From: Voacanga thouarsii
Taxonomy: Eukaryota > Streptophyta > Magnoliopsida > Gentianales > Apocynaceae
Assembly (NCBI GenBank): GCA_026120185.1
Contig: JANUWF010001719.1
Location: 682,001 to 746,000, forward strand
Direction: 5' to 3'
DNA: 64,000 nucleotides
The first letter of the stretch is position 1. Every line of letters starts with the position of its first letter. The position numbers were made by a program, and so were the translations under genes. The notes beneath the pieces were generated by a model, which was given only the letters and a program-made list of their open reading frames with translations, did not search any database and was not told where the DNA came from. Of this stretch, positions 1 to 64,000 are shown in pieces.

Positions 1-781
1 TCTCATATAATGGTAGTGTTAAATATTATTCGTTAAGAATTTATTTGGAGCCCTCCATTGAAGAGATAGAAGTGGTACTGAATATTGAGAAAGGTTAAAT
101 GTACTGCAGGATATGGCAATTTGGCCTTGTTTTCAACAGCAAAATCTGTTATGATAGAGTTATTGTTGGAGCAACTATATTTTGACTCTTAAACTTTGCA
201 GATAAAGTGAACAACTTCTGCAGGCTGTTAGGATAAGAATAACATACTATTTGCAGCTGCACTTGACATGCTTCTGCACAGCCTATTTGATGTAAAATTT
301 GACCTTATCCCATGCTGTTCATGGAATTAGTCTTCCAACCAAATGTTGTTTCTAACTCAAATGGAAAGATGTTAGATGTTTTGTGCTTTCCCTAGCCCAT
401 GAGTAAATAGAGAGCTTCTTTTGCAGTCTCATTTTGATCATCTGAAGTGAAATCAATCAGATACCCAAGAATTGTAGGTAGACAATTGAATGAGTTCTGT
501 GCATTATGGCTTTACAACAAACAGTTATGTTCCTTATTGTCATTTATGGTATTGAAGTTAACTCTGGGACAGTACTGGAAATACCGGTCCAGTGATAACC
601 ATGATCAACTGCTTCTCCTATAGCAAAAAATAAAAAGGAAAAGGAATCATTTTCCGCATTGTTTCCCTCTGTTCATTTCAATGTTCTTTATCCTATTTAT
701 GGATATTTTGTCATCAAATGGTGATCTCCCTATCATGCACAAAGTGTCCTACCATGATTCTTACTTTTTCAATTGTTGCAG
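1..781 (+). other. EYA intron (partial)
   Basis: AT-rich non-coding sequence upstream of the first EYA exon visible here. It ends in a normal pyrimidine-rich tract and TTGCAG acceptor at 776-781. I found no earlier EYA exon in it, so it is probably one long intron. Confidence 0.6.
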
Positions 782-3700
782 GGGTTGCATGGTATTCTGG
801 ATGAAGATATGATAAAATCTTGGGAGAATCTTTATCAAATGACTGATAGTTATACAGATAAATGGTTGTCTTCGGGTAAATCATGTTTCTGATGATGCAC
901 AAAATTCCCTTGTTCTGTTTGCTGGTTTAGTATTTCTTTGATCAAAAGTGGTTTTTCTAAAGTTCATGAAGCATTTATGGAAGGTTTAACTTTGAAGTAT
1001 ACCAATTACTAAAAAGCAGGAATAATATTCATATCTAGAACAAATACAGGATGTATTACATATTGAATCATTTCTATAAAATGAAAAAAAAAAAAAAATG
1101 CCAGTCTGTCCCTCACATGAACTTCTGTAAATTATGATTTTTTATGTCCATAGCAACCCATTAATTGCAAATTATGAGGTGAATCTTCTTTCTTCATCAT
1201 ATGTATTTCCCCAATGCCAATGAACTTATCAACTAACCCGTGATTCCATACCTAACCTGAATGCAATTTGTCTCATATATTGGACTTGAAGAAGTGAGCT
1301 TTTGAGGCAGACTTTGAGATTACCATCATGTGTCTCCCTGTAAGCTGTTTTTCTTGTAAATTTAGATTCAATCAACTCTCACTCACTTAGAGTGACCTAT
1401 TGGGCAAGGACGTATATGGCACTGTGAGCCATGAGTTGTATTCTTTGAGATGACTTTCAAACAATATATTATGTGGAATCACTGTGAGAAGGCTTAAATT
1501 TAGATACCATAAGCAATGAATGGAACCTTCTTGAGATCGAAATGTAACGTCCATCATATGGCTTCATTCTCAGCATACTCTATGTACAATTAGGTAGAAT
1601 GGTTATTATACTTCAAATCGATCAGAATGATATCACTGGATAATTTTAGAATGCTAAGGCTTGATAGATAAAATAAGATTTGAATAGCTGCATCTGTTTT
1701 TCCTTGTTCAAGAAAGTTGCATTCAGTAGGCATGTATGTTTTGCATGTGTTCTGTTTCATATGTCACGACTCCTTTTGATATGGATTTTAAACCCCTTAT
1801 TTCCCTTTTAGCTGTTCTGATTTTATCTTCTCCAGTCCCCCTTGAAATCTCTCTCTCTCTCTCTCGTACACGTATGTCAGGTTGAAGCTGGGGATGGAAT
1901 CAGCTCTTTCCCTGGTCAATCTCCCAATCTTTTCATGTTGGTTTGAAAATTTGCGCCTTAACATGTATAGCACTAAATAGTATGGAGGTTATTGTCACTC
2001 CCACTAGCCTTGGGTAAGCAAGATTGATCCAACATTCATTCCAAATTCTTAGATGTGGACGACTGGAAAACATCTAGGTTGCAAAAGAGAGTAAATATTA
2101 AACATAGAGCAAATCACTGTATCTGTCCTATGTTTTGGATAAGGTCTTCTCAACTTGAAAAAAATAGGGACTAATCTTGGATTCCTTAGATATGGAATCA
2201 ATGTGCTATGAAACAATATGGAGTGAATTCGGATAGCCAAAACATGTGGGACTAATTAAAAGTTAACTAGAGGACTTCTGGATATTACCCAAGGCTGTGG
2301 ATTGAACTCGGTGTGAAGGGAAACTGAAGAAATAAATTGAACTCCAGCTGTTACTTTAGTTTATCCCTCAACTAGGTTTAACATTGAGTCTTAAGACATG
2401 TTGGCATATACATAATTCTGTGACACAATTGAAGGAATGACTAGGTATCCACTCCATTTTTATGTTGGAACATAATATTAGTGCGCATCTGCAAACTAGA
2501 CCCCAAACACTGTATTGATGATAAGTTCATGGAAATTTCTGCAGACAAGAGGCTGGTAAAGGTATTTGCACAATGTCGATAAATGTGCATATATTTCCGA
2601 TACACTTGAGCGGGGGAAGGGAGGAGGGATATTGGTTACTGCTTCATATTTGTGGAAGAAAATGTGTAAACCTGTGCGTGTTTAGTATTGATCATTTACT
2701 ATAATTGTCTGCTGTATTTTAAATCAATCCTGTTTTAGTTAGTGATTTGAATGCTTTCTCTTGTCTGAATTGCTTGGAAAAACTTTGGTTATACATATGT
2801 GGTCCCATCAACTGCAGCTCGCATGTGCTTGGAGCAGTGTGCTACTGGAAACAGAGATCTAATCCCCAATGTTGTCTCACCTGGAAGGAACACTGGAAAT
2901 CCTCATGTCAATGTCTTAGTGACCTCTGGGGCTCTGATTCCCAGCCTTGTCAAATGCTTACTTTTTCGACTTGATGGTTTGATTGCTTGTGAGAATGGTG
3001 AGTTACCTTCCCTTTTTGACTTCCTGAGATACTTCATAGTTATTTCCAGATTGTATATGTGATGTCATATTTCCTCTTGCACTTGTGTGTTTGATATTTC
3101 ATTGTAATCTTCCATTAGAATAGCATAATAGTCTAGATGAGCTTCTGTATACCTTCTCCAATACATCCTAAAAATATCAGTAAAAGATGACGAACATATG
3201 AATGCCTCCTCATTTAATGGTGAAGATATTGCTTTGAAATTACCTAGAAGTGTAGGATGAGCTATAACTAGCATATTGTTAACATGCATAAAGCTACCAG
3301 CTTAGATCCTGCAGGCATGCTGTTACATAATAAGGAACGTGTATATATTAGTTGAGAATGTGTAACTATAATAAACTCCAGTTTACTTGTATTTGACGTC
3401 TGTCCTACATTTCACATATTTCTTGTCCATGATAATTTATTTAATTCATGTTACAGTATGCTTCATTTGTTTTACTGTGTATTCTTTTTTGTGGTTTCTT
3501 TGTTATAGACTGAGCCAAATGCATACATGACATGATGTTAATAAAAGAAAAAATTTTAAGGAAATAGGGACTCACATTTTGCTAAACTTCCAGTTTACAG
3601 TTCATGGGAAGTGGGGAAGCTCCAGTGTTTTTCAGTGATAAAGGAGCGATTCAGCAGCCCAAATGTTCAGTTTTGTGTAATTGGAGATGGCTGGGAAGAA

Positions 3701-3853
3701 TGTGAAGCAGCAGAAACAATGAGATGGCCATTTGTTAAAGTCGACCCTCAGCCAACCAGTTACCATAGGTTTCCAGGTCTGACATTAGGAGATTTAGACC
3801 TCTATTTCTCTGTTGTATATGGAAATGCTGATGAGCAAAGTGATGAAGAGTAG
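782..3853 (+). CDS. EYA: Eyes absent homologue (EYA phosphatase), C-terminal exons
   Basis: Three exons join in phase: 782-875, 2818-2997 and 3594-3853 (stop TAG 3851-3853), each with AG acceptor and GT donor. The product ends with the C-terminal half of the plant EYA protein, a haloacid-dehalogenase-fold tyrosine phosphatase. Visible family marks are SYTDKWLSSARMCLEQC across the first junction, LVTSGALIPSLVKCLLFRLD (the Thr/Ser and Lys HAD motifs), ENVYSSWEVGKLQCF across the second junction, and CVIGDGWEEC (the acidic HAD motif). It ends in an acidic tail, ADEQSDEE. The N-terminal DxD catalytic motif must lie upstream of the window; bases 1-781 look like intron. No frameshift or stop is seen, so the gene appears functional but is cut by the window edge. 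Confidence 0.93.
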
Positions 3854-6700
3854 ATCAATCTCAGTATCACAAAGTAGTTGGCCAACTTAGATTCCATGAA
3901 GAAATCGAACTGCAGTTTCTTGAAGTTCACTTTGTAAGTGCCAACTGCCAAGTTAGACCTACCCATTATGGCCAGAAAGTGTCTGATGTTAAAATTTGGC
4001 CAGGTGGCCGACTTGGTATTTGTAAGATCCGTTCAGTCTCTGTTCTCATCTGAAAACATCGACTATGTATATGTAGAATTTTTTAGTTGACTAACATGCA
4101 ATGGTTTCTCCACAATTAATTTCATTGCCGTCATGCTTCTAAAGGGCTTCAACACACACAGGTGCCATGCGGTACTCGGGGTATGGCTGAGGTATCTTTA
4201 GTCTTAGGTGGATCAATGGTTCGGAGGCCTGCACTTCTTTCATTCAAGCCTTCGCATTTGAATCTGGTTATAGAGCCAGTGTGTCTTTATGAGTTGACAA
4301 ATGCCACAAATGCCACGTTATGAAACCTCTTCTATTCTGGTCATCCTTCAAAGAATAGGGCATTGGACTAACAATACCTAGAGTATATTTTTATCATTTG
4401 AATTCAAAAGAAATTGTGCTTTATAAGAACAAAGTTGAAATGAACTGTGAATTTCAACCAACTAGGGATTCAAGCAACTGATGTGAAGGGTTCCTTACTG
4501 AACAACAAGAGTGAGGCTAACTAGCCAAAAGTGAAAACTATCTGCCCTGGCAATGGGCCAAGCATAATGTGATTATGATTAAATTAGCTTTCATTCTCGT
4601 ACACGACACATACCTTGATGCTACTTCCAAGCAAATTATCCCAACATCCAGAATAATTTTTTTTTTAAAAAAAACCTTGTGGGCAGCCTACAGATTCAAG
4701 AGTCTCAATCTGATAGGCACATGCACGATGTCTATCCGTTGTCACACTTTATGCTCGCGGACTCGAAAGCACGACTATGATCTTGATAACACTCATGGTT
4801 AATTACTTGACTGTCGTTTTCACTATATTAAAATGGATATTTCAAGTTGACAATAGTACTTAAACTCATCCTGATGTACCATTCATACCTCTCATCTCAA
4901 TTCTACGTGAAATTGAATATTACAATCATTTCCCCAACTCTATTACCGTAATGAAATCTCTATTTATGGCCGCCAAACATTCAAAACTTTGCTCCAAAAT
5001 TTCAACAAGAGGCTCTTTCTCTGACAAGTAAAACAGCAGAACCAAAATTATCAGAAACCCTCCAATCATTATTGGGATTCAAGGCAACTGAGATTAATAT
5101 CAGCGAAGGAGGTCCAAATTTTGGACAGTGAAATGGGAACCTCATATTATTGACCACCCTGTGTTCGTTGAAATGACAACAACATTTTAATGTTTCCTTT
5201 CAAGATGTGTGAACAAGGGCATCCTTAAATCCTCATCAAGGCGGTGACAAAAAAATTTAATTTTGTCTTTAAATGAAGTGGGCTGATTAATAAAGGAGGT
5301 CCCGAGAGGCAAGCTTGAGAACATGAAGTCAAGTTTTATCTATATTCTTGTCTATAGTCAAATAGGGATAGGGCTCAACTTGATCATGGATAAGATTTCC
5401 TTTGCATAATTTGGTATTGCTTTAGGCTAAGATAGGATTTGGTTGATTGGGAGATCCACAACTATGCCATCAGATTATGATTTATTTTCTAGCTTCCTCA
5501 ACATGTCTTCAAGGATTGAATATAAAGTGATGCAAGGCGAAAGTGTAAAGAATATATTAAATTCTATCAATTAAGTTATTACTTTGATTTGAATAAATTA
5601 GTTTAAGCGTATTTATTCTTTACCAACCACCTATCAATTATCGTGAGTTTTGATCGGATTTGGATTGGGCAAATGGTTTTAATTTGGAAACTATTTCAGT
5701 ATGGAATCTTATTTGGATAAGAAAAAAAAAAGTGTTAAAAATAATTAAAAATCTCGAAAAAATCGTCATACAACAAAGATGAACGGTAAAAAATTATAGC
5801 AGAATTGATCAAAATCTTCTCATAATTGATTATTAATAGTTGATAATATAGTTGAAACTAAAATAACTGATTATGCTTGGTAGTTGATATTTATTTTATT
5901 TCTTTGAAATCAATTACTTTCTCCGTCCTATGTCAGAATTGAAAAGTTTTGGTATTCCTTTTTATTTGTCGTATTGAAAAAATTTAGGTGTCATTAATGT
6001 TAATTTTACTGCTATACCTTTATATTAAATAGTTTTGAAAAATGAAAATGTACTAATTTTAGAGGGAGAGTTGAACAAACAAAGTAAGAAAATAGTTGGG
6101 AATAATATTACATCCAATGGGACTTTTAAAATGTATAAATAAAATTGTATGAATTTAAGAGATTAACTAATTTTTTTTAAATTGTATAAAATAATTAACT
6201 GTGAGATAAACGGGGATGAAAAGAATACATTAAAAGGCATGAGGTACCACTTTGGAAATTTGTTTCAAACAAAAATTAATTTTTCTATTTTTTTTATTAA
6301 TATTTTTGCCAAAGCGATGTCTGCTGCTTATATATCTCCTGTTCCTTTCTATCTTTTGGAAACGGTCAAACTTTTAGATTACGTAAAGATTTGGTCTAAA
6401 AATAATGTTGTGGATATGACGAATTGCTGACCACGCATGGGTGCCAAAATGTAGTTTCTTTTAAATTATGATCTCTAGATGTGAATATGTAAAATCCTGA
6501 GGGTTTCTTCTTTTTTTTTTTTTTTCTAATTAAAATCCTGATGTGTCTAATAGAATTAAAAACCTCAAATTGCTTATCATTTTCCCCATGGTTTCCTTTT
6601 CATGGCAAATGGAATCTCCTATGGACCTATGATTACACTCAAAGGTTGTTTATAAAAATGAAGAAGACTTTATTGGTTTAGTTTGGCAAAAGGAGGAAAT
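3854..6700. other. EYA 3' UTR and intergenic DNA
   Basis: The first few hundred bases are presumably the EYA 3' UTR. The rest is AT-rich, with homopolymers and short chance reading frames. I recognise no gene. A sequence near 5915 resembles one end of a Stowaway-type MITE, but no partner end was found. Confidence 0.5.
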
Positions 6701-6724
6701 TTTACAATGTGTAAATTTTATTTT

Positions 6725-7240
6725 AAGTTTTTTACATTTACTTTCGGTCCTAATTTTGTACTAAATACATTAGAAGTCTCAAATTTATATCAAACACGAT
6801 TTTTTTATTAAAAAAAATCCAATTTTTATACCTAAATAATAAATTAGATGCAATTAACAAAGATTAGGAAAATTTAGAGGGAATTCCTTATGTGAAAGCC
6901 ATAAACATGGATAAAAATAGGGCAAGAATAAGATTTCGAAATGAAAATGTTCAAATTTTTGTTATAGACATTACAAATGTATTTATATTTTTTGCCCACT
7001 AAAAAACTAAATTCCTATCTAATTTGGGTGATAATTCCCTTTGAAATCTAATTTTACTCTATATGAGAGTTTGTTCTACTCTTTATTAAGATAGAATGTT
7101 GTCTAATTTATTGTTTGCAGTGCAAAAATAAAATATTCTAATGTAAAAAAAATGTTTGATATAAATTTAAGACTTTAATACATTTGGTGTAAAATTAGGA
7201 TAGGAGATTAAAATTAAGGACTAAAAATGTAATTCACCCT
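6725..7240. repeat. Foldback (MITE-like) element 1
   Basis: Bases about 6730-6810 and 7143-7235 are imperfect inverted copies of each other. The left arm contains the reverse complement of ATGTTTGATATAAATTT (near 7150) and of GTAAAATTAGGA. A second matching pair lies further in (AAATTAGATGCA on the left, reverse complement of TTGTCTAATTTATTG on the right). No coding sequence is present. Ends and target duplication are not clear, so the superfamily is left open. Confidence 0.55.
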
Positions 7241-8510
7241 CTCACCATGTATAATGACTTCATTGTTTCACTCAAATATGACAAATGAAAGCACACCACC
7301 GCCTCCCCCCCCCCACCCCCAAAAAAAAAAAAGCAGTTTGGAGGGTTTTGTTTTAGGAAAACAATTGAATTTTCAAAGATATAAACACACATAAAATTGT
7401 GACAATATAAATTTATTCAGTTAAAAATACTCATTCTCAAACTCTATATTTTAGATTCGATCCAAACCTCCTTCTTCATGTATAATTAGAAGGGTGGGGT
7501 TGTCAATTTGGTCCATGCCAACCAATGCAAGATCATTCCTATTTCCCATTTATTTTATATTACTATAAGAAAAGAAAAAAGAAAAAGGGAAATTGGGCAT
7601 CCACAAATGCATGCTTCAAAGAGAATAATGTGAATACAAAGGCCTAAAGAAACTTTTTGTTTGTGATGGAGGGAAAGGAAAAGTGTACAGCCAGCTAATG
7701 ATGTAGAGTGCTAATGGATTTTCCAAGAACCATGATAAGAAGAAGAAGAATATCCATTTGAGAATTGGGATCAAATGGTGGAGTGTGGAGAAAACCCAAA
7801 GTAGAAAAGGAAGTGGTCCTATGTCTATCAATATTGCTGTAATGGGTTCTCTTGTTTTGTTTCAATCTTGAAAGATCATTGCCCATGCTTTCTTTTGTTC
7901 TCATTGTTGCCTTCGTACAACCTTTTCCATCTTTCTTTCCCCCCTTCTTTTTCGATTAGTACTTTCTTATTTTGACACGAAAATTTAGTTAAATAGAATA
8001 AATTGTATTATAATATTAATAATTTTATATATAACTAAAATTTGATGAATGAATACAAAATATAATCGTTTATAAGTCAATATAGAATTTTAAAATATGA
8101 TTGTTCAATTTACAATTTTATATATTTGTGTTATAAATTAACATAAAAGATTTTTAATATGTCCTTTTGATCTACTTGCACCCAACCCTAAGCCTATCAT
8201 GAATTCAAACTCTTTCACATCGAACTCGAGCTTTCTTAAGAACACAAACTTAAGTCAAGTTTAAAATTCCATAACCTTGATTCAAAAAGCTTATTAAACT
8301 TTAGAAATTTCACCATTTTTATCATTTTAAATTTTTTAAATGTGTGTTTAAACTTGTTTAGGGAGTTCAAACCAATCCCTTGAGTTTGAATTATATGCTA
8401 TTGCTTCACTAAGCTCTAGCTTCATATTTCACATATCAAACCGAGCTCGAGGTAAAAAAAAAAATCCAAAATGAAATATAAATATATTTCCTTTTTCAGT
8501 TAATCACTAG
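7241..8510. other. AT-rich intergenic DNA
   Basis: Contains a C-rich run at 7300-7320 followed by an A tract, and a purine-rich stretch at 7560-7800. Open frames here are short and of low complexity. No gene recognised. Confidence 0.5.
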
Positions 8511-8879
8511 TATATTAAAAGGGTTAAAGGAAAAAACGTCTTTTAAAAATGCATACTTTTATAATTATACCCTTCACATTTAAAATTTAGTAATAATATT
8601 ATCCTTAAATTTTAAATCATTTCAAATATACTCCCCATATTTAAAATTTAGTAATAATATCATATGTAAATTTAAATCCTATTAAATATACTATCACATT
8701 CTTTTAAATAGTCACATGTGAAGCATCGCGTTAAATTTTTGACAAAAAGGTATATTTAAAATAATTTAAATTTAAGAAGAATACTATTACTAAATTTTAA
8801 ATATGATGGGTATATTTGAAAAGATTTAAATTTTTTAAAAAAATACTATTACTAAATTTTAAATATAATGGATATATTT

Positions 8880-8916
<37 letters not shown>

Positions 8917-8945
8917 GGGTATTCTTACTTTTAACCCATATTAAA
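8511..8945. repeat. Foldback (MITE-like) element 2 with internal direct repeats
   Basis: The ends are inverted: TATTAAAAGGGTTAAAGG on the left and CTTTTAACCCATATTAA on the right. Each arm carries two copies of a ~60-bp AT-rich block containing ATTTAGTAATAATAT (left) or its complement ATACTATTACTAAAT (right). A (TA)n run at 8884-8912 lies in the right arm. Non-coding and probably a decayed non-autonomous DNA transposon. Confidence 0.6.
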
Positions 8946-10090
8946 AAAATGCTATTTGACTTTTATTAGTACAAATTCGAAGCATCCAAAAAAGCAAATG
9001 TACCAAACAAAAAAAAATGACTATATATTGTTGCCGACTTATAATTTGCCATAGTTTATAAAGTTTTGTGCAAAAACAAATAGCAATAGAAATTGTGGTT
9101 CTCAAATTTCCAATTTATTTTAACGTACTCAGACTTTGGTGGACAAATTTCCACTACACATTTCTCCTGTTCTTTTCCACGTATAAATTATTGGAAAGAA
9201 ACACTTACAGAAACCATCTGAATTTTTGGATTGGGCAGATTTGCTGGAGTGGGCATCTTTGTCTGCTCCTGAACTCTATCAAACAACCAATCACATTTTA
9301 CATAATTCTTTTTTTTTTTTTTGGAATAATATGCTTTTGACATTTTGTGACCTCATTGTATCGAAAACCTTTTAGGTTGGCTTTATTAATATTTGTGCTA
9401 TGTGTATGAAACAGTTCTCTCTCTCTCTCTCTTTTAAATTTTGTGTTGAGAGATACTACTAAAGAAAATAAGAATTGTACACTATAAATTATAATGGATT
9501 TTTTTTTTTTTAACTTTTACATTGAAGCTATTAAAGTAGAGATATATCATGACCTTAAACTTGAAGGTAAAGTTATAGGAAAGAAAATATAAAGAATAAT
9601 GTTACAATTTTTTTTTTAAAAAGGTAGAATTTATATATTCTTTTTAATACATCTTATTTTAAAAAATAAATAAATCATTTTTGAATATTTCAGGAGACTA
9701 ATGTCATCCTCACCTCCTAGATCTGTCCTTGAATAAAAGACATGCAACGTAACTCTTCTCACTTGGTTTATCTGAATTTAAGTGTTGAGTTTTGACCTAT
9801 ACAAAGATTTAGTTTGAAATAATATTTAATTATAAATAAGTTATTGTATTATTTTTATTAATTAGATAAGTTAATATTTAGATTTATGAGTTAGTAGAGT
9901 TTGTATCTATCCAATTTTGGTTCTCAAGAACAAGATATACATGACAGAAACCAAACTTGAGAACAGAAGACTTTATATAAGCTGGAGATTGGATAGGTCA
10001 TAGACAAAAATGGGGCTTTAATTTCTCAGTTCACAAATTTTTTGAAGGTATGGTGCTCCAATATTGGAAGCAAATGTCAAGTTATATGAA
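8946..10090. other. AT-rich intergenic DNA
   Basis: Holds a (CT)n run at 9417-9432 and several poly-T tracts. No gene or clear transposon end recognised. Confidence 0.5.
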
Positions 10091-10898
10091 ATAATATAGG
10101 GTAAAATATGTTAACCATTTTAAAACTTTTATAAATTTTAATTTTTATCTTCGAATCTTAAAATATATAATTTTAATCTTTAAACTTTTAAAATATTTAA
10201 AAAATAACTCTTATATCAATTAAAATTATTAAGTGCTTACAAAAATTCATCATATGACTTCCATATGATCTATTATATATATTTTTTTATTCACTCAACT
10301 CTCATAATATGTTATCGTCATTCTAATTTTTACAAAATATCTTCTATATATGACAGGAAAAGACTACGGTAACTTGCACATTTCTCACTTCTCTTTTTAG
10401 ACTTTTTTTTAGTAATTCACTTCTATTTTCAAATTTATTCTTCATTTCTGTGGAGATGCCAATAAAATTACTATTCGTCAAGAAGTAAATCGATTTTTTT
10501 CTTCTTCATCTTTATGTCTTAATTTTGTTTATTAAAGGGTAAAATATGTTATTTTTGTTGTATGGTTAGATTCGAAAAAGTACGAAAGAGTAATCTTAAT
10601 ATTATTGAGTCGCAAAAAATGTTTGAAGTTAGATTTTAAAATAGTTGTTAATAAATGAAAAAATTCGAAGAGAAGGGAGCGAGATTAAATTTAAATAATA
10701 ATATTTTAGAAATAAAAAATGAGAGAATGAGAGTTAAAATTTGGTGATTTTGTATTGTACTTGAACTTTTATTATTAAAATAGTTATTTTTTAGGTGTTT
10801 TAAAAGTTTGAGGGCTAAAATTACATATTTTAAAATTCAAAAATAGAAATAAAAATTTATGAAAGTTTAAGAATAATTAACATATTTTACTCAATAAT
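10091..10898. repeat. Foldback element 3 with ~100-bp terminal inverted repeats
   Basis: The left end reads GGGTAAAATATGTTAACC and continues for ~100 bp that is largely complementary to the right end (10780-10898), which finishes TTAACATATTTTACTC. The internal part is non-coding. A further copy of the end motif GGGTAAAATATGTT at ~10538 suggests an internal rearrangement. Typical of a MITE of about 0.8 kb. Confidence 0.65.
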
Positions 10899-11637
10899 AT
10901 ATTAACAGATAATTTTATAATTTTTAAGGAAAATTATTTTTTTTAAAAATTAATTTTTCAAGGACAAAAGCAGATTTTTTTTAAAAAATTTTGAGGTGTG
11001 CGCCGGCCTCGGGCGCCGGCCCTCTCTTCGTCTCTGGTGGAAGTTAGAAGATTGTTTCTTTCTTTTTAGTAGCAACCGTCATACTCCACATTCTATGCAT
11101 AAGAAAAGAAGCCATGCATTTGTATAGTATTTGAGTCCCCAGCAACTAACATCAAGGATCGGTCACTTGGCAAGATTTTAAAAATGCCTTATTGAAATCT
11201 GATTTATTAGCTTGAGTTTGATAAAAATATAATACATAATATTTATTTAATGTATTCAGGCTCTTTCTAATTTTAGATATTCAATTTTTGTTGCTAAGAA
11301 TTTAATATGTTTTCTTAGGACAAAACTAGAACATTAAAAGTAAGAGAGAAGGTACTCACATGACATATGACACATGATAAAAAATGAGTTTGTAGATAGT
11401 TGTACTTCTGTAAGGTCACATATTCGATTTTTAACTCTATGTACAGGTTTGATTTTTGGCTGTATTTAGGTATAATAATTCTTCCGTTTAAACTGGGGAC
11501 TCGGCCCAGCCCGATTGGACGAGGATTCTCCGATTTAAGCGGGGATGGATCAGGGATGGGCTTCATTCCTCAGCCCGCCAACCGAGGACGGGGATTGCAC
11601 GATCCCCGCCTCCGACCCGCTTTACATATTATATAAG

Positions 11638-11686
<49 letters not shown>

Positions 11687-13650
11687 GTGTGAATTATATA
11701 TGTGTTGTATATGTATACATATTATATAGATTATACACACACATATTATATATATATTATATATAATTATATATGTATGTAAAAGTATATTATATATGTA
11801 TATAAAATAAAATAAAATAGAAAAAAAGAGAAAAAATAAAAAAATTATCAATTATTAATTTTACTTTTACTAATCTAGTGATATGATAAATACGTGAATT
11901 ATTAGAAACCACTACAAAAGTTTTCTATATGATTAAAAAATTTTGAATAAAAATATATTGGAGGTAAATTTTTTTTTAAAAAAATCTTTATAATTATTTC
12001 CAGGCCCAAATGGGCTCCCGCTTCCCCGTTGGGCCAGGACCGGGGATTATTTTGTCCTTGACGAGCCGAGGGCAGGGATCCCCGCCTTTTCTCATGGCGG
12101 GGACAGACCGGGAATAGAAATATGGGGGCAACTGTAGGGGCGGAGTCAGAATTTCTAGTCCCCAGTCCGACCCGGCTCCATTGTCATCCCTAGCTGTACT
12201 TGCACATTTTACAATTTCCCTTACTTGATTCCTTACTCGTCTAACTCTGTATTGCATTTCTTGTTATTTGTCTTAAATAAGGACCTTATCTAAAGTTAAG
12301 AGGGAAGATAAATTATATGAAATAATATATTAAAATAAATTTTATAAATATTTTTTTAAAAAATTAAAATTTAAAAATAAATATTTTCCACAATATATAA
12401 CAAAAATTCTAAAGCAAAAAATGGCCGACAACTTGCACGTTCTCATATAAACAAAAAGCACATAATCACAAGGGTAATTAAGCATGAAATTTTTGGTGTG
12501 ACTATTTCACCACAAGTTATTTTTGGATTATCTTGGTGCGGATCGTGACATCGGAACAGAGCTATAGCACCGTCAAAATTTTTAAAATTTGTATTTTTTA
12601 CCTTAATAAAATAAAAAATTTTAAAAATTACTTTTTAAAATTTTCTCTTCGTACCTCCAAATTCTTTAATTTATCTTTATATATAATTTGTGCCCAAATC
12701 TCAAACTTCGAATTCCATCGCGTGGTGGAATTCCAAATGCTCCTATCGATGTTGGAAACATGCATTTACATGATGAGGCAAGGCCAGTTTGTCAAGTACA
12801 CTGTGAAACATGTGAAATATATTATTTTATAACCGTGTTATTTTTGGTATATTTTAAGACATATTTAATTCAAGTATTTACCCTAAAAAAAGTGCAATAA
12901 AATTGTTGTATTCTATTCATTATGGTATCATTTTGTTTTAAAAAAGGATGGTACTCAACTGAATGAAAATCCTTCCAAAAGAAAAAAAAAAAGAATGAAT
13001 AAAGAGACCATTAAACGTAACACTATACTAATTACATAATTATTGTATTTAACACATATTCTTATGTGTAAGTCGGGAAGAAACATGCAACTGTTACTGT
13101 TTTGAGTGCATAGTAAATGAAACCTATTTAACACATATTCTTAATAAAACTTTACATAGTCAAATTAACTAACATGAATACTCATCCATAAACTCATAAA
13201 TCATTTATTGGTGAGCATAATAAAATCTTACAAGAAGGGTTTTTTTTTCCCCTCTAATACATCAATTGAGAGAGATATAAAAACTAAAACCTTTGCCTTT
13301 TTGATAAAAATGTTCATATTAACTACTTGAGTTACTAATATTTGACAAAATAACACTTCCTCTATCCAATTTTGAATATCCTATTTTATATTAAATTCTT
13401 ATTGTTGCAATTGAATCTATTCAAACGATTAAAATCAACCTGACAAATAGACCAAAAAAAAAAAAAGAGTGCAATTGTAAATTTCAAAAATTTGAGGTAA
13501 CATTAATTATTAGACAAAAAGATGGAAAAATCACAAAACAATAATATTTAGAGGACAAATAGTTTGATAATCTTAAAACCCGTGTGTGCTGTAGTTGGAT
13601 TTGAAAAAAAAAAAGAATTCATTTTAAAAAAGTAATAAAAATATGAATAT
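10899..13650. other. Intergenic DNA with GC-rich remnants and a TA/CA microsatellite
   Basis: Mostly AT-rich. It contains a small GC island (11000-11030, GCGCCGGCC twice), two GC-rich blocks (11495-11625 and 11995-12195) flanking a TA/CA microsatellite at 11637-11790, and no recognisable coding gene. The right GC block ends in CATTGTCATCCCTA, which resembles the terminal repeat of some plant hAT-like elements. No matching left end was found. Confidence 0.45.
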
Positions 13651-14007
13651 TGTTATAAAATTAGGGTAGTGTTAGAATAAAATCTACACACTACACACTA
13701 AGAAAATTCTAACTATTCTTTGCACAAGAATTTCTCTTCAAACTTCTCTCTTTCTTTCTCTCACAATTCTTTCTCTAATCTTTCTTTCACTAATCTTTCT
13801 TTCACAAAATGATGGTGTATTACAAGCTTAGAGAATAGCTCTATTTATAGAGCTCTAATTAGTGAAATACATCATGGCATACATCATCTTCAATTAATGG
13901 TGTCTCCACTAAATGGTGGACATCCATAAAAATCTTCTAATAATTCACATAAATCCATAATTAGTGGAGCCTCCACTAATTAATGGAGATTCCAATAATT
14001 CATAACA
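13651..14007 (-). repeat. 3' LTR of the copia element
   Basis: 357 bp. By eye it has no difference from the copy at 18643-18999. It contains a CT-rich tract and TATTTATAG. Confidence 0.93.
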
Positions 14008-14131
14008 CTCCCCCTTGGATGTCCATCCATACATAAAGAATATGCCTCGTTAAAACCTTACTAGATAAAAACCCGAGTGGGAAAAAAATCTAGTGAAGGA
14101 AAAAGAGTACACTATTCTATATGTATGTTTA

Positions 14132-16330
14132 TTACTCCCCCTGATGAGATGATTCCTTTAAATCTTTAAACCGACGCATACCGATTTTATATCTCAACTT
14201 CTCAAATGTTGCAGTCGGTAAAGTCTTCGTGAAAATATCTGCGAGGTTGTCACATGACCGAATTTGTAGCACATCAATTTCACCTTTCTTCTGGAGTTCA
14301 TGAGTAAAGAAGAATTTTGGTGAAATATGTTTTGTCCGATCTCCTTTAATATATCATCCTCGTAATTGAGCTATGCAAGCTGCATTGTCTTCATAAAGAG
14401 GAGTTGGAATACCTTTGATTGATGATAATCCACAACTTTCTCGGATATAATGAATCATTGATCTTAGCCATACACATTCTCGACTTGCTTCATGAATGGC
14501 TATAATTTCAGCATTATTTGAAGAAGTAGCTGCTATAGATTGTTTCGTAGAACGCCATGATATAGCAGTATTTTCACATGTAAATAGATAGCCCGTTTGA
14601 GAACGTGCTTTATGTGGATCAGATAAATAACCAGCATCTGCATAACCAATCAATGTTGGGCTGGTTTTATGTGAATAAAATAATCCGAGATCAATTGTAC
14701 CTTGGAGATATCGAAGGACTTGTTTAATTCCATTCCAATGTCGTCGTGTTGGTGAAGAACTAAATCTTGCTAATAAATTGACAATGAAAGTAATATCGAG
14801 CCGTGTGTTATTAGCAAGATACATCAATGCACCAATTGCACTGAGATATGATACTTCAGGACCAAGGAGTTCTTCATCATTTTCTTGAGGTCGGAAAGGA
14901 TCTTTATCCACATTTAATGATCGGACGATCATTGGAATACTCAATGGATGTGCTTTGTCCATGTAAAATCTTTTAGCACTTTTCTTTGTATATGTTGATT
15001 GATGAATAAATGTTCCACTCTCCAAATGTTCAATTTGTAAATCAAGGCAAAATTTGGTTTTACCAAAATCCTTGATTTCGAATTCTCTTTTTAAATAATC
15101 AATTGTTTCTTGGAGCTCTTCAGGAGTTCCAATAAGATTAATATCATCAACATATATAGCTAATATCACAAATTTAGAACCAGATTTCTTAATAAAAACG
15201 CATGGACATACCTGGTCATTTTTAAATCTCGCTTTCAATAAATATTCACTAAGACGTGTAAACCACATGCGCCTGATTGCTTCAGGCCATATAATGATTT
15301 ACGCAACTTGATTGAGTAATTTTCACGAGGATAATGTTTATATGCTTCAGGCATATGAAATCCTTCGAGGATTTTCATGTAAACATCATTTTCTAAATTT
15401 CCATACAAGTAAGCGAGTGACAACATCTAATAGGCGCATATCTATCTTTTCATGTACTTGCCAAACCGATAAGATATCGGAGTGTAATAGCATCAACAAC
15501 AGGAGAATAAGTTTCATCATAATCAATACCGGTCTTTGTGAAAAACCTTGGGCTACTAATCGCGCTTTATATCGAACGATTTCACTCTTTTCATTGCGCT
15601 TTCGCACAAATATCCATTTGTAGCCAACAGATTTTACACCTTCCGGTGTTCGGACTGCAGTCCGAAGACTTCACGTTTTGCCGATGCATTTAACTCCGAT
15701 TGAATCGCATCTTTCCATTGCAGCCAATCTTTTCTATGCCGACATTCATCAACTGATATTGGTTCAGGATCATCATTATCCTGTGTAACATCAAGAGATA
15801 TATTGTATGCAAATATATTATCAATAACAGGTTCTATCCGATTCCAACTTCTACCGGAAGTGGTATGATTGATAGAAATTTCAGTGTTACTTTCATCAAC
15901 TTCTGGTTCTTTGTCATCAGTTCTCTCTTGGTCTTTATCATTTTTTTCTTCAATATGATCTTCTGGATCATTTAATCCTCTTTTCTTTCGAGGATTTTTA
16001 TCTTTAGAACCAAGAGGTCGGCCACGCTTACGGCGTGTTTTTGACTCAACGACTATATGTATAATATTTTGTTCTGCTGGAACTTCAATTCGAATAGGAG
16101 CATTTATAGTCTGGAATATGCGATTTTGTAACTCTTCTGGAGTCAACAAAAGCGTCTGGCATTTGATTTGCAATGCTTTGCAAATGAATTATCTTTTGAA
16201 CTTCAAGTTCACATGCGCTTGTGCGCGGATCAAGATAATGTAATGATGTTGTCCAAGCGAGATCTTCTTTATGCTGTTTTGGTTCTCCCCCTAATTTAGG
16301 GAATAATGATTTCACAAGAGAATAAGAAAA
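14132..16330 (-). pseudogene. copia pol remnant: integrase tail, reverse transcriptase, RNase H
   Basis: Reading on the minus strand from 16330: the integrase C-terminus (LDPRTSACELEVQKIIHLQ, then MPDAFVDSRRVTKSHIP), a Lys/Arg-rich linker with RKRGRPLGSK, then reverse transcriptase ([34 protein letters not shown], the active-site AIYVDDINLIG) and RNase H (GYADAGYLSDPHKARSQTGY, SIAATSSNNAEIIAIHEA). It ends near LADIFTKTLPTATFEKLRY with stop TAA at 14132-14134. It is broken: frameshifts near 15650, 15540 and 15400, and an in-frame TGA just after AQLRG, where related elements have a Gly or Asp before YIKGDRTKHISPKFF. The integrase core and protease are missing. Confidence 0.9.
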
Positions 16331-16570
16331 GAAATATAAGAAAATGATGACAAGCGAGAAAATACCAAGCAAAATATCTCTTTTTTTTTCACTCTTCCCG
16401 TCATCGACTTTTCATCTTCCTCTCTTGTCTTTTCTTCTCCTCCGACCCTCTACCTACCATCTACCTCTTCTTCTTCTTCATACGAGATATATATATATAT
16501 ATATGTATCGATATATATCTCGGTTATCGATCATTAGTAAACATCAAAAACAAAAATCACAAAGCGAGAT

Positions 16571-17969
16571 ATGGAGACTCGTAATTCATTTGAGACATGG
16601 TCAAATTTTGACTTAGTTTCTGCAGCGAGATGTTGATGTATTTTCATTTCCAAACCAACCGCTTTTGCCTAATTCGAACACGAGAAGATTTTGATATGTT
16701 TTCCTTTTCAAACCAACCGCTTCGTCTAATTCGAACGCAGAAGATTTTGATATATTTTCCTTTCCAAACCAACCACTTCCTCCTAATTTCGGGTGAGATA
16801 CCTTTAATGGCTTCCATTTGTTTTTAGTGTGCTTGATAATGAAATTAAACTCTCTTTTGGTTTGTTTTTGATGTAAATCGATGGAAGTTTTGAACATACT
16901 CGCTTTGGACCAAGTTGATCTACCCCTACAAAAGACTCGCTTTTGATACTTGTTCCTCTTGATGCTATTCCTTTGAATGAGGATATGCTTGTGCATGATC
17001 CATTCTATTCTCTAATGGATTTTGAACAAAGTCGAATATGATTCCGGGTTATTATCTATTTAAACATGGATTTTGAATGGTATTACCTTTACTTATATTA
17101 TTTTATTTTTCTAGGAGAAATAATGAGTGGTCTTGACAACGAAGTCGGAGTAAGTACTCATGAAATGCATAATATCGAAGTTCAAGATATTATTGCAGAC
17201 AAAATTCTTGGGGAGAAGAAGATGATTAAGAGGCGAGAGAGAGAAGAAGGGCAATAACTCCCGAGACACTATCAAGAGAAACAATTTCTCAATACTTTTA
17301 CCTACCAATCAAGAGCGCGACCAAAGAATTGAATATTGGCATAACCTGTCTCAAGAAAAGATGTAGGGAGTTAGGAATTCGTCGATGGCCTCACAGGAAG
17401 TTGGTGAGCTTGGAGACCATAATTAAGAATGTTCAGGTTCTCTCTCATACATACTTATAATTTGCAAGTATGAAACTATGAAAGATTTATAAGTAAATAA
17501 CCGATGATATCACTTCGATTTACAGGATATGCAAAATAAAGAAGAAGGAGGACATATGGCTGAGAAGAAATTACAAGAAGCCATTGCGATACTGGAATGT
17601 GAAAAACATTTGGTGGAAGAAAGTCCTAATACGCAGTTAGAGGACCAAACACAGAAATTGAGACAAGCATGCTTCAAGGCCAAATATAATAAGAAATATA
17701 ATAAACTTAAGGAGATCATAAAATCTCAAGACTCATTTCGCAGTAATTTTACGGCTAATTCTGCTGTTAGTCTCGATGCTGGCTCAAAGGGGAAAGAAAA
17801 GGAGGAGGATGTCGAAAAAGAGGAGCTGAAGTCCATAATTTCTAATTGTTTGTCGTCCTCTAATGTAAATATTGAAAAAGAACAATTACGAGCCTTCATC
17901 TTACATTTGTCAGCTCAATTACAAAAGAGCAACTATAAGCATGTATCATCAAGTTCATATGAACACTAG
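16571..17969 (+). pseudogene. RKD-type RWP-RK transcription factor gene inside the copia element
   Basis: Lies on the plus strand, opposite to gag/pol. A likely start ATG (16571) gives METRNSFETWSNFDLV, followed after a frame change by three repeats of a DFDxFSFPNQPL-type unit. Further on, LVPLDAIPLNEDMLVHDPFY and SLMDFEQSRI appear. An exon with acceptor at 17111-17114 runs 17115-17436 and encodes an uninterrupted RWP-RK domain (ETISQYFYLPIKSATKELN, GITCLKKRCRELGIRRWPHR, KLVSLETIIKNVQ). An 89-bp GT-AG intron (17437-17525) joins in phase to 17526-17969, which encodes a coiled-coil zipper (LQEAIAILECEKHLVEE, NTQLEDQTQKLRQACFKAKY) as in RKD proteins, plus an unfamiliar ~80-residue tail. The N-terminal part has stops, and there is a net one-base shift near 17230-17250. 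RKDs act in egg-cell and gametophyte identity. Here it is probably a captured pseudogene, though the DNA-binding half is intact. Confidence 0.85.
16630..16800 (+). repeat. Threefold ~57-60-bp tandem repeat in the RWP-RK gene
   Basis: Three tandem copies of a unit that encodes variants of FSFPNQPL and PNSN when read in the proper frame (copies near 16633, 16687 and 16743). Frame changes between copies explain why no single frame reads through all three. Confidence 0.7.
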
Positions 17970-18039
17970 TGATATGAATAAAAGATGTGATGCTTATTAT
18001 TAATGGAAATATCTTTTTCCCTTATTATCTTTTCTATTC

Positions 18040-18620
18040 CACTTCAGGTGGCCAGTATTTCTCTGTGATAAGGGAAATATCGAGTGTGTCCATGACCATA
18101 ACCACGGCCACTGCCACAACTACAACTATAACGATGGCTTCTGCTGGAGCTAACAGCATTCACTTCTGGGAGTGCTGTTGAGCCAGTTCATCTGGCTTCA
18201 TGATTTCTCAATAATAACTCATGTTAAATTTGTCAATTTTGGATACCCTTTTTCTCGATATTGTTACTGTAGGACATGAAAAGTGGAGAATGTCTTCTCC
18301 AATATAACTTCATCGATAACTTTTTCTCCGTAAAATTTTTAACTAAGATGTAGTTTTATACATCACGGAGTTCACGGTTTTACAATCTTGCAACTTCAGG
18401 TGCAACCATTCATACCGTGCAGTGGGTAGTACGACCATCTTCAGGTGGTCAAATCTTTTTTTTTTTTTTATCCACATGACATATGGATCTCCTTTTTTTT
18501 TAGCATTTAGATGCATTTTTGCATAACATAAAATTTTTTTTTTTTCAGAAATATCAAGGGCTACAAATTCGAATTTAGCGAGATCAATAAATGCGTACCT
18601 GTCTTCTGGCTTTCATAACG
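18040..18620 (-). pseudogene. copia gag remnant
   Basis: Minus-strand pieces match the plant copia gag order: KFEFVALDIS, then AKMHLNA, FDHLKMVVLPTARYEWLHLK, LQDCKT, ILEKTFSTFH, QYREKGYPKLT, and a Gly/Arg-rich end with GSGRGYGHGH. Frameshifts, stops and short deletions separate the pieces. The gag zinc knuckle and everything up to the integrase tail are absent; that space is occupied by the RWP-RK gene at 16571-17969. Confidence 0.75.
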
Positions 18621-18642
18621 GCAGAGACTCGTGCTGATAACG

Positions 18643-18999
18643 TGTTATAAAATTAGGGTAGTGTTAGAATAAAATCTACACACTACACACTAAGAAAATT
18701 CTAACTATTCTTTGCACAAGAATTTCTCTTCAAACTTCTCTCTTTCTTTCTCTCACAATTCTTTCTCTAATCTTTCTTTCACTAATCTTTCTTTCACAAA
18801 ATGATGGTGTATTACAAGCTTAGAGAATAGCTCTATTTATAGAGCTCTAATTAGTGAAATACATCATGGCATACATCATCTTCAATTAATGGTGTCTCCA
18901 CTAAATGGTGGACATCCATAAAAATCTTCTAATAATTCACATAAATCCATAATTAGTGGAGCCTCCACTAATTAATGGAGATTCCAATAATTCATAACA
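18643..18999 (-). repeat. 5' LTR of the copia element
   Basis: 357 bp, same length and apparently the same sequence as the LTR at 13651-14007, which indicates a recent insertion. Confidence 0.93.
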
Positions 19000-19004
19000 A
19001 ATAT

Positions 19005-21600
19005 TTATTACAGGAATAATAGTTAACAGATATAGTATTGCATAATTTTTGTATAAAAATTTATTCTTATTAATTAATTCATTATATATATATATATATA
19101 TCAAAATATTATATGTACTTTCAAAATTATGTTATTCCATTATAAATTTCGTTACCACACGTAACTTATTTGAAATAGTCTAATTTTTTAAAATTTAATT
19201 TTTGTCATTTTACCGATCTAACCAAATCTAGGATTCGAGATCTTTTAGGAGGCGGACAAGGGAAATTCTTGGGTGGATTCAGTTCACAGTAGATCAATGC
19301 ATCAAATATTGTATAATATGTAAGGACATTTTAAAAAAAGTACATTATATTTATGTATTGATCTACGATAAATCATGTCCATCCAAATATCGACAAGAGA
19401 AAGGAGGGTGTACCCTCAAAAGGCAGAACCAGTGGACCCCAAAAGAAAATGGTTCTTTTTAGCTTCTCAGGTTCAGGCTCAGGTTCAGGTTCAGACAGAG
19501 TACCAAATAAAGTAGGGGCTTGAATTCGAGGCCCTGCTTCTTCAGTGGGCTTACGTGGCCCAATCTGGGTTGTCCAATTCCCCCTAAGAAAACGGAGGAG
19601 GCTGTGGCCAAAGAACGCCACTGACTCACGTGCCTGCACTTGCGCTGAACACGCGAAACATAGATACATCGATGCTAAGGCCAACAGAAAAGCCGCGAGG
19701 GGCTTTGATAATTTTGCCCTTCAAATATTTTATATTTTTATTTTTTTAACAAAATTTTTAACTTTACCATTCTAATAGTATTAGATTTGTTTTGATTCGG
19801 TAAAGAGAATGAGAGAAGATAGGAGACGAAGAATAATACATCTTATTTTTACTAAAAGAAGTAAATATATTTACTTTCAATTTAGTTTGGTAATTTAGTT
19901 TGGTTAGACGGTTTTGTGAAAATAGATAATGAAGGAAAGTAAATGTAAAAATAAATGAGATATTTATCTTGTTTGGTTATATGTAGGAATAGAAGAGAAG
20001 TAAATTTAGAGGGATACACTCTTTCTCTACATCAGCATTTCTTCTTATCCCAATTTAGAGAGATCGGGAGAAATAAAATAAAATGAGAATAATAATGACA
20101 ATATTGACTATTGACTATATTTTTAATATTAAAAATTTTAATAAAATAGATAAGGAGGGATAAAATAATAAATTAAATTAATTATTCTCCCTCTTCTTTC
20201 CCCTATTTCCCTTCATATTTTTACCCCAACCAAACAAGATAAGAGTATATACATTAACTCCTCCTAATGAAAGTAAAATGTGTCACTTTTCCTCCCCTTT
20301 TCTCTCCCCCTCCCCTCCCCTTCACAAACCAAACCAAACCTTCATCATGTTTGATTAGAGTGAAAATAGAAAGTAAATATGGTTTTCGTCCAATTCGGAA
20401 GGAAGATATTTGCTTATGTGGAGGGAAACCACTCCCTTTTCACATTTACTTCCCACCCTTCTTACATTCCAACCAAACGAAGTGAATTTTAAATTTACCT
20501 CCTGATTTACTTCATATTTTTCTTCTTTATTTTCACTCCAATCAAACCAAGTTTTAAAATTTTATAATTATATATTCTTTACAAAATTATCAATTTTACC
20601 GTTCTAAATGTAATGATAGTTTCAATATTGCTCTTCAATTTCAATAATAGAATGATAATATTGTGATTATTTTAATATTATAAAAGTAAAATTGATAATT
20701 TTAAAAGGAATATCGGGATAAATTTGAGAATTTTTGAAAAATAAAGGTAGAATTGCAAAAACACGGTAACACTTGAAGGGCAAGACTGTGGAAAATCCAA
20801 AAACTGATATTGATTTGGCACCAGGAGAAATAGAATTCATCATTCACTAACTTTTTATCTAAACAAACCTAGAAAATGAAAGCTTATCTCCCCTTAACTA
20901 AATAAGTTGAACACCACTAGCTAATAGTGAAATTCTCCTAATAAGATTTTCTCAAAACAAAAAAGATTTAGAATTTCATCATTTTTTTTATTTTTTTAAT
21001 AAACCCACTAAGATGGCAGATTAATTTTATTTATGAAATAAAAATATAAAAGAATATCATTTTGTAATTCATACAAAAGAAAGTATATAGTACTAAATAG
21101 AATAAAATTTTAATCAATAATCACGTATAATTTATCTTATAATTATTTCATACTTGGATAGATATATTATTTTTTTACTCTTTTTCCCTTTGCTCGAACG
21201 TATCAGTGTAAAATTATCATCATCAAACTCATTCATGTTATCGTTAATCAAATCAGCATATAGTTTTAAAACTTAAATAATCCGTTGTATTTGTTTCTCT
21301 TGCTTTCTTTTGCGCCCTTTTAGTTTTTTAAGTTACGTTGAATTTTGATTTCAAAATTTGTCAATTAATAATAAAATTGCTCATATACCGATTTTGATTT
21401 CTCAAGAATGCAATGATTGTATTAGTTTTTTTTATTATTAATAATAAAGGAAGGATGTATAAGACTCATATCTCAAAAAGAAATTTGAGTCCAAAACGTG
21501 AATAAACAAATTTCAATACTAATCACCTCAACCAATCCAATATATTAATTAAATAATTACAATTTGTGAGTTCAGAAGTGAATGTTCGAGAGTTGATACA
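19005..21600. other. Intergenic DNA upstream of LOL1
   Basis: Contains a less AT-rich island (19420-19700) with a hexamer run of CAGGTT/CAGGCT type (19468-19494), TACGTGGC (19550-19557) and CACGTG (near 19628). From 19780 to 20560 several direct and inverted copies of a TTTGGTTGGA-like motif suggest an old foldback element. 20590-20705 is a small inverted repeat. No gene recognised. Confidence 0.45.
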
Positions 21601-22171
21601 AGAAAATATACCTCGCGTAATGGGAGGAGTGTGTTATGCATCATATTTGCAAAAAAGAGAGTTTCGCAAAGAATTTTGAAGAAGGTTTACTATTCAGGCT
21701 CCAACAATTGTCTGCTTACCATCAAAGACTTCTGTCTCTGTCTCTGTCTCTCTCCCTCCCTTCCTCTCTCTCATTCATCTGTATACTGCAAGGCTGTGTG
21801 CTTGCCCCACTCAACAATGCTCAACTGAATTCATAGCTGTAGCATACTGGCTTTGAGCTTCAATGCTTTTTGGTATGCATCAGTACAGACTAAGGACTAT
21901 AGGGACTAATTCTGTTTTTGCTGATTGCCCTTTTCTCCATGGATTCAAAATTCTAACTTCTAATTTATCGTAATCCAACTATTTGTAAACTGCTGACTGT
22001 TTCGTCTGAATTCCTTTTGCATGCTTGACATAATCTAGAAGAATTTCTTCATTTTTGCAGAGAATGATGAGGTTTATAAGTGAAGAGGATAAAGGGAGTT
22101 CTCTTTGATACCTCTGAAGCTGTAAGCTTTTAAGATTCTGGAAGGAAAGGACTGACTTTATCAGGTCTACA
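21600..22171 (+). promoter_or_regulatory. LOL1 5' UTR region with CT tract and UTR intron
   Basis: A CT-rich tract (21735-21775), typical of plant 5' UTRs, is followed by sequence ending in a good acceptor (TTTTTGCAG, 22052-22060). This suggests a 5' UTR intron whose last exon begins at 22061. The transcription start is not determined. Confidence 0.45.
22064..22108 (+). promoter_or_regulatory. Upstream ORF in LOL1 leader
   Basis: Fourteen codons (starting MMRFISEED) and a TGA stop, 63 bp before the LOL1 start and in the same frame. If the leader exon begins at 22061, these ATGs come within a few bases of the splice junction and could reduce LOL1 translation. Effect inferred only. Confidence 0.4.
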
Positions 22172-24372
22172 ATGCCGGTCCCTCTTGCCCCTTATCCAAC
22201 ACCTCCGGTACCTTTTTCTCCGCCTGCAAATGGTATGGTATTACTCAAAAAACAATTTCTACCTAGCAAATAATAAGAAATTCTATTTGGTGTGCTGATA
22301 CAGGAATTAACAAGAAGTTTTCTGGTTTATTTTTTATTTAAAGAAAAAAAAATTATTCGTATTTATCATATTTTTCGTCTTCAAAATCGGTAACCAGATT
22401 ACAACTGCAGAAGTGTGATTGAGATAAAAGCATCAGATTTGGAATTTAACCACTTCTTTTGAAGAAAGATATGTAAGGCAAATTTAGCCAGTTCATGAAT
22501 ACCAATTACTAGGAGAAATGAGAAACATATTTTGATTTGGGATCAAGAAATGAAAGTAAACATACATCCCCAAGTAGGATTTTGACAACCCTGAAATAGT
22601 ACTATACAGAACATTTTCTGGTTTGATTCAATAGATAAATCATTCTTGAATTTATCATCAAGCAACACTCTTGTTTGTCTGGTATCTTTTGCCATTGATT
22701 ATTTCATTTAGTCCAAGTATGGTCATCAGGTGCACAAAGCCAGCTTGTTTGTTCTGGTTGTAGAAACCTTCTTCTCTATCCAGTAGGAGCATCTTCTGTG
22801 TGCTGTGCAGTATGCAATGCAGTCACCGCTGTACCTCCTCCAGGTATGTTTCCCTGGTTTCCAAGTCCAAATATTTGTAGAGTTGTTCGTTTCAAATCAT
22901 GAAGTTAGCTTGCTCAATGGCTATTCGTAGTCATCAACATTGTTATTTTCCTCAGTATTTGTAACCTGAACAGGCACTGAAATGGCTCAACTGGTTTGTG
23001 GAGGCTGCCATACATTACTCATGTATATTCGTGGAGCAACAAGTGTGCAGTGTTCTTGTTGTCACACCATTAATTTAGCTATGGAAGGTAACAAAATGAC
23101 AATGCAGCTTTTCAAGATCATGAGCTTGCTAGTCTCTCTGCAGTAATGACTCAAGATTAATAACTATAACAACCATGTTATGTAATGACAGCAAATCAGG
23201 TAGCTCATGTGAATTGTGGAAACTGCCGGATGCTGTTGATGTATCAGTATGGGGCAAGATCAGTAAAATGTGCTGTTTGCAATTTTGTCACTCCAGTTGC
23301 GGTTAGTATGCAATTCAATAGCTCTGTTTAACAAACTAAAAATAAGTCCAAATCATATTAGAAAATTTTCAGAACCACATCAAGTGAAACAACATTGTTT
23401 GCTTTTGTCAGTGTTTAGATGGTTGGAGATAGACAGACGCATATATGTTGCACATTGTTTAGATTGTTGAAGATAGACAGACACATATATATTGCACATT
23501 GTTTAGATTGTTGGAGATAGACACACGTATATATAGAGCAGCATAGTAGTTTGTCAACCAATGTTCCAGCTAAAGGTAGAAGGATCATTACGCTTCACAT
23601 AAAAAGTGCAAAGTTTAAAAGTTTTATTTAAATCATCCTACAATGTTTTCTGATTTTACAAGGATGCATAAGGCAAATTTCATCTAGTTTATCCTTCATC
23701 TCTCCCAACAAAGTTTTGGCAAAAAAGATTTGACAAAACACAGAAGAACGTAGACCATTTTTAGATTTCTCATTAGCTGTAGTTCAAAATCGTTGCATTT
23801 ATAAATCTCGAATTGTTGGCAGTTGGACATTGCCAAAGTTAATTCATTCACCACAATTGTTCATTTCTAGAAATTCCCCTCTGCCATAGTGAAGTTTACA
23901 TATGAGGGATATTGGAATTTGTTCTTTCTCCCAATCTACTCAGCTCTTGTTCTTCCTATCCTGCTTCGGACGAGTTCCCGAACTGTTTGTTCCACAATTT
24001 TTCCTATCCAATCAAACTTGTAAACAGGAAGCAGAGTGAGAAGAAATATCCCTCAGCCAGATGACAGCCTCTAAGTAGAGATATTTGTACCTGTCAACAG
24101 GTTGGATTTAGACACAAAAGAGCCATATTTTCTCAGCACAAAGTCACTTTTTTGTATACAACACATCTTTGTGGTCCAGATGAGATATTGGAACATCAAA
24201 ACTATGGTTGCCAGATCTTGTGACACCCCAAAATTTCTCATCCACTAATATGTGTTAACTGTTTGCATCTGCATTTTAGATCAGTGATTCAACCAGTGTT
24301 CCTTGTAACATATCTTGCTCTTTCCGATGACAGGCTTCCGGGAGCACCCCGGAGCAAAAGTTCAATAACTAA
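22172..24372 (+). CDS. LOL1: LSD1-like zinc finger protein (LOL1 type)
   Basis: Five coding exons join in phase: 22172-22232, 22730-22843, 22974-23087, 23192-23301 and 24334-24372 (stop TAA), giving 145 residues. The N-terminus is proline-rich ([20 protein letters not shown]). Three LSD1-type zinc fingers follow, each with two CxxC pairs: [32 protein letters not shown] and [16 protein letters not shown]. Exons 2 and 3 are both exactly 114 bp, as expected from duplication of a finger exon. The end STPEQKFNN is typical of the family. LSD1/LOL proteins regulate programmed cell death and stress responses; LOL1 is described as a positive regulator acting against LSD1. All splice sites are GT-AG and no defect is visible. 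Confidence 0.95.
23413..23537. repeat. 44-bp tandem repeat in LOL1 intron 4
   Basis: Two full units (23413-23456 and 23457-23500) and most of a third. Each starts GTTTAGATNGTTGGAGATAG, with few differences. Confidence 0.85.
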
Positions 24373-26245
24373 GCTGCGAAGTTGTAAAAGAAGCCAGTGT
24401 ATGAGGTGTTGCCTGAAACTGCATATTGCCTACAAACAGAGATAAATTCCAGCTCTTGTATAGAGTAAGTTCTTTTTTTGCTCCTGGCGTGATTTTCATC
24501 CGAATAAGGTAGCAGTTTTACCGATCTCAATCTACAAGAATATTATCATGTAAGATGGCTTTAAAGATTTTTTGGCTATTGGATGAGAAAAACATCACTT
24601 TCTTTTACTACTTCTTGCATTGAGTACACGGCAAGGGATTTTGCTTCAATTTGGCTATTCTTTCTTTTTGAATTGCCAGATTGCTGCTCATATTAAATGT
24701 ATTAAATGCTTTCACCAATATCAAAATAATTATAATAGGAGAGGAACCCATGGTGTAGTCAACGTAAGGGTGGTGGTGTTTGTTGGGGGGGGGGGGGGCG
24801 GCGCTGGAAAAATAAATGAGGAAATCTGGAAAGAAACTGACTTTGCGAACCGGAACATTGGTGGGATAAGGACAGAGTAGAAAAAATCATGTGAACGATG
24901 GAAATATAGACACTCGAGGTCTTCTCATGGATGCATCATCCTCATTAGTCTCACAAGAAAATGTACAAGAAATTTGAATGTTTCTTTGATGCCTTATCCA
25001 CAATATAGGATTTCCGATCAGATTATTGGAAAAAAATTTAAGTTTGATACATTATATAGTTTATTGTGATAATTTAATATGGTTATAACTTTTTTATGGA
25101 ATAAAATAAAAAAATCAGTCGAAATAATAGTTTAATTAGTAAAACTATTGAACAAATAGATCTTACCTTTGATACGTGTAACATTCTCATACGAATTTTC
25201 TTCTATAATAATATAACATCCAAAGTCATTTAAAAAAAAAAAAAAATGAGGCCCCAGAAATTTCGCCATAAAATTAGGCAGGGAGTGAACGAAATGGACT
25301 AACGAATGCGGCCGGTTTCAACCCAAGTTATCATTAACCGTTGCCCTGAACATAGATGCAAGGAGATCATTTCTATTATCTAGTCCCGTATGAAAACCCA
25401 CATTCACTTTATTACCTCGTGAGCTTTGAGACAACTTGGCCCTCCTCCATCTTTGAAGTTTACAAATGCCACATTTTTCAGGGAACTGACCCCGGAATTT
25501 GAAAGCCTCTGGTTCAGTGCTCTTTGTTATTCCCGGCCCCGATTAGAAATGCTTGGTAGCAAAATTAAACTGCCATTCAAAATAAGGACTCTCACACTAC
25601 CATCTTTAACGTCCAAGTTCAAACTTCAACAAAAATATATAATCTACTAACTATTGAATATACTTTAAACTGATAACAATCGACTTACAATACTGGACTT
25701 TGGTGGACAAGATTACATATTATTCTGTGTGCAATATAACATGCGTATACCTCACACTACATTTGCATGTTTCAGTGAGAATCTCCAAACTTTCTCGATT
25801 TAATTCGAGTATTGATTCTATAGGCGTGCTCTAAAGTCCAACATAAACAAAAACCAGATGCAAATAATGAAAAATTATACCTGTGTTTGTTTCATTCTCA
25901 AGAAAACTACTTTATAGCCCACTGATTGTTTACCAGTAAGTTCATTCCTTTTCATTTCATCATTTTCTAACCAAATATCACGAGAGGAATTGATGCTTAA
26001 GCCTTACGTGTGATTGTCTTCCAGATATTAAGTCCAGAAGGAGCATCAAATAATGAATTTGATTTTCTCAACCCAGGAGCAAGATGATATCATATGTTTC
26101 GACGTGTTAGCCGCATCATGGGAGAGTATATCCAAACAACAGGAGCCGTAAAAGACTCGTAAATTACAGCAAATATGTATTACAAGGACATAATACATTT
26201 GTACACATTCCATCTAACCTACCTTCAATTTGAGCACACCATTTC
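24373..26245. other. LOL1/FdC2 convergent intergenic region
   Basis: LOL1 (+) and FdC2 (-) converge here, so this holds both 3' UTRs. It includes a run of 14 G at 24785-24798. Small open frames (e.g. 25426-25650) show no recognisable domain. Confidence 0.55.
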
Positions 26246-29200
26246 TTACTCGTCCCCCATGGCTAACTCCAGTGCAATGTCATCCCGTTCCTGCAGGAAG
26301 CAAAAGCAAGATCATCTTTGAGTTAATGGGAAGTTAAGGCTTGAAACCTGTTTCTCATTTGCTCACTCCTTCAGACAAGATAGACTCTTCTAATTTAACA
26401 TATATCTGTTAGAGATGAAAGGACTTACAACAGGCCCTCGGGCAAAATATCTCCCAAATTGAAGCCAATATACCTGCACAAATGATTATTAGTAAATCCC
26501 CACTCATAAAAGGAGGTATACAGATTCCAACAGCATTATGAGGCAAGAACTTCAAAAATCTGGAAGTATCAGCCTTGCTGACAAATAAAATATGGTTCGC
26601 CGTCCTAACGCCACAATCATATCTTCAGGCTCTTTTTATCATTTCAGTCAGATGGACATTTCAGTATAGTCTTATTCAATGATCTAATATCCTCGAAATG
26701 TGAACTGAAAATAAAGGTGAGCAGAAGGGTCACAATATTGAAAATCTGTTGCATTTTCCGCAACAAGTAATTAAATTTTAACAAACTGGGAATGAAAATT
26801 ATCATCATGCAACAGTGGGAAAAACAGAACCAGCAACTTCAGTTTTAGAGGATGGCCTCATTACGTTGTCAAAAGAACCACAGCCAAAAGCTTATGTTTA
26901 AGCCATAGTGATTGAAGAAATGCCAGAAAAAGATGTGGACTTCCAAATAACAAACCATCACAGAGAAAAAACAAGCAAAACTCCAATTTTACAGAAGGAT
27001 GGCATTGAATATTGACACACTTGTACTACCGACAAAATAAAAGCAGTATCAATTCATGAACAAGTAAATCATGTCATCAATTCTCCACAAATTTTCAATG
27101 ATCAGAATAGGAAAATGAATCATAATATACTTAAAGATGGTGAATGAACTCCTCAATCAAAACATTTCAGTACCAGCAACCTTGCATTACCTCATCCTCA
27201 TCTTGTGTTTCAACTTCAAGGTCAGATGACGGGAAACCCACACAAAGAAGTGCATACCCCTGCACAACAAATAGTTGAAATCATTCGAGTACATGCAAAA
27301 TAAGTTAGATTTCTTTTCTACATCAACTTCACTTACATTTTAAAGGAAAAGAGCTCTAAACAATTACTATTGCAAGGATACTCAAAATACACTCCCCCAT
27401 TTCCAAAAACATTGGGACAGATAAATGCAAATTACTCTTCATATTGACATCATTGTCCACATTTTCTTTCCTTCCCCTTCTCAATCATTCTAGTATTTGA
27501 AATTTCTAAGTGTTTACAGCAGAGGCAACTAGGCAAGTACATACAGCATTTTAATGTACTACAATCATCAAGAACACCTACTGATAAGTTCAACATATCA
27601 TTATGACTTCTCTTTTCTGCAAAGTCTTGCTTTCTCGTAAGTACTCAGATCTACATAACACACTCATTACTTGTCAAGAAATGAAGGACAATGGCATCAT
27701 CTAGCAGCCAGTTTTATTAACTGTGCAAGATCTGAAAAGCCAGGGAAATGCTTTTTGAATTGGGTAGTTAGGTTTAGTAGATTGGGAACTTGCTGAGGTA
27801 ATGCATCTGTTATTAGGTATTGCATTATTTATTATAGCCAAAATAAAATCATTACAAATGTTTGTTGGAACATATTTTGGGAAGGTAATCAGCACTAAAA
27901 TCAGGCTGAAGAAAGCCTTTCTCCTATCTCTTATGATGAATGTTCTTAGAGGCAAAATGTTTGAGTAGAAGAGCAAATGGAGATAACAGTCCCCTTACAA
28001 AATGGAGAATCTCTTTTAAATTTTCAACATTTGGAATTGCAAAATTTTGACCATAACCAAATTGAAGTATAAAGGAGGTAAGAGTCCCCTGTACATTTAC
28101 ATTTCTATAATTTGATGATTGCATACATCTTAGATAGGACAACCATTTTTGTGAAATAATAATTCGACGGAAGTCTTAGGGCATGTTTGATAACTCAATT
28201 AAGCACTTACAATTAATCAATTAAATACTTATTTCATTAAGTGTATTTGATAACAAATAATATTAAGTGCTTAATTAATTAAATATTTGATAACATATTT
28301 TTATTACTCCCTTCGTCTCACTAAAATTGACTTACTTATTATTTTGGACTGTCCCACTAAATTTGACACTTTCCTTAAAAGGAAAATTTTTACTATACAA
28401 TTTATTATAAAATAATCAATATACCCCACATATATTATATTTATATTCTTAGATTAGACATAAAATATTGTGGGACTCACATATTTTATTTTATATTATA
28501 TTATATTATATTATAATTATATTCTAATTTTTACTTTTGCATAAAATATCGTGCCAAGTCAACCACTATCAATTTTAGTGGGATTGAGGGAGTATCACTT
28601 AATTAATTAAGACATACTGAAATCTTGTTATAAATTTTAAGTGAAATGAAAGTTAAGTATAAAGTTTGAATATGTTAAATACTCATTTAATTATTAATAT
28701 TCTTCTATATTTAATATAAATTAAAATAAATTATAATTGATTCAGACTTTAGATTCAAAATTCAATCTTCAGGATTCAGTACTTAAATATTCAGGTTTCA
28801 ATCTTCAAATTTTAGTTTTATCAAACGAGTCCTTAATCAATAGCTTAATTTCCACAAAAAGAATAGCAAATAACTGAGTGCATCTATTGAGCATGAGACA
28901 GAAAAGAACTGGAGAAACTGCAGCTTTTACAGGAGAAGCTTATAAGACAGTGATTTCACAGTTTCAAAGGAAAAAAAAGGGAAGTAAAAACAACTATAGC
29001 ATGCCTTAGATTTCAATTCTGCAGATATCCCTAATGCCTCTGGCTGTCTGATCTGCCCAGACTTTACACGAACAGCACAGCTAGTACAACAACCTGTCAG
29101 GTAATGAACTTCTTTGTTAGAAGAAGCCTTAACAAACAATACTCAGTTTAAAAGTTTTGACTCAAGCAATTGAATATTTTTGGGTTTCAATGCAGATTAC

Positions 29201-31659
29201 AGAGAAAGTGCCATCGTTCACCATCAAACACAAATAGTCCAGACAGAATGATAACAAGTCATGGCATTACCAGACCAAACATCAACACACTCAAACATTA
29301 AGGTGAAAAAAACCAATCACTTCCATTTCGGTATGTATTTCACTGAACCAAATGAATATTGAAAGAGCCAAGAAAGAAAACGGGCAGACAGAAGCAACAA
29401 GTACAAAAATGTAATCCAGAGGCTTTACATTTTCATTTGGAGAGAAAAGATTATTTTTTTCTTACTTTTTAACAGGACTCTATCGCCATATGTCCTAGTG
29501 ACTCCTCAGATTGAGAAAACCCATGAGATGTGACGTGCTATCTTACAATTAGAGAAGCTAAAAATTCATTCCAATCGTGAATAACTGTCAAAGTTAATTA
29601 TTCTGTGAAAGAAAAGAATATCAGTTTTTACCCAAGACAGAGATCATCTCAAGCTGAATTTGATATCAAGGTAAATTAGTACGCTTCACAAGGCACCGTA
29701 ATTTAGGTGAATTACAAATATATACATAGTATTTTAGAAAACGCAAGAAACATCCCCAGTACAGTGGAGGGAAAAGAAGAGACCATTTTGTTCTAATTGA
29801 GCAAAGCAGATACCAATTCAATATTCGTATTATAATACACAAGGAAAGAGTAAGATGGTAGATTTAGCTAGTTTTTCAATTGGTGTTACATGAATTAGAA
29901 TATCAACCAGAAAAATACTGTAATTAGATACAGCGAATGCCTCATTCTGCTAACTTGGTGACAAATATTAGAGGAACAAAACCAGTCCTACTATCATCCA
30001 ATAGCTCAAAGCAAGAAATTCGTCATTTGCAGTTAGATAAAGTGTAAAACAGTATTATCACAATAAAAACATATACCGCCCTAACATCCACACACATACA
30101 CGCATATGTATATAGAAATTTATACATTTCAAAGTATAGATGTGTTACAAAGAGAATGATCAGCCAGAATTCACATTTGAAAAGTATAGAATGCCATCAT
30201 CTTTGCTTTCAAAGTGATCTGTGCTTGTCATCTCATTCTCAGCATATTAACATAGTATGACATACACTTAAAAAAATATTAAAAAATATAAATAATTAAT
30301 AATAATTAAAAAATGCATTTATCAGTCAATGCATTACAAAGTATAGGTGGGGCAAAAAGCGAATTATCAGCCAGACATCTCATTCTCATACATTTATTTT
30401 GATATGTTAGAAGACATTTGTTTCTACTAAATACTAGTAGTTGTGGCATTTGAGAATGATCAGCCAGAATTCACACATAATAGAATGCCATCATAAGGCG
30501 TTCAAAGTATAATGTACTCATCATCTCATTCTCAAGACCGACACACCAATCATAACAGAACATGTCTACTTGATAGGCATATATGATAGACATCTAATTT
30601 AACATATAGACATAAGTCTACTTGTACTAAATAATATGTACATGGATTATGAAATAGTAGTTGTGGCAAAAGCGAATGATCAGCCAGAATTCACACTACA
30701 ATAAAATGCCATCACACAGGCTTTCAAAGTAGTCTGTGCTCGTCATCTCATTCTCAAGATCCACAAGTTAATCTAATAATAACACAATAAGGTTCAATTT
30801 CTGTTCCTTCCAAATCTTTCTTCTACAAATGCATTCTGGATATTGAAGAACTTCAAAAATTAGAATCTGCTGTCTACTCATGTTATACTAGTTTTTCATT
30901 TCAATTGTCTGAATTAATGGGAATGATGAGCATGATAAGCCAGAATTCACCATTAAAACAAATTGCCATCATGTGGGCTCTCAAACTGATAAAAAAGTGA
31001 TCAACATCATCGCATTCTCTTAATCCCACAAATCAAACAAACATTCTTTTCCATCGTTTGAATCTTTTTAATGCCAAATGCCCAAAAAAAAAAAAAAAAA
31101 TTCCTACAAATTTTGAGTAATAGCATTTTGTCTGCACCCAATGTCATTAAAGGTTGCATATAGTTAAAAATGCCATCACACGGGCTTTCAAAGTAATCTG
31201 TGCTCGTCATCTTGTTCTCAAGACCCACAAACTAACCTAATCATAACAGAATAACGTTTAATCTCTGTTCCTTCCAAACTTGACACCAAATGGAAAAATT
31301 TACAGAGACCAATTCCAAATCTTTCTTCTACAAATGCATTCTGCGAAGAACTTCAAAAATTAGAATCTGCTGTCTACACATATTATACTAGTTTTTCATT
31401 TCACTTGTCTGAATTAATGGGAATGATGAGAATGATCAGCCAGAATTCACCATTACAACAAATTGCCATCATGTGGGCTCTCAAACCGATAAAAAAGTGA
31501 TCAACATCATCTCATTCTCTTAGTCCCACAAATCAAACAAAAACCATTCTTTTACATCATTTGAATCTTTCTAATGCCAAACACAAAAAAAATCCTACAA
31601 ATTTTGAGAAATAACATATTGTCTGCCTCCAATGTCATTAAAGTTCGCATATAGTTATA

Positions 31660-31692
<33 letters not shown>

Positions 31693-32411
31693 CAGAGACG
31701 GCTTTCAAATACTTTATTCAAAAACAATACTTTACGTCTTTATAGATTGTATTAGATAGAAGACGTGAAGCAATGTATTATAGCGTTACAGTCATATCTG
31801 CAGATAATAAAAGCTCCCTGAATAAGAAGATGCACTCAAATAACCTCACTTCTGAACTGTGATAAGTATGAAAAAACATATCTTTTTGTACCGTTTTCAA
31901 CCCATACCTAAGGCAAGAGAGAACGTTCGTGTTTTTACCCTTCAAAAGAATCCAAAAAGAAAAAAAAAGCCAAAAAGTGCATATATTTATTGATCAATAC
32001 CGTGCCTGCAAGCAAATGGAAGCTTTATATCTTGTGCCTCTGCTGTATGCAAAATATATTGGTCCTGCATTTTCATACACTCAAAAATCCATCAAGCAAA
32101 TCAAGAGTATACTCAATTATGATGTTAATGTGTTCACGAACCTCAGGAACATAGAATTCATATACGGCGCCGCGCTGCCGATCCCGAACAGTCACTTTGT
32201 GGGACGGGACAGAAGGAGAATAGCTGCTACCATTCTGGCCGGTGACTGAAACTGGAGCTTGAAGTTCTGCTGACGTCGCCTTGCGGCTGCATTTCGACAA
32301 GCTGAACGTAAAATTGATAGACGACGGTGAGCGCAGTCGACGGAGGATTGGCGATTTCCGTTGGATCGAAGAGAAGGCGCTACATGGAGCACGAAGATGA
32401 AGGAGATCCAT
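26246..32411 (-). CDS. FDC2: Plastid ferredoxin-like protein FdC2
   Basis: Six exons on the minus strand join in phase: 32411-32142, 32064-32001, 29093-29005, 27259-27191, 26473-26429 and 26290-26246 (stop TAA), giving 193 residues. The first ~65 residues are rich in Ser, Arg and Ala and look like a plastid transit peptide. The mature part has SHKVTVRDRQRGAVYEF, a [2Fe-2S] binding loop (FACRHGCCTSCAVRVKSG) and a later Cys in GYALLCVGFPSSDLE. The C-terminal extension, YWLQFGRYFARGP then ERDDIALELAMGDE, distinguishes FdC2 from ordinary ferredoxins. FdC2 is needed for normal chloroplast and photosynthetic electron-transfer function. Intron 3 appears to begin with GC (29004-29003) rather than GT; the other introns are GT-AG. 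Intron 2 (29094-32000) hosts snoRNA-like repeats. Confidence 0.95.
28179..28832. mobile_element. Tourist-like (PIF/Harbinger) MITE in FdC2 intron 3
   Basis: Ends are inverted, GGGCATGTTTGATAA on the left and the complement of GGACTCGTTTGATAA on the right, flanked by TTA on both sides (28176-28178 and 28833-28835). A 3-bp TTA target site and GGG-type ends fit Tourist MITEs. It is interrupted by a Stowaway element at 28307-28592. Confidence 0.65.
28307..28592. mobile_element. Stowaway (mariner-like) MITE nested in the Tourist-like MITE
   Basis: Starts CTCCCTTCGTCTCACTAAAA and ends with TTTTAGTGGGATTGAGGGAG, nearly perfect inverted ends, flanked by TA (28305-28306 and 28593-28594). Non-coding and AT-rich. 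Confidence 0.85.
30152..30240 (-). ncRNA. Box C/D snoRNA-like unit A
   Basis: On the minus strand (host-gene sense): an 8-bp terminal stem (GAGAATGA with TCATTCTC), a C-like box (GAGATGA), an internal TGATGG (C'-like), a conserved guide-like GTGAATTCTGG, and box D CTGA directly before the closing stem. 89 nt, usual for this class. The target RNA could not be determined. Confidence 0.6.
30359..30390 (-). other. snoRNA-like unit B, internally deleted
   Basis: Only the D-box end (complement of ATTATCAGCCAGA) and C-box end (complement of CATCTCATTCTC) remain, fused together. The whole middle is missing. The flank upstream also resembles that of unit A. Confidence 0.5.
30452..30533 (-). ncRNA. 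Box C/D snoRNA-like unit C
   Basis: Same terminal stem, D box and GTGAATTCTGG block as unit A. The middle is diverged and shorter (82 nt). May be decaying. Confidence 0.5.
30673..30755 (-). ncRNA. Box C/D snoRNA-like unit D
   Basis: About 83 nt. On the minus strand it reads GAGATGACGAGCACAGACTA, then GTGTGATGGCATTTTA, then GTGTGAATTCTGGCTGATC, so the C, C' and D-like boxes are all present and evenly spaced. One of the best-preserved copies. Confidence 0.6.
30927..31021 (-). ncRNA. snoRNA-like unit E (altered D box)
   Basis: Related to unit G at 31428-31520, with GGTGAATTCTGG retained, but box D reads CTTA instead of CTGA and the terminal stem has a mismatch. Probably impaired. Confidence 0.45.
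31168..31219 (-). other. snoRNA-like unit F, lacking the D-box half
   Basis: Matches the C-box half of unit D (complement of TGCCATCACACGGGCTTTCA) but has lost the guide and D-box part, so it is not expected to be functional. Confidence 0.5.
31428..31520 (-). ncRNA. Box C/D snoRNA-like unit G
   Basis: About 93 nt with complete terminal stem (GAGAATGA with TCATTCTC), C-like GATGATG, internal ATGATGG, GGTGAATTCTGG and D box CTGA. A better-kept sister of unit E, about 501 bp away. Confidence 0.55.
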
Positions 32412-34575
32412 ACCCCCCTCTTTTGCCGCTAATCGGATAGGAAAGGACGGTTACTAATTTACCGCCTCTCGATTTTTTTTATATCAGGAACCCTAAAAAC
32501 TATTGTAGTATTAGAACTTAAGTGGGCATCTATTGGTCCCTAGGTTTTCTTTGTCAGATGTAAATTTGGTATGCAAGGTAGGATTAGGATTTAGATTTTT
32601 TTTTTTTCCAAAAATCCAAATTTGATTAGAATTTAATTCTATTAGGATTAAGATTAAGATTTAAATTTTTTTAACCTAATCTAATTAGAATTTGACTATA
32701 GAGCATAGAATCCTCTCTCTTTCTTCTTCTCCCTCCCTACCAAATCCTTTCTACCAAAGCTTTCCTCTCCCTCGAGTTTGGTTGTAGAACTTGGCCAAAT
32801 CAAAGCTCAAATCTTGGCTAAAATTCTTACCTTTTTTTTTTTCGTGCTACCACGCTATTTTGATCCACAAATCATAAAAATCTACCTTTTTAGTCTTGTT
32901 TCTCCAGATCTTCAACTTTTTGTCATGCTTCCTATTTTGCTCTACCTAAATCAGAGTTCACGACTCTCCTTCCTCGGACTTTATTTGATGACTCTCTTTC
33001 CTCGGAGTTTATTTGAAACTTATTGAGTTGGGCCCTTTTATCCATTTCTCATCTTTTTCTCAATGGTCTTCAAAGCAACTGATATGCCCAGAGCCTTTTA
33101 AATTGTTACTTACATAAGTTGGTGAGTGTAAATCTCTCATATTACTGATATTTGAGGATAGAGATAAGAAGGCTTGGAAGAAAATTTTTGTGTGTTTATT
33201 TACTATTGTTGTATATTGTACTATACTCACATAGGGTTTCGGAATGTGATTTTTTTTTTCTATTACTATAAATCTCATAATCTTTCTATGTAGTTTGTTC
33301 TTATTTGAATGAATGAATTTACCTAGCAAAAAATATATATATAGAATTTAGCTATGGTTTATCTTCTATATAGAGAAAATCGAGTTGGTGAGAACTATTC
33401 ATTTTTTGCCAGTAGGGGTATATTTGTCTTTTCATTGGGCCAACCAAAACAATCCTCCACACGTAGCAAAGCAAAAAACCATTGGCCAAAATGCATTGCT
33501 GCAACTCGACTTCAAAAACAGTGGGCGATCTCGAATGTTGCACGAAATTCTATTAGCATCCTTCTCGACAGAAGCCCGGGCTTTAGAAGTAAAGCTATTT
33601 CCTCCACCAAGTCCAGAGATTTCCCTGTCTGCAAAAAGAGTAGCAGCCTTTCTTAGTATTTGTACTACTACTATTATCCAAGGAGGTAATAGTAGAGGAA
33701 TCAGGCAAAGAAGAACCCTCCAGGTTAAGCTCACAAATCAGGCAAGAAGAATCTTTGAATAAATATGATGTATTGAAGATTTAATTTTGATAAGTTGCTA
33801 ATTGAATTTTAGTTGGGGATCAGTTTCTATCAGAAGGGATCTCTTGGTATATGCTTGAAATTTTGTTTATAATCTATTGGATCAATTGATTTTCATGGAA
33901 AAATCTATATTGATTTGGTTCTTCTAGCGGGTGGAGGATCACTAATTGAGTTAACTCTTGGAGATGGAAACTATGAGAGGTAATTCTTAGTAGTCTCTTC
34001 TAAAGCATGATTTTGGTACTTTAGCGATTTTCATTCTTTAGTTTATATCTTAAACATAGGAAGTTACTATATTGGTTTTGTGTTGTCCTACTGATATTTT
34101 CATTGCATTTTGATTGAATAGAGGTAGAATGTGTAGCTGATGAAATTTCACTAAGGTTGATTGCTGTTTCATTGGTAATATATTATATTTGGGAATAATA
34201 TAAGGTCCAGCAACATGTCTATTTAATGTGATTACAATGGATTTATTCTATGTGCTAAGAATTTTTATTTCACCCAAGTTTGCATAGGCCATTGATTACA
34301 CCTGGTTTCCTTGCTTCTTGTATGCACTATTCTGAATGATGTGCAACACCACTTGGGTTAATTGGAAATGTTTGCTCATAAATTTGAGATTCTGTGTTTT
34401 TTTTTTCTCTGTTGGCTCTCCCTAGAATTTTTGGTGGATGATCATCAGTTACTCTGTAGTAGATGTTGATTCATAGGAATAGCTTTCTAATATCCTTGAA
34501 AGTTAGCAAATGGTTTTAGATTATATGATGTTGATTCTTCTTTCACTGTGTAGGGTAATAACGGAAGAAATACAT
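32412..34575. other. FdC2 upstream region and intergenic DNA
   Basis: Holds the FdC2 promoter (just above 32411) and AT-rich sequence. A 125-codon plus-strand frame at 33385-33762, with an overlapping antisense frame, matches no family I know and lacks clear exon signals. I leave it as an uncharacterised open frame. Confidence 0.4.
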
Positions 34576-34703
34576 TTAAAATGATAGAGATGGGCCTTTT
34601 TTATTGGTGCACTGATATGGAGTTAAAAAAAAAAAAAATGGCAGCCTTGCAGTTTTTACACACACTGTGCATTCTATGCAATAGTGTCCTAAGTTGCTTT
34701 GGT

Positions 34704-34707
<4 letters not shown>

Positions 34708-34781
<74 letters not shown>
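34708..34781. repeat. (ATT)n microsatellite
   Basis: About 24 uninterrupted ATT units. Any open frame across it (poly-Tyr or poly-Asn) is an artefact. Confidence 0.97.
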
Positions 34782-36477
34782 CACAACACACAAATTGAAG
34801 CCTCGGCTCTTCTTTTCTAATCACATGCAGCCTCAAATATAAATAGTCAGAAATTGACAAAGCTCCAATACTTTTAGATTTCCCGCAAATAAAAAGAAAT
34901 TTAGAGAACGGGAAAAAAGAAAGAAGTTGAAGAAGATTTAGCAGCCTCAGGTATGAGGCCCTCCATTTTTTTTTTTTTGTGGGTTTTTTATTTTGAGGTT
35001 TGTCTCCTTTACCAGCCTTGATTGTTGCTGCACTCAGGTACCACTTCTGTTCTCTTTTTTTTTTTTGTTGGTTTTTTTCATAAAAAAATTTCTAGTAAGG
35101 ATCTTGTGAAAATCTTTTTGTGGGTAGTTTTAATAGGAAAAGATTACATAATGTAGCTTGGTTTGGGGGTTCTTTTTGTGAAAGTTTCTTACTCTGGTTG
35201 TGGAATTTATGGGCTTTTCAAGGTGTAATGGAAATGGGCTCAAAGGGAGTCTTCTGCTGTTGTATTAGTTTTGGGGAAGAAAAATTGTTCAAACCATATA
35301 TTGTTTTTAGAATTTTAGGCTTGATTTCATGTTGTTGGCTCTGTTTGCTGAATTTTTGTGCTTGCATGTCTGTTATAGGACTTGATTTGTGCAGGTCAGA
35401 TATTTTTTAGGAAATCATATGCTATGTTGTCTTAATTTTATGTTTTTTTAATTTCCTGCTCCATGTTGAGTTTTTTCTTCTGCTGGTTTAACATTGACAT
35501 ATATACTTTATTTTTGCCATTAGGCATTAGCATAATTTTTATGGGGTGGGTTTGCTTAGCTTTTAATTTTTTTTAGTTCCGTGTTAAAATTAAGTGGGTC
35601 TATGGGTTTTTAGTTTTGTTTTATGGATTGATTTGGACCATCAGCTTTCATCGTCCATCCTTTGTTTCGAGTTTCTTGGTGTTAGTAAATTTTTTTCCCA
35701 TTTTAAAGACTTTTCCTTAAAAAATTTAATTTTCCTTTTGATGAGAATGAAAATTGCCCCAAAAACTGATCTTGGGTATTTGATGTTTTTTATTTTTTGG
35801 GGATAAATCTGTCGGTAGCATATGGCTTACACCTGACTCTTTTAAGTCAAGAAAGCAAGGCAGGGTTGGGCTTTGGAAGGACAAGGGTGAGATGGCCTAA
35901 TAAGGGAATGTAAGCAAGGGTGATTGATTGTATATGGGCCAATGTGACTTTTATTTTTGGTTTCAAATTATGTGAATGTGATGTTGAACCATTTATATAC
36001 CATTATGTGAAATTCCATAGATAATGCATATGAAAGTCTTTTCTTTGACAATGTTATTTTATCATCTGTGGCTTGCTTTTCTAAGGAGTGATGAAAATTA
36101 CTTGAAGTTTTGATATAATTAGACCATATGACTTCATTACTTAGCAGCTTTCTGTAACCCTGTGAAGACTTGTTTGTTTTGTAGGGATCTGAGTATGCTT
36201 GTTTTAAAATTTATTTTTGTAGTGCTGGGGGATGGATCCATCAGATCAGGAGAAAAATGGGGCACCTGAACAGGAGAAAATTTGGGCATTTGACCCCTTG
36301 CCACCTCCGCCATTGATAACCCCAAGCGTGACTCCCTAAGGGAGGAGAACCCTAGTAATCATTCTGTACTATGTAATCTATAAGGTTTGTCAACTCTCGA
36401 TTGAGAGAAAATGAAACTTGGGCTTACTGTTTAGATTAATTATATTGCGGTTTTAATGTTGGAATCCAATGTTGAAG
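34782..36477. other. Intergenic DNA upstream of the bHLH fragment
   Basis: T-rich sequence with several possible splice-like sites but no recognisable exon. A short frame at 36233-36340 (MDPSDQEKNGAPEQEKIWAF, then a proline-rich end) is unidentified. The expected first exon of the bHLH gene was not found. Confidence 0.45.
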
Positions 36478-37657
36478 GTTGTTGGAATTGGGTGAAGGTT
36501 ACTACAACAAAGATATTAAAACAAGGAAAACAATCCAGGCTAGAGAGCTTATTGATGATCAGCTGGGTTTGCAAAGAAGTGAGCAACTCAGAGAACTTTA
36601 TGAGTCCCTCTCGGCAACTGAGTCCAATCCTCAAGCTAAAAAACCTTTTGCTGCATTGTCCCCTGAAGATCTCACTGACACAGAATGGTATTTCTTAGTT
36701 TACATGTCCTTCATCTTCAATATTGGCCAAGGGTAATTCCTGTCTCTTATGCAAATAGGTAGTAACTTGCAAGTCTTGTCCTTGCATTTGCCATAAATTT
36801 AACCTGTTTTCAAGAAAACAAAAAACCAATAACAGAGCTATGCTACAATTGCTTAATCTTGATGCAATTATGATAGCTGGGGCCTTGGTCAAAAGCAATA
36901 GTTTCCATTGAATCGAGAAGAGATGACCGACATTGTACATTCGCTCTGATAACGACTATATTCAATATTCACATGGTGTTTATTCACCACGATGTACTTA
37001 GTCGCCTATATGGTCGACGCACTCACCTTCTCCTGTTGGTCCACAACCATTCTTCGACCACCGCAATTTTTCATACGAACAATAATTGTCTCCCAAACTT
37101 GAAATTGTCTAAGAATTCATGATGGTTTAGCTTTGTTTAGTATGGGGCAATGTACATGTTCTAGAAATGATGGTGGTTTTTGTTGATATGGATCACCAAA
37201 TTACCATGGAGGTCACTAGCAAAGAATCAGGCCTTGTGGCTATGCAATGCTCGTCATGTTGACAACAAAGTTTTCACTCGCTCCCTCCTTGCAAGGGTAA
37301 GGACATGAACTTTAATTCAAATCTTCTGTATTGAGACAACAATTTTTAAGGTTTCTTGTATTAACACAAAAGATCTGACTTTTGTTTTCTTTTCTGTTTC
37401 TATCTGTGATCATTGGCATTGCATTGCTTCCTATAGAATGCTGCTATTCAGGTATCATCTTATCTACTTGATTAGTTTGCTTTACTTATTAAATGATGGT
37501 AGTATTATTTTTTATATTCTTCAATGCCTAAATGTATTACCAGGCTAAGGTTCTTGATGATGTTTTTTTTTTTTTTTTCCGTGTTCTAGGCTACTGACAG
37601 ACCGTTATTTGTTTTCCCTACCTTGGAGGTGTTGTTGTGCTAGGAGTTACAGAACTG
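36478..37657 (+). pseudogene. GL3/EGL3/TT8-type bHLH gene fragment (MYC_N domain only)
   Basis: Four exon-like blocks in the family order: 36478-36732 (LLELGEGYYNKDIKTRKTIQ, LGLQRSEQLRELYESLSA, LSPEDLTDTEWYFLVYMSF), 37200-37296 (LPWRSLAKNQALWLCNAR, then VDNKVFTRSLLAR), a 15-bp micro-exon at 37437-37451 (NAAIQ) and 37601-37657 (TVICFPYLGGVVVLGVTEL). In the IIIf bHLH family this N-terminal domain binds R2R3-MYB partners in trichome, anthocyanin and tannin control. The first exon (with the QWSY-type start) and everything after exon 5, including the bHLH itself, are absent. The acceptor before 37200 is AA, not AG. Phases otherwise agree. A truncated, probably non-functional copy; the hAT element inserts 89 bp after its last exon. 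Confidence 0.85.
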
Positions 37658-38329
37658 GTAAGACACTTTGATAGCCTATTCTCAGATGCTTAATATAAAC
37701 TCTATGTTTGCCTAAACCTATCTAAATTGGATGTTTGCATAAATCTTAGGGGTGGCAATCGTGTCATGTATGGGTTGGCGGGTCGTATCAACCTGAGGTA
37801 ATTATACACGACACGTCAACCCGAACATGAAACGATTAATAAATGTGTCTAAGTTTGTAACACGAATACGGCACGAAAATAAAATGGTTAACACGATATG
37901 ACACGATTAGATACGAAAAGTAAATAGATAATTTACTAGACCCACCAACCCGTCAACCCGAATACTTACTAACCCCCCAACCCGCCAACCTGTCAATCCA
38001 CCTACTAAACCTATCCACCCATTACATTAAAAATTTTAAAAAATAAATCAAACCATATAAAATTAAAATAACCAATAAAACAATCCATAAATTTTTAAAT
38101 AACTAATAAAATAATAAGTTATCTAATTAAATATCTAGAGATGTGAATAAATTCATAAGAATACATTGAAAATTTAACGAACTTCAAATAACATTGACAA
38201 TGTTCTTCTCAGTAGGTATCTCCTTATTGATGTTTAAATCAATGACATTTTGAGCAACTTCATCCACATTTAACTTTTCAGCAAGTGCTTCTGCAATAAA
38301 TTTAAATGAACAAGTATTATAAATTTTAT

Positions 38330-40453
38330 CTAAAAATATAAATTTAAATAAAAATATAGTCTAAAAATTTTTTTATTTCCATAAATCCAATCCTTAGAAC
38401 AAATCAAAGACTCAACAAGATTAGGTGACAAAGAACTTCTAAATTGGTCAAGAACTCTACCACCACTACTAAATGCAGACTCAGAAGCAACTATAGATGC
38501 AGGATCAGTAAGCACATCTCGAACCATTAGAGCTAGCAAAGAGTATCTATACTGATGAGCCTTTCAATAAGATAAAACATCAATCTTAACTGTCCTATCA
38601 ACCCTTAGCTCATCTAAATACAACTCTAACTTAAATTTCTACATATGCTTCATGATATTTTCACTTTCAAAATCATAAAACTCTTATTTTAAAAATTAAA
38701 AATAGAATTAGAAAGCATAAATTAAATTATATATTAACATTATAATATAAATTATAATTATAAAAGATATTATACTTATAAAAAAGTAATAAGTAAAAGA
38801 AATAACCTGTAGAACACTTGAACTTTCTACACTATCTTTCTCTTTGGTAGAGGTTAATTTTGATTATCCCTAAGATGTAGTGCCAGATACTCTAGAAATA
38901 AAAGAAATATTAGTCTTGTATGCTTCAAAGATAGAGAAGAGTTTAGATTTAAGTTTTGAGCACTCCAATTGACCATCAATACCAAAAAATTTCCTATAAT
39001 TAAATTCAACAAATTGCATTTTATACCGAGGATCAAACACAACAATAATGGCCAAAAGTGGGCTGAACTTTTTCCAATACTTATCAAACTTCGAATACAT
39101 GCCAATTGCAATTCTCTTCATGTAGGCATCAGAACTTTTAATTTCTTCTGCCAACCTCAATTGAATCATAAACATATGGGGAAAATAGAGATTGGAAGTA
39201 GGCCTCTTCGCACTAGAAAATGCATTTGTTGCATCATAAAATAATTTCAAGAAACCACATATTTTCTCCACTTTACTCTATTCTTCTTTAGAAGGGTTAT
39301 ACTTGAAATTAGAGTCACTCAATTGCAAATGATAGAAAGCAACCTTATAATGAAGTACACTAACAAGTATCTCATGTGTGGAATTCCATCTTGTAGGAAT
39401 ATCTTGCTTAAGAAATTTTTTAGATTCAAGAAATGTGTGTGTCATACATTCTAAAAACTTTTGTTTTCTTGTTGGTGACCATTTTACATATTTCACAGAT
39501 TCTCTTATCCTCTCAACTGATTCATCAATTTCTTTCAACCCTTCTTTTACAATTAAATTGAGAATATGGGCACAACATCTTACATGAAATAAAGAACCAA
39601 AGTCCAACAAACATCTTTGCAAATTCAACTGATATTTTAAGAGCTCAACATATTAATTGTTTACAGAAGCATTATCTAAAGTTATAGAAAATAACCTTTT
39701 CTTAATTCCCCAACTAGCAACCAAACTATAAATCCTTTCCACAGTCATGTATCCATCTGTAGCTATCGAAGTCCAACAATCAGAAGTTAAGCAAATTCTG
39801 CCGGGACATTATTTAAGTTGAAAAGTTATCTTAGCAATATAATCGGTATGCATATTTTTAATATCTTGCCTCGCAGTATTCCTACTAATATGAGACACAT
39901 CTGGCTCTAAGTAGGAAAATACAGCCTTAATGCCCTCATATTCCACAAAAGATAAAGACAAATCATGTTGTATCACAGCATTAATCAACAACTCCCTAAA
40001 TTTTGCTTGACATAATCTTCTAAATCTAGTATTCATGCTTCCACCACTAGATTCAATGAGCATTTGTCCTATGTCCTTTGAATTAATTCTAGGACATTTC
40101 TTGATATGTTTTTTCATGTTACCTGTCCCATATTTGCTAGCTGAAAGATATGTTTGGCCACAATTCTTACACTTGCATCTTTCTTTTCCATCTTCACCAA
40201 TTGGTAGTAGGTCAAAATATTGCTAAACATTACTTGTGAGCTTTCTTTTATGTTTCTAGCTTGTTTAAGTAGTAGAAGAATCCTTTGAATTTGTACCCTC
40301 TCTGCCATCATTTCCAACCATCTCAACACTTTCATCATATGTGTCACCTTCAAGTTCAACAAACTCTTGCTGTAATTCATTAATTGGTGGTGGAGGTAAC
40401 AATGTATCCATATCTACAATTAGTGAAAAAGACATAATTAACCTCAAATACAC
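38330..40453 (-). pseudogene. hAT transposase (zf-BED / RICESLEEPER type), decayed
   Basis: Begins MDTLLPPPPINELQQEFVE (start near 40413). A BED zinc finger follows (CKCKNCGQTYLSASKYGTG, then MKKHIKKCPRI), then SLSFVEYEGIKAVFSYLEP, DCWTSIATDGYM, HVRCCAHILNLIVKEGL, DIPTRWNSTHEIL, then LLAIIVVFDPRYKM and the C-terminal hAT dimerisation domain (DPASIVASESAFSSGGRVLD, SSLSPNLVESLICSKDWI). The pieces are in the correct order but broken by in-frame stops (for example after KITFQLK, in the LDNASVNN region and after NPSKEE) and frameshifts. Not expected to give active transposase. Confidence 0.9.
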
Positions 40454-40794
40454 TTAAGTACTTAATTGATTTATTAAAAAGATCTCGTGCTGGAATTATT
40501 GTAATCATTTTAGCTAGACTTCGTTCCAAGAATGCTAACAAAGCAACTACAGTAATCCAAAATATATACAAGAAGGTGGTAAGCCAAAATAAGCTGAAAT
40601 GATTACAAATGGGAAAACGAGACAAGAGAAGGCATAAAGCTGTGAAGGGAAGAAAGAAAAAGAAGCAACCGATCAACAAAAAAGGAAGAAGTATACACTA
40701 TGATTGAAGAAGAAAATGAAATAAGAAGGGAGAAGTACAATGCTATGCAAAGCTGGAATGGATGAAGACAAATTGAAGAAGACAAATGAACCAA

Positions 40795-41240
40795 ATGTGA
40801 TTGTGTGTGATCGGTGAAATAAACAAGAAAAATGAATTAGGATACGGTCAAAGAAAAAGAAAGGCATATGACAAGCAACATAAATAGCAACCGTGAGTGG
40901 TGTGTGCATTCTGTGAAACAAGGATAAAGCACTATATAAGGATTACAACCAGACAAAAGAAGAAAAGAAAAGAGGTGACAAGAAAAAGAAAGTGAAGAAG
41001 ACAAAATGAAATGATTACTGTAAGTGGTGTGTGTGCTCGGTGGACAAAGAAGAACAAAAGGATGGACAAAAGAAGAGAAAAGGTATGATAAGAAGACAGA
41101 ATGCAAAAAATGCAGTTAAAATGATAAAGGTATGCAAGAGTAAATGGTGTGTGCATTCGGTGAGCAAAGAAAAAAAATACAATTACAAAACTAGTAACCG
41201 AACAAGAAGAAAGGACAAGAGGAAGAAATGAAATTGCAGT
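40795..41240. repeat. Degenerate tandem repeats inside the hAT element
   Basis: About four spaced copies of GTGGTGTGTGCATTCGGTG-like sequence (near 40800, 40893, 41020 and 41143) embedded in A/G-rich filler. Probably subterminal repeats bound by transposase, or amplified filler. Confidence 0.6.
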
Positions 41241-42024
41241 CAAAAGATTATGGGTGTGCTGCTACTAGGCTACCTAGGAAGGTCCCTGGTGGCCTAGAAA
41301 AAAGAAAAATATATGCAAGAAGCTGGTAAGCGAAAATAAGCTTCTAATGATCATACACAGCTAGTTTAATCAAATAAAAACCAATTTTCATTCTTACCAC
41401 AAAAACAAAACAATTTAAACAAAAAGAAGGGGACAATGATTGCATAATATGGGTCCCTGCTCTTCTTTCAACAATGTGGGCATCCATCACCAACCAACAC
41501 CACCATTAAACCCCAAAATCCAAATAGGATTTTCAGCACATGCCTCCCAGGAATTCTCTGAACGGCTCATATTCATTTCTCCTGAAAAAGAAATCAAGAA
41601 CACTCTTCCCCACTAGAAGCCACCCACCCCTCCATGGCTAGAGTCAAACACCCCCTTCCCCCGACAAATAAATATAACCCACAAAACCCACACTCTATCC
41701 TACATTGGTAGTCCCCTCGATTCAAATGGCAAAAATGAATGCACTTCCTATCCGTTAATACAAAATGAATGCACTTCCAGAATTAGTAGAAAATGGTTAA
41801 TTAATACCAAAATGAATGCACTTCCTATCCATTAATACAAAATGCGATTTAACAACTGAAACATGTCGAAGGAACCATTCCCATCCATGCTATTAAGCTC
41901 AAATGGAGACAGTAATATCCAGAATAGACCATGTCAAATAAAAAACCTTGAAATATAATATAACTACTATGGTGCACAGAGGAAAGAACAACAATAATAC
42001 TACTAGATATTTCCATTAATTAGG

Positions 42025-42200
42025 AGTAAAGCTTCAATTATCGACAGGTAGGAGAGATCTAAACTACAAATATCCTTGCCCTTGACAGCAATCAAAGCAA
42101 CCCCTAAGTCACCATCACCTAAACACCATTTCAAGCTAAGCAGCCTCAACTTTTTGCATCCTATTGCAATACACCCAATCCCAGTGTCGGTAATAGACTG
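42025..42200 (-). pseudogene. F-box/LRR (FBL3-like) gene fragment captured in hAT
   Basis: Minus-strand reading gives SITDTGIGCIAIGCKKLRLL, then SLKWCLGDGDLGVALIAVKG and KDICSLDLSYL. These are about two leucine-rich repeats of a plant F-box/LRR protein of FBL3 type. The matching stretch starts and stops abruptly within the transposon, 350 bp from its right end. No F-box or other repeat is nearby. The piece is uninterrupted but too short to be a gene. Confidence 0.8.
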
Positions 42201-43355
42201 GAGAAAATGGAGAGACGAAGGAAAGGAAAGGAAGTGAAATGACAAAAAGGAAGAAAATGCGGTCGGTGGAGAAGATCCAGACTACAGCGAGAATAGGAAG
42301 AACTGAAATGATAGAAAAGAAAACAAGTCTGACGGCTAGGGTAGAAGAACCTTTTTTATAGTTTTTGTGAAAAAAAAATAAATAAACGGGTTGGCGGGTC
42401 AAAACGGGTTGAACCCGTTTATGACCCGAACTTGTTTACAGTTAAACAGATCGACACATTTCGACCCGAACCCGCGAAACTCCAACCCTAACCCGCTATA
42501 ATCGTGTCGTTTTCTTGTCATGTTGGTGTCGTGTTCAATATTGACGCCCCTAATAAATCTTCTAAAGTTTATATCTTGATGACTAATGTTATGGAATCAT
42601 TTTTTTCAGGTGATATGTTTGAAGGTTTCAGAGGACAGCATTAAATGAATTGGAGGGAGTTTGATGCTTTCAACAAAGAGAAAAAACTTCATGGTTTTAT
42701 TGTATCAGATGGTGACTACAAACACATGAATTGGGAAATGGCTATGAAAGATGAATAACTGATTTAAAGGATTAATGGTATTTCACTCTCCATCTAAAAA
42801 TGATAAGGTTGATCTTATCTGTAGTGAGTGAGCAAATTTCTTATACTCGCATAAGGAAGATCTCTACTTTTATGTGCTTTTTGGTTCTTCTTTTAGAATT
42901 GGAGACTTTCCTTTAGTCCCACTTTATTTCTTTCATTAACATTTTTTCTTTTCTTTTTTTGTACACTGAAGTCTCTTGTAGAGGTCTAGCATTTATGCCA
43001 ATGTTTATAGGCTGGTACAGTCTTGTATTAAGTTGATATCAGTTGAACTATAAGTCTTTTATACTCACTTTCCGGAGATGTTGTTTTCAACCGGGAGAAG
43101 GGAAAACAACTTTTAGTTTATGCTGAAAGAAATGTTTGAATTATTAAACAATTGCAACATAAATCATACATGGGATCTGTTATGACCATGAGGCAGCTAA
43201 GAAGTAGGGAAAAGGGTGCTGCTAATTTGAGCTCCTAAGAAGGAAGTTAGAGTAATGAGATAAATAGATTTGAATTTGGCCCTGGACTTTGGTAATTTCA
43301 AGCATGCTTGTATATGACCATTTTTTTCTATATTCAGCATTTCGGCATGAAACAG

Positions 43356-43578
43356 GCTTGTGCAAAAATTTATTGCAAGAATATGCTTAGAAAATGAACC
43401 ATGCAATTCCTATGTATGAGTGTCGAAACGATGAGACTCCTAGCAGAGCTATTATGTTGACATTAGAGGTATTAAGTATATTGGAGCTGCAGCAAAGACA
43501 AAAAAGGAAGTGGAGATCAAAGCTGCCAGGACAGCTTTGTTGGCCATCCAGGCTAATGCTTCTAAGTCTAACCTATGA
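43356..43578 (+). pseudogene. Double-stranded RNA-binding domain (DRB/HYL1-like) fragment
   Basis: After an AG acceptor (43354-43355), one frame reads LCKNLLQEYA, a stop (TAG 43388-43390, where relatives have Gln), KMNHAIPMYECRNDETPSRA. A frame change near 43455 then gives YIGAAAKTKKEVEIKAARTA followed by LLAIQANASKSNL. This is one dsRBD in the right order (KxLLQEYA, P.Y, G.AAKTKKEAE, AARTAL). A stop and a frameshift make it a pseudogene. The rest of the gene was not found; a possible small exon lies at 44197-44243 (VRNTVVSANVQRSITK). Confidence 0.75.
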
Positions 43579-45544
43579 AGTGAGAGAAAGAAGACTTCCA
43601 AGAAGGTACTGAGACTCTCACCTTCTTTGTTTCCTACACTAAATAGGATTTAGCTGTTTAAAAATTTGATTGATCAGTAAAGTTAATCTTTACTTTAAAT
43701 GGTATTTGATGTAGAAACCTAGAGGATTGAAGATCTTATTTTAGCATGCTTGAGGTGATAAGATGCTAGAAGTTTAACCAAGATTAAGTAGTTAAGAGAT
43801 CGAGGAAAGATAGGAAATAGAAAGCTGTTTTGAAAATAAAACATGATCTACATGAATTGCTTGGAATTTGTATATGTTTCTTAGATAAAGATGGCTGAAA
43901 ATTGAACATGAATACTTTTATACATGTCTTATAATGTTGGGAAGGAATTGGAATAAGTTTTAAGTACTTTGATGGCTAAGGATTGCATAACATTGAAGTA
44001 TACATAAAGCTACCTTATGAATGGATGAAAATTTTATTTTAGCAAGTTTAATATAATAGATATATTATAGCAAATTTTATTTTAGCAAATTTTGTGAATG
44101 GAGTAATGGATATTCCAAACATGAACTTTTTTTTTCTTCTTAGTTTTATTCTTAGTTGGACTAATTAAATAGTATTTGCTATATATGTGGGACAGGTTAG
44201 AAATACAGTTGTTTCTGCGAATGTCCAGAGGAGCATTACTAAGGTAAGAATAAACTTGTTCGTTGCGAGATCTCCATGAGTCATAGGTTTTCATTCTCCG
44301 TGAGTGATGGGTGATCATTTCTCATGGGTAATGGGTGATTACCCTTAAGTTAGTTTTATGCTACATTGGCTTATATTAGTTTTACTGAATGATGGAATTG
44401 ATTTTATATATTTTTTGTTGGTTGACTTGAATGCTTTACATGTCTTGAAGTGGTTTAGTACCTGAAAATGTTCAATTTATAGGGGATACTCTGTCATTTT
44501 TTTTAAAAAAAATTAGCTTTTGATTTAAAATTTGTAATACTCTTCTATTATAGTAGCTAAAGAAACATTTGATGATGAGTTCAAAGGAATTTTATGGCCT
44601 AAGAAGGCAAACTTTGCTTCAAGTTTAAATTGAGGATTTGAACTTGATTTAAAATTAGGTAAAACCATAAGAAATCAAAAGAAGACACATATAATTATGA
44701 TAATGACAATGAGATAGGTAAAATAATATTGTCTTGATCAATTTCTTTGTTTTCCTTATCTTTGGGTTTCACCAATCCATAACTTTATATTTGTCTCTAA
44801 TAGGTGTGGCACTTTATTATAATTAGCTAATGAATGGCATTTTTTTTATATTTCATTACTGGATCCCCGTGAGTGATGGGTGATCACTTCTTGTGGGTAA
44901 TGGGTGATTACCCTTAATGAATGATTCCTGTATGTTTTTTTTGAGTTTTTTGTTTATTAACTTAAATCCTTGAGCACATCTTATGGTGGCTTAGTGCCTA
45001 AAAAACGTGTACTTACAGGGGAAATTCTGTCAAAATTTTTTCAAATATTTAGAATTATAAATGTGTTGATCGATTTGTGCCTTTAAGAGTGAAAACAATA
45101 TGATATTGAAATGGTATCCATAAAGGTTCTTGAAGTTTAATGATGTTTTTAATAGAGGTTAATGATATTTTACGATATTCCTTGATAGAGGTTAATGAAA
45201 CTTTAATATGGTTCATGGAGGGTCATAAACAATATGATAAGTGGCAATACGTTTATTATAACAAAACTTGTACATTAACTGAAAATATTGATAAATGAAT
45301 AAGAGGATGAACCGATCGTGGATTGACTTACAAGACTGTTTAGGTGATAAATATAATAAGGGTTTGGATGCCTTTGTAGAATTTACATTAAGAAACAAAC
45401 CTGAACCAATCGTGGACTGACTTACAAAGTTTTTTTGATAGTATTGAAGGAATTGAGAGTTTTCGATGGCTATTGTTCTAATATTTCTCGATAGGTAAAC
45501 ATGAGGAGAAAGACTTTGGGAGGTTTGAAGAGTCACAATTCCCA
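43579..45544. other. Non-coding DNA with a duplicated block
   Basis: Two related blocks, 44267-44520 and 44868-45060, share GTGAGTGATGGGTGATCA, GGGTAATGGGTGATTACCCT and a later GGGGAWAYTCTGTCA. A shorter pair, GAACCRATCGTGGAYTGACT, occurs at about 45309 and 45402. Possibly internal parts of the CACTA element that follows. No coding match seen. Confidence 0.5.
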
Positions 45545-45574
45545 CATTTTACTCTAGAATTAATCTCATTAGCA

Positions 45575-46070
45575 GCTTCCACAACTTTGCCCAAGAATGT
45601 AATGCAACTTTTGATTGAGAATTGCTTCATGTTTTAGACAGTTGTGTTCTAAAGTTAACAAAGAGAGGTATATTGAGTATCTTCAAGACTATTTCGTAGT
45701 TACGCTCTGTCTTCTTGAAAAGACATTCATCCCTAGTTTTTTTATATAATGGAACATTTATCGATGCATTTGGCCGATGATGCATTGTTAGCTGGTCTAG
45801 TTCAATGTTGATAAATGTTTCTGGTTGAAAGATACTTGAAAACTCTCAACTATTACGTGTGCAATCGTGCTAGATCTGAAGGTTCAATAGCCAGTGGATA
45901 TTTAATGAAAGAATGTATGATATTCGTGTCGAGATATTTAGATGATGTTGAGAGCAAAGAGAATAGGCCCCCAAGATATGTTGATGATGACAATCCGATG
46001 GGTAAATCAGTTGGAAAAGGGAATGATGTAATATTTGATCGTTTAACATTGATACAAGCACAACAGTGAG
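45575..46070 (+). pseudogene. CACTA-associated DUF4218-like coding relic
   Basis: Reads LPKNVMQLLIE, IASCFRQLCSKVNKERYIEY, LQDYFVVTLCLLEKTF, IMEHLSMHLADDALLAG, then VERYLKTLNYYVCNRARSEG and SIASGYLMKECMIFVSRYLD, characteristic of DUF4218. At least two frameshifts and stops (e.g. near 45615 and 45745). Confidence 0.85.
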
Positions 46071-46374
46071 TTTTAGCCAACTCTGACATCCTTAAACCAT
46101 ATAGAGAGTCAGTTTTCCTTTGAATTATTATCTTTCATTTTTTATACTTCTTTTATTATAACTTCTAAATTTTCATGTATGGCTATATGTAGTCTTCACA
46201 TGTCTGTCATAAACATAGATCATCCAAGACCTCGGTTACATAACATACAACGTATTCATTCTCAAACGTTTCACACTTAACTCAGTCATTATGTAAGCAA
46301 AACACATACAATATAGCGAGTTATTCCTCTAGAACAATTAGTCGTTATAACACTTATATTTATTATAGATTGAT

Positions 46375-46830
46375 GAGAATGAAGAATGCTCTGATATTCC
46401 TGCTGAAGTTAAAAAGCTTGCATATGGTCCTTTCAATCAAGGGTTGCGCTACAATGCATACAACGTGAATGGCTTCCGATTTTGTACAATAACATACGAG
46501 GCTAACAAGTCAACCCAAAATTCTAGTGTCATGTGTAAAGCTAATACTACAAATTATTTCAGTCCAAGAGATATGAATCTCGTAGTAACTGGTGTCAATT
46601 ACTATAGAGTGCTTATTGATATTATAAGGATCCGATACAATAGTGAACTGAAATTTCTGTTGTTCAAATGTGATTGGGTTGATGTACATCGAGGTATTAA
46701 AGTTGACGATTTAAAGTTTACTTTGGTGAATCTGGACTGTTTGTTGTATCGAAAAAAATAGAGAGATGGATGAGCCATTCATACTAGCAAACCAAGTGGA
46801 ACAAGTTTGGTTTTCTTGTTGTCCTAAAGA
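46375..46830 (+). pseudogene. CACTA-associated DUF4216-like coding relic
   Basis: Reads KKLAYGPFNQGLRYNAYNVN, GFRFCTITYE, TQNSSVMCKA, then YYRVLIDIIRIRYNSELKF and LLFKCDWVDVHRGIKVDDLK. This is the DUF4216 pattern. Past the stop near 46760, DEPFILANQVEQVWF continues in another frame. Confidence 0.85.
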
Positions 46831-47379
46831 AAGAGACTGACATGTGGTAATACCAATGATGAGACGAGATAATTATGATGTGTACTCAAGGGACTATGAT
46901 ATACAAACTTTTCCCGTGCATCAATTAGATTCTCGTCCTATTTTGTGCGAAGTAGATGCCGTATGGGTTAGAGATGGGATTTTTGGGGAGGAAGTAGATT
47001 TAGTTGGAAGAAGAATACAACCTGCAATTTAAATGTACTTAAATCACTTAATCATTTACTAAATGGGTTTCATTTGTTAAAATCGTATACTTAATGTTAA
47101 ATCTTTTTGTTTTGTAGATGGTAAACAAACATTCTCGACATGGATCAATGCAGGATGTCATAGCTGCCTCAAGATCAGGAGCTAGTTCCACATAGGGTAC
47201 AGAGACACAAGCACTAGCACACGAGGTGGGTCAGAGATTACATATAACTGTCCGGACAAGCTCCAAAGATCAGGAGTCTAATCGGGAGATAGCTATACCT
47301 ACTTCTGATGTAGGTCTCATTGCACAGGACCTTCTTCTTGAGACTGTGTATTTCTATTAACAAGTCTGTTGACATTTTG

Positions 47380-47912
47380 CAGGTTCCATGACGAGGAGTT
47401 CTCGCGGGGGTAGAAAGTTACCTTCCGGATGGGGTGAGTCAAGCTTTCGAAAGTACGATATTGGTGTTAACCAACACAGAGGGCTTGTAGGGGTAGATGC
47501 ATCTCGCAATAGTTCAGTGGTGGGCTGTTTTGCACACATGAGCAGTATGATCCCTCTGAATTATAGGGATTGGCATTCCATACCTTAGAGACTTAAAGAA
47601 GAAGTTTGGCAAGAAATTCAAGTAACTAATTTTATTCTAACATATGCAAGAGTGTTTTTTTCAAAATTTAACATTTTGTTTAATTAATTATTTATGTAAT
47701 ACGTACAAGGACAACACCATGATACCACCACAAGGACGTAGTGTCACAATGAAGATGCTATGTGTAGCGTGGAAGGATTTTAAATCGAAGTTAAAACAAA
47801 AATACTATGTTCCTTTCCTGCATAGTACAGAGCCTATTGTTTGTAGAGATAAACGGGTTAACAAAAATCAATGGAAGATGTTAGTTGATTACTGGCATTT
47901 GGAGAATACATA
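47380..47912 (+). pseudogene. CACTA-associated plant transposase (Transposase_24-like) relic
   Basis: A Gly/Arg-rich stretch (SRGGRKLPSGWG) is followed by VAWKDFKSKLKQKYYVPF and NKNQWKMLVDYWHLENT, as in the C-terminal domain of plant En/Spm proteins. Broken by introns or frameshifts. Confidence 0.65.
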
Positions 47913-48359
47913 GGTCATATGTATAGAAATTGACTACTTTTATATCTCACAACTTGTTTAATTTTTGTAATCATAAAATTATTTTATATATTAACTATTT
48001 TAAATATTCACATATGGAGGTTGAGCAAAGTAGACAAAATTGATCGCATATGGCATATCCACTGGTCACAAGAAGAATGTCACATTCTGTTATACATGAT
48101 CAGGTATTCAATTTATTACTGCTTCTGATCGATTTCTTGACATTTCCTATTTCTCATACATGTAGTACTACCTTTTTTTGGGACTTAGGTAGATTATTTC
48201 TGATTTGTGTATTGAGGATATTGCTTTTGAGTTGTTTGGCAATAAGAAGATTGTGTTTTATTATATTTAGTGTTGAATGAGTTGATTTTATTGTGTTTGG
48301 CTTGAAATTGTACGTGTACGGGATAAAAATACAAATAAAAAATGCTTTAAAAACTAAAA

Positions 48360-48850
48360 AAAGTATAATACGACAACTATAGCCGTCATATTTGATTGTA
48401 TGTCACAGTGGTATTTTTATCAAATACGACAGTTAAAAAGGCGTCGTATTTGATAGCCGTCATATTTGCTTTTCAAATACGACGGTTCTAAACCGTCGTA
48501 TTATACACAAATACGACGACTGCAAATGTTCGTATGTGTGTTCTCAAATACGACAGTTCGAAGTCGTTGCGAATAAATACGACAGTTTGAAGTCGTCGTA
48601 TTTGATACACAAATACGATGGTTATATTTACCTAATACGACGATTTTTCAAACCGTGTCAATAAATCTTTTGACTAATAAAAAACGATCCTTTTAGATAG
48701 CTATTGTATTTGACCGTCGTATTAGCCTAATACGACGATTTTGTAACTGTTGTCGAACAAAAGTGACAAGATTTATTACGATGGCTTAATAACCGTCATT
48801 TAGCTGTCGTATTGCAAATACGACAGCTCTCGGTCAACTACGACGAGGTC
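48360..48850. repeat. CACTA subterminal repeats (AATACGACGG family)
   Basis: More than fifteen copies, in both orientations, of AATACGACRGTT or its complement, often paired as near palindromes with CCGTCGTATT. Such clusters bind the transposase accessory protein at CACTA ends. Confidence 0.85.
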
Positions 48851-48959
48851 CTTATTTTAGTAGTGTATGAAGAATTTACATTTAAGTTCATTTAATGTAA
48901 ATTTAAATATATGGAATACATAGAATTAGTTTGATATGTTATGGGCTTGACATTCTATT

Positions 48960-50189
48960 TTGAGGTATTGTCATGTCACCTTACAGACACAGTGCGTGAC
49001 AATAATAGACAATGATACAGATGTTAAAAGCAAAATCACACCCTTCTCCTATCAAGCCTTGTCATGCTTGCCACCATTGCCCTGGTTTATGTCTTCTCAA
49101 GATCTGGCTAATCCTATGAGGCAGGATTTGAGACACTTGTATATATTCTGTATGGATCCTCTGAGATGCAAGAATATTGATGATGCATTGCACCGTAGGG
49201 CTCTTCCCAATGGAAATTTCGAGGTAGGATGATGTTACTAGCTTTGTTCAACCTAGAATGGTAATGAGATTGCTCAAAGAGCCACCTCATTGGCCTTTGA
49301 GCGTCGCATGGGCATCCTTCCAAAAGTTCTATGAGAAGATATATGCTCTCTTCATGCTGGTGTGGAGAAGGTAGCTTTCTCAGTTATTTGGGAAATAACT
49401 CCTAAAGCTCAAATTATTACTACAAGATATACGAAATGTGTAATCAAGAATTGTGCAACTTTATCTTATGTGTAAGCTCAAGCAACGATGATTTAGCAAA
49501 AAAAAAAAAAAACCTCAAGCAACGATGGACGATAATGGGTTGGTAGATACAATAAGTACAAATTTGCAAATTTTGAATATTTTAGCAAAGACAAAGACGT
49601 ATTGAGAGAGGAGCCAGGATCACATTAATTTCAGAAAGTCATGATCCATTTGATGAAGGATGGGAAGTTAAGCAAATGATTGGAGAGTTGATGCTTGCAA
49701 CTAATGTTTCAGTTGCTGAAAAATTTTTGAAACATTTGCCGGTGTATAAGGTGTTCTCCAATGAAGAAGAGATTGGAACCCTTGCTTTGAATTGTTGCTA
49801 GTGTTAGTGTGAGTTTGGATATAACTTCATCAAAAAATCTAGTTGAATCACTTGATTGTGCTATGGGTAATGATCCTTACATTGATAATTTGATTCGTAC
49901 ACTCGCAATTAGATGTATGAGTCAAGCAGTGTATTTCTGCAGTGGTGAACTCACTCCTGAATATAGCCATTACAATCTTGCAGTTGCTGTGTATACCCAT
50001 TTTACTTCTCCAAACAAAAGATATGCCGATATCATTGCTCACCGTCTAATTGAAGCAACGTTAGGGATAATCAGCAATAGAGATATCTTGCAGAACCAAC
50101 ATCGGATTAGCACTCTTGCTAACAATCTAAATCAACGTCATTGGAGTGGCAAAGCATGCAAGTATTGGTTAATCCTCGCATATGTATGA
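48960..50189 (+). pseudogene. RRP44/DIS3 exosome exoribonuclease, intronless pseudogene
   Basis: RNase II-family segments follow one another without introns: DVKSKITPFSYQALSCLPPL, PWFMSSQDLANPMRQDLRH, CKNIDDALHRRALPNGNFEV, DVTSFVQPR, DICSLHAGVEKVAFSVIWEI, ATLSYV, GELMLATNVSVAEKFLK, then RTLAIRCMSQAVYFCSGELT, YTHFTSPNKRYADIIAHRLI and STLANNLNQRH. The expected Asp-rich catalytic motif appears as CKNIDDALH, where functional proteins have CKDIDDALH. Stops and frameshifts lie near 49235-49260, 49347, 49470, 49590 and 49800. Missing introns suggest a retrocopy. It starts ~95 bp after the CACTA end. Confidence 0.85.
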
Positions 50190-51365
50190 TCCTATTTTTG
50201 TACTCAGTTTGAGAAATATATATATACCATTGTGTGATCATATTTTTGTACTCGGTTTGGAAAAGTAAATAATGAAACGAAAGTGATTCGACATTTTTTA
50301 TATCGCTTGATGTTTGAGGGTGAATTGATAGTTCTGTCTAATCTGAGTTGAAATTTGAAATTAGATATAGACATTATAGATTTTCTTGTATTTTTTTTGT
50401 GAATATAATAATTTAACGATTTGATTATTTAATTAGTAATTTAAGATATCAAAGATTAAATATACCATAATTGTTAGTAATTGCAATCTAAGTCAATAAC
50501 ATAACATTTGTTTTTTCTCATCTCATATGTTATTGGCAGGAAATGAAAATTGAACTCACACGTAAATAAATAATTTGTTCTTAACTATTGAACTAAAACT
50601 TTGAAATATTTAGCCAAAAAAAAAATAATAATACTTTATAACGAACTCAACTATTGAGTATGAGACTTACAAAGGGATCCAATCCGCAAAATTTACTCCT
50701 GTAAATGTTGTTATGGTTGGAAAAATAATACCAAATAGAGGGAACTATTTGAGCCAAAAGTTTAGCTACTGAATACTTAATTTCAATTTAAAAAGAAATG
50801 AAATGAAGGGGAAAAGAAACTTTAACTCTTAAACAAAGAGGAAAAAAAAAACACAAGTTAACTTTGTCTAGATTTACAAGACCTCTAATTCTAATATGAA
50901 GATAATTTATTGATGACAATAAAAAAAAATTACAATTTGGATGACAGATTGTAAATTTCTGTTTCCTTGAAAATCAATCTACAATTTATTTTAAAACTAG
51001 AGTAGTGAAGAAAGGATTTTGTGGGGAAAAAAGGAATTTTAATTTAATTTTTTAATTCTTTGCACATCAAGCTCATCATTTAAAATTATATTGGTGAAAA
51101 AAAAAATCAGTCCTCATCATGCATTCGCAAGCGGGCACTTGGTACGGTAGCCCAAAGCGAGCAGAGTTATCGAGATGCCCAATACACACATGCTTCCTGC
51201 CCAGCTTGCATGTAGGACACGATACAACAAGCGTGTCAACCCCAGGCAACTCAGCGACCCTCCAGCGGATATCCAACCTTCTTCCTCTCGTGAATATAGA
51301 AAAGCAAGCCTTATGGACAAGGGTCGTTATCTGTTGAGGGACAATCCATTAGAAAGAAGGAAAAA
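50190..51365. other. Intergenic DNA and LEA upstream region
   Basis: A short direct repeat (GATCMTATTTTTGTACTC at ~50188 and ~50238) lies just after the pseudogene. The last ~250 bp are less AT-rich and precede the LEA gene. Open frames at 51076-51390 on both strands look like promoter/leader sequence, not genes. Confidence 0.5.
51118..51123 (+). promoter_or_regulatory. RY (Sph) element CATGCA upstream of the LEA gene
   Basis: CATGCA lies about 245 bp before the LEA start, with a related GCATGT at ~51210. RY elements are bound by B3 factors (ABI3/FUS3) in seed genes, fitting a LEA promoter. A 6-base match alone is weak evidence. Confidence 0.3.
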
Positions 51366-51816
51366 ATGCAGGGTGTTAAAGAGAAGGTGAGCAACGCAGC
51401 CGCAGCTGCACAGGAGCATGTTGATATCATGAAAGCCAAAGCTGAAGAAGTGGTCTCTTTTTCTAGCCCATCTTTAGTATGCTCAAACTTATAAATTTGC
51501 GTTTTTCACTTCGTTTGATCACCGTGTCTGTTAATAATCGTAGGCAGAGAAAGCAACTGCAACCACAAAGGAAGAGAGAAAAATGGCAGTGGAGAAAAGG
51601 AAAGCAAAAGAGGCTGAAGCACAGATGCGACACCAAGCCCACGCTGAAAATGCAGCGGAGAGGCTGCGGGAAAAGCATTCCCGACACGCTCTCGGTCATC
51701 ATGATCCTGCTTATGGAGCTCAAGGACAGCCGGTTGGCACTGCAGTTCCGACGACTGGAGTTCCGGCTCCTACTTATCCTCTAGGAGGTCAGCCTCCTGT
51801 TTACCACAAAAAATAA
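51366..51816 (+). CDS. Group 1 late embryogenesis abundant protein (LEA_1 / LEA4 type)
   Basis: Two exons, 51366-51449 (donor possibly at 51453 instead; both keep the frame) and 51544-51816, give 118 or 119 residues. The N-terminal half is a charged, Ala/Lys/Glu-rich helix region (MQGVKEKVSNAAAAAQEHVD, then KAKAEE, ATATTKEERKMAVEKRKAKE, EAQMRHQAHAENAAERLR). The C-terminal half is disordered and rich in Gly, Pro, His and Tyr (HHDPAYGAQGQP, PLGGQPPVYHKK). There are no Cys or Trp residues, as usual for these dehydration-protective proteins of seeds and stressed tissue. The nearest Arabidopsis relatives by position and structure would be LEA4-1/LEA4-2. Start chosen at the first ATG giving the family N-terminus. 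Confidence 0.9.
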
Positions 51817-52325
51817 CGGTAGCTAGGTTTCCCAAGACACAGTTTATGTATAGTTTTTGAGTGGTTTTCGGTTCAGAACTTTTTCTCGAGTGCTTATGTT
51901 CATTATATCCATAAACTCTATTTTTTAACCTCTTATCTTCTCTTCTTCCTGTGCCCAGATCAAGTCGAGTGTGAAAAGTTTGTGCTACCCTATAAAAATA
52001 AAAAGCAGACTAAAATTTAATTGACTCCGTCGACTCACAGTTTTCAGTTCGTGTACATAAATTCTTTGACAACAGGAGTTAAGTGTTACATTCACCCTAG
52101 TACATAAACTGCTTACCACCTCTGTAGTGAACTTCAAAAGGCCATGATTTGAGAAGGGACATCAAGAACCGAAAGGAGAATAGTTTCAAGGAGTTCAAAT
52201 GGAATGATCAAATTAAAACACATTAAGTCACTACAAATTAATCCAACATGAATTGCATGAGTGTAACTTAGTAAATATCAAGAACTCCATTGTCTCTCCT
52301 CCCCCCCCCTCTCAGGGGTGCTATA
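51817..52325. other. Convergent 3' region of the LEA gene and its neighbour
   Basis: AT-rich sequence between the LEA stop (+) and the stop of the minus-strand gene ending at 52326. No gene seen. Confidence 0.6.
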
Positions 52326-55300
52326 TTACACCCAGTCCAATCTACCTTGGGATTCCACACCCAGTTGAATTTTACCAGCATTCGTGCGCACCTGGTTCCT
52401 TGTCTTTGCGGGCCTGGTGTTGTATTTTACTTGAAAACTTGGCAACGGCCGTTGATGCTCTTCAAAACTCTCAGATTTTTCTGGTAAAATTTCCTCAAGG
52501 AACTCGTGTGCAACATCTCCATCTTCATCCATTCTAAGACGCCTGGCATACCATCTGAAGCCCTGAGCCATCAGAAACGCAAATAATTAAAAGTGCAGAC
52601 ACCAATGAGATAGATACCATTCTACAACATTCATAGATTAGCCCTGTCCTTTGTTTGTGCTAGATGGCTTTACAGAACCTTTCACATTAAATGGATGCCA
52701 CTAATGGCAGCCATTACAGAGCAATATCAACACAAAGTAAAGTTTCTACTATCAATAACCTGTCAATCTATCAGAAGGAAATTAATATTGGTTCTCGCAG
52801 TGTTGTCAAGGCTAGGCGTTTTATAAGAATAGCGCCCCAAGAACCTTCAGGCGAGGCTAATTCATAAGGCGTGGGCTTTTTTGCGCCTTGCTCAACTTTT
52901 TCATTAGCTTCAGGCACATTTCAGGCGCAACTGAGAAAAAAACTGACTTTCCAGCTTCTATTCTCTGCTGAAAAGGCTAGAAGGCTTATTAAAAATCTAA
53001 ACTTTATTTACTGCCTTGAGAATAGGAGATAAAATCAGTCAAAAAACAGTCAAGACCAATTAGAATCCCATTAAACCTCTAAACAAGATAAATGCCTAGA
53101 AAATAGAAGATTCAATTAAAATAAATTTTAAAGTCAAATAGACTTAAAAGTGATTGGTATAAATGTAGAAGTGTACTTTTTAAGCTTGTACATATTCTAA
53201 CATAGTGTGTGCGCGCCTAACTTTATTGGGCGTGCACCTTTTTTTTTTTTGCACTTCGCGCCTAGGTTATACGAGGGCCCTAAGCGCCTTGAACATGCCT
53301 CTCGCCCTTGACAACACTGGGTTCTCCAACCAGCATCATTGTAAATCCTTGAAGTGGCATCTTCATTAATTCTAAAGCGAGACATTCAATAAAATAAAAT
53401 TTCTATTTCTTCTTTTTGATTAATAAGAATGAGGCAAAAATGGGACAAATGCGGCAGCAAACTCAAATAACTAAAATTCGGGTAATATCAACAGTGGAAA
53501 ACTAAATAAAAATGAAACTTCACATAGTGCTGACATAAGAGATTAGTATATTACCATAATCAATGCACGCTAATCTCAGAAGTTAGATTCATTAGTATAT
53601 TAGTAACCTATATCGCCTCTTTGAATTAAATAACGCAAGTTTACAATATCTTAATATACACCACAAAGACAGAGGAACGGGAAAGAAGGTAAATACTCTT
53701 TCCATCCACAAATAATTGATCTAATTTTTTTTTTTTATTTGTCTAAAAATAACTATCGACTTTCTAAATGTAAGTTGTATTTAATTATTTTTTTTCAATT
53801 TTACTTTTAGCACAATTTTCTATCAATTAATTAGTATTATAATTACTCATATTGAAATTATTTTAACCAATAATAAAATCACGTTATCCCATAAAAATTT
53901 TCAAAAGTGTAATTTAATGAGGTGATATAGGTGAAAATAAGACTCTAAAAGAAAGAGTGGGAAGAGAAAGACAAATGACATAAGTGAGAAGAAAGAAACA
54001 TATGTAATTATTCGAGTGATGTAATTAAAGAAGTGGTGGGATTCAAATTAATGAAGTGAGAAAGATAATAAAAATACTCTAAAGGGTACAGTGGATATTT
54101 TAATTATCTTTGCTATAGAATTCCACAATTTCTTAATATGCGTAATTTTTACAATTAGGCTAATTATTTGTAGACGGAGAAAGTAGTTAATAGCGACCAA
54201 GAAAGACGCAAAAGTACACAATGGTCAGCAATTATGTTTTCAACTTTCTTTGAGTTCACGAAGTTAACCTGTGCTACCCACTTCTGAAAACATTCAGAAA
54301 AGCAACTCGATAGCTGCCAAATAGCTTATTCCTGTGATACATCAATGCCCAAATGCAATTGAAGCAAACTAAGTTAAACTAAGGTAAGATCTCAAAGTAT
54401 ACAGACAGGCCTTATTCCAACAAGCCTAGTTGTACTGGACGGCATACTCCTTTTATCCTATTATGATAATCTAGGCATAATTCACTTGCTGCAACAAACA
54501 CTACCCTGTCAGTCACGTGCATGATATTATTTAGAGTTTTCCCGTTGAAATCATAGTATAGATTGTCTTGGCCATTTCTTAGACCTCTAGCCTTAGAACT
54601 AATAGGTGTAGGGCCAACTTTTTCCAAGTATTAATGTATACATCGTATGATGCATGCTGATTTTAGTTTTAGTAGTGCAAAGAAAACATCAACAACAAAA
54701 TTAAGCTTTAATCTCAAGAAACTTAGAGTTGCTTACATGAATCAATATATACCTATATGTGGTCATTCACAAAAGTCTTCGCCCTCCACTTCTTTCTATC
54801 TACCGCCAGACTTCATCCAAATCTAAAAAAAATATATCTCTTCTAATCACTTCTCTCCATATAGTCTTACGCCTGCCTCTACTTATGTCTAACCTATCCT
54901 ATATCCATCCCTCAATTCTCCTAACAGAAGTATCTCTCATTCTTCCCTGTATATGTTCAGACCAACGCAAGTGATTTTCTCTTATGTTATCTTTAATAGA
55001 TGCTACTCCCACTTTTTTCAAATTGTTTCGTTCCTTACTCTATTCTTTCTAGTATGCCAGCACATCTACCATAATATACACATCTTAGCTACCTTTATTT
55101 TGTAAATATAATACCTTTTAACTGCCCAACATTCCGTATCATATTATAAAGCAGATCTTACAGCTATTTTATAGAACATTCCCTTTAGGCTCAAAGGCAT
55201 ATTACGGTCACATAGAATACCAGTTGTACTCCATTTCAACTAACCCTACCTTAACTCAATGTGTCACGTCACTATCAAGCTCTCCATTTTTCTAATAATA

Positions 55301-58300
55301 GATCCTAGATATCAAAAGTAGTCATCTACCGGTATATCCCTATCATCCAAAGTTACATTTTGATCTGTATTTCTGCTAGTATTGAACTTGCATTCTATAT
55401 ACTTCGTTTTACTTCTACTGATTCTAAAACCCTTATCTTCCAAACGTCTGTCGCCACAACTCCAATTTAGCATTCACACCGACTCTAGTCTCATCAATCA
55501 ACACAATATCATTAATAAACAACATACACCATTGCATAACCTCCTGTAGAGCACAAGTCAATTCATCCATAATGGTCACGAAAAGGAAAGGACTAAGTGT
55601 TGATCCTTGATGTACTTTGACAGTAATAGAGAACTCTGCGGTCACTCTACCATGACTCCTCATACTTGTACATTCTCCACCATACGTATCTTTAATGAGG
55701 GTAATATACTTCTGTGACACACAATTTTTTTTTACAATAAATCATATTTTGACCAAAAATGAAAACACAAAACTATGCTTTTTATTCTCCATGTTCATCA
55801 AACGTTTAAGTTCTTGAATTGTATCATGCTATTATTACCCAATATTCCTGAATGGATATAATTATATCCATAGTTTGTATGGAGATCTTGTCAAATGAAG
55901 ATTAGATTCTCTTCATGTAGTCAAGACACAATTTCTGTAGTAGGCAGAAAAATGGGTTTGCTAAAGCACATGATAAACTCATGGAATTAGTTGGAGCTAT
56001 TAATAAAAAATAAGGTTTATATGTTATTCCTCCAAACTTAGTAGGGCATAACAATGGCTTGGATACTACTGTAGCTCTTTTTGTAGCATTTAAAAGTTGT
56101 GTTGAGCAATAGATCAACCAATGTTTATTTGTCATTAGAACAAAGTATGTAAAGCACAAAACACATCGAAGTTCAAGTTAAAACCACGGAATACTGGAGG
56201 CGTGCAAAAACCAAATAGCTACTGTTTCAACATCACTTGAAATTCCGAGTCCACATTAAGTTTCAATTTATGCTTACTAGAAGAAGATGTCCAAACTTTA
56301 TATTGGGGGAAAAAGGAATAGAACTCGTTAAACAAAGTCCTAAAAAGTAAAATCCAACTCCCCATAAAATACCAGACATAATTCAGTCAAACTTGGAGAC
56401 ATGTGACACAATCCCTGGATGAGAAAAGAATTTTGCAGGTTTACAAAGTGTATCACCATAAACACTGATAAACCTATGGGAAAACTAAGACCCAATATGA
56501 ACTTTTTAAAGACCAATTCAACCTACAAGACACTGGGGGCTAACCAACTCACAACATACACACATATTGACCATTTAATCAAATCTCTCATTATGAGCTA
56601 CTACTTCGCTATTTAGTAGTTTAGTTAACAAGCAACATTACCCTGTTATCGATGTAAGGCTGCTGGGTTTTGTAGATCAGATTTTCATGTTTAGATTCAA
56701 TAGCATGCTCAACTAGATGTTGTTTAAATTGTGGACTTTGTGTCCACAAATTCATGAGGAACATTAAGAGAAATTATTGGACTACGATTAATGGTCAGCA
56801 ATCTGCCCATGTCCCAAAAGGAAGAATTCGGAGAGATTCTCCATTTCCAGAAAACATCAAATACACAAACAATTGGAAGTTCAAATGCAAAGCTAGTTCT
56901 CAAGAATTTTTGTGAAGGTAAACTGGAAAATATCTTCTAATCCCAATGGGGGATATGTGTGAAAGACCATTAAATAGAAACAGATGCACTTTCAGTCTTA
57001 TCTTTAAGATAACCAGTACAAAACTTTCAGTAGACTTGCCACCCAGAAGATCTTCCAGCTTCCTTGTTTAAATAAGTCAAGCAAGCCACTTAAACGAACC
57101 AAAAATTAAAAAAACACAATTGATTAACTTGATAATACAGGAAACATGAATTAAAATTTTATGGCCTCATCATACATGTTCAATTCTTATCATCTCTTTC
57201 TTCTGTGGTTATTTCTTTATTGAATCTCACATATATAAAGCATCACACTGAAATATTTTCAATATGCCCTTCTTTAAAAATCCAACACCTAGAGGCAAGA
57301 TGCTTAAAGTTTCTCAGTCCCCAATGCATGAAGGACTATTAGAGGAGAATTGGTCTCCCCAACTAAATGAAAAAGGAGTAGCTAACAATCATCAGCCAAG
57401 AGTAGACAGAAGTCAGTGGGTTTAGTAGAACTAGCCGTCCAATTATAGCATGCATAGTTTTTATGTCAGAGAGATATCAAAAGATCACATTACAGCAAAG
57501 ATAGCAAAAGAAAATGAAGAAAGCTCCTCAGTTTCAATAACTGATGCAAAAGCTCTTGAAATTATTGTTCTAATAATTTATCTATGCTTTGACAAGTTTT
57601 GTTTAAAAAACAACGAGATATATCAGAACTTTGGCAAACAGAAAAACCAATATGTAAAACATTGGCAAGTTCAACTTGTAGTACATAAATACACCAAAGA
57701 TCTCACATACACGATGAGACAATCTATCTAAGCATAATAAAATCCATTAATATCTGACTAAGTATAAGCTTTTGCAGCTGATTTTCAATACACAGTAATA
57801 TTTTCCACTTAAAAAAGAAAAGTAAAGAAATTATATGAGCAGCAGTTTCAAGCCTTAACACTTTCTATTCTCACTCAAATTCCTTTACCAATGATAGAGA
57901 CTCTTCAATTTACCATAACGTGTTTGATAAATCAAAACCTCAAAATCCACTGCGTGAGATATTACAACTATCAGATTCTTCCACTTATATATATATTAGT
58001 ATAATTTACATATATATTTTTAAAAAAGAGTCAAATCCTTTCCAATATTTCTAATTAAATTTAACTGCTTTAAGCAACTTCATCAATTTAGAAATAGAAT
58101 TTTGTTATCTCACAATTTAGATGCAACAGAGAGAAGTAGTGCGCAAAGGAAGTAAGAGGTAAAAGGAAAAATCTGGAGCTTTTCAACCTGAACGCCACCG
58201 TCGCCGAAGCTACAAGGGACAAAGAGTGGTCCAGGCGGAGGTCTATCAACAGGAACTTGTACAGAGACACCAAAGCCTTTGCGCGGAAGATGCTGAGCTG

Positions 58301-58418
58301 CGGCTGCAGCAGCTGATGCTGAACTTGATACACTGTCTTGTTCCTCTTCGTCTTTCAATTCTTCTGCTTCATCTTTAATAAACCCTAAGAAACTCCCTAT
58401 TTTCCGAAACAACCCCAT
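52326..58418 (-). CDS. Conserved plant protein of unknown function
   Basis: Two exons: 58418-58188 (77 codons) and 52562-52326 (78 codons and stop), joined at GDGGVQ|GFRWYARRLR with GT-AG sites, giving 155 residues. The N-terminus MGLFRKIGSFLGFIKDEAEE is short and basic-hydrophobic, followed by an acidic/Ser/Ala-rich linker, RKGFGVSVQVPVDRPPPGP, and a C-terminal block RRLRMDEDGDVAHEFLEEIL, SFQVKYNTRPAKTRNQV, then ESQGRLDWV. I recall similar proteins across land plants but no known function. Both exons are clean. The single intron is about 5.6 kb because of inserted transposons. Confidence 0.8.
52798..53319. mobile_element. hAT-like MITE in the intron
   Basis: Inverted ends CAGTGTTGTCAAGG and CCCTTGACAACACTG, flanked by GGTTCTCG / GGTTCTCC, an 8-bp target duplication with one mismatch. 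The interior has GCGCC/GGCGC-rich motifs and no coding sequence. Confidence 0.85.
53696..54183. mobile_element. Stowaway-like MITE in the intron
   Basis: Ends CTCTTTCCATCCACAAATAA and TTATTTGTAGACGGAGAAAG are inverted copies with mismatches, flanked by TA on both sides. 488 bp, AT-rich, non-coding. Confidence 0.75.
54400..55725 (-). pseudogene. LINE retrotransposon relic (reverse transcriptase C-terminal part)
   Basis: Minus-strand reading gives YITLIKDTYGGECTSMRS, then VKVHQGSTLSPFLFVTIMDE, LTCALQEVMQWCMLFINDIV and LIDETRVGVNAKLELWRQTF. This is the LINE reverse transcriptase palm, with the catalytic FADD seen as FIND. Further on come ECKFNTS, VTLDDRDIPV, then RRIEGW and GRRKTIWREVIRRDI, matching the LINE C-terminus. 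Many stops. The 5' part is absent, typical of 5'-truncated LINEs. Confidence 0.8.
55726..58187 (-). other. Remainder of the 5.6-kb intron
   Basis: AT-rich intronic sequence between the LINE relic and exon 1 of the unknown-function gene. Short open frames (e.g. 55902-56159, 57450-57731) show no recognisable domain. Confidence 0.5.
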
Positions 58419-59008
58419 CCCTTTCTAGCTATACATAGATAGAGAGAGGGGTCTCCCGCCGGCGACGGTTGACAGATGTGGAATTTGGGAAAAAATGGAC
58501 GGTAATAGGATGATCGTTGTTGAGAGATAGTACCACTCCTTGCCGGCTACACCGGAGAGTCGGAGACGGACAGGATGATATTATTGTCGTGGAATTATCA
58601 AAAAATCAAATTAAAAATTAAAATTATTATCCCCTAATTAGATTTGGTGAATATGGAAAAAGACCCACCAAAATGGACCGGGGGCCGCGCAATTTCGGCG
58701 TGGAAATAGCGCGGCCTTTTCGCGGCCACGATCTACTGTACCCGGAATCGTGAGGCCCAAGAGAAGTCACGTTGCTCGTCTAAAGAAGAAGCCAAAACTA
58801 CCCAAGTTGAGCCAAGGAAACGGCTTCACTCTAAGCACAGGCCCTCTAATGGCTGGTATGTCCTTTTACTCTACTTTTTTAATTTCTCAAATTTTCAAAA
58901 TCACACCTAGATAGGGTCTAGATTTGTTTATATTTTTTTAATTATTTCAAATTATTTTGTGATATTTTTTATTCAATAACTAACTATTTCCCTTTCTATT
59001 TGATAGAT
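58419..59008. other. Promoter side of the unknown-function gene
   Basis: Includes the likely leader of the minus-strand gene and a GC-rich hairpin-forming stretch (GGCCGCGC at 58683-58690 and GCGCGGCC at 58709-58716). ATGGCTG followed by GTATGT at 58851 could be a tiny first coding exon of an unseen plus-strand gene, but no partner exon was found. Confidence 0.4.
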
Positions 59009-60298
59009 TGTGAAAAGTGTTTTTAGTGATTTTATACTGGAATTGGAGGATTTGAAGCAAAATTGTAAAATTTTAGTATAGACTCAGCGTCTACTCAACA
59101 TTGCTAACCCAACACCGACTTTAATCTGGAAAAACAGAGTAAATCGATGAAGTTTCAGTGCTGGACCGGGGTCACTCCAGATAAAGTGACCAGACGTCGG
59201 CCCAACTTTGTTTGTGGCAGTTTAGACTCCTATTGCTAATAAAATTGAGAATTTCCTAAGAAGTTTAATTGTTTTCAACCTATACTCGGCCCAGGATTTC
59301 TAGAGAACGTTTTTTGGCAGCCAAAAGACCTATTTAAACAAAAAAACAGTGAGGATTAACATATGAATTCAAGGGATCAAAGTTGAAGCCACTCATTGAA
59401 GAGGGATTCATCACTCAAATGAGAATTGTTTCAATAAAGTCTTTAAAGAAAGAGAAAGATGGCTTGTTTGTGAGTTATTTCTTAAACTTTTGTTTTCTTT
59501 TTCTTTGAACAATGATGAGAAGAACATTTTAATTGTATTTGAACATTATTTTTTGATTTATGATAATAAATTAATTTAGTCTTTTGTTCAATTAATTACT
59601 TTTATTGGTATTTGATTACTTATTTTTAATGGTGGGTTGATTGGATTGGACCATTCTTCTAATTAACTTGAGAAAGATGTTATGAGATAGTCTTCATTGC
59701 TCAATTCTTGATTTATTTTCTTAACTAACTCAAGCGAGAGAGGTTAAATCGAGATTAAGTAGACAAAAATTGTTATTTCACCTAGAGATGGGGGAATTAA
59801 TGAATTTCATATCCTTGTCACCTAGAAATAGGGATAATTATCAGGGATTTGTATTCTATGCATCTTTTTATTATCTTAGTGATACAGAGATGTCCATTGG
59901 AATTGATTAAGAGATAGTGAAGTCATAACTTGAGAAAGAGTGAATTCTATATTAAATTTCATGATACCAAGGAAAAGTGATTAATTGTGATAATTGCTAA
60001 TAGTTCATTGTCATGTTTTCAGGAGTAACTATTTAATTACATGTGCTTCTCTCCAAGAGTTGTATATATTTTATCTTTATTTTTATTTTTATTCTTTATC
60101 ACTCTAATTGGTAGGTTAAGCAGTGAATGCAAAGTAACTAGTGTATTCTTGTTCCTTGAGGATCGATGCTCTTTAATTCCCTATATTATGTTTAATTATG
60201 AGTGCATTTGCTTATATGTATGATTTGGAATTAATATTTTGATTGGGAATGGAAACAAAATTGCATAATTTTTATATACCCAAATTTAACGCATCACA
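59009..60298 (+). repeat. LTR-like sequence, possibly a solo Gypsy LTR
   Basis: Begins TGTGAAAAGTG and ends ATCACA, so the ends are a short inverted TGTGA/TCACA. The interior resembles LTRs of plant Gypsy elements (GGAATTGGAGGATTTGAAGC near the start, CCTTGAGGATCGATGCTC near the end). No matching 5-bp flanks and no internal coding region were found, so ends are uncertain. Confidence 0.4.
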
Positions 60299-61186
60299 CC
60301 CAAATCCAAACAAACAAAAACAAAAGCTTTCGTGATATGCATATGACTCCACCCTCTTTCTCTGTTGTTTCTTTTCTCACAACGCTAGAAATGGTAGTGA
60401 ACTCCCAGAAAATCTAAAGAACATAGTATTGTTGCAACAAAATAGGCCAAAAAATCCGAGAAAACAGGAGGAGGACGAAGCATCCATAGTACTAAAAAAT
60501 TGAAGCTTTCCTAGAAGAGTTGCAGGTAAGATCTTTTTTCCTTAAAAATTCTCATATCGCTCTAATTATCTTCTAGGAGCAATTATATATGTTGTTTTAA
60601 AGAAAATACTTCAAATGTAACCTTCATTTTTTTTTTTTTAGTTAATATTTATGTTTGTGTCTTTCTGAAAACAAGTTACGCAAGGTATAGGACACGTTCA
60701 TGGGATTGCTTTTCATGTTAATACACGCCTCATTGACTGTATACAGAACATAATACTCTCGGCACAGTTCCGTCCACATTTACTTATTCATCACCTTCCC
60801 TTTGATATTTCTAAGGTTAAATTAAGACAAATTAATTTTTTCATACATTACTCTCTCAACAAAGATATTTCACTGTATAATGCTTTCATGTCAACAAAAG
60901 TACTTATGTCCGTAAATCATGTTACTATGAACCTGTTATAGTGTACATATGATTGAGAGCTTTCTTTTACAAATACTTTTACATATACCATTCCACAAGA
61001 TATTCAATATTTTTATTTTTCTTACCCTTGAAATTCTTACTAAGACAGTAGTATTTCTTTTTTCTCCTCCATGTAGCACTTCTTGGTTGAAATTATTGAA
61101 CTAAGTTAGTCCATATTAAACCTTTTGTTTGTAATGGTGCTCAAGTATTTTAATTTATGTGTTTTTTCTTTTCCTTTTTTTTTTAG
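60299..61186 (+). other. Possible leader exon and intron of the FAR1-like relic
   Basis: AT-rich. GAGTTGCAG|GTAAGA at ~60520-60530 is a strong donor, and the acceptor TTTTTTTTAG ends at 61186, so a leader intron of ~0.65 kb is possible. No coding sequence recognised. Confidence 0.35.
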
Positions 61187-63140
61187 TTGAAGTGTGTAGG
61201 TTCCTTTTAATGAAGGATAGTACAAATGCGAACGTTTACTTGGCATCTATAGATGGACAATTATTTGATTCCGAAAAAAATGCATACAACTTCTGCAATT
61301 ATTATGGTGCAGGAATGGGCTTTAATATACGTAGAGAGTATAAGAATAAGAAGAGTACTGGTGTGTTAACATCAAGTAGGTTTACATTCTACAAAGTAGG
61401 GTTTAGAAGGATCGATAAACGTGAAAGAGAAATTAAGCGTCCTCGTGTAGAAACAAAGATTGGTTTGTTCTGCTCAGATGTACTAGATAGGGAGAAGAAA
61501 ATGTAAGGTTACAGATTTTGAATCAAGCCACAACCATGACCTTCATATTCCCGTTTGTGCTCATCTCATGTCATTGCAAAGGAATGTGAGAAATGCCCGT
61601 GACATCAACTTGTCCTTAGTCGAAGTTGCAGGTTTATCTTTAAAGCAATCCCATGATGATATCAGTACAAGCAATTAGTAAAGAAAACTTAGGGTACACT
61701 AAGGAAGACCTGAAACCATACCTCTGCAATAAAAGATAAAAAGACCTACGGTACTGTGAGGCTAGGGTAATATTAAGATATTTTGAGGAGCAAGCTTCTA
61801 TGAATCATTCTTTCTTCCATACAATGCAATTCGACTGTAATGAGTTAATTACAAATATTTTTTGGACTGATGCACACATTATTGTGGAATACTCCTTATT
61901 CGATGGATGTGGTCACATTTGACACCATGTACAAAACGGACAAACAATATCGGTCTCTTGGAGTATTTTTTAGGTTCAACTAGTACAGATAATTGGTAGT
62001 TTTTTTAGCTACTCTACTACACGATGAAACTATTAATTCTTTTAATTAACTTTGCACTACATTCATCGAAATTATGGGTGGCAAGCACCCTAAAACTATC
62101 TTTACTGACCAAGACCCTACAATGACTATAGCAATTTCTACAGTTCTCCCCCAAACCTTTCATAGCTTATGTACTTTTTACAGTTGGAGAAATTTCATTA
62201 AACACTTGGGGCACCTTCGTAAGAAGAGATTTTCGCTCTTAGACATGTTTAGAAGTTGTATATTCCATATTAAAGATGAGGCAAAGTTTCTTTAGACCTA
62301 GTAGGAACTCGTACTAGTCTAATGGATCAAAAGTATCTTTGTAGTTCGAGTCAAGTGGGCATCATGCTACTTGAGGGGTACCGGACAGTTGGGTGCACAG
62401 CACACACTTGAGTGAGTTTTAATGTAGACTTAAAAGACCATCTAAATCTAGATCATGATATTTTGTAATTATTCACTCATTTTGACCGTGTTGTTGCTTT
62501 GAATTGGTACAAATAGGTGATTTTTGAGTATAGAAGTAGGCAAAAATTATCATTGATGGCACTAAGAAACTCGCCAATGCTAAATTGCATAACAAATGTG
62601 TACATGCCCTCATTGCTCAACAAGTTTAATACCCAATTCAATGAATCCTTAGGACTAGTCATACAGAGAACAAGTGTCACACCTGATTCTCCAATTGAGT
62701 ACATTATCGGACAGCATGATGGACCGTCGAAGGAGCACATCATTACCTTTGATACACAAACAAAAATCGTAACATGCAGTTGATTGCTGCTCGAGAGTGT
62801 TGGAATATTATGTTTTCATTTTTTGAAAGTATTAGATCACTTTAATATAAAAATAATTCCAAGTTAACACATCATCAGGCAATAGACATAGAAGGCTGTG
62901 GATGGCTCGGTTACGAAGATTGACAAAAGTACTATATTTCTCGATTTGATCCATGGCGTTGCAGAGCGATACAAGATGATGGGTTCATTGTTGATATGCA
63001 TAGCTGCTCGAGCTATTGAGTCTCAAAGTGCAACTAAAGCTATCATTTCTATGGCCGCAAAGATTAGTTGCAAGATTGTAGACAAATGTAATATAAAGAT
63101 GGGAAAGGAGATGTTAGCGGAAACAAAGTTGGAGTAAGAT
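61187..63140 (+). pseudogene. FAR1/FHY3-related or MULE-type transposase pseudogene
   Basis: Domains follow the FAR1 family order. First the FAR1 DNA-binding domain (FDSEKNAYNFCNYYGAGMGF, KSTGVLTSSRFTFYKVGFRR, then in a shifted frame FESSHNHDL). Next the MULE transposase core (NIFWTDA, VVTFDTMYKTDKQYRSLGVF, LLHDETI, MGGKHPKTIFTDQDPTMTIA, FIKHLGHL). Then a SWIM-side region (VTPDSPIEYIIG, HIITFDTQTKIVTCS). Frame changes near 61505, 61910 and 61970, and several stops, show it is dead. It is either an FRS gene copy or the transposase of a FAR1-type MULE; no terminal repeats were seen. Confidence 0.85.
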
Positions 63141-64000
63141 GATGTGGCAACTATGAAACCTTCATCTTGAGTAGTAGAATTACAGTTCCCAATTGTAAAA
63201 GGTGCAAAATAAGAAAATGACTAAAGAGTTTCCTTAACAAATTGAGACCACCTAGAGTTTGCAAAATGAAAGACATGATCATATTCCAGATATGTATTGT
63301 ATACCAATCTTACTGTAATGGTGTTGAATCTTCTATTTTGAACGTAATATGTTTTAGATTTATACTCTAACGTGAAAAATTTTGCGTCCTATGAAATCGA
63401 GAGGAGTAGTAGGGTCAGCAATGTGCTAGATACATGGACAAAACTACTCAGAAATATAATTACCACACAACTGAAACCTCCCATACATCTCAACAGTTGG
63501 TAGGTAACATCCTTGTGTATCCCTTGAATATGATGTACATTTAGATATATATTCACATGTATGCTTTGGTGATTTTTTCCTTGTGTAGCAAATATCATCA
63601 AGCAATGTAATCACATCTATACCCATACAATGCAGCGTGACTAGCCCTTCACCAGCTAGTCTATCAGGTTTTCCATTCATGAAAATGGTTAGTTTTGCAC
63701 TTTAAACTTCTTTTTTAATTTTGTTTATGCCCTAAGAGCCATTGTTACGAGATGCCCTAGCCTATTATGGTCTCGCGAACAAACACGGCACCTCTCTGTT
63801 CCCCATTGTGTACAACAAAGCAATTGTCTTTTGATGAACAAAGTAAAAAACTTTCAACTATAGATAATAGAAGATAAAATGTCAATGCTAATTGTGCTCA
63901 TGGGACTTTGCACAGTGTCCTAATGATTTTTTAGTTGTGTGCACTAATTTTGTGGCAATCTGCATGTTATCCGTATAATGTTAATATTATTGTGATTCCA
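63141..64000. other. Unassigned 3' sequence
   Basis: AT-rich with short frames. The minus-strand frame at 63444-63680 has no recognisable domain. Nothing else seen. Confidence 0.5.

What the first reader, a model, noticed from the sequence alone, without database searches (positions are those of the whole stretch)
16345..18040. Copia retrotransposon with an RWP-RK (RKD) transcription factor gene in place of protease and integrase
Seen: a ~1.7-kb segment between the gag remnant and the integrase tail, within perfect LTR and target-duplication boundaries, encodes a full RWP-RK domain and the RKD zipper on the strand opposite to gag/pol. It keeps an 89-bp GT-AG intron and probably its own upstream AT-rich promoter. 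Known: retroelements can transduce host genes, normally as spliced sense copies. Inference: because the gene is antisense to the element RNA, its introns survived reverse transcription, so a regulator of egg-cell identity became mobile with intron and promoter. The DNA-binding and zipper halves are intact, so dominant or small-RNA effects on parent RKD genes are possible.
Basis: partly seen in the sequence, partly recalled or inferred. Interest (0 to 1): 0.88.

Follow-up and report, generated by a model that had tools for sequence, protein, structure and literature searches.

The report
Jumping gene carrying an egg-cell regulator
A plant retrotransposon here carries an RKD regulator gene, reversed and with an intron, and this RKD sequence recurs about two thousand times in the genome; because RKD genes are known for controlling egg-cell and embryo identity, expressed copies would be likely to touch reproduction, which is untested.

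Summary
At 13651-18999 lies a 5.35-kb Copia-type element (identical 357-bp LTRs, 5-bp target duplication). Between a gag remnant and the pol relic it carries, on the opposite strand, an RKD gene: RWP-RK E=6e-22, an 89-bp GT-AG intron, and upstream exons read in sister copies. It is not a one-off. Sixteen of 20 fetched genomic matches are complete elements with the same LTRs and order; their LTR pairs differ by 0.008-0.18, so the chimera likely moved over a long time. A word specific to its last exon occurs 1,958 times in the genome, zero times in the reversed control; 79 of 100 listed exon-3 words pair with it, 78 at the intron-retained distance. One sister without RKD (97% identical LTR and pol) has protease- and integrase-region domains where RKD sits. 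RKD-like loci without these LTRs exist, so host origin is clear; the direct donor was not found. Constraint on the captured frame is suggestive only (omega 0.5-0.8 in RKD exons versus 1.7-2.6 in the pol relic for fixed differences; other tests near neutral). The window copy is frame-broken. Expression is untested. New variant of a known kind.

The parts
13646..13650 (.). target-site duplication, AATAT (partner at 19000-19004)
13651..14007 (-). LTR (3' LTR of the minus-strand element), 357 bp
   Evidence: identical to 18643-18999
14008..14037 (-). purine-rich tract next to the 3' LTR (label recalled)
   Evidence: sequence
14132..15670 (-). reverse transcriptase relic (RNase H by position only, profile E=0.18), in several broken frames
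   Evidence: RVT_2 3.8e-16 and 7.3e-11; frames
15634..16330 (-). end of the integrase region, after its SH3-like domain; collinear with sister L069 to about 16311-16331
16331..16345 (.). left capture junction (approximate)
   Evidence: alignment of five chimeric copies with L069
16345..18040 (+). captured RKD gene segment, antisense to the element (edges approximate)
   Evidence: L018 is homologous over nearly all of it and L071 over about 16567-17735, both without these LTRs
16571..16792 (+). RKD exon 1 (end approximate), holding three 57-bp-type repeat units; frame broken in this copy
16919..17038 (+). RKD exon 2 core (boundaries approximate, read from frames)
17115..17436 (+). RKD exon 3 with RWP-RK domain; a frame change lies between the ATG at 17123 and the domain
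17437..17525 (+). 89-bp GT-AG intron 3
17526..17969 (+). RKD exon 4 (zipper side), open, ends TAG
18005..18040 (.). right capture junction (approximate), with similar short wording in L018 and sister L069
18041..18620 (-). gag remnant
   Evidence: collinear pieces, 83-93% alike, in L069
18621..18642 (-). leader with primer-binding-like sequence next to the 5' LTR (label recalled)
   Evidence: sequence
18643..18999 (-). LTR (5' LTR of the element)
19000..19004 (.). target-site duplication, AATAT

Best explanation
The window holds one copy, with identical LTRs, of a Copia-type retrotransposon in which an RKD gene, antisense and with an intron, stands where a sister element has its protease and integrase region; this chimera likely arose by a single capture and was likely spread through the genome by proteins supplied from gag-pol-bearing sister elements. 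Shown: the same order in 16 of 20 fetched loci, the same junctions in five aligned copies, a word of its last RKD exon about two thousand times in the genome, one RKD-less sister, and RKD loci without these LTRs. Inferred: the capture joined an unspliced antisense RKD RNA, or a DNA piece, to the element at short shared wording; the orientation hides its introns from splicing of the element RNA, so they pass through every round of reverse transcription. Inferred: the captured upstream region would act as the gene's own promoter, giving an RKD-like DNA-binding protein. Suggested, not established: the RKD frame was kept under some constraint while pol decayed.
For: Domain and family. LTR identity, target duplication and intron. 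Of 20 ten-kb loci at RWP-RK matches, 16 are complete LTR-pol-RKD-gag-LTR elements, 2 partial (L010, L013), 2 have no element (L009, L018); 14 of the 16 are 4,978-5,431 bp. Whole-genome word counts: exon-3 word exact 1,570, within one mismatch 2,081; exon-4 word within three mismatches 1,958; reversed controls 0; five loci without the chimera differ from the exon-4 word at 9-12 of 30 places. Intron retention: 79 of 100 listed exon-3 words pair with an exon-4 word, 78 at 553-577 bp. LTR word 9,898 times. Sister L069. Repeated moves: LTR pair K2P 0 to 0.18 in 17 elements. Frame constraint: fixed differences among three clades in exons 1, 3 (before the domain) and 4: 38 N, 24 S, 0 stop; two pol stretches 70 N, 13 S, 5 stop; Fisher p 0.001; pairwise spectrum-aware omega 0.35-0.65 in 16 exon-4 pairs and 0.98-1.30 in 5 pol pairs.
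Against: Constraint is weak: shared and singleton exon-4 variants look neutral (omega 0.85 and 0.96) and pol RT shared variants gave 0.68, lower than exon 4; exons are no less diverged than intron or pol; a codon model gives 0.74 for exon 4 and 1.09 for pol, but 0.81 and 1.34 for wrong frames of exon 4; the pol control has fewer silent changes than expected, which inflates the contrast. Against older copies the exon-4 differences look neutral (27 N, 13 S, 3 stop and 22 N, 5 S, 2 stop). L068 shares the window's frame change, so an intact RKD is not needed in cis. The direct donor was not found; L018 and L071 are only about 72-75% alike to the insert. The helper is not shown: L069's own frames are broken. 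No expression data. Of the 54 copies in the clade test 33 came from the RWP-RK list, which favours an intact domain.
Confidence: 0.88

Rival explanations
1. Neutral passenger: the RKD gene rode along by accident, is silent and decays like the rest of the element.
For: 10 of 20 exon-4-sampled copies have a broken exon 3; neutral-looking variants and equal divergence of exons, intron and pol; copies with the window's frame change also multiplied.
Against: 10 of 20 sampled copies keep exon 3 open and 20 of 20 keep exon 4 open, though these 20 were picked for likeness to the window's open exon 4; exon-4 changes between subfamilies show a silent excess while pol is near 1; 0 of 27 fixed exon-4 differences is a stop in the right frame, 4 and 6 of 27 in the wrong frames.
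Confidence: 0.5
2. Selected accessory gene: the element keeps RKD because an egg- or embryo-type regulator raises its own expression or transmission in the germ line.
For: Fixed-difference contrast RKD versus pol; an exon-1 acidic-aromatic repeat is present once in L018 and two to four times in the element copies whose exon 1 was read through; parallel with antisense accessory frames of Grande and Retand (PMC7264820, PMC11963269).
Against: Weak and partly contrary statistics, broken copies still spread, no expression data.
Confidence: 0.3
3. DNA-level capture: an RKD DNA piece was pasted into an element copy by break repair, not by template switching in particles.
For: The intron and an upstream region homologous to L018 are present, and the right junction lies in short similar wording.
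Against: Cannot be told apart from RNA capture with the present copies; replacement of a block between gag and pol also fits strand switching.
Confidence: 0.35
4. Nested insertion: another mobile element carrying RKD jumped into the Copia element.
For: RKD copies that are not this chimera are also numerous; two of them were read.
Against: The insert replaces the protease and integrase region rather than adding to it, and no terminal repeats of the insert showed in the repeat scan.
Confidence: 0.07

Closest known systems
Antisense additional ORFs of plant LTR retrotransposons (maize Grande gene23, rice RIRE2, Silene Retand); PMC7264820 (parts 1 and 2 of 3 read), PMC11963269 (passages)
   Same: Antisense coding region inside an LTR element, kept in many copies, with a predicted nuclear or DNA-binding role.
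   Different: Those lie most often between pol and the 3' LTR (the named ones are Ty3/Gypsy; partly recalled), and the review says that genes similar to them are not found outside the elements and that the origin of most is unknown. Here the origin is a recognisable host gene family with introns, it sits between gag and the pol relic, and it replaces the protease and integrase region of a Copia element.
LTR-retrotransposon gene transduction / retroduplication (maize Bs1; pepper NLR genes, PMC5664825, passages)
   Same: Host gene inside an LTR element. PMC5664825 also found 1,398-3,898 genes inside LTR elements per genome in six species, MADS-box transcription factors among the amplified families, so a regulator inside an LTR element is not new in itself.
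   Different: The pepper NLR copies have fewer introns than their parents (86-123 NLRs inside LTR elements per pepper species), and PMC7264820 says transduced genes are usually in the gag-pol sense and in one or a few copies. Here the gene is antisense, keeps its intron, and its sequence is present about two thousand times.
Orchid Ty3/Gypsy elements with an m6A demethylase ORF (PMC9289625, passages)
   Same: Recent acquisition of a host-type domain kept through several subfamilies.
   Different: A different superfamily and an RNA-modifying enzyme rather than a transcription factor.
RKD transcription factors, for example citrus CitRKD1 (PMC6090715, search listing with start of abstract only)
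   Same: RWP-RK domain and the RKD name; by its title a transposon (MITE) insertion there governs RKD expression.
   Different: There the transposon sits at an RKD gene; here the RKD gene is cargo of the transposon.

Membership tests
Ty1/Copia LTR retrotransposon | Paired LTRs starting TG and ending CA, with a 5-bp target duplication | tested here: met
Ty1/Copia LTR retrotransposon | Copia-type reverse transcriptase (RVT_2) | tested here: met
Ty1/Copia LTR retrotransposon | Integrase region upstream of reverse transcriptase | tested here: met
   order in sister L069: Pol_BBD, frames that read as integrase core (by eye), SH3-like domain, then reverse transcriptase; the window copy keeps only the end of this region
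Ty1/Copia LTR retrotransposon | Able to move by its own proteins | tested here: not met
   no protease or integrase core found and broken pol in the window copy; a non-autonomous member
RKD subfamily of RWP-RK transcription factors | RWP-RK domain above the curated cut-off | tested here: met
RKD subfamily of RWP-RK transcription factors | Closest relatives named RKD, not NLP | tested here: met
RKD subfamily of RWP-RK transcription factors | Expression and action in egg cell or early embryo | not testable with these tools
   no expression data
Retrogene / transduced gene of LTR elements | Introns lost | tested here: not met
   intron 3 kept in the window and, by spacing, in 78 of 79 paired places
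Retrogene / transduced gene of LTR elements | Same sense as gag-pol | tested here: not met
Antisense additional ORF (Grande/Retand type) | Antisense frame in most copies of a family | tested here: inconclusive
   of 32 listed LTR-word pairs, 16 hold the exact exon-3 word and at least 2 more the exon-4 word
Antisense additional ORF (Grande/Retand type) | Placed between pol and the 3' LTR | tested here: not met
   it lies between the gag remnant and the pol relic

The most novel reading that the evidence does not exclude
A retrotransposon family has turned an egg-cell regulator into its own accessory gene: RKD, kept with introns and promoter by lying antisense, switches on a germ-line-like state that favours the element, and has been multiplied about two-thousandfold, making this plant's genome a store of mobile reproductive regulators.
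Probability: 0.25. Interest if true: 0.95.

Novelty: new variant of a known kind. Interest (0 to 1): 0.82.

Why it matters
A 2020 review leaves open where most antisense accessory frames of plant LTR elements come from, and says that transduced genes are usually sense and in one or a few copies (PMC7264820). Here the host gene family, an RKD-less sister, the junctions and a series of copies of different age sit in one genome, so the origin, spread and possible selection of such a frame can be followed step by step. It also gives a direct test of whether a reproductive regulator can serve a retrotransposon.

Tried and rejected
Assembly join or single accident: rejected. Strong purifying selection from simple Nei-Gojobori ratios (0.20-0.79 for exon 4, 0.52-1.11 for pol): not accepted as such, because the method ignores the mutation spectrum; a spectrum-aware simulation gave 0.35-0.65 for exon 4 and 0.98-1.30 for pol, and other tests were near neutral or mixed. 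In one search the exon-3 stretch before the domain was scored in the window's shifted frame, so that line is void; one search repeated it with L027 as reference. The RWP-RK stretch itself (4 N, 7 S, omega 0.27) was left out of the combined test because many copies were found through it. L018 as the direct donor: not accepted; about 75% alike, with an in-frame stop and a changed splice site (read). LTR DNA search: empty, as common words are skipped; the word count was used instead. PDB search of the RKD product: no match. Plant species: not settled; RKD relatives point to asterids, with Nyssa nearest for L071. Literature: seven searches showed, by title and start of abstract, no paper on RKD capture by a retrotransposon in the held open-access library; most subscription papers are missing from it.

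Full report
What is in the window. A Copia-type element lies on the minus strand at 13651-18999 (5,349 bp). Its two 357-bp LTRs are identical and are flanked by AATAT on both sides. The LTR starts TG and ends CA, a purine tract precedes the 3' LTR, and a primer-binding-like leader follows the 5' LTR (labels recalled). Reverse transcriptase is present but broken into several frames. Between the pol relic and the gag remnant, on the plus strand, lies an RKD gene: RWP-RK at 6.1e-22, then an 89-bp GT-AG intron at 17437-17525, then an open exon ending TAG at 17969. The 120 listed protein matches, of 476, are 45-69% identical, and the gene-like names among them are mostly RKD1/2/3. Reading other copies shows two more exons upstream, one starting METRNSFETWSNFD (ATG at 16571 in the window) and one holding HDPFYSLMDFEQS; their splice sites are read from frames, not proven. 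In this copy exon 1 and the start of exon 3 are out of frame with the rest.

It is a family. The genome (1.35 Gb, 1,848 contigs) gave 3,618 first-look candidates for the RWP-RK profile, of which the best 150 were scored, all as matches. Of 20 ten-kb stretches fetched at such matches, 16 are complete LTR-pol-RKD-gag-LTR elements in the same order, two are partial (L010, which also holds a separate RKD-like gene, and L013), and two (L009, L018) have no element. Fourteen of the 16 measure 4,978-5,431 bp; L011 and L015 are longer. LTR pairs differ by K2P 0 in the window and by 0.008 to 0.18 in the 16 others. Five-base target duplications were read directly in the window and in L021, L025, L026, L027 and L028 (two of these in AT repeats); for the other 11 the script did not place the LTR ends exactly. 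At about 1.3e-8 changes per site per year (recalled, from grasses) 0.18 would mean about 7 million years; the host's real rate is unknown.

Copy number. A 26-base exon-3 word occurs 1,570 times exactly and 2,081 times within one mismatch, but RKD loci such as L018 and L071 lie one mismatch away, so the second count mixes both kinds. A 30-base word near the end of exon 4, from which the five loci without the chimera (L009, L018, L069, L070, L071) differ at 9-12 places, is found within three mismatches in 43 of the other 59 loci held at that time, window included (L030 and L031 among the 59 may not be elements). In the genome it occurs 1,958 times, the reversed control 0 times; 1,958 is therefore likely an undercount. 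An LTR word occurs 9,898 times. Of the 100 exon-3 places listed, 79 pair with one of 95 typed exon-4 places: 78 lie 553-577 bp apart, as expected with the intron in place, and one 502; 21 did not pair. Some of the 79 belong to one tandem array on C198.

What was replaced. From 91 of the 100 listed LTR-word places and 29 of the 100 listed exon-3 places that I compared, 32 neighbouring LTR pairs lie 4-6 kb apart: 16 hold the exact exon-3 word (4,698-5,069 bp apart) and 16 do not. Of these 16, ten are 5,199-5,248 bp apart, at least two do hold the exon-4 word, and one spans the gap between two elements. One of the ten, L069, was read. It matches the window at 97% through LTR and pol up to 16311, at 98.5% through the 5' LTR and leader, and at 83-93% in gag pieces. 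Between them it has a Pol_BBD domain (4e-9) and a retroviral SH3-like domain (7.5e-13), with frames between that read as the integrase core (by eye). So the RKD segment stands in for roughly 1.75-1.8 kb. Five aligned chimeric copies share both junctions, with small indels at the left one. At the right edge L018 and L069 share similar wording, which fits strand switching or end joining at short homology; this is not proof.

Origin. L018 has no LTR of this kind and is homologous to nearly all of the insert, at about 75% over its main part. L071 is homologous over about 16567-17735 at 72%. L018 has an in-frame stop and a changed splice site, so it looks like a pseudogene. Neither is the direct donor. 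A search with an RKD of Nyssa (P0007) gave 207 matches, 129 of 6,588 candidates being scored. About the first 60 listed rows run past the intron-3 site, for instance 148 residues in 444 bp at C694, which leaves no room for the intron; L070 shows exons 3 and 4 joined while the region of introns 1 and 2 is kept. Other rows break at the site, as in L071. RKD sequence has therefore likely spread in this genome by more than one route.

Was the frame kept? Of 20 copies chosen by exon-4 similarity to the window, 10 keep exon 3 open from its ATG through the domain (2 of these 10 lack the exact splice-donor wording), and all 20 keep exon 4 open. Fixed differences among three clades (54 copies: 33 from the RWP-RK list, 20 from exon-4 similarity, and the window; the older L013, L015, L045 and the loci L018, L030, L031 were left out) give, for exons 1, 3 (before the domain) and 4, 38 replacement, 24 silent and 0 stop changes (expected silent 16.6; P 0.026; P of no stop 0.037). 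Single exons are not significant (P 0.34, 0.12, 0.08). Two pol stretches, from at most 18 copies, give 70, 13 and 5; Fisher p 0.001. In the pairwise, spectrum-aware test 16 exon-4 pairs give 0.35-0.65 and 5 pol pairs 0.98-1.30; pairs share branches. Against this: variants inside the sample look neutral in exon 4 (0.85, 0.96) while pol RT shared variants gave 0.68; exons are as diverged as intron and pol; differences from the oldest copies look neutral; the codon model gives 0.74 for exon 4 against 0.81 and 1.34 for its wrong frames and 1.09 for pol; and the pol control itself has fewer silent changes than expected. I call constraint possible, not shown. L068 shares the window's frame change and is its sister in the tree, so broken copies can still be spread.

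How it likely works. The window copy lacks protease and integrase, so movement must have been in trans (inferred); L069-type sisters are the natural helpers, although L069 itself is broken. Because RKD lies antisense, its introns are not read as introns in the element RNA and survive copying (inferred). Whether the gene is expressed is unknown.

What is known. A review of additional ORFs (PMC7264820; parts 1 and 2 of 3 read) says that transduced genes are usually sense and in one or few copies, that such frames lie most often between pol and the 3' LTR, and that the origin of most antisense ones is unknown. Passages on Retand (PMC11963269), pepper (PMC5664825, which also reports many genes, MADS-box regulators among them, inside LTR elements) and orchids (PMC9289625) give the nearest cases. 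Seven library searches listed nothing on RKD capture by title or abstract start.

Mended on checking: the identity range, the count of 5.2-kb pairs (ten, not eleven), the extent of L071, the make-up of the clade test, and the domains of L069, now tested by profile.

Noticed in passing
G000:C861:674501 (L025), about 7.5 kb before the window starts: Another RKD-bearing element of the same family on the same contig, with LTR pair K2P 0.008 and AGGTA target duplication.
   Followed up: yes
G000:C198:1600686-1604359: Six exon-3 words and six exon-4 words at 616-617-bp steps: a tandem array made of part of the RKD segment.
   Followed up: no
L070 (C575:908900-914199) and about the first 60 listed rows: A second RKD population in which exons 3 and 4 are joined without intron 3 (L070 keeps the region of introns 1 and 2); no direct repeats found in the 5.3 kb read.
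   Followed up: partly
L071 (C591:1749300-1754299) and similar rows: RKD loci that break at intron 3 and carry no LTR of this family (one read); the RKD family appears strongly expanded in this plant.
   Followed up: partly
window 16628-16788; L014, L016, L017, L018, L021, L026-L028: A 57-bp-type repeat in exon 1 encoding EDFDMFSFPNQPLP-like units: one in L018, two to four in the element copies read through (by eye; the stricter pattern counts one to four).
   Followed up: partly
window 38873-40222: Minus-strand frames of a hAT-type transposase: hAT-like_RNase-H 7.2e-27, and a weak zf-BED match below its cut-off.
   Followed up: partly
window 49791-50186: Plus-strand frame matching the RNB exonuclease domain, 1.6e-17.
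   Followed up: partly
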